From the NCBI RefSeq assembly GCF_949628265.1, contig NC_088790.1, positions 12,528,545-12,592,544 of the forward strand: a stretch of 64,000 nt of DNA, in the 5' to 3' direction. A model generated the notes under the pieces. That model saw only the letters and a program-made list of their open reading frames with translations. It did no database searches and was not told the DNA's origin. The DNA comes from Cloeon dipterum. Its lineage: Eukaryota > Arthropoda > Insecta > Ephemeroptera > Baetidae. The position numbers and the translations under genes were made by a program. Positions 1 through 64,000 of the stretch are shown one piece after another (position 1 is the first letter of the stretch; each line of letters starts with the position of its first letter).

Positions 1-3000
1 GCATTTGGAAGCAGGGCAAGGTGAATCTGGACCTGCTGACCAAGAACCTGCAGGCGGCCTTGCAGCACTCCTTCTGGGATCTGCAGACGGAGTACCGGTT
101 GCTCACTCCTCCTCTTTCTCTTGATGGTGAGCTGAGTTTTAATTTCTAGAGCATGTCTATCATAATTGCTTCGCGTATTGGTAAGGTTCACTATATTTTT
201 TCAGTTCCTGGGACCGAACTGACTTCATCTTTTACGGAATCATCTGCAGTTGAAATTTCCTCTATGGTGGTGAGTATAAAAAACCCTTGCGAAAACGTTA
301 GGTTATGAAAAACTATTTTTCAGACTTCGTTCCACGCTGAATCTCCTTCTTCAGCCACCGTGCCAACCAAGACTCTTCTCTCCACTCCTGGTAGCATCGA
401 TAAATTTGAGTCGGGGGAACAAGGGCGACTCCATCAGGTGTACCAATGGGTGATCAGCGAGTGGCTTGGCTATGCTTTCGAGATCGGCGTGCCTTCTGTC
501 AAGAAATTGATCGTTCACCTTAAATCTAGGTACTTCAGCCAAAATCTACAAAATATACCGCATCACTAAAGTTTCAGAAATTTCCTCAACCAATAACATT
601 AGAATTTCTTGCTCTCACTGCTTGATATTTGTTTTTTGTTTTTTCAAAAAATGTTTTAAAAGGAGAGAAAAACTTATTTCCATTTTACTACTCCTTCTAG
701 GCAAATGATCTCGCAGACACTGAAAGAAATGCAGAAGATAATAGCAGTGAATGCCCCTGACTCGCAAGTTGCCATTTACAAGATGTCATATTTGAACGAT
801 ATGAAAGTGTTCATGCCATACCAGCCAACGGCATCCTTTCCAGACGGCAGTCGGTGGGATGACGCAGACAATTTGCCCACTTGCTTTCTGTTCAGCCGCA
901 ACCTGCTGCAGTGGAAGTCGTGTGTTTCTAGCGTAAAGACAGTCGACCCAGACATCTTGTATCCTAAGGCGCATAAGGTCCTGCAGAAGTTTCCGCCACT
1001 TCTCGTCACCAACTCTGATGGCCTGCAATTTGTGCCCAGACAGCGGCTTGTGGTGGCCAATCTTTCAGACCAACAGGTAATTTTCAATTAATTTACAAGA
1101 CTTTTTTTGTCAACACTGACAAAAGGAATTAAGCTAACTTATCAGAAAACTAATGATTTTTCACTGAACTCAAGAAGAAATTGGACTTTAATTTTAAAGA
1201 TCTGATAGTTTTTTGTTTGATTTTAAAGAGACGGTTCATTTTTTACACGGGAAAAGAATGGTTTCACGGGAAGGGTAAATTAAAGTCTAAATTTTTAGCA
1301 TCTTGCTAAAAATGAAAGGTTTTCTGAAATATTTGGATTTTTTCTTTACGAATTTATTCCTTCTCACTAAAAATATGCAAACTGGACTAATTTTTAAAAT
1401 GATATTCTAAATCTGTTTTATAATGTTTAGTTGAATTAAAAATAAAATGTAGGATGGACGCTGATCAGCACAACTTTATGACAAATATCTGCCAATAAAA
1501 TAAATTCAATCATTTTTAATCTAATTTTATACAGATCGTCATTTACACGTACAATTGGTCAAAGGATCGGACGGAAAACATGCACAGACAGATGGCAGAT
1601 TTAGGCAATTGGTTGGTGGCGCGCTCCAACCTTACCACGACCATCGTGTGCCAGAAGATGGGCCTTTTCCACAACATGATGTTCAATCGTCAAACACTAG
1701 ACCCGAAAAAGGGCCTTTCGGAGCAGGTAATATCTTATTCTTACTTCCTTGGAAAACAATCTAAAGCCTCAGCAGTCAAAGCCAACCCTGAAGGACGTAG
1801 AGCAGCTGATAAAGCCACCTGTCATCACTCAAAAGGACTTCAACATGGTTGGCGGGCGTAGGTCCAGCGGTCTTCCTTCGATAGTGATACACGACGTCTT
1901 CAGAGACAATAAGCCTAGTCGAATAACCAAGCCCAACATGGACCCCGTCACCACTAATGGACAACACCTTCTTGAGCTCTTTGGCATGGAGAAGAGAGGT
2001 CAGTAGTGTACTGAATTTTCGCTCCGAATATTAAATTGTAGCTTTAATTTTCAGACTCGCAAAAGAAACTCCACCAATTGTGGGAGTCAAAATTGGCCAT
2101 GCCTAGCATTCCAGTGTCAGATGACTTGCTGCAACTGCTTAAACAGCATTCCAGAGTGGTCCACTTCTGTCTCACACCTCTGCTTTATCTTCCAAGGTTT
2201 TTATCAATTCCTCAATCATAAAAAATAAATCAATTATAACTTTAGGCTTGTACAGTACTTGTGCTATTTTTGTGAGAAAGCAAATTTTTAATGATCTTCT
2301 GCGCCAAGTTAGTTGCACAGAGCGGTTACAGGTGGTGCAACAATTTTTTTCTGCGTTTATGGTACCAAATTTACTTTGCATCTTGAGGCGCTTTAAAAAG
2401 TTTTCATTATTTTTAAGTTGAAAATAGTAAGATACTGTAAATGATGTCCTTGAAAATGATTGAAGCGGCTATAATGCTGCATGATGCGATTTTCAGTTGG
2501 CGCATCCAGGCAGCAGCCACACGGGACCATACATTGGCCTCGAATGTGCCCTTGAAGAACCAGGACATGAGCAAATCTTTTCCCTTAGCTCCGGTAAGCA
2601 ATTTTTATTCCATCGCTTCTATTGTTTTCAATCTTATTTTCCCCACAGCATTCCAGACACGAGTCAGGCAGCTCGATTAAGAGCACTGGCGAGGTGGGAA
2701 AAAATACTAAATCATCACCTCACGCGTCACCAAAATTCAAGCAGGGTGAGGACCAGTGGCACACAAAACTGTGTCTCAGCTTCATTGAGGAGTACAAACA
2801 CTACCTCAGCACGGTCGGCTTTTTGTCTATTCAAACCGATTCCTCTTCGCCAAAGAAAAGGTGCTTTTTCGTCTTTCCTCTAGTTGAAGAAGATTATATA
2901 TAGTTCCACTTTTCTGCAGCTTGAAAAATATCAGCAAAGATGAAAGACAGCGCAAACTGAGCGGCTCCAGCGTGCTTTCCTCCTCATCTTTCAAACGCCA

Positions 3001-6000
3001 GCGCGAGGACAACACAATTTGCCACTTTTTGCAGAAGTGCCACTTAGGGGGAATCCTCATTTTTGTCATTTCGCTGCATGAGCCTTTCATTCAAGTCAAA
3101 TTGTACGCCATTGAAAACGCCAGACTTCAAGCAAATTTAGTCGACAATGGACACATCCTGCACAATCAGGTGGAATAAACAGTTTATTAATATTCAATTT
3201 AACTCCATCAAGAACCTTGTTTTTAATTCCCATTTAAATACTGATTTCAGTACTTGTTCCCATTTCTCGACGAGTGCGATAAGATCAAAATAGCGATGCA
3301 CCTGCACTCGTTCGCGTATGACCACCACTTGCGTTGTATCCATAATTACATCACCAAGCATAACAGTCTGCTCTCGCTCAACTTCCACCTGAAAAACTTC
3401 CTCGACGACTTTATCAAATACTACTCCAAGGCCCCCAACTTCGCCAGGAATCTCGTTTACGCTGGTGAGTTGCTTCAAAAAACATCCAAGCGTGTTTTTT
3501 CACAATTGAAATGTTTGTAGACGGTGTTAGAGTTACGGACACAAAAATGCCAGCTCTACAGCTGTTCAACTTTTTGTGGACTCACGTGGACCTTTACAAG
3601 ATGGAAGTGTTCTGCATGAGCCCTGAAAACGAGTTTGCTACGGTAAATACTCTTTGCAAATTTTAATAAAAATATTTTTTCCTCCAAATTTTAAATCATT
3701 AAAAACAATTATTTTAAGGGAACTTGTTAGATTCTAGTAAGTCTTGTATGAAATGCAAAGAGATATGTTCATAGACAATTTTTTATACTATTTTTAAATT
3801 CCAATACTAAACCTTAGGGGTTTGTTTAAGACTCTTCTCTACCATCTGACTAATGGTAGAGGAAAAAACTTCACTATAATATTATTCTCTACAGATTGAA
3901 TTTTCTATTTCCTGTTATTGACTTCTAATTTATTGCTGTTTTTCGTGCTTTATAATCAAATTAAAAAGGAATGGAAGAAATTTTAATTTGACTTTACGAG
4001 CGACTGATGAAAAATGCTCTGAATTGATTCTGTCGAATATTTCAAAGAAGAATGGTGGTGAATTTTCGACGTTGAAATTTATTCTCTTTGCTTTAAAAGT
4101 AAAATCCATCATGGAAAATATCATTTTTCATAGTACAATTTAAGATATACTTGTTGGTTTTAACTTAGCTACAATTCTCTTTGTGCAGGAAAATGAGTAC
4201 GTGCTAGTGCAGCTGAAGAGTGTAATTGCCTCTGAAGAAAATAATAAGCAAAACATGGATAAACCCGATAAAGAAGAAATTAATAAGCAAAAAATGGATG
4301 TACCCGATAAGGAAGAAAATAATAAGCAAAAACCCGATAAACCAGAAATTTTTGACGTCACGCTGGTGGTGTCAAATGTGCCAGGTGGCGAAGAGGATGT
4401 CGGCAATGCCACCAACGTTCTCAACCTGAAATATTACATCCTGCTCACAAGCCACAGGTCAGTATTAAATTTATTCAGGCTCGTTCGTAGCTACACCTTT
4501 TAGAATGAGAATAAATTACCCCATTTATCATAATGAAAATAACAACGCTTCCGCTCATTTGCCAGCTTTAGTGTTCATATTAAACAAACCATTTGCAGCA
4601 AAATGTTCCCAAAAATTGCTATCGAGGTTGAGCGCAGTCTTGGCAAGTTCCGCAACGTGCCGCTGGCTACGCCGCCGCACTTTCCCTCATACATGTCCAT
4701 GGCGGCCAGCAATGCCGGCTTTGATGACAAGGGCCTGCCCGAAGAAAGTCCTTCCGGCACAGATGACATCTGCGAAGACGAAAACGATGAAGCCTCACGC
4801 GTGGAGCCGCAGCTGTCGTCCGACATGCAGCTTTCTTCCGACATGCAGCTGCTCTTCCCTCAAATAGAAATCAAGTAATTCGCTAGAACCTCATGATCAT
4901 ACATTTAATTCCCATTTTACATTATCTCCTTCCCCGAAAGCACTTTGTAATGTTATTGAAACCTCAGTTGGAAAAATTTCTATTTGTCGATTGGTCTACT
5001 TTGCAGGCAGGAAAACGTTAAGTACATGGGCTATTACTCGCTGCACGAGCAGACGATGCAACGGCTTATCCTGGATCAAGCCAACAAGGCGAGGGATCAG
5101 GTGCTTAGCATGGTGCATCAGGGCATGGAACACTGCCGCACGCACATACTGTGGGAGACATTGCTCCGCACCTCTGCCGAAGCGGAGGACAAAGCCAAGA
5201 GAAAAGATGTAAGGTTTAACAACAAAATTCATTGCCTATCTAACAAAAATTTAAATTAACTGTGTGAGTTATAAAATTTAAGCGTGTATCCAAGCCCTAT
5301 TAAAATTAGAACACATCATATTATAAATACTATAATTTTCTTTTGTTTTTCTGCGCAGCTGACGTTCAACGAATTTCACGAGCTTCTCCGACTGGCCTCA
5401 ATGGAGTCGCTGAGTAGTCTTGACCCTCGTCTGAACCCGTTGCTGTGCCAGCCGCTGCTGTGGTACCAGAACTTAGAGAAGGTGCTGATCGCCAAGTACG
5501 GCGCCAACGAGATTCGCCGCTACAGCTCTGGGGACCAGGGCATCCAGCACACAGTTGTGCTCTCGACCAATTATCTTGAAGCCTTTATGCTGCTCTCAGT
5601 TGATTCTCACACCTCCAGAGGGGTAAGTAGTGTCTCTTTGAATCCTATTTATGTGATTTGCGGCTCAGTGCGGCGTGAGATAAGTATTGTTTTCAAGCGT
5701 TTTTGCAGTTTTCTGCTAGCATTTGTTTGCCCGTTCTTACCATGTCTAAATTTGATGTATTTAAATTTTGTGACTATGACAGTAGGAATAAACAAATATA
5801 TAAAAAAATATCTTAATAGCAATTAATTCAGAATCGACATATTTTTACTGGCACTGCAAGATTTAAGCATAAAAATTTTCGAAAAAATATTGAAGTACGC
5901 TCTGGCAGTTATATGTAAATAAAATACTTGATAATATTAAATTTAGTGATCTCAACAAGAAAAAACACTGGAGTTTGATAAAAGATAAAAATACTGGCTG

Positions 6001-6268
6001 AAACCAATTGGTATTTGTTTAAATTACTTGATTTTCCTATTTTTATTGTTTTGTAACGATGACTGTTAAATAAACATTGTTATCCGTCCCTTATATTTGT
6101 AGCACGGCATGATGTGATTCTTTCCGTTTGCAGGAGCTGTCTGTGGTGTGCAGAAAGGGTCACGTGGAGACCCTGCACAGTCTGAGGTACAACTCGCCGT
6201 TGCTGCGGGGCTTGGTCGAAGACTTTGTCAACGCCTGCTCATTCCACCTCTGGGCTAGCCTCATTTAA
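1..6268 (+). CDS. SZT2: SZT2-like KICSTOR subunit, C-terminal part (5' end outside window)
   Basis: Exons: 1-126 (frame starts at base 3), 205-269, 324-529, 701-1076, 1535-1726, 1773-1998, 2055-2196, 2497-2593, 2649-2860, 2920-3169, 3251-3464, 3521-3642, 4189-4457, 4599-4874, 5007-5208, 5359-5622, 6134-6268 (TAA). All introns are GT-AG and the phases agree, giving 1,123 codons plus stop. Family features recalled for SZT2 include IWKQGKVNLDLL at the left edge, YTYNWSKD followed by QKMGLFH, a FAYDHHLR segment, and the ending NACSFHLW. SZT2 is the very large scaffold (over 3,000 residues in vertebrates) of KICSTOR. KICSTOR holds GATOR1 on lysosomes and so restrains mTORC1 when amino acids are scarce. 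The acceptor at 1773 could equally be 1776 (CAGCAG). Oddity: an in-frame 13-residue tandem repeat in the 4189-4457 exon. The identification comes from memory of the family, not from a search. Confidence 0.85.
4240..4344 (+). repeat. Coding minisatellite, 39-bp unit, about 2.7 copies
   Basis: Units lie at 4240-4278, 4279-4317 and 4318-4344 (partial, with one codon missing). Each encodes a 13-residue block of the pattern (N/I)NKQ..D.PDKEE. The repeat sits in frame in an SZT2 exon, between the hydrophobic segment YVLVQLKSV and the segment FDVTLVVSNVPG. The block is charged, lysine/glutamate rich and probably an unstructured linker. Confidence 0.85.
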
Positions 6269-6880
6269 TCTATTTGATACCCACTCAAGACTGACAACCA
6301 CAATGTAGATTCCGTTTTAGGTTTTCCACTCAGTCTTCATACTTTTACTCATATTTTGCAGATTTTCCTTTACATGTAAAAATAATGTGATCCCATATTG
6401 GTTCTGATTGTGTTGCAGGATACAGATTTATACAATGTTGGTTGTTTTATCAATTCTATTACTCATCAAATGATCAATAAATGAAATTATTGTTAAATGC
6501 AACTCATGCACTGTTTGTTTTTCCAGTTTAAAATTTCTCTTGGTTCAGGTAAGGAGAATTAAACATGTTCAATGAAAAATATTGACTTTTTATATCAGCT
6601 ATGAATGTGTTAGATAAGTCCATGTGAACAAAATGCTGAGATCTGCTCAAGTTGACATTCAGATCGCTAAATCTGTTTGAACCTAATGCAAGTGCAATAG
6701 AACACTTAACACAGCAAAATATTCGCTTAAAATCATTTTCACGATACTTAAAAACAATCCACTTCTGAAGTTTCATCTTTTTCTGAAGAACAGTACTGTT
6801 TTTTTTCTCTACATGAGTTCACCCAAATGAAAGATAGTGGCTCAAAAAGAATACATGAACGATTGGACTTAACATAAATT
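6269..6880. other. Convergent 3' region between SZT2 and NSD
   Basis: The stop codons of the plus-strand SZT2 gene and the minus-strand NSD gene face each other across about 610 bp of AT-rich sequence. An AATAAA on the plus strand at 6476-6481, 208 bp after the SZT2 stop, is the likely SZT2 polyadenylation signal. No coding potential was seen on either strand. The two 3' UTRs probably lie very close together or overlap. Confidence 0.6.
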
Positions 6881-9800
6881 TTAAAACTCTTGCTCCTCGT
6901 AACATTTACCACAAATGACGGAATCCTTGCTACTCACAAATTTAGAAGAGCAAACATCACAGCTTGTCACGGTTGAAGGTTCTACAAAAGGCCAGATTGA
7001 ACGTTGAAGCGACTCAGGCATGCAAAACCTCACCTTTGGATTTTTCTGCCTTTTTCTTGCTCATCGACACCTTGCCCTTGGGTTTACTGGGCAGGCTTGG
7101 ATCGCCCTTTTTCAGCTTTTCCTGCATAAAATCAAAATTAGTACAACGAACAAAAACCGAATGAAAATTCTACCATGGCCAGCGACTTTGAGCAACTTTC
7201 AGCGCCACACAGACATTGCTGGTTATTGCTGCCGTCTGAGCGCCAGCCGTAATTGAACGTCAGCTCTTCTCCAGCTTTCACATCTCGCAACGTGAATAGA
7301 CCCACCCGACGCTCGCCAGACACCATCCAGTGGCTAGACTCGCAGTTTGGCTCGCAGCTGTGGTTAATGAACCTAGCAAAAACAATTGAATTGTATGGAA
7401 ATTGACAAAATGTCTCCTCTAGTTAGATAAAGATAATAATAGTTTTAGTCCTAACTTACAAGGAAACAATAATGGATTTGACGTTTTAATTTTCGGCAAA
7501 TTCAATGTATTCGTGATTCCCTGATGTGAACCACATAAGGTGGTGGAAATTTTACCGTTTTGACGACTTAAAAGATTTTACTAGACGTTAAGAATAATGT
7601 GGTTCAAATTTTCAAAATACAGGTATTGCTTAATTTAGCCAAAATTTGGGTATATAGACACTGTCCGATGAGAAAAATCAATCAGAAGGTTTTTATATAT
7701 GCTACGGAAAAATTAGAAGTTTCCCACAAGTTCAAAGAAATGTAGGATTTAAATGGTTAATTTTTGTATCAAAAACTTTTCATATTCAGAAAGCTAGTTA
7801 AATCTCCTATAGAATATAACATACAGACAAACATTTACTCCTTGAATAAATTGTTTCCTGAAAAATTATGGTAGCTGAAAATATAACAAGTTAATAATTT
7901 TTTTCCTTACAGCCAAAAAAGATCTTTGGCTCAAAAATATTTTATTAATTGTTAACTAAAACCATTAACGAGCCGCGTTAGCCAAAAACTTGAAAAAAGT
8001 CTAGAATGAAGAGTATTTTCCAAAAAATTACCCTTTTATGTTTTGATGAGATTTCAAACTTGTAATTTTAATAATTTTTTACTCATCAGATTAGAAAGTA
8101 TTATAATTTTTTGTCAATATTTTAAATTTGTTATCTGATTTATTTTTCGCATTGTTCACTGAAATAATACCTGCTGAGGTTGCCTTTGTTTCTAGCGTCG
8201 ATAAAGTGGTTGCCGCTGAGCTCAAGGAAATAAAAGTGACGCTCCTTGTTGTTAATGTACTCTTGTTTGCGCCTTTGGAACTCTTCTTTGGTTAAAACTT
8301 CGCCCACATATTCGATGACAAAGGTTCCTGGTGATCACTTAGACTTTTAGCTTCACGGTCTCCACCATTAAGTGACAAAACAAACCTTGCTTAAGATCTT
8401 GAAGGGCGGTGAGGCCCCAGCCTTTAGTGCCCATGTGTTTGAGCTCAGTGGGCGCGTTCTGGTGCCTCTGCATCCGCTGGTTCTGGCATAGCTCTTTGCA
8501 CAGACACTCTTTTGAGCACTCGATTTTTAGTCCCTTGTTCACGCAGCCGTCGCCACAGGGATCTGGCTCTTCAGGGTTGCACCTGCAGGTCTCATCAAAA
8601 TCCTCCATCTCCTTCAGTGGCCGACTAGGTTTCACATAAATGTTGTTCTTGATGCGTCGGTAGTTGCCTGGTTTCTATAATATGAGGGACACAAATATGA
8701 GGACATTTCTCTTAAGAATGCACTAAGAATGGTTCAATTTACACCATTCTTTCACATAATTATATTTTTTAATCTGATATAAGTGTGCGTAGCTATCATT
8801 GCGAACTAAAAGTATCAAATTAATGGTGGAAAAATAATCGGACTTGTACTCATTGGTTGAAAGTTGATATTACATTGCAACAATGCTTTAAGAACAAAAT
8901 GTAAATTCTCATGAAATGGGCGCCAGTAAGAACCGAAACATATCAAGAAAAAAATCTTAATTTTCAACCAAGGAGGACAAGTAGGATTATTTCATTATCA
9001 TAAATGCCTTCCTCTAGTGAAAACTTCAAGTCAATCAAATTAATTTTTACCTTGTCCATTCCAGAGTCATAATGAAGAGGAACTTTGGTATCAAAGTACA
9101 GCTCTCGGTTCTGAACCTCTTGAATAGCTTCCTCTAGTCCTTTCTGGAACTTCTGGTCTTTGCTTGATGAGCTGCCAGTAGAAGCCACATCATCCTGAAT
9201 GTTATAAAATTGAAGTCAATTTTAATATCGCAGATGTTAGTTTCAAAATTCAGTGTTTGGTACAAAAAAGCTTTCAAAATGGTGAAATTTTTGTGATCAA
9301 AACTCATTATTGAGAATCTCACCTCATTTTGCAGGAGGAATGTGGACTTGTTGCTGACCCAGGAGTGGTCATTGGTGCCGTAGAAGCGGACGATGAACAT
9401 GTCAGGCGTGTGTTTCACAGTCAGCATGTTCTCAGGGTAGGCGGTGCGGTTGAGCACCTTGGCCGGCCACCACCTGCTGCTTCCGCACTTAGCCCACACC
9501 ACATCGCCGGCCCTGGGGAAGAAGCCGTCGCGGCAGTAGATGCACACAAACTGGTCCGCCGCCATCAGCTGCTCATCCTCTTCGTCCAGACAGTCCAAGT
9601 GGTACAAACACGGGCATGTTTGACAGCTACGAACCTTGTTGGCCTCAAACTGTGCATTGGTGAATGCTGGAAAATGCAAAATCATTTTGTTTATAATTTA
9701 TTTATTATACGTTAACTAGGGTGATTATGTAATAAGAGCAAATTGTGATCGTAATTGCTTAACTTTTTGATTTTTTTTTTAAATATTTTCAGTTAATATT

Positions 9801-12800
9801 ATGCACAAATTTGAAAAAAATGCCAAAAACTGGTGGTAAGAAAATAGAATCCCTGCTTTTTAATATAAATATTAATTTTGAAAAATGGTGATCAACATAA
9901 TCACTCACGTTTGACGCAAATCTGACAAAGATATGTCCGTGGTTTGTTCTGGATGTCAACATGTCTCGGGCACAGTATTTGATGAGAGTTGATCCTGACA
10001 GCGCCAGCTGGAATGCATTCTTCGTCTGAAATGGCATTGGTCAAAATTCCAGCACTGCATTCACTTAAAACTCAGTCACCTTTGTGGTAGGTGCCAGGGC
10101 ACACGGTGCACCTGACCAGCTTCTCCCTTGGCTCGATTTTCTTCTTGTACTCAACTATGCTTCGGTGAATGCATGAGTGGCACGAATGTGCCGGACAAGA
10201 GATCAAGTTGCCGTCCAATATGCTGGCCTGCTGCCACTTGAAATCAAGGCAGGTGGCGTGGTATAGCTTTTGGCAACGTTTTACGCGGCATTTGAGCATG
10301 TCAGGCGAGTGCGAGTAGCAGATGTGACAGGGCATCGTCGCTGTCTTACAGTAGGTGCACACGAAGGCCTCTGCTGTTAAGTCTGGAGAATAGAGAGGCT
10401 CGCAGGTGTGGTGGTAGAAGTAGTCGCACTGGCTGCACCGCACCACGGCTGTTTTGTTGTTGTGATCCCGGCACTAAAATCAGATTAAATTCAAGTGGCG
10501 AGTTGGTAAAGAAAAATTGTCAAAAAACATTTCCATCTATTCATAAGACTTGCTTTGAAAATTGAGAAAGAGCTAAAAATTTCCCAGGATGGCGTCATCC
10601 TGTACCTTAAAACAGACAGTCCGGGTAATGTGCCCCTTAGCCTCTGCTCTGATCCTCCGCAATTCTTCCATGAGTTTCTGTTTTCTCAGTCTCTTGAGCT
10701 CAATCATTTTGGCCCTTCTCATCTTGGTTGCCTTCTTCAGTTCTTCCCTTTCGGCCTTCCTCAGGGTCTGCAAGTGCACCCTCAACTGCTGCTTCTCCTC
10801 TGGTGTTATTTTCTGAACCTTTCGCTTTGGTTCCTCCTTCTTCACCTCATACATTTCAAGGATCAGCGATCTGTCCTCATTTTTGACCCGCAGCATCTCG
10901 TCTAATGACACTTTCCAGTCGTTTTTGAACTTTTTCAAGACCTGGAAAGGATTCTGCTTCTCCTGAAGTAAGAAAAAAGTCGAGGTCGTTTAAATACATA
11001 AAAAGACTGAATGGCTCACCTTGCAGTTCTCCAACAAATTGTTGTAGTCTGCCAAGGTCTCGCAATGAGCCAGATGTTTGATGCCGATCCAGGACCTGAG
11101 ATGCTTTTGTCCACAAAATACTACATGGTATTCTAATGACTTTCCTGTAAAAAGACGTGGAAGTTAGCTCCACGAAATAAAATTGAATAAAATATTTCCC
11201 TAGAAATGGCTTGCTCTGGTAGGTTAAATAGTGCCAATTTAGTAAAATCATAAAAGCGTATTATATTATTGTCCATTTTATGTTGTGAATATTTAGCGGG
11301 CTATTTAAATCATCAAATATTTTATAATATCAAAAAATGCTAGTTTTGTCAGAACGAATCGATAAAACAAAAATGTGTCACATCTATAACTAAAAATAAC
11401 AATGCTAGATTGAAAATTTTGGACTGGAAATCTATGTTAACATCACAAATGTGAACACTTTTACGGCCAAATATCGCATATTAGAGCAGAAAGAACCTGG
11501 AGAACCCTTTTGAGAAAGAAAACTAATATTCTAGTAGATGTGACCAAACTAAATACAAAATTTTGCAGCAATATAAGTAAGCAAATCATTCTCACCCATT
11601 CTCTTGTGTTGTCCATCAAAAGGAATGACAAAGGCCGGCCAGAATGGCCATCTTCCAAGTTTAGCCAACACTGGCTGACCAATTTTATATTCATCAGAGT
11701 CTTCCCCAACCTGCAGCTTAACATTCAATGGAATTTTGGGCTCTTCACACCCCACAGAACTGGCAGCTCCAGAATCTGGCGTGGAAATCTCGTCCAAATC
11801 CTTTTCAATTTCTTTATATTTTGCAGATTTATCTGCATTGGGGACTAGCTCAAATTCGCCGTCCCAGGAAACGCTGTCATCATCGTCGTCCTTTTCGAGC
11901 CAGGAATCGACCCCGTATTCCTCTTCATCTGCAGCAATATCGTTTTCAAAATCATATTCCGAATCAGAGTCCATGTAGGAGGACATGTCCAAGGTGGAAT
12001 CTAGAGCCACAGACGAGGAGCAATCTTCCTCATAAGTTTTGGGCGTTGTGTTGCAAGACCGGGTCCTGAGCTCCCTTCCTTTGGGAGTATGCGGTGGCTT
12101 TGCGGAAGGTGGCAACTGTGCAGATAATTTTTGGACCACTTGTATGGGCTCTAACTCTGGTTTTTGGCAATTTGGTTGCACTCGCAGTGAACGCCTTGGA
12201 GGCATCTTTACAAGCACTTCCTCTACCTCCTCCGTTTTTTCCGGACACAGGGAATCTGGTTGAATAGGAACTGCAGGAAATATTTCCGGTTTTTCCTCTT
12301 CTTCAACTTTATCCACCACTGATTCTTCAATTTCTGTAACACAAAAAGTAATTAATTTACAAATGAGTTGTAAATTTCGTCCTTTGATCCTACCAGTGGT
12401 TTTTATGACCTGCAAATTGACAGAAAATTCTATAAGAGATTCTTTGCTAACATTTGCCAAGGTTTTATCTTCGTCATCTAGTTGGCTTTCAGTGGTTTCC
12501 AACTTTCCCAAACTGCACGATCTGGACCTTAAAGAAATGCTCCTCGTGGTTCTCTTGTTTTCATCGTTGATGGCCCCTTCGGAGTTGCGTGCTCGCTTAG
12601 GTGACTCAATGCCTCCGACCGGAAGCGAGTGTTGACTGCTTCTCCTCTTGCGGGTCTGCGTGATCTCCTTCAGCGGGATGCTCTGCTCCTTGACCATTTT
12701 TTCGGCCTGAGAGCACCTTTCAATCACTATGTGCGGACTCGTTCGGCGCCGAGTGTAGGTCTTCATCAGTGGTTTCGGCTCGCGATAATACAGGTCCTGA

Positions 12801-12931
12801 TCCACAAGTAGCCGCTCCTCTAGAGGTGTGCCTGCTTCGACCTCGTCCATGCTGATGCCAACGCACTGCTCGCTGTTTGTGCATTTTGTGTCGGAAGTAA
12901 TCGTTTCCACATCAGTCGAAGGATCTGCCAT
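6881..12931 (-). CDS. NSD: NSD-family histone H3K36 methyltransferase
   Basis: Coding exons (minus): 12931-12394, 12333-11596, 11144-11020, 10962-10606, 10473-10080, 10025-9909, 9666-9323, 9194-9051, 8674-8386, 8327-8171, 7372-7174, 7121-7034, 6981-6881. The sum is 3,591 nt, or 1,196 residues. Order of domains: acidic, disordered N-terminus; PWWP near 395-460 (GQPVLAKLGRWPFWPAFV); basic coiled coil 480-575; PHD fingers 585-800 (C-x2-C pairs, the first made by joining CFK to CRD across a splice); second PWWP 805-870 (GDVVWAKCGSSRWWPAKV); AWS cysteine cluster 940-985; SET with NHSCEPN and ELTFNYG; post-SET CLCGAESC. A short C-terminal zinc-knuckle-like CDVC..CGKC follows. The ATG lies two bases after an acceptor, so the 5' UTR is spliced. 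NSD enzymes dimethylate H3K36 on nucleosomes in the nucleus. The catalytic motifs look intact. Using the 6981-6881 exon assumes the donor at 7033; without it the frame stops about 20 bases later. Confidence 0.93.
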
Positions 12932-13086
12932 ATCTGCGAAAACAGACAATGAAACCAATAGAAAATTACGGGAATTTTAATTTTCAGATATTTTAATGAC
13001 GAGGAGTCGATCTCCGATCAGATGATTTCAAGAGAGTTTAGGTTTTCTCGCGTTTCGCAGAACGAGGAAAAGTTTGAGAGAAATTT

Positions 13087-13310
13087 CAGCCTGATCTTAC
13101 CGGGAATCACGTCCGACGGCGGAGTTCCTTCGATTTCCAACCAAACAACTGACCGAAATAGGCCAAAATTGAATATAAAAGCGAGATATCGCTCTTCTGG
13201 GGCTGTGCGGCGGGAACTTTCGCGCTGTTTAGCCACCACTGACCAATCAGAAAGCCGGATTTTTAGTTTTAGACGTCATCAAGGTGTAACCGGGTGTAAA
13301 CCAATCGGTT
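13087..13310 (-). promoter_or_regulatory. NSD promoter region and end of 5' UTR exon
   Basis: On the minus strand a consensus donor (CCCG|GTAAGA) ends at 13101 and pairs with the acceptor just before the NSD ATG, so a non-coding first exon lies here. Upstream are TTTCGCGC (13218-13225, E2F-like), CCAATCAG (13243-13250), a CRE-like GACGTCAT (about 13272) and a second CCAAT (13301). This combination is typical of proliferation-linked promoters. The transcription start itself cannot be placed. Confidence 0.5.
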
Positions 13311-13870
13311 GGTTGAAATTTTATTAAAGAAAGTTTTGCTGAGAATGGCGCGCGGTACTTTTATTGCTTGAATTAGAGAGCTTACCAGCTTGTATTAAAG
13401 AAAAATGAAGGCGACTAACAATATAAGTATGTAATGTAATGCGTTTATACACGAATCTTAACCATCTGAACTATTACAGCTTAATGCAAGTCTTGTAAAT
13501 CGAACAAAACCATTAAATTATTTTATCACAGCCTATATTATCAACTTTACATAATAATCTACAAGTTTCAGTAATTTACCGTAATTTAGTATTAGGATTA
13601 TTAGCTTCGATCAATTCATAGTACTTAATTTTTCATTTCCTTTTTTGATTACTTGAGATTTTACAAATTTTAAATCAAACAGCACATTGAAAATGTTGAT
13701 TTTGTGGACTGTGGCAACATAAGGTTTTTAATAAAATTTTGATTGACAACTGCTTCCAATCCCTATATTTTGATCACTTATGTTTCTGATCATTTTGATA
13801 GTGACTTTGATCTTTTGTATGGCAGTGGGAAACACTAACATGCGATTTTTTTTAGAAAACATTTTAACTA
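13311..13870. other. Intergenic, AT-rich
   Basis: This stretch lies between the NSD promoter and the stop of the next minus-strand gene. It presumably holds the 3' UTR of the CAP gene. No ORF or repeat worth reporting was seen. Confidence 0.5.
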
Positions 13871-15501
13871 TTAAAAAATTCTGTCTTTGATGTCGTCCCA
13901 GAAATAGACGATCACGCCAACCACTACAGTGAAAAGCGTCCCGTTAGCCACCCAAATGAGGATCCAGGAAATCAGGGACAAGCCACCAGTGCCCATTTTT
14001 GCATCTGCAGCACAAGATGGACTAATTTCAGTACATGAATTTCAATTTTTTGCTATTGTGGCAAGCTCAGAATCACACGTGAGATGTAAAAAAGACAAAA
14101 TAATGATTAAGATCGTACCAACTTGGTCGCAGGTGATATTATAAATGGACGCATCGCAGAGACTTTTGTAGACGACGGAAAAAGATCGGTCCAGGCAAGG
14201 GTGTGTCACATTTTCGGACATTTCATTGGCGCATAACGAAGGGTAAACCTTTGATGGTGTTTTGCACTTCGGCTTGCCAGCTTGGTAGATGGACACTTTG
14301 TTTTGACCAATTGTTGAAGAGAATCTATTGAAGAACAAAAATTAAAAATTGTTCATTTTTACAATATGTTTGTGTTTGTTTATACTTTGTTGTGTCTTGG
14401 TTAAATTAATTGTTAACCAAGCAATGAAGAACTTAACAACCAAACAATCAGCTAAAAATGTGAAAATTAAAAAATCAAACCCTGGTCCAAAAAAGCAGAC
14501 AAAGAAACGATCAAAGTCTGTGTCTCTCACAAATCTGATCCTGCTGCAGCCTATCATGAATGATTCTGCCCACATGATCTGAAATAATAAATGTTCAGCC
14601 AAAGAAAAAATTATGGTTAGATAATACAAAAATTTTGCTTTACAGTACAACAAGTACAGGGAGTTTAAATTATTAAAATATGCTAAAATACCTGAGCAAA
14701 GTCATCATAAGGCTGTCGTAGTCCTGGCTTGAAATCGTTGATGTCAATTTCGCATCCACACACTGTGGGCTCAAAGACGGTGTCTAAGAATAAACTCTGC
14801 ACTCGCAATAGCTCATTTTTTTCAGTTTTTCCAACAAATTCCAATTTGTTGAGGTAAAAGCGTTCTAAAATAAATATTGCGTCAGCCAGTTCTCCAAACA
14901 TATCATTATATCTCACCATTCATTTTGAGGTGCTTTTCGAGCAAGTGTTCCCTGGCCGTCCTACATTGTTGGTCATAGAGCCGCAAGGCCAGTTCAGCCA
15001 TGTCATCGCTCCAAATCTACGAAGAAATTCCACAATTTATGAATCTGGGCATTTTATTATTCTAAGACCGTACCATTTGTTCCATATTTGAGGCTCCAGG
15101 GAGACGCGAGGAGCTTCCTGAAGCGACGAATTCTCGCAACATGTTCACTGCGTGCACGATGGCATTTCGCTCCCAAATATCCAATCCAGCCCTACTAGCT
15201 ATAGCAGTAGATAATAGTCTGAGCAATTTGTGGGACTTGTGTGAGGAGGGAGGAAATTATTAGGGAAATTTCGTGATAAAATTAATAAACTCATCCTTGG
15301 TAATTGCCAATTGCAAACCGTACATATTGTCCACCTCTGTTCACACATTTCACGGAACGAGCAATGAGATTGGCGCCACTTTGGAAAGGTCTCTGGGTCG
15401 CAATTTTGGAGGTGGGTAAAAGCCACGCTGATTAATGGCCAATCTAACAGAGTGAGAACACAGAAAGTTAGGAAGAATCGCCTCGTGCAGGGACACTTCA
15501 T
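13871..15501 (-). CDS. CAP-superfamily (SCP/antigen-5-like) protein, degenerate, membrane-anchored
   Basis: Exons: 15501-15324, 15198-15074, 15016-14917, 14864-14692, 14578-14481, 14324-14119, 14004-13871. They sum to 1,014 nt, or 337 residues. An N-terminal hydrophobic stretch (RRFFLTFCVLTLLDWPLISV) looks like a signal peptide. CAP hallmarks follow in order: VNMLREFVASG (family HN.LR..VA.G), LPGASNMEQMIWSDDMAELAL, AQIMWAESFMIGC (family Q.VWA....GC), and FFVCFFGPGF (family ..VC.YGP.GN). The last exon encodes a hydrophobic helix (ISWILIWVANGTLFTVVVGV) ending in WDDIKDRIF. This suggests a type I membrane anchor, which is unusual for CAP proteins. Both family histidines appear to be replaced (VN for HN; DDFAQ for HFTQ). 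The first intron is uncertain: the acceptor may be after 15199 (used here) or 15219 with an earlier donor. No specific function can be assigned. Confidence 0.75.
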
Positions 15502-16143
15502 TTTGCTTACTATCCAATAAAAGTCAAAATTATTTTAATTGTTGGGGCTTTGACATGCACATTCTTTACGATTAGTTGTTTTTGAAGAAGGAATTCATGG
15601 ACAATATTAATGATAATTGTAAATGTTGTAAAGTCGATAAAATATAAAAATCAAATTTCAGTTTTTAACCTTTTTTCTGCTCTTGCAAATAAATAAAGTA
15701 ATAATATGTAATTATATTTTATAAAAAAGAGCACACACACACACACATATAAAGAGCACACACTCGTCAATCCTATCTTAGTATTTAGAGGACAACCAAA
15801 ACTAGTTTTAGACATCCAGTGGTATAAAATATTACAACAATAATTATTTCACATGACGAGAGGAGGACGAGACAGTGATGTACATAGTTAACTTCTACTG
15901 CACCCCGACAGCCCTTTCTTCATTGCACAACACTGCCACCTGTGTACGAATTGGAAACTATCGCAGATGTTGATGGACAGTGATGGGCGTTCCCCAGTGT
16001 TGACCTACGTGTTTTGTGTTTTCATTCAATATAATCTACTATCTCAAATTCTTTAGCTCTCAGGAAGCTAAATTATCGGCACTGCTTATTTAGCCAAAGT
16101 CGAATTTATTTTGTTCGCCTCAACGCCGCAATAAAAGGGAATC
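15502..16143. other. Divergent intergenic region, CAP gene / lin-7
   Basis: The start codons of the minus-strand CAP gene and plus-strand lin-7 are 642 bp apart and point away from each other, so both promoters must lie here. Apart from a short CA repeat (15732-15747) and general AT richness, I see no convincing core promoter element. Confidence 0.5.
15732..15747. repeat. (CA)8 microsatellite
   Basis: An uninterrupted CA dinucleotide run lies in the divergent CAP/lin-7 intergenic region. A shorter CA run follows at about 15765. Confidence 0.9.
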
Positions 16144-17490
16144 ATGTCCACAACCGTGGCAGAGCCGCTCACCTTGGCGCGAGGTGATGATCGATCGCAA
16201 AACTTTGGGGGAGTTGATTGAACCTTATTGATTCATATTAAAAACTTTCAGATGTGAAACGAGCAATCGAACTGTTAGAAAAGCTACAAAAAAGTAAGCC
16301 TTGATGAAATGTTTCAGTATCTTTGAATTTCATACAAATATTATGTGTCATGTCAGGCGGCGAGGTTCCTCCGGCCAAACTTGCGGCTCTGCAAAAGGTT
16401 TTGCAGTCAGACTTCTTGAATGCTGTTCGTGAAGTGTACGAACATGTGTACGAAACTGTAGACATCCAGGGCTCCCAGGACATCAGGGCTTCTGCAACGG
16501 CCAAGGCAAGTTTTATTAAAAATAATTTATGCTGAAAGATTGATGATAGATAATGATTGAAAATTAAGGGAAAATACCGTAAACAGATTCTTATTTACCG
16601 TAGCTGATAACAGGCCTTAAGCAAGAAATAAAAATTTTCATTCTACAGCTTAATTTGTAATTGATTTCAGTAGAACTGAAAAAAACCTGATATCACTAAA
16701 GGAAGATGTGACATTTTCAAACGCCGTCGTCAGCCATACTATAATTTGTTTAACCAGGAATTTATTTTGAAAAGGAAAATAGATGGTTAGAAACGTTTTT
16801 GAGGAAGGATATTTCAATGGAAATTATGATTATTTATTTCTTCCAGGCTACTGTAGCTGCATTCGCAGCCAGCGAGGGTCACGCCCATCCGCGGGTGGTG
16901 GAGCTGCCAAAGACAGACGAGGGCCTCGGCTTCAATGTGATGGGCGGCAGGGAGCAGAATTCGCCCATTTACATTTCGCGAATCATTCCCGGTGGTGTGG
17001 CAGATAGGCACGGAGGCCTGAAGCGTGGTGATCAGCTCCTCTCCGTCAATGGAGTGGTAAACAGTTAATTCTATCTAATAATCCAATTCATCCCAAAATT
17101 CTTTAAGATAAGAATTACTATTATACTAAATAATAATGTTTTATTTAGTTCTCATGGCTTGAAAACATTGGAATGTTGCTCTAAAAATGTAATGCCAGCA
17201 GAAATTATTTTTTGACGTTTTTATCACGTAAATTGGGATAATTTTAATATGATAATTTTTGTTCTAAATGTTTTCAGTCTGTTGAGGGTGAAAATCACGA
17301 GAAGGCTGTGGAGTTGCTAAAGCAGGCGCAGGGGTCAGTGAAGCTGGTCGTGCGATACACGCCAAAGGTTTGCGTTTTGGAGAAACACTTAAAATTTATT
17401 TAACTCTAATGTGCTGTGCAGGTGCTGGAGGAGATGGAAATGCGGTTTGACAAGCAGCGAGCAGCTCGTCGCCGGCAGCAGTATCAGTAA
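16144..17490 (+). CDS. lin-7: lin-7 / Veli polarity scaffold (L27 + PDZ)
   Basis: Exons: 16144-16183, 16252-16293, 16357-16505, 16847-17056, 17278-17367, 17422-17490; 600 nt, 199 residues, the usual lin-7 length. An L27 domain occupies residues about 10-65 ([33 protein letters not shown]). A PDZ domain spans about 93-175: the carboxylate-binding loop is in LGFNVMGG, followed by [12 protein letters not shown] and [13 protein letters not shown]. The C-terminus is basic ([12 protein letters not shown]). Lin-7 binds CASK/lin-2 and PALS through L27, and membrane-protein tails through PDZ, at cell junctions and synapses. Intron 3 has a GC donor (AAG|GCAAGT at 16506); conservation across this junction ([14 protein letters not shown]) leaves no other splice. 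An AATAAA at 17889-17894 is the likely polyadenylation signal. Confidence 0.97.
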
Positions 17491-17970
17491 GAAGCTGGCT
17501 GGCTCAAATTAGGTAACTCGCCCCCTCTCAGGCTCCTGAGGAACAGTGGACCCGGCAGCGACTGAACATTCTTACCTAGTCTCCTAATATCAAGGTTTGA
17601 AATTTGGAAAACATATTTCCCTTTAATGTAATTTAAAGGCAGCACCACTACCTTCTCTTTGCTTAGTGAACGATTTTTAAAAAAGCATTACGTGCTATAC
17701 ATATTAAATATGCCTGGTATAATTTAAAATGCCATAACTATTCGATAAACTTATACTTAATCACTAAATGGATGAAAAATTATTATGTTTAATTAAAATT
17801 TTGAAAAAATTTATATATTTTGGAGACGATCTCTGCTTTGAATTAAATTATATTGATGTTATATTTTATGTTTTGAGTGATTACTACCAATAAAAAAAAT
17901 GTATTGTTGTGCAATTGCATATATTATTTCGCGTTCCAATAGTAAATCCGTTTGTACAAAATCCTTAATT
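17491..17970. other. Convergent 3' region between lin-7 and the BTB gene
   Basis: About 480 bp of AT-rich sequence separates the stop codons of the tail-to-tail genes. The lin-7 AATAAA at 17889-17894 lies only about 75 bp from the stop codon of the opposing gene, so the transcripts are likely to overlap or abut. Confidence 0.6.
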
Positions 17971-20900
17971 TCACGGTCCAGTTGGCGTAAAGACTTCGTA
18001 GTCGTGCACCTTGAAATTGTAGCCTCCCATCAAGACGTTCAAGCTCGCGCCTTCTCCGTCAAATGAATGCGGCAAATTCGAGTAACTTTCACTGTTCTGG
18101 TTGCAATTGTTGCTAATGGACAGGTCAGCTCCTGCTCCAAAAACAGGTCCGCAACTGCAAATTTTTAATCATGAGATGTATTGTGACCCATAACACTTCA
18201 CTCCCATTCATATTTTTTTATTTTTGAATTGATATGGAGGACAAAATTTTTTATAATTAATTTATATACTTACGTTGGCACATACACCACTGCAAACATC
18301 CGTTTGACGACTGGAAACTTTGAGGGAGGGATGTCTTGCTTGTTGGCCAGAGTGAAGAGAAACGCTTTGTCCGAATACGTGTAATAACTTATGGTTTGTG
18401 GTTTCTCCCATGGCACGTTACTGAAGCCGCCACATATGTGGCCTTGCTTGCTCTGCAAATTTAAATAATATTTATATCAATTTAATTTATGGCAATTTTT
18501 GAGAAACAAAAGGCATCTAAAAACTTTCAATATCTCAACTAGATTCTAATTTTAAAAACAATTTTTCAATTTTTCTGTGTAAAAGTGTGTCATTTTATCA
18601 AAAGACGAAATTTTTATGCAAATTTTGACCTATTTTCCTTTTTGACAATCTCAAACTCACGGCAACAATGGTGTAGGTCGGCGAAATTCCATCGCACAAC
18701 CGGTGGAAGGCCTGCGCCGAGTAGTTGTGCGCAGATGCCCTAAAAACAAGGCGCCACTGCTGCTTTGGATTTCCGTACCACTCGTTGAGAATTCGTTGGT
18801 AGCTTGATTTGTCCTGCAAGTTGAAAATTTAAATGCTCTGAAGCAATTATTCGTTCGGCAGTTCTCACATCTCCAAATGAATTCGGGCTGGCAAGGTTTA
18901 GGATCTGCGAGCCAGGGAACAGGGTGCATGACATGCGGGGCTGGCAGCGTTTGTCGTCTGACTGCTCCGAGTATTTCTTGGGCAGGGCGGCAAGCCTGTA
19001 TCGCTCGAGGGACAGCTCAATCGGCACGGCACCCGTCGGCTCCACCTCCTCGGCAAATACTTGGCTGTCTGAAATCGTAATTCAGTTAAAAATAATCAAC
19101 TTATCACGTCTTGAGCTTCATTTATAAAAAAAATGAATTTATCGGGAAAACAAATTACTATTTTAGCATCGCTGATGCAGTCTGTTTCAACTTACGTTGG
19201 AACAGCCACCTTTGTGTGTTGATAGCTTAACTTTGAATAATTTTAATGTTTTTCTTTTTTGTTGATTGTATTGGCTTTTGGCTTTGTGTGGAAGAGGGTT
19301 ATTTCTGTCATAAAAATCGAAGCCTTTCCCTCACCAATTAACAACAGTCTGACGTGGCTGATTACTCCGGAGAGGTGTTGGCACACGCGGGCTTTTTCCT
19401 CTTCGGCCCAGTGCGCCGTCGGTTGTGTCACGCCGGCTTTGTGTTTGGCCCACGCTAGAGCTGCGCGGAAAACCTCTTCCTCCTCAACTGCCAACTGAAA
19501 TGCAGATAAAATATTGATCATATTCATAAAAGACTTTTCTAATCAATCATGATTTAGGTTCTTTATAATTTTTAAAAGGATGATTATTCCCTTATTTCAA
19601 TAGCAGAAATTAAATTTTTTTAACTGTAATCATGTTTCCGGCTGCCCAACATCCTTAATCTATTCTAGAAATAAAGTTTTGACCGATTAATTGTACAATA
19701 TAATGTAAAATTTGGTTGTCTGTTATAATACACTTTTATGGTTTAATAAAAAGTTCATGCAATGGAAAATTCAGAAACTTTGAACAAGTCCAAGTCTCAG
19801 AGAGACACTTTTGTAAAGGTACTTTAGAATGAGCCCGCAGTTGCAGCCGTCAGAAATGTAAAAGGGATTTTTTTCTTCTTGAACTCTCGTGTTAGAATGA
19901 GCAGAATATGAATATTTGAAAAGTTTTCACTACAAAGGATTGTTCTCTGAGCTTGTGAATTTTGGTGAGGAAAGGTTAAATCACAGGGAAGTCGAGTGGT
20001 GGGATTTCGACTTGTCTCCTCTTTTAGATTTTATTCAGAAATTGGTGAAGCCGGATGTTTTCGACGATAAATGATCTGGAGTTCAAGTACAAGTAGATGA
20101 GGTTTAAATGGCAGAAACAGTCGCTGTAAAGTACAAAAGCATGTGATATTTAATCTTTAATTTCCTCTCAATATCCATCCTGAATCGATCCTCGCAGAGC
20201 TGAGACCATTTTAAATTTCATTTGTCCAATGGTTCAGTTATTATACTATTATCAGTCTAGGATTTTTGCAACCGTATATTTTGTATTATACACAAATCTT
20301 GAACTCACATAATCTGAAGATATGACCTTGACGAGGGCGTCTTTGCTCAGTGAGAGGAAGCTATTTGTCTTGAAACAGTCTAAAGCGTTCTCAGCAATGA
20401 ATGAGATGCATTTGTCCAAAAAGGTCTTAGCGCTTCTACCGCCTGAAATAAAATCGTCAGTTAGCTTTGTTTCCCAATTATATTTCACGTACCGTGGGGC
20501 GCTGAGCGTTCGTACATTTCGAAGGCGGCGGCAAGGAAGGTGCACGCATTGACCACAGCCAGGGTGGAGGTCACGTGCTCCTCACAGCTCACCCTGAGCT
20601 CCTCGAGGCCGAGCTCGTGCGCCAGACCCATCATCTCGAAGACGCCACTGTCCTGCAGCACCAGCTGAAAAACAAAATAAATTTAAAATCTGGCTCAGAA
20701 TTAAGGTGCTGGGGAGAACGCTTACTTTTCCGGTATAGACGTAGACGAGGAAAATCTTGAAGTTTGATTCCGAGTAATGAGGCAGGCGGACCGTTGCCGG
20801 TGCTCCACCAGTGCCCGCGGCCACCGTTGCTCCAGGAATTCGACATATTTCGCCCCTTTTTATTCCTTGGAAGGCAGTACATCTGAAATTATTTCAACGC

Positions 20901-21141
20901 ACTGTAAATTTTGCCTCAGGACACAATATAACGTCCTCGCGTGACAAGGGTAAGTTAAAAATTAGTACCTGGCGGCCAAGAGCAGTCTGTGCGCGTAAAC
21001 GGGGCTCTCGTCTCTGCCAAGCAGGAAGACGATGTCCGCAGAATCCTTGTCTTCGAGCAGCCGCCGCAGGTCCTCTAGCAGACCGGACACTCCTGATAAC
21101 GTTTTGTCAGAGTGGACGGCGCCCTGCACGCGCGTCCCCAT
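17971..21141 (-). CDS. BTB-BACK-TLDc domain protein
   Basis: Exons: 21141-20969, 20882-20726, 20664-20493, 20442-20309, 19494-19335, 19068-18869, 18813-18661, 18452-18274, 18154-17971; 1,512 nt, 503 residues. The BTB domain is at about 20-125 (SADIVFLLGRDE, VYAHRLLLAAR, FLVYVYTGK, LAHELGLEEL), with a glycine/alanine-rich insert between the usual core strands. BACK is at about 165-265 (CISFIAENAL, FLSLSKDALVKVISSDYL, VFRAALAWAKHKAG, HVRLLLI). A TLDc domain is at about 310-500 (WRLVFRASAHNYSAQAFH, GHICGGFSN, KAFLFTLAN, and the terminal motif YNFKVHDYEVFTP). The BTB-BACK part suggests a Cullin-3 adaptor. TLDc is known from TBC1D24, OXR1 and NCOA7, which bind the V-ATPase or protect against oxidative stress. 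The combined role is inference. The 5' UTR is spliced (see 21728). Confidence 0.85.
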
Positions 21142-21727
21142 CTCTACAAATCGTGCAAAACAATTTTAAAATTCGTATAACCTTCTAAAAAGTAAAAAAA
21201 ATTACCAACAGAAAAATATTTTGGTAAATTTTGTAATGCTAAAATTGTTTTGGAATTAAATAATAATTTGGGAAGAACAGTAAGAGTATTTTTTACTTAT
21301 GAGTGGGGCTCAGTCTAATTATTCTGAACTATATCTGCAGAAAGGAGAGGATGTAATTTGCCGGCAATTATAATTATAAAGAATTTCCTGGTATGTGGTT
21401 TTGTAATTGCCATCATTGGTATACAGCCCAGAAGAGACTTGACCATTGAGACGAATTTCAAATGATATTTTAGAATATTGAACATGTTACCGTGTGAATC
21501 ATTATCGTTTTCCCTTATTTCGAATCATCACACGGCGTCCAAAAATAACAATACCATTCATGAACGTTGCCGATATTCGTTCGATCAGAATAAGATAAGC
21601 CGGCGAACAATGAATGCAGGTGGGCACCCAAACATTTCAAAATTTCCATCGGAACAGTCCTTGTGGTAATGAGAACGAGACAGAGCCGTAATGTGCCTAT
21701 AATTTTAACAGATTTATCGCGTCTTAC

Positions 21728-21860
21728 CTGTTTCGGAGCGCGAGCCAAACAAACAATCGCCAGAGATGCGCCCGTGCTGCCTGCCTTTTTTCTACCTGCA
21801 CCAGGAGATGATTTTCTCACACGCTCACAGGTCGCTGCCGTTTTTTGTCAGGATGCTTTG
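21728..21860 (-). promoter_or_regulatory. Probable 5' UTR exon of the BTB-BACK-TLDc gene
   Basis: On the minus strand a GC-rich stretch ends in a consensus donor (GAAACAG|GTAAGA, exon end 21728). The BTB start codon at 21141 is immediately preceded by an acceptor (TTTGTAG|AG-ATG), so the two probably pair across a 585-bp intron. An ATG in this exon opens a frame that is not in phase with the main ORF, so it would act as an upstream ORF at most. The upstream exon boundary is a guess. Confidence 0.45.
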
Positions 21861-24241
21861 GAATGCTAGGTTGCCAGGTCTCCCAACACAGGTAGATCCA
21901 TTTCGGTCATCTGTATTGTAAAGAATTGGGAGAGTAAAAAGCAGCGATTCTGCCGCGAATAAATCTTTCCGTGGTTGGGCTCTCGCGCTCTATTTTGGGC
22001 CTATTTTTACTTTGATTTGTAATAAAGAATCTGACCTACCTCAAGATACAAGGATGTGATTAACGAGATGAAATAGTTACATTTTGATCTAGTTTATTAT
22101 TTTCAAAAAATAACCCTAAATTGACAGACAAGCCAATATATTTTTATTAATTGCTGGTTTATAATATTTTGTAATTCTATTATCCCTTATTTTTTATTAT
22201 ACAAGAAATTCAGGTTTTTGAAAAGAAACGAATAAATTTTTCGTGTAACAAAAATTCCTATCCCTTTATTGCTTTGCTTTCTATTCAACACAAATGTGTC
22301 CTTAGCGTCCTCGTCGTTTTCGTTCCCAGTATATTAATTGGTATGTATAACGGTGCAACAATAATTGATATTTTAACACTAATATCGACTTCATGCGCAT
22401 TTACATTTTTCAAAACTATATAATTTTTATATATGTGTGGTGTAACATTGTTTCACATATTCTCTGCAAATTTATTTGATCAGCGTTATCGAGGCGACGA
22501 TTTTATCGCACGTTTTAGTGGACCCTTTTATCTGTTGTAGCTTTATTTGTTCATGATTTACAAAAATTTGAGCAAATTTTGGAAATGGGAGTAATACAAG
22601 TGACATATATTCACAACCCTGATTTCAATGAAATGATAAAAAGATTTATTGCGATCCAAAAAGTAAAAGATAAAGCAAAAATATTTCCGTCAAATAATAA
22701 TTAATATGTATAATTTGACCAAGGAATGAACCAAGGCGTATTTTCAACATGTGCGGGAATGTAGTTAAGTTCCATTTTGGATTAGAATTTAATTTATATT
22801 ATGTAGCACTTTAAATACAGTAGATTTATTGAGAAATATTTCATCCGCCGTTATTTTTCATGTACGCAGGATAGCTGCACCTGTAAGAACAATAGTAATC
22901 CGACCTTTTCTTCCGCCAGTTAAAATCCGAGTTTTCGCTTAGTGTCTCATGGCTATCGAACATGAAAAAATTGCTATTCATATCCATATTTCTAGTATAT
23001 GGCATTCTAATTAAACAATTTGTGATAAATTGGAGGTGTGTATACGTCAATATTCTATATAATTTATGGCACCACTTCATGCAAAGGTACCTTACAATTT
23101 ATTCTCTCAATCTGAAAAATTGGCGAATCATTTCATTCTTTCACAGCGTCAACATGAGGCGATATTTTATCTTAAAATATATAAAATGCAGCGTGTTGTG
23201 TGATATAACCTAATTTTGATGATGCTCTCTTCTCCTTTCTTTGCCTGTGTACATATTATAAATTGATGCATCTCTATAGTCTCTTGACACCAAAAACCGA
23301 TGAATTTTCTACAGCGCTGTCCTAATTTTTTATTTATATTGGAAAGCACAAAACTCATTGCATTGGTATTTCTTGGCAGAGTTTCCAAATTTTTTCTTAT
23401 ATTTAATCGATAATTTGACTTTGTTCTCAGGCGGAATTTGGCTAACAATTACAACTAATGCGACTAGTCAAGTGTGCCATTTATTTTGTGGACTGATAGC
23501 ATTAAATATACGTGTGCATAAATCATATTTACCAGTGCCATTCAAACATTCACCCACGATTTTTGGTGATAGAAGTATTGCCAGTGAAATTACAAGGAAA
23601 ATTAACCCAACGGGATCTACTCTAAATGCATTTTATTTATTATAATTTTTAACGAGGGAGGGTGGCCAAGAGAGAAAAATTAACTCGCACGTGTGTGAAG
23701 TGGACGAAGTTGCTGTTTTGTTACTATTAAATGAAGGTATTCATTCATCTTTTGACACGAAAGAAGACAAATTTCAGTGTTCCTCAATTAAGGCAGCAAT
23801 TTCTGCCTTATCAAAAAGGACTTTAGTGGAAAGTGTCTTGAAATAATTAGTGAATAAATATTGAAATGCAAGAAGCATCAGAAAACATGAATATAATTCC
23901 CATTTATCCCAAACTGGTAATAAACATCACCTGAAATTAAAAAAAAATAAAGGTTGTCCATCAAACTAGACTGAAGAAACATAAAGTGAGAATAGAATGT
24001 GCAAAAGTAAATTTAGAAAGAAAAGAAAAATGTAGATAACCCATTAATACTTATCTCTTTTGTTAATTATTCGAAAGCAATACATGCTTAACAAATTAAA
24101 CTGTAACTTTTAAATTAAAGCCGCATTTATCTAGACATGTAGAATAAGCACCGCGAGTTCAGCCACGACTATTATTATTCGATCTTTGTTCAAATTTCGC
24201 CTCTTAATCTTAACATTAAAAATCAATCGAGGAAAAAATCT
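21861..24241. other. Intergenic, AT-rich
   Basis: About 2.4 kb separates the BTB gene's first exon from the TRPC 3' end. It should hold the BTB promoter and the TRPC 3' UTR. Several reading frames of 60-100 codons are present but show no domain, codon bias or splice context. No repeat family member was recognised. Confidence 0.5.
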
Positions 24242-24358
24242 TCAAATCCTGGTGTACCTCCTTGTCTTGTACAGGGCGAGCGTGCGCAGGTTGTTGTGCG
24301 CCATCGACGACTCGGCGTCGGCGCCGACCGCCAGCAGCGGCGGCGCCGGTGACCGCAG
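24242..24358 (-). other. Open frame downstream of the TRPC stop (possible readthrough or alternative C-terminus)
   Basis: After the TAG at 24361-24359 the same frame stays open for 38 codons to a TGA at 24244-24242. Base composition stays GC-rich like the coding exon and becomes AT-rich only after the TGA. The extension ends LALYKTRRYTRI, which echoes the main terminus [11 protein letters not shown]. The TAG sits in the palindrome GCAGCTATAGCTGC and is followed by C. Whether this is translated by readthrough, used by an alternative splice form, or is a decayed duplicate is not decidable from sequence alone. Confidence 0.45.
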
Positions 24359-27300
24359 CTATAGCTGCGTGTACAGGTGCGTCTTGTAGAGATCGCACGG
24401 CGGCGGAGGCGGTGCCGGCGGCGGCACCGGCGGCCGGATCAGCGGCGGCGGCAGCGGTGGCCCGTGGCTCAGCGCCGGCGACGCCATTGCCGACGGCACC
24501 GACGCTTGCATCGCCAGCTCCCGCAGCGCGTCACGCAGCTCGGCGCGCACGCTAGCCACGATCTCGCGTTTCAGCGACTCCAGCGTCTCGGTGCCGACCG
24601 GTGGCGCCGACTCGGACCGCATCGCCGCCGTCGATGAACTGCTGCCGCACAGACCCGTCGACGCCATGCTCCCTGAAAAAGATTTTATTATTAATTATTC
24701 ATTTATTACTTATCCTCCTGATTAATTATTTTTTAATTGTATTTTACCATGTAATGAATGCTGTAGAAGTGGCGGTGGTGGAGGTGGAACTTGCAGGTCA
24801 ACGACAGGGTGATGCGCCCTGAGCATGCCCAGGTCGAATGAACGCTGCTGAGGTGGAGGCAGCGTCTGCGGGGGCGTCGGCAGGCTGGAGCGTACGGAAC
24901 GCACGATTTCTTTCTTGATCGTGTCCAGATGGGCCGAGGTGCGTGCGCTCTCGCGTTTCCTGTCTTCCCTCAGCTCATATCTGAGACCAGACACGTGATA
25001 ATTTGCTTGATAAGATTGGTGTTAGAAATTAAATATATAGTCATTAAAATATCAAGAAAATGTCGAAATTTCAAGGCATGTAAAAGGTGGCTGAGAATTT
25101 ATAAAAGGGACAACATGGCTGGAGGAAAACACATTTTTTTACGTACTCATAGCTTCTTTTCAACAACTTTTGTAACCTAAAGTAAAGGAAAAATATTATT
25201 TGGCAATACCTTTTGCATTGCCAACAGGAAACAGACCAGTAAGACTCATTGTCAGTTAATTATGAAGAAAAATTATAAATTTTCGGTTTGGTTAATAGTT
25301 TGTGCTCCTTTTATGGTAAAAACACCATATTATTTCAGTCACAAAGAAAATATATCCATTTTGCCCTAAAATAATACAACTTCAACTATCAAAATATTCA
25401 CCTAAGGCTGGAGATGTCCTGTTTAATTTCGAGTAGGTCATCCTCGTTGACGCCGTCCTGTCTGAACTGCTTCTTCATCTTGTGGATGTATCTGTTGACG
25501 AGGCGTCGCATAATTTCGTTGTACTGTGTCTGATGCTGCATTGGAGGCCCCTGCTGCCAAAAAAAGTTTCAGCGTCAGAAAACTTGCTCAACTCATTCCG
25601 TATCGACTGACAGAACTTTCCACAGAAGTTTGGCGTCCTGTGGAATTTGTGTCCCCGTCCTGGAAGCAACGATTTAATTATATGTAGCGTCTTATGTGCG
25701 TGGCAAGAATTTTTAATGCAAGCTGTTATATGCTCAAAGGGAAAGTTTGGTGTATGAAATGAAAAATTACCAACAAAGAAACAAGAGCTTTGCCAGGGAT
25801 ATGATGCATGACGACAGGAGTTCCAGGAAGTAAATAATAAATAATGTTTCAAATTTAAAAGTTAAATTATAATTTAAAATGAGAATTTCGAGCGTTAATT
25901 CCAAAATATGCAACCTGTTTGGCATCGGAGTCGAGCGGAATGTCTATTCTCACTTACCGCGAGCAGGCCTTTCTCTGCTGTGGCGGGACGAGGCATGTTG
26001 GCGTGCGGAACCTTGGGCCGGCTGTACAGCTGCACCAGCAGGCCCTTAATGCCCTTGAAGAAGTAGAATACCGACTTGGGGCTGATGATGACGTTGAAAG
26101 GCGGTGGAAGGGTGCAGCCCTCGTCGAAGTAGCTCATCCACAGCTTCGATCGAGCAAACTTCCACTCTTGATCAGCGTGGTCCTACAAAATTTTTCTCGT
26201 GATGCAATTTCATCTCGTAAAATATTTTAAAATATAAATCTTAAATACAAGATAGAAAGCAGTTTTATTTTTAGAATATAATTAATTTTCAACTTGCCTC
26301 GATAACTTGGAAGCTGTTGGACATCATGGCAATGAGCATGTTGATGAGGACTATGATGCTGAGCACGTGGTAGGCCATGAACAAGCCCTGACCGACGAAT
26401 TCCACGAAAGGGTGCGCGTCTACAAGTTCGGTGCTTTTCGGCGAACTGATACCAAACAGGGACCAGAAGAGGGTGGCGAAGGTAACGTCCAAACTGAAAT
26501 TATTTAGTTAATATCTTGCTCGTATTTCAGAACTGAGAAATACAAAAAAAAATATTTGAAACAGAAAGTTAAAAAAATGGCTTCACCTTGTTATATTTTG
26601 ATAAAAAAATTACTTTCTTAAAAGTTTTCAAAGAGAGCGAGCCAAAAATATAAAAGATGTGAAAAAATATGTAAATATACCAAAGGCAATTTTAATGGAT
26701 TTTTTCGGACATTTTGCACATTAATTTGATTCAATAAAAGGATTTTTCATGCTTTCCTTATCTTGACACAAGTTTATCAACAACATTTATTTGACTATCA
26801 GATTCTTACGTGGTAAAGGCGTCCGAGTTAGACTGGCATTCCATCTGGCCATTGGGCCGCTGTTTGCAGTGCTCAGTGCTGGAGTCGTAGTACCAGTAGA
26901 GCTGATTGAGACCGCACGCGAAACTGGTCAGCACCAGGAAGAAGATGAAGAGGAACTTTGCGATATCTACGTTTGAAAAGTTGGTAATGCTCCGAGACTG
27001 ATAACGCACGATGTGGAAAATTACCTATAATCATGCAGCCGAGCGAGATCTGCAGAGGACCCAAGTGCGGATTCGTCTGGAAGAGGTAAATGATGCGCGC
27101 AAAGCTGAAGACGTTGGCGACAGCGAACACACCCTCTGCTATTAGGGTGGGGTCGTTGTTGGGCCACTGACTGCGTGGTAGTTCCCTGGTGGAAAAACTG
27201 GAGCTAAGACGCAGGGTACAACAACAACACATGTCACGGTTAAAATTGTTTTAATTTGAATTTATTTAAGGCATTTCAAAGTTTGCATTTATACTAAATA

Positions 27301-30300
27301 AAACATTTTTTATGGTTCAAATGAGTTTGATCTTTCTATTAAAATTTATTGTCATTATGTATTGACAAGGAAACTCTTGTTTGTGAAACCATCGAACTCG
27401 TGTAAGATTTCTGACACTGGAAAAGTTTTTAGATTCGACGATTTAAAAGAAACTTGACAAAGATTTAGAAATGAATTTTAAACTCACAATTTAAATTGAA
27501 TTAAATTCATAGACAGTGATTGACAAGACAAATTGATTGCGGAAGTTAATTTTTAACATTCAAAATATTAAATAATTTTAACGCCCCTTAAGTGTGTGTC
27601 CTGGGCTTTGCAATTTTTAAATGGTTAACCTATAGAGAAAAAACTAATATATTCCGAAAGTTATGAAATTTACAATAGATTTACGTTTTACAAAATTTTT
27701 CTTGAGGTCTTCATTACTCCCGAAAAAGCAAGTTAGTTGAAATCCCAGAAACTGTGGAATTTCTTGTAAAATAGACTTGGGATTCAGCTCAGAAAACTTA
27801 AAATAACCTTATCATGAACCAAATGCAGTATTTGCAAATTTCCCAGCCAAAATAAAAAAAGTTCTTCGACTTTTCCGCTAAATGAAAAGTACACATCGTT
27901 CGATTCATTTAATCCGGCAATCTACACAATAAGTATCATCATGATTAAAAGAAAAATCGATTTTCAATAATTTTCCTTGTCACACTTGGAAGCTCTATAA
28001 CTCGCAAACTCCATCGAATCGAAAAATTTCAGCTGGGGATATTATTTGTTTGCTCGTTATATATAGAGAACACGATGTCAATGATTAAACTTAAACTAAA
28101 ACGTGTCATCCTTAGAGTTTTCTTGTGAAAATATTTGCTCTATAAATAATTAATTTAACTCGTTTATTATTTAGAATAAAATTTGGCTTTCATGTTTACT
28201 TTAGGTCTGTTTTGTTTTAATTAAAATGGTGAATAAATACGATATTTTTGCCAGGAAATAAACAGGTATACTTGTTGATGTTGATTTGCAAATAGGCGAC
28301 CGCCCTGAGGGAGAAAGTGCAGAGGTAGAGTGAGAGCATGATGAAGTCGAGCCAATTCCACCACTGCCGCACGTATGCCTTGAGGCCTTCCTCCCACAGT
28401 TGCTTGCACTCGGACCATACCTGTGTACATCGGAGGCAAAAGCTGGAGAGGAAATTACACTTTTGTTTGCTAACTCGATTCCAGGCCGAAAACAAGAAGC
28501 CGGCAGTCTCTTGAGACGCCGTTTTTGTTCCTGTCGAGCGAGAGGCGCGCGCGGCACTTTTCTCTCTACAGTCGGTGCTACAAAACTTGATAAGACGCGC
28601 GAGTTGTAAAAGCGCTTTCTCGGTCACAATTTTACGACCTTTCTCAACGAAGCTTTGCACTGAAAACACACGTTCGCTGCTTATCGAGCCATGCCATGCT
28701 CGTGTTTCCTGGTAGCACTAATTTGGAACTCATATGCAAAGGTAGGGAGAGCCGCAGTCTCTCCAGTGCGCCGTAAATTAGTCAATGCAATTATTTTTAC
28801 TAGAGCTGCAAAATTTAGAGGAACAATTTGTAAGGCACGCAATTTTATGCCTTTTACATATTCCTACGATTAAAAGTTTTAATCTGTGTCATAACTTGAG
28901 CTAAAAACAAAAACAGATATAGGAAAATTATTCAAATTATGAATACCATCGCAAATGTCCATAATTTGCAGCTCAAATCCGACCACTATAAAGATACGAG
29001 CGTTCCTTGACGCGTGAGATTTATGCATTTACTTACTACGCAATTTATCGGTTTTCCCGCAACAAAGCAAAACATGGTCCGCGATGGACGTGGTTGAAAA
29101 ATGGTGCGAACTCGCATCCGAGAAAGGAAATTTTTTCTCACCATGCCCGAAACCCAGAAGAGGATGAGCCACTCGATCATGGAGGGCGCTGGGCCGCGCG
29201 TGTTTTGCCTGTACATCTCGCTGCCTTCCGTCCTGGTCGATGCCAACACCAGCAGAATCAGGAAACACCCGAATGAGGCGCTGCAGCAACATTAACACTG
29301 AATTAAAATAAGTTTGTTCAAGTCCTAATTGGATTATGCTCAAAGTGTAAATATTTGGTGGGGGAAATGCCCTTTTTGCTATTAAATTAAGCAAAACTGT
29401 TCAAAAGATAATATTTTCTACAATAGAAAGGCTGAGATGATTAATTTCTTTTAACCTGTTATCTTTTTCGATTCATCATGAAATTTAGTGGTGCAAAAAT
29501 AGCTGCTGAAAATCGACCAAAACACTTAAACCATTTAATTTTACAATCCTGAACAGAGTTTATAATACATTTTATAGCTATTTACAAGTTAATGAAAAAT
29601 GCATATTTCTTCTTTCATAATTTCTGGTACTGAAAAGATCTCTGGACTCGTTCTTCTTGACAATTCAATTTTTAGGTTGCATTTTTCCAATTTTGTCATC
29701 TCACGTCGATTGGACGGACGGAAAGCAATCTGCAAATTCGAAATGTATTCCCATCTAACCGGGGGAGACCATATGTGTGCCCAACGCAGCGCACTTTCAT
29801 GCCCGCGTACCCAGAGTTGAATCAATTTTTATTTCCTTCCACTATACTGGCATGCACACGTGACGCGAATGCGAAAAAAGACGAGCAGTTTGTTTGCCTT
29901 GTATAAGCTGACAAACAATGCAAACTCGAATAAATTTGATGCGAATGAAAATATAACGGAAACTCTGTGATGTTTATTCAATAAAGAATTTAGTTGAAAT
30001 TCATATTTCAAAGGCATGAATAAATAAAAAGCCAAGAAAAAATTGGGAATACACAACAACCATGGGTTATTAGCAGAAAATCTGGACCAGAAAAACACGT
30101 GCGCCGAAATGAAGGAGCGGAATTGCGAAAGCGAGGGTGTCCAAAGGGTTGAAATTTTCATTAATGTAAACCAGGCCATAAAAGGTGCAGTAATCCGCTG
30201 GAAAATTGTATTTATAAAATGTGCGTTTTTTACACCAAAATTGATGTGTTACTCCTTGAAAAATCATTGAGCAATTGGTTATATTAAGGTCATCAGATTA

Positions 30301-33300
30301 TAGTCAGTTGTGTAGATATATTAAGACAGACTGCTTTAAAATTCATAAATATTCCCCCTTATTTGATGGTCCCAACATTATATAGCAGAAAAGTAATCGG
30401 TGTTGAATCAGCACAGTTCGCAATTTTTCCAAGACGAATTTTGTGAGGCTTGGAAGGATCTCCTGCGAAAATTCAGATTCATTCCAAACCAAATTTTCTC
30501 CATCGCAGAGAGATGAAGTTATTCTGCACATATTTCGTGGCCGTAAAAGTTCTAAAAAGGATCACGGGTATTATCGTGTGGCGAAATTTACGACGCGATC
30601 CACGCATGCTTGGCGCACTCTTCCAAAATCAGGGATTTCCGCCGGGGCCGTTTTGCATGCCAGCTGCGAAACATGTCGTATAACACACACACACACACAC
30701 ATAAGCCAGCACACATGCAACTTTTGTATGTATGGCGTGTCTCCTTGAGATAAAGCACCCACTACCCGAGTCTGCCGCAGAGTGCTGCTGGAGCAAAAAC
30801 GAGCAGGCAAAAGGCAAAGGTGCCTGCGAGCGACGACGCTTTACTCAAAGAGCGCCGCTGCCGCCATGAATGTACTGTGTATATTCAAAGCGCCGGAAAA
30901 ACAAAACATGCCATATTTTCATAAAAGCTATATTTCATCATGAAAATTTGCGAAATTCTAACAAAGTTTTCACGCAACTTGTGGATGTACTGGTAAAAAT
31001 TCAACTCTTGATATTTAATACTTAATGTTGAGCCTTTTTTGTAAGGTATTTTTAATGAAGTTGATTTTATATTGTAAAATTAAATTGGATGAAAAACAAA
31101 TATCTTATTCATATCTAAAAGATACATGTAGATTGAAAGTTGAGAGACTCAAAATTGGATCAATTCTTTACAGAGTGTTGGATATTTTTAATGTTTTTAA
31201 TCTTTTATCTTACTTCAAGTCTGGACTGACTGGAGGATAAAATTATTTAGCCGTGCTCTGCATTTCTTGACAGATTATTTTGAATTTGTTGATCATGATA
31301 GATTCATTTCAACAGAAGGAAAGCTTGAGATTACCCTCCAATGCTGAAAAATAGTTGCTAAAAACTTTTTCAATAAGCACTGTGAGATTTTATGCAAGTT
31401 TCAGCGGATCTAAGATGAATGTTTGATATTGAAATTGTAGGATATGTTCTCATAAGATATTCTCAAAATGAATTAGAGCCTCTATAAATAAAGTCGATTG
31501 TTTGATATCCGCACTTTTACTGAAGTAGCAAAAAGTTAGATAGTGGAAAAAGATGATGAATTAATTTACCAACTCGACAGAAAAAGTTTGCGTAACAGTG
31601 AGAAAACACATTAAAAGACTTCTTTGATTCATGTGGATGATCTAGGGGAACAGTTTGCGCTGATTTAGAGATAAATTGATTCGTAATTCATTATATACAG
31701 GATTTATGCAACGGAAAAGTTTGTGTCGCACGCGCGCAGAATCGGATCGTCTTGTCTGCTTTTGCACTATTACCAGGCAGCCAGGGGTTTAATTCTCGTT
31801 TTTCATCAGATGACGTACACGGAGTGTCTCGATTGAAATCCCTTTGTGACACTTCGCCGCGAGCTGGAAAATTGCCTCGACCACCGCGCTGCAGCGAACG
31901 CATCGCGACAACATCGCTGCTGCCGCGAATGAGAGATGCTCCTCCGCATTGCTGAACCGCGAGAAAAGGATCCATATATTTCAGCAAGGCGCCGAAGAAG
32001 CTATTGTTCCTGATGGCGGAGAAATAATCGGGGTTGTCCTCGTCGGTTTTAGTTGAGATTTTTATTATTCACGACATATTTTGGCTCAAACTGGTGCCCT
32101 ATTGTTGGTCTAGTCTCAACATTCACTGAAAAATGTTGTAACTTCTACCCCAAGTTTGAGGATCGATTTCAAGATGTGTAGATTTTTAAAAATATTTCGC
32201 TATGTAGTTGAACAGAGTTGATTTAAATTTGACTAATCTATCGGTGTGGAAAATACGAAAAAATAGTGTAAATGTGATTTTTTTTTGTTTTACAAAATTT
32301 ATTTCCACAGATAAAAGAAACGAAAGAACAAGTAAGTGATACGCATTTTTTTGCAATATACAACGCAAACTATACAAGATGTATGCTTTAAAATGATGTA
32401 GAATTCGTGTCATTCTTTTTCTCTCATTATTTAAAAGAAGAAAGTTTTCTCTTTACGCTAGGAAAAAATTTCAATTTTTGCTTTATCTAATTTTTATTTA
32501 AAACGAAATAAGATCGCAGATTTTGTTCTGGTAAAATTAGAAGATTCCTAAATAAAAACTCCAGGGCTGTAAATTTATGATGCTCGATTATTGACTGAGC
32601 TTCCAATTCATCATGGGGACATCAAATGAGCATGTATCATGTAATTTTATAATCATTTGAATCGTGCTTGAAAGCGTCTAAAACTGCTCAGCCTGTTTTT
32701 TAATGAGGCTGTTTTCCAGAGAAGTCAATAACACATATTATAGGCAAGATTTAACCAGCAAAAAGTAAATTGCCAAAAAAATAAAAGGAAATAAGCAACA
32801 TTGTGTTCAAGCATCCAATATCTTTCTTAAAATGAGAGGCATTCCCGTTTCCAGGTCAAATAATAAATTTTATATCTACAGCACAGCGAAGAAACTTGGT
32901 CAATATTTATGAAGGGAAAATTCCTTCCATCGTCAAACGCGAAACTTCGATATATTAAACTGTCGTTTCAAGCGAGCCGAGAGAAAAATCTTTGTGGTGT
33001 GCGCTGGACGGAAGATGGCAATAAGAGCGAGCGAAGCGACACAACACCTACCGCTGCGCATCCTTGTCTGCGGGAGACACCTATAACCGCAGCTACACGC
33101 GGAGCGAAAGGGTTGTCATGGCGACCATCAAAAGTGACGTCAGGCTGAATGAGTGCTATCCTCTACCATCCAGGCCGATTCTGCCGTGCTTAATTATTCA
33201 CGCCACCAAAATAGACCCTTGGTGATTAGATCGGTTTTACCTTTTTAGCGCACACGCCGAATCGCGGGCGGCCTGATTCGTCATTTGCCGTCGCGGTCTG

Positions 33301-36300
33301 GCCAATTCGTTGTCCATGCATGCAAATCGCGTAATTTGAAATTTCAGGGACTAAACGACCCGCACCACCAATGTAAATGTGTGTATTTATTTTCTCCTCG
33401 GATTTTGACGTGGAAACAAGAGTGCAGCGATAAAACAAAACAGCGTGGACGCGGAAGGTACAAAAAAGTAGCTCAGGATGATTTTCCTTGTTTTTGCGCT
33501 GCGTCATAGAAGTTATTTCTCGCCAGCTGTTCTCTCGCCCAGCACCAGTGAATGTCAGCTCGGTAGTTGACAGGCTTTGCCTGTCAGACTCGCTTTTACA
33601 ACAAAAACCATTACGGTTTTCACAACAGCTCTGTGCTACAAACAGCTGTTTCTCCAGAAACTAAATTCTTAATTATTGGGAATGCATTAAACTTTCTTTA
33701 TATGGGTGTGTTTTTTTAAACACTACTGAAATATTTCAACTTTGGAGTAATTTCCTGTCAAAACTTTGGCTTAATTTGCATAAAAAGTGTGCACGCAAAA
33801 CGCTTTTTGATTTGATTGAGATTGATGCACGCACGAACGAAGATCGGAGATGAGCCGTTGAAAATTTCATGCGCGTATATCCTTCTCGTACTTTTCTCTG
33901 GTTACTTCCAGACCAGTGAGCAGCAAACAAAAGAGCACCACCCTAATGGAATTTTAATCGCTCTCGAGTGAGCCTCTTTCTAGCGTCTGATCCTCAAATC
34001 CAAAGACGCAAAATGCTTCTTCGCCAGTGAGATTTTTTTATTCGAATTCACCTTTCACATTTCTTTTCTTGCACAAACAAAAAGTTCTGGAATTTTTCTT
34101 TATTAGAATAATAGTCCTAAATGTAGTAAAAACCTGTAGATTAACTTTTCTGCAAAAGCCTAAAGCATCTTTCAACCATTATTTATTTATTGATCTCTGA
34201 TTCACTGATTTTGAGTCGTTACGGGGGCGGCTGACGAATAAGAAAGTTCCAAGAAATTTTCCTCTTTAAGAAGAATGGAAAGCGAAGGTTGTATACTAAT
34301 TTAAACTGTGGCTGTGAGAGTAGGTGAATAATTAAGAGAGTTTATTTTTTTATCTTTTCACTCCCATCAATGTCCATCATCGTCATATTATTTATATTCT
34401 CTAATTTCCAGACAACAAATTGCGGCAGAGGTGAATTCCAATACTCCAAATCTATAATCTCTGTGTTTTTTTTTTTTAACTTTGATCTTCAGATCTTAAC
34501 TAATTGAATTGCTGCGCCATAAATGATCATTCAATAATGATTCGACTTCCTATTTAAAATTTTAACAAGTGGCAAAAATCTTTCTTGTTTAAAATAACTG
34601 ATGAACGCCGAGCCGATTAAAAGAATGTTATCCCTACTGTTGAAAAGTAAATTCCACGTACACACCCAAAAACTATTCATAAAATATCACAAAAAGGTAT
34701 CTTACCCATTTAATATAAATGATTGTGTGTTCTAATCATGCATTTGAAAAGTATTTTTCGCAAAAAATCCGCCCGGCTGTGAGGAACGACTGTAGCAAAC
34801 AGCAAGCGAAATTTGCAGAATTTGAGATTCTGATCACGCACGGGAAAGTTGTAAAAGAAGTGCGCACCTGTGGTAGATGAACTTCATGAAAGGTGACCTG
34901 ATGAGTTTGCCGAGGCGTGTGCGGGGGAAGAGGAGGTAGGTGGCCGCCAGCAGGGGCATCGCCGTGATGATAGCCAGGCACAGCAGCACCTTGGAAAAAC
35001 CGCTACGCCGCCGCCAAATAGGAAAGCCCTCGTACCATATCGAGGTCAGCAGCTGCTGGCAATGTGGGTGCGCGACAAACTGCCAAAGGGATGATTAAAC
35101 GTGGACATTAAAATTTGGGAAACTGCAGAGAAGTAGGTTTTAAGACAGGACATGTCTAGGATGTAAAGTTTGACGTAGACATGAGCCTCAACCATAAACG
35201 GGTTGAAAATGACATATTGAATCTGCTTGAAAAAATCTCCGACTTATGATGGTTCCCACTTTATAAAAATAAAAATGCAATTTCAAGAAGGGAGACCGCG
35301 GATCTATATGTAAAGTGCTCAAATTTTGTAGGTAACTAGCCAGCTACCTTTCACCAAAGTAGTTGTTATTGGTAATTTGTTCCTAAGGAATGGATCAAAA
35401 ATATAAACATGGAATTTTTGGGTTCTTCCAATAGTGATTTTTAATTTTTATTGCTGAAAAATTGTATTACTGAAAATAAAATGAAGTCGCTTTTAGTATT
35501 TTTAATTTGTTTCCAGATAAAGAAATTTCTTTCAATTGCAATTCCTTTTATTATCTTATAATGAGTAGGATAAAATCCCAGATTGACGAAGAACCATATT
35601 GCGACTTTTCTCTCAAAGTCTGTTATCATCAAGCGCCACACGCGATGAGCTTACCTGCTTTTGGTCGTATTTGAGCGCCAGCTTGAGCCTGTCGAGAGAG
35701 AGCCGCTCTGAGTGCGGCGCCTCGTCGTAGAGGGCGGGCTCCGGGGGGCTGCTGGACGAGCAGCGGCGGTTCAGCACCGCAATCACCTCCTCCGAGGAGC
35801 GGCACTGGTCCAGCAGCTCGCATGAGTAGCGCTTGCACTGCGAGCTCAGCTCCATGTAAATGTCTTTGAACTCGTTCTCCAGCTCGGCCAGACGCTCCAG
35901 CTCCCACGAAAGCTGTTCAAAGCATTTATTTTTGTGTCTTTGTTATTGCTGCAATTATATTGTCTCGACATGGAAGTGAAACAGCTGCGTTATCACCTCT
36001 CTTCCCGTTTGGCTTTCTAATTAAATTCTCAATAGAATCTCTACAGCTTTTATACCAGAAATTATTTTTTTTCAAATTATAAAGTTGAAACGATTATGAT
36101 TTATATTAAGTATAGGTAAACAACAAAGCTGTAGGGTTCTGATATCTAATTTAAATAATCTTAATTGAAGTAATTTAAAAAAATGCAACAATTTTTATTT
36201 TCAATACACATTTTAAAGCAAGGGTTTCTCAAAAGGGCGGAAATTTGACAAAAATGCTTTCATTAGTTTTTTTTTCCAGAAAAAACGTCCTTTAGAACCA

Positions 36301-36941
36301 TTTTAAGAGATACAAATAAAAATATTATATATTTATTATTTTTGATAAAAATAGGGGAGCCCCCAATATCAAAAATGTTACCCCAGATGGATTTTTCTGC
36401 TGAAAATATAATATCTGTTGGCTTACTTAAACAAAGATTTTTTTAAATTTCAATTAAACTTATTCAATACTTGTTTGCAAATTTCACTTAACCGATTTTT
36501 CAAGGTTTTGATGATTATTTAAAATCTCACGGTAAACAAAGAAAAACAATTAAAATAAAATAAAGCCCACAAATAGTTTTTTTATAAATTTGCAAAGAAA
36601 GTGGGAAGAAATTAGAAAATGTCTTGGTTTTTAAAATGGATAAAACAGTTTGGAAAATAGTTTTTACTATTCTCCATGCAAGTGTCGCGGTCAGCCGTAA
36701 TTCTTTGGCGAAGAATTAAGACCAGGAAGTTGCTCGTGCGTGCGTCGGCTTACCGCTTTGCAATTTGCGGCACCTAACTCTTATTTCACTCCATTCACCT
36801 GCCTCACGGGGCCAATGCGGCGTGCTGCACAGAGCACTCTCCCGCTTTAAACGCGCTAAGGCACGCAAACACACAAACTCACTCGCCGCTGAACTTGCGG
36901 GACCACTTCAACAAACTAAAATGTTTCTCTCGCCACTTAAG

Positions 36942-37021
<80 letters not shown>

Positions 37022-40000
37022 ACAAGCAAATCTGTTTTTCCGGTGCGGTGCTAAAAGCGCGAGAGGCAAAAAGTTCGCCAAAAATTGAAATAATAACTCG
37101 GACTGAACTAGGGTGAAATATCTTCACGTGCTAAATCAGAGCACGAATGAGTAACTTTTAACTCGAATATTTGGTTTTTTGTTTGCACGTGGGAGTATAT
37201 TAAAACAGAGCTACATGTGCATTCATTTTGCCTTTTCGTGAAATCCATGAAAATTGCTCAAAACCTTTCTGTATGCCAAGATATAATATGATATTATGCT
37301 CAACGAATTGCTTGTATATACTAAATAAGGGGACTTTTTTTTTAAAAAAAAGTGCTCTTTACTTTGCTAAAATACACATTCCGTACAAATGAGTCTTATA
37401 AATCTTTAACCCTCTTTTAAAATCAATACCTATTCATTGCATTTTTAGTAGAACAGCAAGATTTCCTGCCTACCTTGAAGGCGGAAAGGATGGGGTCGTG
37501 GCTGGTCAGCGAAAGCCACGCGGGGCTGGCGAGCGCCTTGTACGTGTGGATGCGCTTGAGAGAGTAGCGAAGGCTGTCCGACTGCTTGCTCTCTTCGCAC
37601 TGCCGGCAGAAGCAGTTCAGGGGGTGCGGCTTGTCGATGTAGGCACCTGAAATTATACAGCAAACTCTAATGGAGAAATGAAGATTAAAATTATTAAAAT
37701 TCACACGCAAACTAGGACACTGATCGTAGCAAAACTTATTTACCTGTTTAATTTCTAAACATATTTCAAATTCTTTAAGAAAGAATATTATTTTTTGCTC
37801 TTTTTATCTCTGTCCTCTCGGACCGGGAAGGGCGCGCACTCCACTAGCACGAATGCTGAAACCCGGGTCCCAATAACACCGCGAACGGATAACATGGGCG
37901 CACCAGGCCGCACAGGGACCCAGCCCACTCAAGGGCCACTTGCCTCTGCACCGAGGACTGCATTGAAACGCTAGACATTCGTCTCGTGAAGCCAAAATCA
38001 CGCATGCTGGAAAGGTGCAAACCAGCAAGTAGAGAATTATTTGTAAAATAATTTATTTTATACAATTAAACTAATGCAACTGGCAGAGTGTATTAAATTT
38101 TCCACATTAAGAATTTGACTGTAGCACATCATCATTTTTATTTTGTAATGCAATATTTTATGTGTTTGATTTCCTTAAATTTCTTGGTTATAAAAAACAT
38201 ATTTTAGTATAATTGGCAACCAGCAGCTCCTTAAGCCATACAAGTTAAAATTAAATATATGTGTGAATTATATAATAAGTATTAATGTATAAAAATGTTA
38301 TTAAATCAACAAGATCTAATGAAATCAAGGAACTCACCTCTGGCAAGGAAGAGCTGCAAGATTTCAAACTGGTTGCAGTGGGCGGCGAGGATGACGGGCG
38401 AGATGTCCGGTGAAAAGTCTGAACTCTCCTCTGTGGAAGGTCGCGAGCGGCTCCAGCCTGAGGCCAGCATTGAAGCCGAGATGCTTGGATGGTCAATGAG
38501 CAGCTCGACGATGCGCAACACTCCCTCCGTAATTGCGTGCAGCAGAGCATCTCCTGCTTCCAATACTTGATTAATGGGCATGTTTATTTTACAGGCGATT
38601 GGCTTTTTCTTTCGAGTTTTGGTGATTTATGCAGATTGAAGTTCATAAATTTGAGACTTGAGCTCTGGTGTCGTGATAGCAAAATTTTTAAAATGGATTA
38701 TTTGACTTTTTCTTGTTTAAATGTTTGTAAATTGGCATATTTATTAATTTATAACTTCAAATTTAAATCGTTTCTTATACAAGATTTTTAATGTATTCTG
38801 TCTTATTTATTCCATGGAAAATTAGGGAAGGAGGGGAAGAAAAGAGACCCATTCAAAATAAAATATAATATTTGTTAAACAAAATAAAATAAAATGGGAC
38901 AAAGAATATTTTAAATGGAGTCCGAGTGCATTTTTGTGAGTTAAAAACCAATTGCCTTTAAAGTTTTTAAAAAATCTCCAGTAAAAATTATAGAATAAAA
39001 TTATTTTGGAATGAACACAAGGCTCAAGACAAAGGAGCAGGGCAAAAATAATTGATTTGTAGCCCAGTTAAGGTGTTAATCACACCTATTTTGATGTCTG
39101 GCTGCTGAAGGAGGATTTCGACGAGCTCAACGTTTTCATTGTCGACGGCAATCTGGAGTGCAGAGCGACCAAGCAGGTCTGTGCAGTTGACGTTGACCGA
39201 TCTGGGCGCCAGCAAGCATCGCTCTATCGTGTGCTTGTCACCGCGTTCAGCCGCCTCCAGAAACGTCTTCTCCGTCGCCTCCAGAGACCTCCCACTCTGA
39301 AAAAATAAAACAAAAATGCATGAGATAATTTGATTGATGATAAGTAATTTGTTTTTTAACTGCTTGTCAACTTTTTTAATTCAATAACAAAAGTGTTTTA
39401 TTATGTTTTGTTTTAGGCAGTGGAGACCAGATTCGCGCATTCCGCAGCTGTGGCGTCAGCTGGAAGATGACGTGTGAAAATGTGGTCAAGAAGCGAGTTT
39501 TCAATAACATATTGTGATGTAATTTGCATTACATGAATTAACTACGCCAATGAGATCGGAAAAACGCACTCGCGTAAATCGTACAGAGAGAAAAACAGAG
39601 CTTTACTTCTCACTTTTCAACGTCATGTTGGATCTTACCGACGGGAACAAATTTTGAAGCACATTTGGCCAGTGCTGGTTTCATGAACAAGAAATCAATT
39701 TACACATTATGTCCAGACTGCCAATCAGCACTTTTTAGTCTTATAAATTCGATAAATTCAACCCCATTTTAAAATCGCCATAGAGTGTCTAAATAAAGCA
39801 CTAAACCGCTTAACAATTACACATGGCAGTGTTAAAAGATCGAGATCAAACAAGGATTATTGTAGAAATCCATGGTGTGCATGTTTAATTTAATTAACAA
39901 AAAGCTTTGATCGCTCCGATAATTTGGAACTGATTTTTCAAAGGAAGAAGATAAAATTAAGAAACTTCAGCGCTACTGGTTGTTACAATATACATGTTCA

Positions 40001-43000
40001 CATCTCGTCATTGATATTCATCCCTTCTCGTCTGACGTGCAGCCCTTAGCTGCTAATCTCTCCAGTTGGCAAATAGAGCGGGCCGAGCCAGCTTTAGCCT
40101 CTCTTCTTCGTCTAATTGAGCGGCGCTCGTAAAAGCTGATTAGGCCCCGGGCAGTAAAAAACCGACGGCTTGTTTCGTTGTTTCCGGCGCGGACGTGCGA
40201 TGCGTTTCAAAAGCGCAAAAAGGCGGCCGAGGTGCGAGAGCAACAAGCGCAGGAATATTTCCGGCCGGAATTGCTTCAAACAACAAGGATAATTAACAGA
40301 AACTTTAGGTACGGTAGATTTAGCACAGGTCACTTTTGGATGGAGGAAACTTGGCAGAAAAAGGAATTAAATTTTCTGCACAAATAACGGCAGTAAAAAT
40401 TGTAAAAAATAAACTTCGTTCTTTTAATTTAGGAAATGGTATAGCACCAAACTTTTTTCTTTTAATTTCTTTGCATAGTTGTAAAATAACGTTTTCCTCA
40501 TTTTAAAACACTAGTGCTGTAGGTCAAAGAAATACAAATTTAGGAATTAATGTATTTATTAACTTAGCGACAGAATTCGAGTTTCGCTTTTAAAATAGTG
40601 GTTGTCTACAGTCATTTCTTTTGGCAAGAATATAATATACAAATGATTTATTGGCTTGTTCTGAAACTCACTAATTATATAATATGTTCAAAAGATTTTG
40701 TTGGTTGTGCAAACTCGAATATTTTTTCCTTTTGACTGGGAATTTTCCCAGCTTCTTTGAAACTGTAGGAACACAAAAATGTCAAACCTTGTTGGAGAAT
40801 GGCCAGCAGATGCTTCACTCCTTTTTTAATATAAATTTTCCCGAGATTTCTCTATAGTTCTGTGAGCAAATGTGACAGCAGACGGTCACTGAGCCATAAA
40901 ATCCTTTCCCATAAAAATAACTTTTCATTCGTCCAACAAAAACTTCCAGAAAATTCAATTTCGCCGACATCTTCAGCTGCCTGGCGCAGTGAGTCGAGGA
41001 AAACTTAAAAAATGGTTAACGAGTTTGTTCAGCATGCATATACGATCGTCGTTTTACGGTTTCGATACAGCCGCTTGACGAGCGCACATGTCGCACGCGG
41101 GCAGAAAGGCTCATTGTCAGGGAGTGTTCGCCGGAGCAAGAAATCGTTCTCCGCCACTTTGGCTCGTAAATTTGATCAGTGACGTTCTCGCGGAACGAGG
41201 TCAGGTCGTGAGCTTTTTAGCTCTTGCGTAGCCCATTAATTGCTGCCGCCGCCGGGCGCGTAATTCCATTTTGAGCCGCGGCAATAGGGGCTGCTGTGTG
41301 TTTTATAAGGGCTCGATCGATACTCGCGGTGATAATTGCGAAAAAAAACATGTTGCAAGAAACTAGGTGTTGCCATCGGGTCAATCAGAGTTTACGCACG
41401 CCCTCGTAAAAAGTTTACACGTCCCTAGAGATTGGGAGGGAAGTGAGTAACTTGCAGTTTCGGCAATTTCCTCCTTTCATATTGGCCGGGAATTTATCGT
41501 TTCCTCGCGTATCAAAAAAGGAAGCCATTTATTAAACTGAAACAATAACGGTACCGGCTTGCTTTCAGATTTTTTCTGCTGATTTTACAGTCTCTTGAAT
41601 TCAGATTGTCGAAAAGTCCTGGGGTTTCTCCACTTTGATGTAGGTTGGTAGAGTTAAATTTGGGACACCATTACGTCACCTCGGAAGCTGAAAAACTTTC
41701 CTGTCGATGCATAAGAATTAAGTCAAAAGTCAAGCTACAAAAATGGATTGCATATTTTTCAAAGTTGTCTCCTTTGAACAATAAATTTTGGATCTAGGTG
41801 TCTGAGAAGATTCCGTTATTAAAATTAATGGTTTCAATTAGTGTAATTTAGATTGTCAGACATTTTTTATACATTTTACACGTTTTGTCTCTTTCCATGC
41901 ACGTGCTTCCATATAATATGTCAGATACAAAAAGTTGATTTTCAAACAAAACCCAAGCCCACTTCTGCATGCAGAGTGTCGGTTGGTTGCCTCGTTGATG
42001 CTGTGTATACGTGTTGTGAGTGTCATGCCTTTATCTCGGAAAAAAAACAAGACGCACGATAATCTGAACTTATGTTATGATCCGAGGCGTAGGCTAGGGG
42101 CGCACTTTGCAAAATTAATAATCCCGGTCGGGAGAGCAGGCGGAAAGCGTGGAATGCACAAGCAGAGCACTGAATATAACATTTTCCGTTCGCTATGGTT
42201 GGCAAACAGGCTGACGCTGGCATTCCACTGTCGAGCTGAAATGGAAGTGGGAAAACCAGGGCCAAAACGTCAGAATCTAGAAAACTGATTTTTTGTTGAT
42301 AACAAACTAAATTGTTGCAAAAGAAATATATGAGGGATAATATGTGAAATTTAAAAATTTAGGATATGGTTTGATGCGATTTTAAATTTGCTCTTAAGAG
42401 TAAATTAAAATTAATTATTTTTCCTAAACATTTCCATAAATTATTCTAGCTAAATTCTTAGTTCTAGAAAAAAATTCAGTTAATTCTTGCCTAGTGTAAG
42501 AGGTTTGATCTCCTATTCCCTATTGGCTGCTCAAGCAACAGTCAAATTAGCCTAAAAGCACTCAAGCACAACTCTCTCCCGACAAGCTGGAGCGCCGCCA
42601 AATCAAAGGTAGACGACCAGCTCGCCACTCCTGTTGTGCGCGTGACATAAGTTGTTTTTTCTGCAGGCGCTCGACGCTGGCGACAAAAAATTCACTCGAA
42701 AATTAATGCTCCACTGTTGACATGCTATTCATATTGGTTTTTTTAATAAGTGTGGAGTGATGGAGACAGAGAGAAATGGCTTTTGGGAGCGAAACTGGCG
42801 ATAAAAGCAGAGCCGAGGGCTCACTCAGCTTGGTGCTGCATGACAGTTGGGAATAATGGAGCACTAAATTTTAGCGGATCGAATTTTGCTTTTCCGCGTT
42901 GATTGCAACTGCAATGCTTTGCTGGCAATTTCCCTAATTGGCAATGGCTAGACCTCTAAAATTTAAAATGAGTATTAACTGATGTTGTTTTTCAATAGAG

Positions 43001-46000
43001 ATAGTGGTCTGTAGGAGATGGAGTCCGTTGAATTAATGTAAACCCAGCTGCTACATTAACTTTATCTAACAAAATCAACATTGGAATGGACAGAGTATGA
43101 TTTTTTCGATTCTAAACCCTAATATTTCCTACTTAAATAATATGTTATGTTGTTGCTCATAAATTATTTCTTTCTAAAAGAAATTAGTTTCAGCCTTAAT
43201 TTCAATTGTGTCTGCAAGGTTCATAGTCAGAAGAAGCAGTCAATCGACCGGTTTTTCCAACCAAAAAATGCTCTCTATTGTTGGCCCAGAAATAGAGTCG
43301 ACGCCATTCATGCCGCCGGTAGGGCCATTGAGCGCGGAAAATTAAATTTCCGCCGCGGCACTTCCCGCGTCCTTATTTCCTTCTTTTGAGGGTAATTAGC
43401 CGCTGATTAATTAGATTTTGTGTGCCAGCTCATTTCGGGCGCTGCTGACATCAATTTGCAGGAAGAGGCCGTGTGTGTATGTATATTATGTTCGTCTGCT
43501 AACGACGACTAACGTGCGCACTATTATAATAATGCCCTTCTGCCCAGCAGCTTCCATTAGCACACGAGCTAGCCAGCTAAGTATTAATTTTAATATCATC
43601 GTGCCGGCTCAGAGCGGACGAAAGGCTCTCTGTGCCATTATTGTTTCGCTCGCGCACAACTGCGAAAGCTCGTTTTTTCTGCTCAAATACACGTGCATTA
43701 CACAAAACAACCATGACTGCGTAAATTTATGGGCCATAATTTTCATCGCATACCATAAGGAATCAACCATCACAAAGTTTTATCAGAGTCATTTTCTCTG
43801 CATTTAAAACTTTGAAAATTTACAAGACTAATTAGAAATAAGTGTTTAAATGGCTTTAGGCCAAGGACTTTTGCCAGGATGAGTGGAAATATTTAAGAGG
43901 AAAAATTAATTTAAAATAAATTGAAATTACATATATTTTTTTGATTTCCAAGTTTTTTGTTTCTGGAAGTACTCGCCACTTGCTGGTTTTCGCACCTTTC
44001 CAGCGGCTTTCGGGGAAAAAATGTCAGGCGTTTCAGTAAAAGACCTCGGTTCGGGGAGGCGAAGAGATGGTCACATCGGGCTCAAGCTCCATGTTATCTG
44101 CTCGGCGGTGTTATTGGGACCCGGTGAGCTCATGGCCCACGGAATGTGCTGAGCAGAGGTTCTAAAAATATAAGAATCTCAAACAATCTTCATTGTTTTG
44201 AGTATTAAATTATTGGAGACAGGAGCTCAGCAATACGGCTCTAACTCATAAATTTATCCGGAAAGTATAGAGTATTTTAAATAGAACAAAAACACTCTTA
44301 AAAATGACTTTAATATTTGTTTCGGTTATAAACTTTTGTCGTTTGTAAATTTTTAAAGGTGGCAAGCTAATGCAAGAAATGTAACAACGAAATGCACATT
44401 TAAACTGGTCTCTGCGTTTTCCCTCCTTACATTAAATTATTAAAACTCGTTAAGTCATTTAATTAAAACCAAATTTCCACATCTGTTAACGACTACCTAA
44501 ACATGACAATTTTAGCAAAGGTTCGAGTGGTACAGGAGGTAATATTACAACGTTTCACCGAATATATACGGATATAAATTACAATTCCAATTCCAACCAT
44601 TAAAAGCTGATGTCAAAAGCACTTAATTGTTTTACAGTTTAAAATAAAGCCGAGTATTTAAAAATTTCTGTTCGACATTGATCGAGGGTTTTCAAATGAC
44701 GTGTGATCATAAACATAATGCCCTACTTATTATGCCAATTTATATGGTGTGTCGTTTTTATATTAATAGAACAAGAACGGTCGCCTCTCTATATTTGTCG
44801 CTTTTCATGACGAATTCGTTGTAATAACCAGCACTCGGTCTAAAAGTGATTGCTCGCTTTTGCATAATTACTGCACTTTATACACAGGATCCGCTTTGTA
44901 CAATCATCAGCTTGGAGCTGCATAATTTGTAGAGTGTGCCACTTTCCAATGAAACCAGCAGCCAACACTCAAATGAACTGGAGTGCAATGATTGGCCAGC
45001 ATTAAAAGTCACGGATTCAAATGGAGGTTCGCATTGTTCTTTGCTCGGAGAAAAGAGCAGCAACGGGTTAAATTGTGGGCACAGGTGCGTGATGCACGTC
45101 ACAATTGAGTCAGCTAGGCGCTCCGGTGCTCATTTTGGATGAAACGCAAGATTCAACATTTACGAGAGAGCTAGTCGTTAGGGAATATTCTGGCAACACA
45201 TCTTACAGGAAAGGTCCTGTTTATAAAATGAAAAGAGTTTCTTTGTGTCCTGAGAATCCCAACACCACTACTTGAAACACAGTATTTTAAATATATTTTC
45301 TAACGTATTAGTATTTTTTTCATTGTAGCAACGCACGTTTGGGCCAGTTTATTCAAATATTGCCGATCTGGCACTATACATTCGAGGGGCATGTCAAAGT
45401 GGAAAAACGCGATTAATGCGTCAAAATTGTGAAATGTGAGACGCACGCGGCGCTGCTTTTGAACACTGTTAGCGAGATAGCACGGCCGAGTGGACTCGAA
45501 TTGTGCGTGCGATTTTGATGGATGGATGGTGCGGCGGTGGCCGCGGCTTTTTCTCGCCAAATCGTTTTTGCCTGTCCCGCTCTCCCACGTGTATACAATG
45601 GGCACATGCTTGTGCAGCGAGCAGGCTTATTATTCACAGGATATCGGGCGCACAGCTGCTAAAAATGAAATCACTGCCGAGTCTAGATTGATGTTGCTCT
45701 TGCGCGAGGACGTAAAATTGTAATGTGTTTCGTGCCTGTGATTCGTAAAAACTGGATATTGTATTTATTACATCGGCGCACAAAAGCTAAACAGCTCATA
45801 GACGGACACAACATAAATTTATTATAGTTAGCAAATCAACTAGAAGTGTCTATTTTAAATAATAATAATCATATTATAAACATTCGTTATATGTAATTGC
45901 ACAAACGTTGCTTTTTTATTTTACAACTGTCTTTTTACTATCAATGTTTATGTAATTTTTCTGTTCTTAAAATCTAATTAATTCTATAACAATTTATCAT

Positions 46001-49000
46001 ATTAGTTGGAAAAAATTCAATGAGCTTATTTTATAATCATTTGTGGGTATAACGAGTAATTTTTCTACCAAGAGGCGTATCTATTTATCATACAAAATAC
46101 CAGGAAACTATTAACATTTTTTAGGGCTATCCTAATTGGCCCGGATCTTAACAGTTAAATTATCTCCATTAGTCGGGATCTCAATAATGATGTTCATTTT
46201 TAAATTTTAAATAAATACGAGAGAGGAAATTTTGCGAGACATTCTACAACTGAGGCACATCAAGAGCAATTTTTTTTTTGGGGGGGGTCTCAGGATTGAA
46301 AGAGTAAATAAATGGCGTTTGTTAGAGAGGGCTGCGTGTTCTCCGGCCTCTGCTTGATCTGAGTTGCTTGGTGTGCTTCTGCTCTTGATGTGCCTCGGTC
46401 GTAGATTGTCTCGCAGAATTTCCTCTCTTGTATTTATTTAATATTTAACAATCAACATCTCGACTAATGGAGATAATTTAACTGTTGAGATCCGGGCCAA
46501 TTATGATAGCCCTACAAGTTGAATAAGTAATTTTAGGTTAATCCCACTTTATTTATAGAGATCGAGTCTGTCGAAATCAGGATTCACTGAAATGAAATGA
46601 AATGGAAAAGGAACAACTAAACGTTGACCCATCAGTTTGATTATTCGTCCCAAAGGCAATCACAGGATCCCTTTGATGATTTCAGTCCGAGCTCTCTCTC
46701 CATTTGGCTGAACGCGCGTGATCAATAATCACAGCCGCCGTTTCTCGTCCCTGGCTGGGGCAAGCGGACCGAGCGAAAGGGAGAAAGCGACGGCGTACGG
46801 GGTCGGGCCCTCAGAATAAACACCTGCCGCACGCTGCAAGTGCAACTTTTCCGGGAAGCCTGCGGCGTTTCAAATAAGAAAATGGAGGATCAACACTGCT
46901 AAAGATGTAAGCCGTCAAAAAGGCTCCTGGAAGTGAGTAAAGAATTATTCTTGGAGACAATTGTTTTTATGAAGGGAAAAAATAAAAAGGTTAGCAGTTT
47001 TTTTATTTGCTCTTGCGTATGGAGATGAAGGTTAATTTCAAACTTTGGATTTTTTCAAGGCAGAATAAATTAAATGGTTTAGAAATTTCTTACTTGAATT
47101 TCATACTATATCTGCCTTTAAATTCAATTCATTCATCTGGTCATAAAACGTTGGAATGAAGTATTTTATTTCACAATTTAAACAGCCGACCAATATTTAG
47201 TGGTCATGCCATTTGCAGCGTGGAACAAATACGCCGGCACTAATTGCTGTTCTCGAACCTTGTTGTTGAGCCTGTGATTCACAATGTGAATGTAGTACCA
47301 TCATTAGCAGTGGGCGTGCTTTGTTATCTCTCGCCACGACTTCCAATGATGTGGTGCAGGACAACGAGTTGAGCGAGCTCAAATTACAAGTGCCGCTCGA
47401 TTGACATTTTCAATGCGAAAACAACATGGTTAACTTGAATTCAAAGTCCTTAAATGGAAAAGGGGCTGTATTTTTACTATCTCACCTCAACAATTGATGC
47501 TTTTTAAAATTAGAAATTAGTTAATTGTTTTAAGGCAACGTTAATTTTAAGGGACAAAAGTATGATTTTTTTTTAGATAGCATGCTTGTAGGACTCGTGG
47601 AGGAAGAATAAACAATTTGGCTCGCATTATATTCAGCGGGTGTTTCGCGTGTACTTGCGATTAGAGAATTCGAGCAATGTATGGGAGTTAAGTGCGGGCT
47701 TATATGTGCCTATATTTGACTCTATTGCATTGCAATGACGATTCCATTCGTATTTGGGAGGATTAATTGGGAGGACTCGCTACTTGTTGGTTTGCACCTT
47801 CCCAGCATGCGTGAATTAGTTTCACGGGACTAACACTTCAATTAAAAAGGCCTCGGTGCGGGGGCAGTAACCAAGTAGGTCCTTTTTTGGGCTAGGTTTC
47901 CTCCTATGAGGTCCGTGGGCCCATGTTATTCGGATGTCATTGAGTTATCATGAGTTGTTCACTATCAAGGAGTCACCCATCTAAAAAAAGATAAACCGAT
48001 AAAAAAGTATATAATTATAAAGTGAGCAGTTAAATGTACGGGCGAGGCCAATTTACTTTTATTAAAACCACGTTTTTTATTAATTGCTGAACGCTCCTCA
48101 TTTCACGGTTTCACTATGCCCGTTCATGTGAAGACGCAGTTAAGAAAGGGAAGAGTGATGGCGCTAAAATTTTTCCCTCGAGACGAGTAAGCGAAAAGGA
48201 AAGCGCGAAAGAGGCTGCGCAGCACTTGACGGGCGCTGCAAAAGGTCGAGAGAAACACGGTGGCAGGTCACGAGAGGCCACTTAGACCTCAAAAGCGACG
48301 GCTGCGGCGTTATCTGCTCTTGATTCCAGCGTGACGAGACAGCTTACAGTCAGGTGCAGAAATTAACACTCGCACGCGGCTCTATTAACAGCCAATAGCT
48401 GCATAAGTTGGGATATCAAAAGTTAAATTTGGTGTTTCTATGGCTAGTTTTGAAAATGTACAAGGCTATAATGCCATTTGGAAACTTGAATGTTTTTAAT
48501 GAAATTACCTAGGATGTAAGGAAAGGTATAGAAACAAGCAATCGTTATTGAGTTGACAGTCTGGATCAGACACACGAAAAATTCGATGCCTTTTGTAGGT
48601 AAGATGAGTTAATTGGCATTGGACCGAATCAGAAGACCAAACGCAGGAAATAGATTAGTAAGTGCTAATTTTTTATTATATTTGTAATTTGTATAACACC
48701 GCAATCTCATGCGACATTTGCTGAAACCATTTAGGATCGGAAGTAATTAATAAGGAGAGAAGCGCATAAGACATTTCTGCAACGAGTCTTTTATGTAAAA
48801 ATTCCGATTTTTAATGAAAAATATTTTTTAAATGTGCCGTTTTCTATCTCCCTTTCCTGCTCTCAACTTATTTAAAAAAATGAAACATTTGAATATAATC
48901 CTTTTTCTAATTTCCATTCATAGAAATTGAAACCAATTTTCAGGTGAAAGCCGTATGCCGGGCTTCGTTGCTGAATGTAATTCTAATCCAAGCTGCTATA

Positions 49001-52000
49001 AATTTTATTCTTTCATTTCTATTGTCTACCTGGAATAGTGCCCTTTTTCGCTGAGTTATAATGCGGAAAAACTGCTTTCTCTCTAGTTCGCTTTTTGCGA
49101 GGCAAATGTGCTGAAATAGAGAAATGGAGTGCGTTGAACGTGATGGAGAACGCAAGTTCTTATCCGCAATGGCAATGGCAGCTCTCATATCGCGCGCGGC
49201 CCTGATTGCAAGCGAGAGAGCAAGGCCGCTGGAGGAGTGTATTTGCATTGCAGATTTTCATGCCGCTAGCGTTTTGTCAGACACTGGAGCGCGTTGATAG
49301 AGTTTCTCTGTCCTGCTCCCAGTCCTTCAGTCCTTGCCCACTGCATTAAGGATCAGACAAACCTGTCAAAATGTTTCCCACAAAATATATTTCTGTCGTA
49401 TTACTTTGTCCTTGTTAAAAAGCATATTAATTTAAGACGTGCAGAAACTCGTCAGAAAAGTCTACTTAGATTGGTTAGAAAAATGTCAAGTCAGAAAATT
49501 TGTCAATTATTCAATTACCTGCAAGTTTTCAGTTCGTCAAAACGAACCAATTGATTTGAGATTTAAAATTCCGCGGTCATATTTCTTTCCTCAAGAAGGT
49601 GAAACGGATGCGGTGTTTTTATCTAAGCTGAAGTGTCTATATTTTATCCTGAAAGAGAGCACTTTCAAAATTCACTGCTGGATAAAAATTTGGCGCCGCA
49701 AGCGCACCTGCTCGCTCACAAAAGAAGCAACGAATCTTGCGCTCGCACGCCTCAACCAACTGAACGAAATGATTTATTGAAGACGGCGCTTCAACTTTGG
49801 CCCGAGATCAAAAGTCTTCCTTTCTCGCCGCTTTACGTGTCAGAATTTCTGTGCCAAACCTGGATAATTGAAAAAAGACGAACGATCGAGATTGGCCACC
49901 GCAACGAAACGGACGTCTGTGCTACTTGCTTGATAAAAATATATACTTTTTCAATAATTTATGTGTCTATATTTTAAAATCCTTTTTTTAAATAGGAGGA
50001 TGGAGCAGATCTAAAACGTTTTGTTTCCCAAGATACGTGAATAAACGTTGCCCAAATATTTGTTATCCTTCAATGTCTGCGAATTATTTTTTGCTTGGTT
50101 ACCGGCGTCTCTCAGCGTTTTTGCTGGCAAAGGCCCTCTTTAACTGCGGGATAAGCAATTGGAAAAGTTGTTGAAGTTTGTCCATAGAAAACTCGCAACA
50201 TTTTCCGCAGTGCTTAACTGCAAATGCAGACACAGCAATGTGTGACCTTGAATAAGCGAAGTGCAAAAAGAGCAGCTGTCGCAAGTACTTTTTTATATTT
50301 TGCGCATTAACTTCCAGTTTTATTCACCCTAAAAAATCTAAATGAGGCTTCAATTTTTATTTTTCGTAAAGTTCATTTTGATGGTCTAAATTATTGCAGA
50401 AAAATTGATTGAAAAATGAATAATTTACAGCAAGGATATTTTGGAATAAAACCTTAGGCTGGAAATATATTTTTCATGATGTTCAATAGGAAAAGTTAAA
50501 TCTATAGATGGAATTTGGAGTGATTTTCAAAATTCTTTGGAAAAGAGAGAGAGATGGATCAATTTTGTTGTTAGTTTCTTTCGTTTCCCATGAATTTTTC
50601 GAATTATTTATGCATTTCAATTTCTTGGCAGTAAAATCTTCAAAATATTCTAAATTATCCTTGAAGTTGGCGTGTTTAAGTAAATGCTTCGCAAACAGTC
50701 TGATCTCAAAATGTTTTCCGGCCTGAATGAATTAAGGGAAAACAATTAGGTCGGCGTCTGTTTGCGGTCTGTTGTGTGACTCATGTGAAAATTCACTGTT
50801 ACTCTAGTTATCTCCTGAGTGACCGAGGGAAGAGCTTTTGGAAGACCCGCAGCATGGTAATTAGCTGCGTGGCCCGACCGACCCTGCGAGGCTCCAAGTT
50901 GGAGCGCCTTTTGGCCGAGATAAATCCATTAACATGCAAGCGACACGCTCGCTTGCCAGTGGGACCCTTTCGCTTCTGATAAAATGTAAGCAGTAGCAGA
51001 CCAAATTTAGACGACTTATCATCTTTAACTGCATAGACAAGATGATAATCAACGAAATGCGTGCTTTGCATTTTTACCAGTTCTACAACCACTAAAAAAA
51101 TGAAAATCTTCTCAGAAGGTCAAGCATAAATGCGCAATTTTTATTTTAGGAACAAACAAATATTTCGCTATAAGTTAATAATTTTTTTTATATAAATCTA
51201 TAAGAGATTTAAGCCAATGTCCTATATTTTACAATTGATAATCATGTACACATAATTTCTTCTCTTTAAAATTACAGTTTATCACATCAATTTTAACTCA
51301 TTTATATTTATTTAAAATGTACATATTACTAGGGCTCTGAGTTTAAAACTAATTAATTTTTTTTGCAAAAACGTTGACTATAATTATGTAGACTGCTTTG
51401 GTGATGAGTTAATGTAAGGTTTTAGATTGTTTCTGAACATTTTTATAAAGGTGTTTGACAAATAATTTTATCCAAATTTAATATTTTTCAGATGAAATGG
51501 CACCTTTTAAAAAACATCTCGTGTATTTCTCTAAAGTTTAATAAAAATCCCATTTTATTTGGGAGTATTGCAATGAGGGCAATTTTTTTTAAAGACCATG
51601 CTTGCCCTTTTTTTCTCTTCTACCATATTGTAAACTTAAATATAATAAAGAAAAGTGTACAATTTCTTTACTCTTAATTATTGAGCGTTTTCTAAAACTT
51701 CTTTCTAGCCACTGTTATCAGAAAATGTATGAGTTTTCCGTGTTTGAAAGATATGTTTATTAATGAAAATGTTCTAGAGCAGCAACATTTTCTTTGCTGA
51801 ATTTTTACGCCAAAGAAATAGAAGCGGACAAAATTTAAGTCTAAATATATCAACGAAAACTGACTTATTACGTATGATAAAAAACAATACGACTGAAAAA
51901 CCATTCAATAATTATCTACCAAAATATTAAAAACGTGAGAACAATTTCCTGATGAGCAACATAAGGTACATTGTTAGTCAATTTAAACATTATTCGACGA

Positions 52001-54948
52001 TTTTAAATGCGTTTTGTAGTTGCGTAGACGGTTTTAGATGTTTTAAAGTGTGTCTTAAAATTGCATAATTCGTGCTCACTTGACGGGCCCATGAAAGCTC
52101 AGTAAAATAAATTTCCCTCCATTTTTATATTCAAATTCTTATTCTTTGAATCTTGTGCTTGTATGGAAAGTTGCAATAATTCAATGCAAACTTCACTGTC
52201 CCAGCAATAGACTGTCACTCTCACCCGCACTGGCAGGAAATCAGTCTGCATGTAAAAGTTCCCAACAATGCTGGCAAACAAAAAATAAGAATACCCACAA
52301 AGTTTGCCGCTTCATACGCGAGTTTTTGATCATGTAAGAAAACATGTTGCATCTTGCAAAAAGCGGTCTTCTCTGCGTGCACATAAATTTAAGCCTTCAA
52401 CGTTCTGCAATTTGCATAATGGCCTCTTTTTGCATGGGTCGCGCCAGCGTCTTTTTCCGAGCATTTGACAAACGTGCACGCCCGCCCACGCGGCGAGCAA
52501 CACGCGTGGCAATTTACCTTTTAAATCCGCACGCGCACAAATTAGGCTTAATATGCACACGAGTCGTTATTCGGAACTCGCAACCGAGCATTCTCAGTGT
52601 AAAGAGTAATCCTTTTTGGCCCGCACATGTGTGCTTTTCAGCTTCTCCTTGTGAATTATTTATGCCGAATTATTTATCTGAGTAATGAATTTTTAATTTT
52701 TCTTTAGGAACTTTGTTGCAAAGGAAAATCTTCTTTTAGGAATGTATGATGTTAGCGCGAAGGACCTTTCAGCCAAAGTTAAGGAAAATGTTTGTTTAAA
52801 TCTAGGGCAGAACTGTAAAAAGTTTAATAATATTAAAGATTGGTTGAGGCACTGTAGATGTACTAGTTGAAGTATTCTCTGCGCAATGGATAGATCTAAG
52901 CACAAAGTTTTCCTTCATAACTGTGCGTGGTGGTAAGCTCAGTGAATTGTTCCATCGATTTTTATTGCTATCGACTGGCAAGCTCATTGTCAGCGCTAAA
53001 TGAATTTAACAACTCCATTATATTCCAGTAAAGTTTGATTATATTCCGCCAGACAAAAAAATTAAACTGCAGTGCAATTTCAAGAAGTGTTGGCACGGGG
53101 GTGGAACGTGCGAATTGCGTCCTCTTGAGAGAAACAAAATTTCTGCTCGCGCGTATACGTTCCTGAAAATTGTGCTCTTCTGCAAATCGCTCTCCTCATT
53201 ACTAAGAAGAGCCGCACGCGCGAATTCAACTGCCAAATCACAAGTTGTGTGTCTCTGGCCGAAAAACTTATATTTTTTTATATTTAGTTGCTCAAAATTC
53301 ACCGTCGGATATTTGTAAAGTCACAAAATGCAATATGGTACCGTGAAACTAACCTTGATTTATGAAGCCCGCCGGCGTAGGTTGCTGCTGCTTTAACATT
53401 CCTTTTCAATTCCAAACTCTTCATATATTATTTTGTTTGCGGAAAGGAACAAAAATCATCTACCAAACCTATATCAAATTCCTCACAGTTTCAGCGTATA
53501 GCACAAAAATTTGGTCAATGGTTTTACGCAAAAAATTTGAGTACTAATTTTGTGTTTTTTGATCCCTTCTTGCTCCAGAATGGAGGTAAATCCAAAATTT
53601 ATGAAGCTCATTTTTATGCAAGGAATCCATTACATAACAATTAGCTATAAACGTAAAACGTCTGCCGTTTATTTTTTAAGAGTTACAGTTTGAGCTGCCT
53701 ATTTTTTTTTGGAGCAAAAGCTTTTATTTTGTAAATATTCGATAATGCCATCTCCTTCTTGAATAGGGCTGTAAAATTTGCGCAACCGACTATTATTTCT
53801 TAACTTCCAACCATCATGAGCACGAATCATAGGGAAAGTGCATAATTATGTTTCGGAAATTTTCTAGTGTTTTCCTATTTAGGTGGGAGGTTTCAGCCTG
53901 ATATTATTTTTATTCTGTTTTTTGTCAAATTATTTTTTTTACGTATGAAAGTCTGTTTCCTTACTTTTTTTCAGACAGAGACAGTTTTTGTTTCTTTGGA
54001 GTGGATATCCAGCAAATGATAATGTCGCTATTCTCTTGAACACTTTGATCTATTTTCATCAATATTTTTTTGGTTGGTCAAATAAAATAACCAACAAATT
54101 CGATGGTTTTAAAATATTTTTGTTCGTGAATTCGATGCAATAGACATCTATATAAATGTAATTTTTATCAAAATTAAATAAAAACATAAGAAGGTCTTCG
54201 GAAAAGTGCCATTTTAATCGAAAAGCGTGGTAACTTAAGATAAAAATAGTGTGTCTTACAAGTAGTCTATAGCCGACTATTTTGAAAAAAAAACGTCTGA
54301 AATTCACAGCCGCCCACTCATAAAATTCCCTTCCTGGCTGGCATAAAAAAATCTGCTCAACCGGAATTCCAGATATGACACGCTCTAGAGAAAAAGATTA
54401 CAAAAATAATTGTATAATATGTATAGTTGGAAGCTTTTATAGGCAGTTAAAATGTTTTTAAACGATCTATTTGCAAATCTCTCCATCAGGTGTTTCTTTC
54501 CTCCTTTTATATTCTTCTAATAGCTTACATCTCATGATTTTTAAAATTCGCAAATAAAGTAGAAATCTATGAATCAACATTTTTGCTGCAAACTCTCATT
54601 TGTTTCTACAAAGTATGGACACGCTGAAGTCCTGCGATCAAACTTTCTTATTTCCTGGTATGTATTTTTGTTGAATCCTTCGACACAAATAACGAGAGTA
54701 TTTTCAAAATCCAGGAAGATCTTTTTGAAACAAAAAAGTAAGGAAAATAAACGGCTATATTACACAACGTGCATATTCTGTGTATTGAAAATATGACAAC
54801 TATTTTACCCTGAAAATTAAAAAAGAATAAAAACAGGGAAAGTTTCGCTGACCTGCGTCCTGAGGGCGCCAAAGCCTGGCCAGCAGGAGGCGAGGCAGGA
54901 GACGCGGCGTGAGTGCAGCGTCGAGGATGCCGTTTTGCCGCCCACCAT
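24359..54948 (-). CDS. TRPC: TRPC cation channel, TRPC3/6/7-like
   Basis: Exons: 54948-54853, 39296-39086, 38553-38338, 37646-37474, 35912-35655, 35079-34868, 29280-29142, 28420-28272, 27185-27025, 26966-26810, 26493-26298, 26182-25958, 25553-25402, 24980-24748, 24672-24359; 2,892 nt, 963 residues, all phases consistent. Ankyrin repeats are at about 35-220 ([13 protein letters not shown]-like, [10 protein letters not shown]). The TRP_2 region is at 220-320, ending in [11 protein letters not shown]. Six membrane segments span about 340-650. The pore has LFWSLFGIS, and S6 has [14 protein letters not shown]. The TRP box EWKFAR is at about 662, then TLPPPFN, a basic helix and [19 protein letters not shown]. 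Wording such as SPFMKF, GDALL..I and IEDHAD resembles TRPC3/6/7. The product should be a phospholipase-C-linked Ca2+/Na+ channel in the plasma membrane. The first exon is inferred (GCCATGG context, matching phase, 15.5-kb intron) and is the least certain part. The intron after 26298 has a GC donor. Confidence 0.92.
30683..30701. repeat. (AC)n microsatellite
   Basis: An uninterrupted AC run of about nine units lies in a TRPC intron. Confidence 0.9.
33112..33142. promoter_or_regulatory. X-box-like and CRE motifs, TRPC intron
   Basis: GTTGTCATGGCGAC at 33112-33125 fits the RFX X-box pattern RYYNYY-N2-RRNRAC. A perfect palindromic CRE, TGACGTCA, lies 9 bp further on at 33135-33142. Both are in a CpG-rich island within a TRPC intron. 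The motif match is seen; binding is inference. Confidence 0.4.
36945..37020. repeat. (GA)n microsatellite, about 76 bp
   Basis: A continuous GA run on the plus strand (TC on the transcribed strand) lies in the TRPC intron between the exons at 37474 and 35912. It is long, pure and so probably polymorphic. Repeated GAGAG is also the core GAGA-factor binding motif in insects. Confidence 0.95.
37811..38033 (-). repeat. Dispersed repeat family, copy A (subfamily 1)
   Basis: About 220 bp in a TRPC intron. On the minus strand it reads from CTACTTGCTGGTTTGCACC through CAGCATGCGTGA, CTAGCGTTTCAATGCAGT, CCTCGGTGCAGAGGCAAG and CCATGTTATCCGTTCGCGG to TTATTGGGACCCGGG. It matches the copy at 63811-64000 with only a handful of differences over about 190 bp, so the family moved recently. 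No long ORF or clear terminal inverted repeats were seen; the family is unassigned. Confidence 0.8.
43334..43417. promoter_or_regulatory. Candidate enhancer core: palindrome plus homeodomain-type sites
   Basis: A 20-bp near palindrome (GCGGAAA, spacer, TTTCCGC; 43334-43353) is followed within 65 bp by GGTAATTAGC and GATTAATTAGA, both containing TAATTA/TAATTAG homeodomain cores. It lies in a CpG-rich island within TRPC intron 1. Functional assignment is inference. Confidence 0.25.
43970..44135 (+). repeat. Dispersed repeat family, copy E (divergent)
   Basis: Shares ACTCGCCACTTGCTGG, GCACCTTTCCAGC, GGCGTTTCAGT, CCTCGGT, CCATGTTATCTG and GTGTTATTGGGACCCGG, in the same order and spacing as the other copies, with a diverged centre. 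It is an old copy in TRPC intron 1, in the opposite orientation to copy A. Confidence 0.65.
46122..46514. mobile_element. Foldback MITE with TA target-site duplication
   Basis: The element lies between TA dinucleotides at 46122-46123 and 46513-46514. Its ends (GGGCTATCCTAATTGGCCCG and the complement of GGGCCAATTATGATAGCCC) begin inverted repeats of about 150 bp. These run through AACAGTTAAATTATCTCC, AAATAAATAC.AGAGAGGAAA and GAGGCACATCAAGAGCA. The loop, near 46270-46385, contains a T9G8 run. There is no transposase. TA duplications and long inverted arms are typical of Tc1/mariner-type non-autonomous elements. Confidence 0.85.
47773..47960 (+). repeat. Dispersed repeat family, copy D (subfamily 2)
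   Basis: Starts GACTCGCTACTTGTTGG and continues TTTGCACCTTCCCAGCATGC, CACGGGACTAA, CCTCGGTGC and CCCATGTTATTCGG. Its centre (GGTCCTTTTTTGGGCTAGG, TCCTATGAGG) matches copy C rather than copies A and B, which defines a second subfamily. It lies in TRPC intron 1. Confidence 0.7.
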
Positions 54949-56086
54949 GGCTGCGTTGCGGCCTGGGCTGTGCTCGTGTTGCAGCCGCCCACCCGCCGAC
55001 GGACTCGGCTGGTCCAGCACTGCGCGACCCCGTTCCCATCCACCTCTGCCTCAGCAGCCAGCCAGGCAGCCAGCCTCCCCCGCGCTCAAAGCAAACGATA
55101 CCGGCCAGGGCCGCGAACAGGTGGTGCCCTCCCGTCGCCGGGGTGCAGATCACAATGCATGCACCCACGTGTTGCCCTTCATCTTGCCCATATGTGAAGA
55201 AATTACAAGGAGACGCCTAACACCATGCAGAGAACATCATTTCTTTTGTTGTTATGATGTCAATTCATTCATATTGTGGAAATTTTTCGATTCAATAATT
55301 TTAACAATTAACAAAATACTTAAAAATAGACCAAAATTTTGAAAATCAAGTTTTTAATTTGGTTCATTGAAAATTTTTGATGAGAAAAATCAATTAAATC
55401 TTTTCTCTCTTTCTCTTAAGTGTTTGTTCTCTATAGGCTTAGTATTTGTTCATTGTTAAGAAAAATTAAAAATAATCTTAATATGTATATGATATTTGAA
55501 GTTTTTCCTAGTTAAAATGTTTGTGTTGAAATGAGAAAGCGCGAATGTGTAAAATTGGAATATTAACATGCCAATTTAACATAACAAATTCCCTTAAAAA
55601 AATAATATAATAGACGTATTGATATGCCACCCGCACTAAAAGACTGCTCTGCGGCACAGTTTCCTCCAATGCTCAAGGCGTAAGTGATTTTAATTTACTT
55701 CGACACTAACTTGAAGCTTCTGCTCTCCTAAGTCTTGACGTGTTGCTTCCTAGAGAAGGTGCTCTTTCTTACTATTTTAATTTTGACTGCTAATATCTCT
55801 GCGATGCCTGCATTTTATGATTTTTTTAATAATTGAAAATAAACACGCATGGCACGTATTATATCTGTTAGAAAATGTAATCAATGACTCTTTCTATTTT
55901 TAAAAGAAGGTGATTGAGGAGAGGGGCAAAATTATGAAATAACTCTTGCAGCAGCTTTAAATGGCCATAATTAGAATAAGTTCTTATTTATTTTGGTCGT
56001 AGAAACAAATCAGAAATCATATTCAAATCACACTACAAACTTTGGGAAAAAAGTTTCAAACAGGGCTGAATAGTATATTATGCTCA
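54949..56086. other. TRPC upstream region
   Basis: Between the inferred TRPC start codon and the stop of the next minus-strand gene. A CpG-rich, all-frames-open segment continues from the first exon to about 55210 and probably holds the 5' UTR and promoter. An AATAAA on the minus strand at 55992-55987, about 95 bp past the serine-protease-homologue stop, is that gene's likely polyadenylation signal. An isolated exon-like sequence lies at 55624-55679 (plus). Confidence 0.5.
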
Positions 56087-57910
56087 TCATTTTTTGATCA
56101 TTCCTGCATTTTCCATTATCCACTCGCTGTAAGCTCCGATGTTGGTGAATATTTGAGGGGCATCGTATAGATTCGTGTTATCTTCTCCATAGTCGCAGTT
56201 CAAATTGGAAACGAAGCCACTTACAACTCCATCGACGGCCAGTGCTGCGTGACGTTGCAGCTTTTCAGCTTGGTTGTAATGGAACTGTTAAATGTAAATT
56301 TGAGGCGTGAAAGCTACAGACTTCTGCAGATTAATTAGGATTTTTTTGGTTGGTTTATAAGGAGGACCTTCCCCAAAATTCAGTTCTAAATTTAGATAAG
56401 TGTTTTGGAAGAAAATAATTTTTATGAAATTTTTCTGCTAAAATTGGGAAAAATTGGTGCTTAGCAGGATTTAGGAATTGAACAATTTATGTCATGAAAT
56501 TCGCGTAAAATAAATAAATTATATTTTAAAACAAACAGTTAAAAACTTTGTAAGTGGTTGAAATAAACTAATTGGAACTTACGGAACAGTCGGATGGATC
56601 AAATTTGTTACAGCTTTGAACCGTTGTGTTGAAATCTTCTGCGGCAGTTTCCTCCCCAGATTCTCTGAGTACGTCTGGGCAGAGGTTGCTATTGAGTACG
56701 TCAGTTGACTGTCCGAACAGCGTCTGAAATTCAATGGCGAAACTCGTTGTTTGAGAAAATTGAAACAGTTCATTCCAAATTTCTATGAAAATTAATTTTT
56801 TGACTCAGTTTATAAGCCCCACTTTTAATTCGATTTTAATGCCCCTAAAAGTCAATCTTACTCCGTTTTCATGGAGGAAAAGCAAGTCTCCGGGTTTGTT
56901 GTGCCTGAAGTCGAATGGCTTATTTTTCTTCGAAAGTAAAGGAAGGACAGGTCCGTTGTAAGTGCCGTTCAATTCAAGAACGGAAACCCATTTATCATAT
57001 TCGGTGGTAACATCAATCACCTGAAACACCTCATCCCCATTGCCAGCGCTGACCAGTATTGCTGATTCTGTAGCCGTTCTAAAATTTGATTGTTGTTTTA
57101 ATTTTCATATATTAATTTCATTTTATTGTGTTGAGTTTAACATTTATCCTCGTAAAATACATCAAAGATAACAAAATAAGAAATCAGAATTTTATTATAT
57201 GACATGGCAGTATGTAAATTAAACTTTTATATTTAAAACAACATAGTGAAATGCAAGAGAAAGGGGCATCTCATTTTTGAACAATTATTGAAGATTTTTT
57301 TACAAAATGGAAATCTGACAATTTTGTTGTGAAAAAAAATGAGTTTTAGTGCAAAATGTTTCACATTGCAATATGAAAATAAGTCACAGAGAAGAAAAAA
57401 GTGAATGAAACTGATTATAGCATTTTAAAATCTGCTTACTGGACAACATCTCCGTTTGTCAACACGTATTTCTCGGAAATAAACACTCCTGGCGTTATTT
57501 CCGAATCGTCGATCAGGGACACCTTGAACAAATAAATGCAGCAGAACACATTGAGATAAAAAAGTGCGAATTTTAGATTTTTCAGATCTGTTTAAAAATT
57601 TCAATTTCCAAGATACTCGTTATTTATGAAGAAAAAGTCATAAAAGAAAGAACTACTTTTTAAAATCCCACTGTTAATATTATCATAAATGAAATTAAGC
57701 ATTTTTTATCTTACCATAGCCAAGTAAGGATACATGGAACGGTCAATTGGTCTGATCGGCCCATTTGCAGCATACACTAAACAATAAATTGATTAATATA
57801 TTTGTTACACTTTGATATGCCATCGTAATGATTTCTCCATTTCATAAAATTTATGAACCTGAGACTACAACAGTCAAAGCGAGAGCGGCGAAAACGTTCG
57901 CGAGACCCAT
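56087..57910 (-). CDS. Secreted serine protease homologue, catalytically dead
   Basis: Exons: 57910-57859, 57776-57715, 57522-57440, 57078-56862, 56723-56583, 56284-56087; 753 nt, 250 residues. A signal peptide (MGLANVFAALALTVVVS) is followed by a trypsin-like fold: YPYLAMVSLI, PGVFISEKYVLTNGD, WVSVLELNG, VLPLL, GDLLF, DGVVSGFVS, and the C-terminal helix FTNIGAYSEWI. None of the catalytic residues is present: the TAAHC motif reads TNGD, the Asp strand reads KWVSVLEL, and the GDSGG loop reads CSFHYNQAEK. The N-terminal IVGG activation motif is absent and only four cysteines remain after the signal peptide. In arthropods such homologues act as binding, regulatory or clotting cofactors outside the cell; the role here is unknown. 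The acceptor at 57522 (TTCAAG) is weak. Confidence 0.8.
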
Positions 57911-58869
57911 CACGTTTGGTGTTCAGAATGAAAGTGTACTCTGTACTGGCTCAAGCTTTCCGTGAAATGAGCACGACCCCCTTTATCAACAGAGAAAATG
58001 TTAGTCACGATCGTTTTCGAATGTCGGGAAATGAACCTGGAGGTAGCGTGGCAGCCGATAAGGAAAAGAAAATTGCGAGAATAACCCAAAGCTCTAATAG
58101 TGTTGTAATTGATCACCTCTTCACCCTCATAGGACTCAACGAGGTGACGACTAAATAAATTCTAGTGGGGGGGAGGGGGGAATAACGATATTTATTTTGC
58201 CGCTGCAGTGTTCAGCGCGTATACCTAGGTTTGCACCTAATTTTTTATATGGAATATGAAAAATTAACCTTGCAGTGTATATATCCCGACATAATTTTTA
58301 AAGATTCTTACCAAGAATAACTATTACTGATTAATATTAAAATACGCTCCTTGTTTTTAAAAATTATAAAAAAATATATTAAAAGAATTTATAATTTGGA
58401 GGTATTCACAGGAAAAAATTTCGATCTATCGAGAATATTATGCCTAATCCTATTTCTATTTGTAAATCATTTAGTAAGAAAAACACAAGTATGCTTAATT
58501 TAAAAATCATTTATTCAAGGCCACGGATTTATTGAAAATACGATGTAGCAATCAACTACATTGATTGTAGCAACACTCATAATAAATATAATATATATAT
58601 TGATTTACTGGCTCTGAATAGAAATGCGTAATGAGTATGAAAGGATTTGGTTAAATTGGATAAGGATACACCATAATAATGAAACAAGGATAAAAATACA
58701 TGTAAAAACTCAACAAAGATCGCCGACAAGGCGCCGCGTAATATTGATTTGCGACATGGGTTGTCAATCATAAATAGTCGTGTTAACAAAATTTTGCTTC
58801 TCGCTGTAGAAAAACATTTCTAAGGGCGGACGCAACATTATAAGTCAACTACACGCGGGGCTTCTTGCG
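57911..58869. other. Intergenic between the protease homologue and HMG-CoA synthase
   Basis: About 960 bp, containing the protease-homologue promoter on the right and the HMG-CoA synthase 3' UTR on the left side of its stop. Two minus-strand AATAAA signals (complements at 58510-58515 and 58528-58533) lie about 340-360 bp after the synthase stop. A plus-strand frame covering 57853-58158 is antisense to the first protease-homologue exon and shows no domain. A G-rich run is at 58167-58180. Confidence 0.5.
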
Positions 58870-61800
58870 TCAGAGGGGTTTCCTCTTGTAGCTGCGCCTG
58901 TACTTGTCGTCCACGTCAACCAGGTACCACGTGCCAGGGAAAAGGGTTTCTACTGAGCCTTCTGGTACATATGGAACTGTAAAAAATCAACCACAATATC
59001 AATAGATTATTAAATTTATACCGGAAAATATTCGTTCATGTAGATGTATTATTTTCGACCAGTTAAAATGGAAAAATGTAGACAATTTATGATAGTTAAA
59101 AACTAATACAATAAGGGAATAATTATGCACAATACAGCAACATAAGATTTTGTTTTTATTCTAAAAAATTTCACTAATTAAGTTAAACGCAGAAAATAAG
59201 AACCATTTTTCTTGAAATATATTTTTTAATTTTAGAAAATTGAGATATGTTAGATCGCTGAGAAACTGGACTATTATTTGATGACAAATTTATAAAGGAA
59301 CAATATTTGATTTTAAACGGTTGTAGCAGAAGTTATTTAAAACTTATAGAGAAGATGTGTACCTTTGTGGTGATTTTTCTCCTTGGCATCCAGCGTGGCG
59401 GCAAAATCTTCAGGCGCTATTTTCCGCCTTGCCTCAAGCGTGGGTTTAACGTGGTTAAGAGAGTCTACCAGTTTCTGCACTGGAGCAAGGTCGGTGCTGA
59501 TTTTCAGGGAGTACATTGAGGATGCCAGACCGGAGCCGTAAGAAAACAGCGCCACGCGATTGCCTGTCAACTGTGAGGCCTCCCGACTGCAATAAAGATA
59601 ATTCATGTAATTAGCGGTTGGAGGCCAGCATTTTAATTACAGGCGCCAAAGAAAATGCAGCAGACGGACAATTAAATTACCTCCAGGAATTTTTATTTAA
59701 AATTCCGAGAAATAATATCTCCAACGTTTTCATTATTTTTATATTTCAACTGGTCAAGATAGCGATTTATCACGACCCTCCAGAAAGAAAATACTGGCGC
59801 ACATTTAATCAATTAAAAAAAAAAATCAGGTAGATACCTTATCAATAGAGAGACGAGGCCACCGTATAGTGAGGGGGTGTACATGTTTCCAATTTGGTTT
59901 GCCAGGAAGAGGGAAGGCTTTGTCTTCTCCTCGAAAAGCTGCTTGCTGTTGTCCAGCACCAAGCGCTCAACATCGCGATCAAAGTACGTTTCCTCCATTT
60001 TGACATTTCTAAAATTAACAAGAATGTAAAATTCACTATTTATGAGAGTGGATTGCGTACTTTATCGAATTAAAGGCCTCAGGGAATTTGCTTTTCTCTT
60101 CATCGCTGGCGAGGAAGTAGTCATTGAGCAAGAGACGCGCCAGTGATTTTTGTACCAGCTTGCAGTACGGCGAGTGGAACAGGAAAGCGTCAAACGTGTT
60201 GAGCTGCACCTTGCTCTCCGGATTTGCTAAAAAGACAATTGGAAATAATATATAAGGTTTTCCAGTATTTAAAAATTACATTTTACAATGGCAAGCTCCA
60301 AGTGAATTGCAAAAGAAAATTTCACGCATTTTTACAGCAAAGCTCAAACTGTCTAGGCTACGTAGACCTCATTAGCAGTACTTTACCTTCTTTCAAATTA
60401 AATTTACAACACTTAGCTTCCTTAACTCTTTTCTAAAAAAAATATGGACACACCATGAGTTGATTCAACTTGCTCTCATTTTATTATTTGAGAAAAAGTG
60501 TTAAAAAACTCGTTCTTTGACAGCTTGAAAATTAAGCCTTTTAATTAATTGTACCTTTATGAGCCTTTTTGCAGTAAAGCTGGTAGCAGTGGTCGAGTGC
60601 GCTCAGGTAGCACTGAATAGACAGCTTGCCGTCCACCACTGGGTATTCGGAATTCAGGTCCGGCTTGTAAAAGTCGTAAGCGTGTTTCATGTAGCTGGCA
60701 CGCAGGCCTGAGGAAATATCTCAGGTCAGAAAAGATCAAAGCATTCTCAGGAGCAGATAAGTTTACCAGATTCTATCACTAGGGGTGCGTTGGGTCCGAC
60801 CAGCATGGCCATTGCTCCCGCGCCACCGGTTGGTCGGGCGCTGCCAGTTGCATAGACAGCAATGTCAGCAGCCACCACGATGGCCAAGCGTCCTGAACAC
60901 GTAAAAATATCGCAAAGTTAGTAAGGAATGGTAAACTAGTTCATGAGTAATGTGGGTAGGTCATGCAAAATAAGGAAAAAATCGACCTTATTTAATTGAA
61001 AGCATTTTTTGAATTGCATGAAAAATAAGCGGTAAAAATAATTTTTTTAAGCTTCTTAGAGAAATCAAAAGTAGACTTAATTTATAATTTAATACTCCTG
61101 ACTGGATTTAACCTTTAGGATTATGGTTAAGTGCGTGAAGCTCCATCGCAAGTTTCTCAAGATTACGGAACTCAAGATTTATGGAAGATTTGTTTGCGGT
61201 TTTCTCGCTGCAATCTCGCTGATTGAGAGAAAATGATAAGTTTCTTTGTCCTTACCGTCCCACGCGGAAGACTCAACCCATGAAAGGGCATTGAAGAGAG
61301 CAGCTGTGCCGCCGTAACAGGCATTGGTGGTGTCGATGCCCTCAATGTCTGTGTTGTCGCCAAACAGCTGCATCAGCACGGTCTTGACGCTCTTGGACTT
61401 GTCCAAAATGGTCTCGGTGCCTACCTCCAAGCGACCAATCTGCTCCACGCCTACCAAATAGAACACTTTTTATTAGCATAAGCACGCATTCAAATAAATT
61501 TTTAGAGCATCAGCACGCTCATAATTTGTAAATGATAATTGTGTTGGAATGAATGTTAACTTTTTAAGTAACTATATTTATGCATGGCTGGGCAGGGGTA
61601 TTGAGCGGTTTTTTGCAGCTAGTTTCTCCCGCATTTTTGGTGCTCATGAGAAATTACATTTAAAATGTTTAAAAACTAAAAAGCCCATGAGACAACAAAA
61701 ACCAAAAACCCATCTCTCTCCATATAGGGCATTTATTCAATAATATAACCATGAGGTGCAAAAAACCGCACAAAATTGGTAAATACCGCAAAAAACCACA

Positions 61801-62620
61801 GCACTGCAAGTTTGGGAAACTCCCCGGGAAATACCCAGCCCTCTCTTTCGAGATGTTTCCGAGAAAACTCGTGTCCCAATAACATCGCGTGAAATTTTAC
61901 ATGAGCTCACGAGCCTCATCGGAAGAAGCCAAGCCCAGAAAAGGACCAGCTCTGTTGCATACCCCGCGCCAGGTTCTTTTTTATTGAAATGCTAAACATT
62001 TGTCCCGCTAAATCGTTTCACGCATGCTGGAAAGGTGCAAACAAGCAAGTAGCGAGTTGGAAAGCTTCCGCAATCCTCCAAATTACGAATGGACTCGTCA
62101 TACCAATGCAAGAGAGTCAAATGAAGGCGGAAATCCGGGAAATTGGCCAGCACTTGTCCCCCTAATATCGCTCGGATTCCATAGAATTTTAGAGACGATA
62201 TCATATTTATATAGGTTAATGATAGTAGAGATTCTTGGCTTTCAACAAAATACTGAAATGCTGTGCAAATATGAATTTTAAAAAATAAAAAAGGATAAAT
62301 TTCTATCAAGTTCAAAATTGTACAAAATACAGCAGCAATTTACTTCCCAGGTTTTGTTTTGGACTGTCACCATAGTAAAAAAATTGTAAATTTGGTAGCT
62401 CACCAATGCTGTTTCTTTCCATGAGCCGCTGGACAGCGGTGAGGCAGAGCGAGTTGACATCCTCGCGGTCGGTGCAGAAGCCCATTCGCGCCTGGCCCAG
62501 GCCGACGGTGTACTTGCCCGCTGACACTCCATCGAATTGCTCCAGCTCAGTTTGGTCCACAAACTGCGAGGGGAAGTAGGCCTCGATGGCAATGATGCCC
62601 ACGCCCGCTGGTCTAGACAT
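58870..62620 (-). CDS. HMGCS1: Hydroxymethylglutaryl-CoA synthase, cytosolic
   Basis: Exons: 62620-62404, 61450-61256, 60892-60767, 60707-60555, 60226-60061, 60008-59838, 59586-59363, 58976-58870; 1,359 nt, 452 residues. The enzyme condenses acetyl-CoA with acetoacetyl-CoA to HMG-CoA, the step before HMG-CoA reductase in the mevalonate pathway. In insects this pathway feeds juvenile hormone, dolichol and prenylation rather than sterols. The catalytic residues are present: Glu85 in RLEVGTE, Cys117 in NACYGGTAA and His248 in [22 protein letters not shown] and the C-terminal-domain motif [16 protein letters not shown] are also intact. There is no mitochondrial presequence: the start is [17 protein letters not shown]. 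The ATG follows an acceptor at 62622, so the 5' UTR is spliced. The length is slightly shorter than vertebrate HMGCS1. Confidence 0.97.
61871..62056 (-). repeat. Dispersed repeat family, copy C (subfamily 2)
   Basis: Located in HMG-CoA synthase intron 1, same orientation as copy A. Shares GTCCCAATAAC, the centre with GAAGCCAAGCCCAG and AAAAGGACC (as in copy D), TGAAATGCTAAACATTTGTCC, and CACGCATGCTGGAAAGGTGC followed by GCAAGTAGCGAGT. Confidence 0.75.
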
Positions 62621-63810
62621 CCTACAAGCACGAAATTTTCAAATCGATTAATTCAAGAAGTTTTTGACTGAACAAACACTCAAAAAACGTTATCAGAGCT
62701 AGAAAAATCAAAGGCGATAATTTTAAGGCCATGGCCACATAAAAACTAATAAACCTTAAACATTTTTTGTTTGCATTTCTGAGCCGACTCAAATATTGGC
62801 CATAAAGAAAATTATGATAAAATCATGGGCAGTAACAGTAACATTATAAATTTGATCATCACCAATTAAAGACCCAGGATTACCTAGTTCTGCGCGAAAT
62901 AACAAACTCAATGAAGTGCTCATGCACAAAAAATTAAGTTATTGCACATACAAATTGCTCGACATGAATTTTGCTGCTACCTTCTTCCTTGAAAGGAGAA
63001 ACTGACGCAATTAAGTTATTGAATAACCACCTTGTCGGCGGAGGAAACGTAATATTGCAGTTTGGAGTGGCGAGCTGGCAAGATTTGTTATTGAACTGGC
63101 TTGCGAGCTTCAGTGCCAACTGACGTATATATAACTGTTCAGGCTGGCACACAACACATCCTGTGCTGTCTTCAACTGCGTTCAATCGAGCATGGAAAAT
63201 TTGCATTTTAAAGAGGAGGAAGCGTGACTTCCAGCAGACCTTTAAACAAGCCTAATTAGCACTACAACGCTATTGAGATGCTAGCATAGCAAGTTGGAAC
63301 ATCTGCATAATATATGTTAAGGAAAAATGGGGGATATGTTAAAGAATGCAGTAGTTGTTTGGGAGCTTCCGGTACTTTTAAAGGTTGAAACATTATTATG
63401 CTCACTTTTCAGCGTTTGCAGGAATATTTGTATTTTTGTGTGATTTATGAGTACTTTATCTTTGAGCCTGACAGATGGAAGGATTAAAGTTACGTTTACA
63501 GATATCACACGCGCAAAACTTTTCACAAACACTACATTTTTTCATGACAAATTTTTCACACACTTGCAAATAGTAGAAAAATAGAAATACTGAAAAGTGC
63601 CGAATTTTTACTTTTTTCCGTGTAAGTAAGTTAACCAGCCCGTTGGCTCGCATTGTTAAGGCACTCTCAGGAGTGTCAAAGCAATGTGAGGTATTTGAGC
63701 AGTTCGGAGATCTAATACTGGCTACCCAATGTCAGAGATGGCAAAAAGTGGTTAGTTTAGTGACTCGAATTGCTCAAATTGCTCGACGGGCTGGGAGGCG
63801 CACCGGCGCC
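62621..63810 (-). promoter_or_regulatory. HMG-CoA synthase upstream region
   Basis: The acceptor just before the start codon shows that at least one non-coding exon lies upstream. A TATA-like TATATATAA at 63126-63134 (TTATATATA on the minus strand), in a locally GC-richer stretch, is a possible core promoter. No sterol response element was recognised and no other gene is supported here. Confidence 0.35.
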
Positions 63811-64000
63811 GACTCGCTACTTGCTGGTTTGCACCTTTCCAGCATGCGTGATTTGGCTTCACGGGACAAATGTCTAGCGTTTCAATGCAGTCCTCGGTGC
63901 AGAGGCAAGTGGCCCTTCAGTGGGCTGGGTCCCTGTGCGGCCTGGTGCGCCCATGTTATCCGTTCGCGGTGTTATTGGGACCCGGGTTTCAGCATTCGTG
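63811..64000 (+). repeat. Dispersed repeat family, copy B (subfamily 1), cut by window edge
   Basis: Reads GACTCGCTACTTGCTGG, TTTGCACCTTTCCAGCATGC, TCTAGCGTTTCAATGCAGT, CCTCGGTGCAGAGGCAAG, CCATGTTATCCGTTCGCGG and TTATTGGGACCCGGG, then runs off the window. It is nearly identical to copy A, in the opposite orientation. Confidence 0.8.

Follow-up and report, generated by a model that had tools for sequence, protein, structure and literature searches.

Translational readthrough is abundant in most of the insects tested and in D. pulex, and not in the tested species outside Pancrustacea (PMC5100048). Apis and Tribolium fall below the readthrough threshold, and in a mosquito and a fly no fewer than 5-6% of stops undergo functional readthrough (PMC5100048). 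Among the stops concerned TGA is commonest and TAG second, with loss more frequent at TAG and TAA; a stimulating RNA structure is predicted in just 9-10% of readthrough candidates, and those D. melanogaster candidates that have one show a higher share of TAG, an effect that is not significant in A. gambiae (P = 0.18) (PMC5100048). Potential PDZ recognition sites were noted earlier in validated readthrough extensions (PMC4999894). Among the literature found, the nearest demonstrated parallel to the locus described here appears to be AQP4ex, the readthrough form of mammalian aquaporin-4, in which loss of the 29-amino-acid tail mislocalises the channel and of which the short form ends in the PDZ-type ligand SSV (PMC6444679). 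Within the TRPC family itself, Drosophila TRP is tethered by PDZ3 of INAD via its C-terminal tail (PMC6300352).

Here we analysed a 64,000-nucleotide stretch of Cloeon dipterum DNA, the whole of which we call the window, where the frame of a TRPC-type gene continues for 38 codons beyond its TAG. This candidate resembles pancrustacean readthrough in that it concerns an insect gene whose second ORF is at least 10 codons long, has a coding signature in frame 0 and follows TAG, the second-preferred stop; it differs in being known from the sequence of one genome (PMC5100048). Moreover, the terminal ligand of its short form recurs at the end of its extension, a case of which no description was found in PMC5100048, whose main text lacks the words 'PDZ' and 'trp'. 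With AQP4ex it shares a membrane channel, a short C-terminal readthrough extension and a PDZ-type ligand on the short form, but AQP4ex is a vertebrate water channel in which readthrough was shown experimentally, and a PDZ ligand repeat in its extension is not mentioned in the accessible part of PMC6444679. Like Drosophila TRP, the window gene belongs to the TRPC family and has a C-terminal tail for a PDZ scaffold, its own anchoring being a prediction (PMC6300352); unlike Drosophila TRP, it ends in T-x-L or T-x-I and not in the GWL type, letters that were not found as a word in the accessible text of PMC6300352. A PDZ ligand in a readthrough extension is therefore not new as such, and the unusual part is that it is a near-copy of the ligand of the short form. 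No extension with such a near-copy was described among the literature matches listed, nor was a TRPC readthrough case among them (titles and abstract openings, with most subscription journals outside the search).

A TRPC-type gene with two in-frame stops

The gene occupies the minus strand of the window, with putative exon borders, and is recognised as a TRPC member by TRP_2, ankyrin repeats and an ion-transport domain found in order. Nine exon frames were searched against Pfam, of which five matched something (one only below the cut-off) and four nothing; Ank_2 and Ank_4 were above the cut-off in one exon, and Ion_trans just above it in two. Minus-strand open frames that match at least one stretch from the five other TRPC genes of the same genome lie at 39.4-37.4 kb (ankyrin, TRP_2), 35.9-34.8, 28.7-28.2, 27.3-26.8, 26.5-26.3, 26.18-25.96 and 25.52-25.40 kb, and several TRPC frames of the gene also match PDB TRPC proteins or Pfam TRPC domains, its best PDB relatives being TRPC and TRP-gamma. 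The exons at 24.98-24.75 and 24.67-24.24 kb were assigned to the gene by in-frame joining: only the first residues of the penultimate exon match paralogs and PDB chains, and the last exon has no match in the same-genome TRPC stretches compared. The exons that matter here are these (window positions; a slash marks a splice junction):

37426..37803, minus strand: open frame with the TRP_2 exon (Pfam TRP_2 1.3e-19, 70.6 bits; PDB TRP-gamma and TRPC)
26292..26507, minus strand: open frame with the pore/S6 exon (Pfam Ion_trans just above cut-off; PDB TRPC4/5/6/3, then TRP-gamma)
25958..26182, minus strand: exon ending ...GLLA (paralog matches 47-72% identical)
25402..25520, minus strand: TRPC tail exon, upstream border not fixed (matches PDB TRPC3/6 and TRP-gamma, and five paralogs)
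24748..24980, minus strand: penultimate exon, ending ...HSLH, donor ATG/GTAAAA (in-frame joining)
24242..24672, minus strand: last TRPC exon, to the distal TGA; acceptor ...TTTTTCAG/GGAGC, phase-1 entry (putative, from in-frame joining with the penultimate exon)

Two side observations concern this structure. A probable GC-AG intron lies around 26297, with donor GAG/GCAAGT and acceptor TTTTGTAG/GAC. In addition, the penultimate exon (24980-24748) and the last exon (24672-24362) have in common a motif LDxIKKEIVxSVRxxL followed by polyproline, a likeness reached in 5 of 2000 shuffles, a figure that is overstated since shuffling breaks the proline runs; it suggests that the tail of the gene may have grown by intragenic duplication.

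The end of the last exon reads, in the direction of transcription:

24362..24391, minus strand: first (canonical) C-terminal decapeptide by translation, with class-I-type PDZ ligand T-x-L (YTQL)
24359..24361, minus strand: first stop TAG, followed by C (UAG-C)
24245..24358, minus strand: 38-codon in-frame extension LRSPAPPLLAVGADAESSMAHNNLRTLALYKTRRYTRI, with coding-like codon positions
24245..24274, minus strand: second C-terminal decapeptide LYKTRRYTRI, with class-I-type PDZ ligand T-x-I (YTRI), identical to the first end at 6 of 10 residues
24242..24244, minus strand: second stop TGA

A C in the +4 position after a stop favours leakage. Class I PDZ ligands follow the rule S/T-x-hydrophobic at the C-terminus, as in TRPC4/5, which end in TTRL. 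Both ends of the window gene, assigned to this class by their letters only, fit the rule at a free C-terminus. The sequence-only reading had described the two ends, their shared letters and the open frame between them, and its facts proved correct in every checkable particular, with the minus strand left unsaid; its view that coding-like sequence continues in frame past the TAG up to a second PDZ ligand of class-I type is, on this one genome, supported by the analyses below. The peptide SPAPPLLAVGADAESSMAHNNLR lies wholly beyond the TAG and is specific to the extension, which, searched against the genome (E up to 10), matched only itself. Compared with the PDB with its TAG read as X, the last exon drew two matches at E values up to 10, to a GABA-A receptor chain (E = 0.0095) and to an amidohydrolase (E = 1.7), both taken as chance. 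In viral contigs, 75 pattern matches to the last-exon peptide upstream of the TAG came up and none was confirmed, and no tRNA was found in the window under bacterial settings.

Coding signal past the TAG and likeness of the two ends

The composition of the extension follows that of the exon: its GC content is 0.684, while the preceding 100 codons have 0.727 and the 300 nt that follow the TGA have 0.287. By codon position the GC content is 0.579/0.553/0.921, an excess at third positions that none of 5000 dinucleotide shuffles of the segment (114 nt) reached; expressed the other way, A or T occupies positions 1, 2 and 3 in 16, 17 and 3 of the 38 codons (33 of 76 for the first two positions together; p = 8.6e-5). 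Codon positions were also scored with a model trained on four pieces of exons further upstream in the gene; it gave a score of 8.35 in frame and -16.1 and -6.8 in the other forward frames, and of 20,000 shuffled sequences (mononucleotide) 1 reached 8.35 in its best of three frames. Antisense coding does not explain the signal, since the reverse frames scored -4.6, 1.2 and -11.7 against 8.35. In a control that took both strands and all starts of the window, minus 24100-25000, together with nine paralog stretches, with coding exons kept in, 78 of 10,368 114-nt windows with a GC content of at least 0.60 reached this score; 74 of the 78 were open, and they fell in twelve 150-nt bins. What lies past the TAG is thus an in-frame second ORF with a coding signature specific to frame 0, the property sought in a readthrough candidate.

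The openness of the frame is not itself evidence, since 53% of 5000 dinucleotide shuffles are open over 38 codons, which is chance level, and one other forward frame is also open across the extension. The gene is nevertheless the exception among the terminal segments examined: at the ends of its paralogs the next in-frame stop follows after 5, 6, 6, 15 and 24 codons at a GC content of 0.20-0.33 in all five terminal segments, a control that covers four of the five paralogs, with the tandem last exons of one counted apart and the end of the fifth, on C2, not found. Because third positions stayed G/C while positions 1 and 2 did not, beside AT-rich non-coding DNA, the extension appears to have diverged while it was translated. 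We therefore believe that it was probably translated in the TAG-spanning frame for much of its history, although the composition test speaks to past translation in frame and a recent nonsense change would give the same signal.

The second line of evidence is the likeness of the two ends. Anchored at their stops, the terminal decapeptides are identical at 6 of 10 residues (L Y K T - - Y T - -), a match found in 0 of 5000 DNA shuffles (maximum 4) and 0 of 200,000 peptide shuffles. Specificity drops sharply under free local alignment with the proline-rich upstream exon, where 84 of 5000 shuffles do as well. The six kept anchor codons differ at 3 nucleotides, all of them synonymous, and over 33 nt the ends share 19 nucleotides. 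A whole 117-nt tandem unit, equal to the offset between the ends, was considered and rejected in a gapless test, as its first 84 nt are no more alike than codon shuffles: the two 39-codon units agree at 34 of 84 nt upstream of the decapeptide, which 8983 of 20,000 codon shuffles reach. The lack of detectable likeness before the decapeptides argues against a recent whole-unit duplication, and the repeated end would reflect either an old duplication of which only the anchor was kept or an anchor that arose twice.

Two further features surround the TAG:

24355..24368, no strand assigned: perfect 14-bp palindrome GCAGCTATAGCTGC, spanning the TAG and found once in the window
24304..24347, minus strand: predicted G+C-rich hairpin, first stem of 12 pairs, beginning 11 nt after the TAG (-28.4 kcal/mol for the 44-nt piece)

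The palindrome that had been pointed out around the TAG is real, yet as a signal it adds nothing measurable and was set aside: the window holds six perfect 14-bp palindromes, three of which are not simple repeats by a dinucleotide count. RNA structure likewise gives no proof of programmed readthrough, since the RNA around and after the TAG is not significantly more stable than shuffles (z from -0.5 to -1.4, with 20, 30 and 49 of 200 shuffles folding as well in three stretches).

Probable readthrough and its alternatives

Of the two routes to a long tail proposed from the letters, readthrough or an alternative splice form, the former is favoured, the sites available for splicing being mostly weaker, by simple counts, than the putative constitutive ones. 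UAG-C readthrough is the best single explanation for translation of the extension and more probable than not, and it is the likeliest route because the gene is an insect gene and readthrough is abundant in most insects tested (PMC5100048). We regard the locus as a good, unproven, single-genome readthrough candidate.

Under the splicing alternative, an event within the last two exons would remove the TAG and join the frame to the extension, so that the two tails would come from two mRNAs. Possible sites exist: the AG of the stop itself (CTATAG/CTG, phase 0) could serve as an acceptor, and a phase-0 donor in the penultimate exon, ATC/GTGCGT at 24904, matches the consensus at 6 of 9 positions, which equals the weakest putative constitutive donor, and is phase-compatible with phase-0 acceptors at the TAG, 24310 and 24265. 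Five donors within the last exon are also in phase 0, at 4-5 of 9, and one paralog has two tandem GWL-type last exons. Against this, the four putative donors of the gene score 6-7 of 9 and the 18 GTs that precede the TAG within the last exon reach 2-6, in a measure of splice-site strength that is a count of consensus matches; the single last-exon GT that scores 6 is in phase 1, for which no acceptor lies at or after the TAG, and the constitutive donor, also phase 1, cannot be joined in frame to any acceptor from the TAG onwards. Furthermore, the AG of the TAG and five later AGs have 1-3 T at positions -20 to -4, compared with 5, 7 and 8 in three putative constitutive acceptors, although total pyrimidine counts overlap (4-11 vs 7-11). 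On balance we consider it unlikely that splicing produces the long tail.

It is also unlikely, if a shade less so, that the TAG is itself young or wrong, that is, a recent nonsense change, a segregating null allele or an assembly error in a protein that normally runs to LYKTRRYTRI. Such a change, which the sequence-only reading had not listed, is a genuine rival: it would account for the coding signature past the TAG as well as readthrough does, and recent nonsense substitutions are a class that was filtered out via alignments in PMC5100048. However, the TAG falls in precisely the alignment column in which the second copy terminates, which makes the first copy resemble a real terminus; we infer that a nonsense change at random would seldom land there. 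An untranslated relic, in which tandem duplication of the gene end left a functionless in-frame copy in the 3'UTR, seems to us the least probable of these alternatives. Duplication would leave repeated ends in one frame, and the tail may already hold one repeat, that shared by its last two exons (with the overstated 5 of 2000); but no duplicate is detectable outside the last ten codons, so that any whole-unit copy must be old, and the frame, the 92% GC3 and the anchor persist beside a 3'UTR of 29% GC. The decayed tandem duplication offered earlier as the dull alternative thus receives little support, the likeness being confined to the last ten codons and third positions having stayed G/C.

If UAG-C readthrough does operate, the gene would make the short form of the channel, ending at a leaky UAG-C stop, while a fraction of ribosomes would insert an amino acid at the UAG and continue through 38 residues, mostly linker-like, to the TGA. 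The long tail would end in LYKTRRYTRI, a second version of the PDZ-type anchor of the short form, and a channel tetramer would carry short and long tails together, which would change the reach or the specificity of its anchoring to a scaffold. More tentatively, and with appreciably less confidence than in readthrough itself, we propose that the leaky UAG sits between two versions of one PDZ anchor: readthrough would neither make nor lose the anchor but would present a variant of it again on a tail 38 residues longer, as a switch of scaffold reach or partner, and the terminus would have been iterated, stop included, with both copies kept. That the two ends bind different PDZ partners, as had been suggested, is conjecture. 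In our judgement few readthrough extensions have a purpose that can be guessed, and here the extension carries a recognisable version of the anchor of the short form. Whether tail length or ligand variant decides the location of the channel is a directly testable question; if both tails are made, mixed-tail tetramers would differ in reach or partner, and if the proposal is true, both tails should be annotated wherever the gene is kept.

The TRPC family of the genome

The genome has six TRP_2 places, five of them outside the window. Four of the five TRPC paralogs have open frames that end in GWL or GWI, in contrast to the T-x-L and T-x-I ends of the window gene. Fly TRP ends in GWL and has a single terminus. 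Exons of the window gene disagree on its placement with respect to vertebrate TRPC and fly TRP-gamma: among solved structures in the PDB, the tail exon is closest to TRPC3 (5.9e-9; TRP-gamma 5e-6) and the pore exon to TRPC4/5 (4.8e-14; TRP-gamma 9.8e-10), whereas the TRP_2 exon is narrowly nearer to TRP-gamma (6.2e-15; TRPC5 1.8e-14). Three TRPC genes were reported in each of six insects, and some of those in Tribolium and Pediculus cluster apart (PMC2753570); the six TRP_2-bearing TRPC places of this genome may be set against this number. A spiny lobster TRPC clusters with a worm TRP-1 (PMC6150509).

Elsewhere in the genome (190 Mb), no exact five-unit arrays of TTAGG, TTAGGG or TTAGGC were found, and five 7tm_6 odorant-receptor matches, of the kind that points to an insect, occurred among 25 scored candidates (best 8.7e-12), all partial and two with internal stops. 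Finally, the TRPC paralog on C4 that starts near 15444956 has two tandem open frames, at positions 3978-4389 and 6194-6425 of its stretch, that both end in GRHLDGWL and a stop and are about 79% identical at the DNA level over about 370 nt; they may be alternative or decaying duplicate terminal exons that carry the same anchor.
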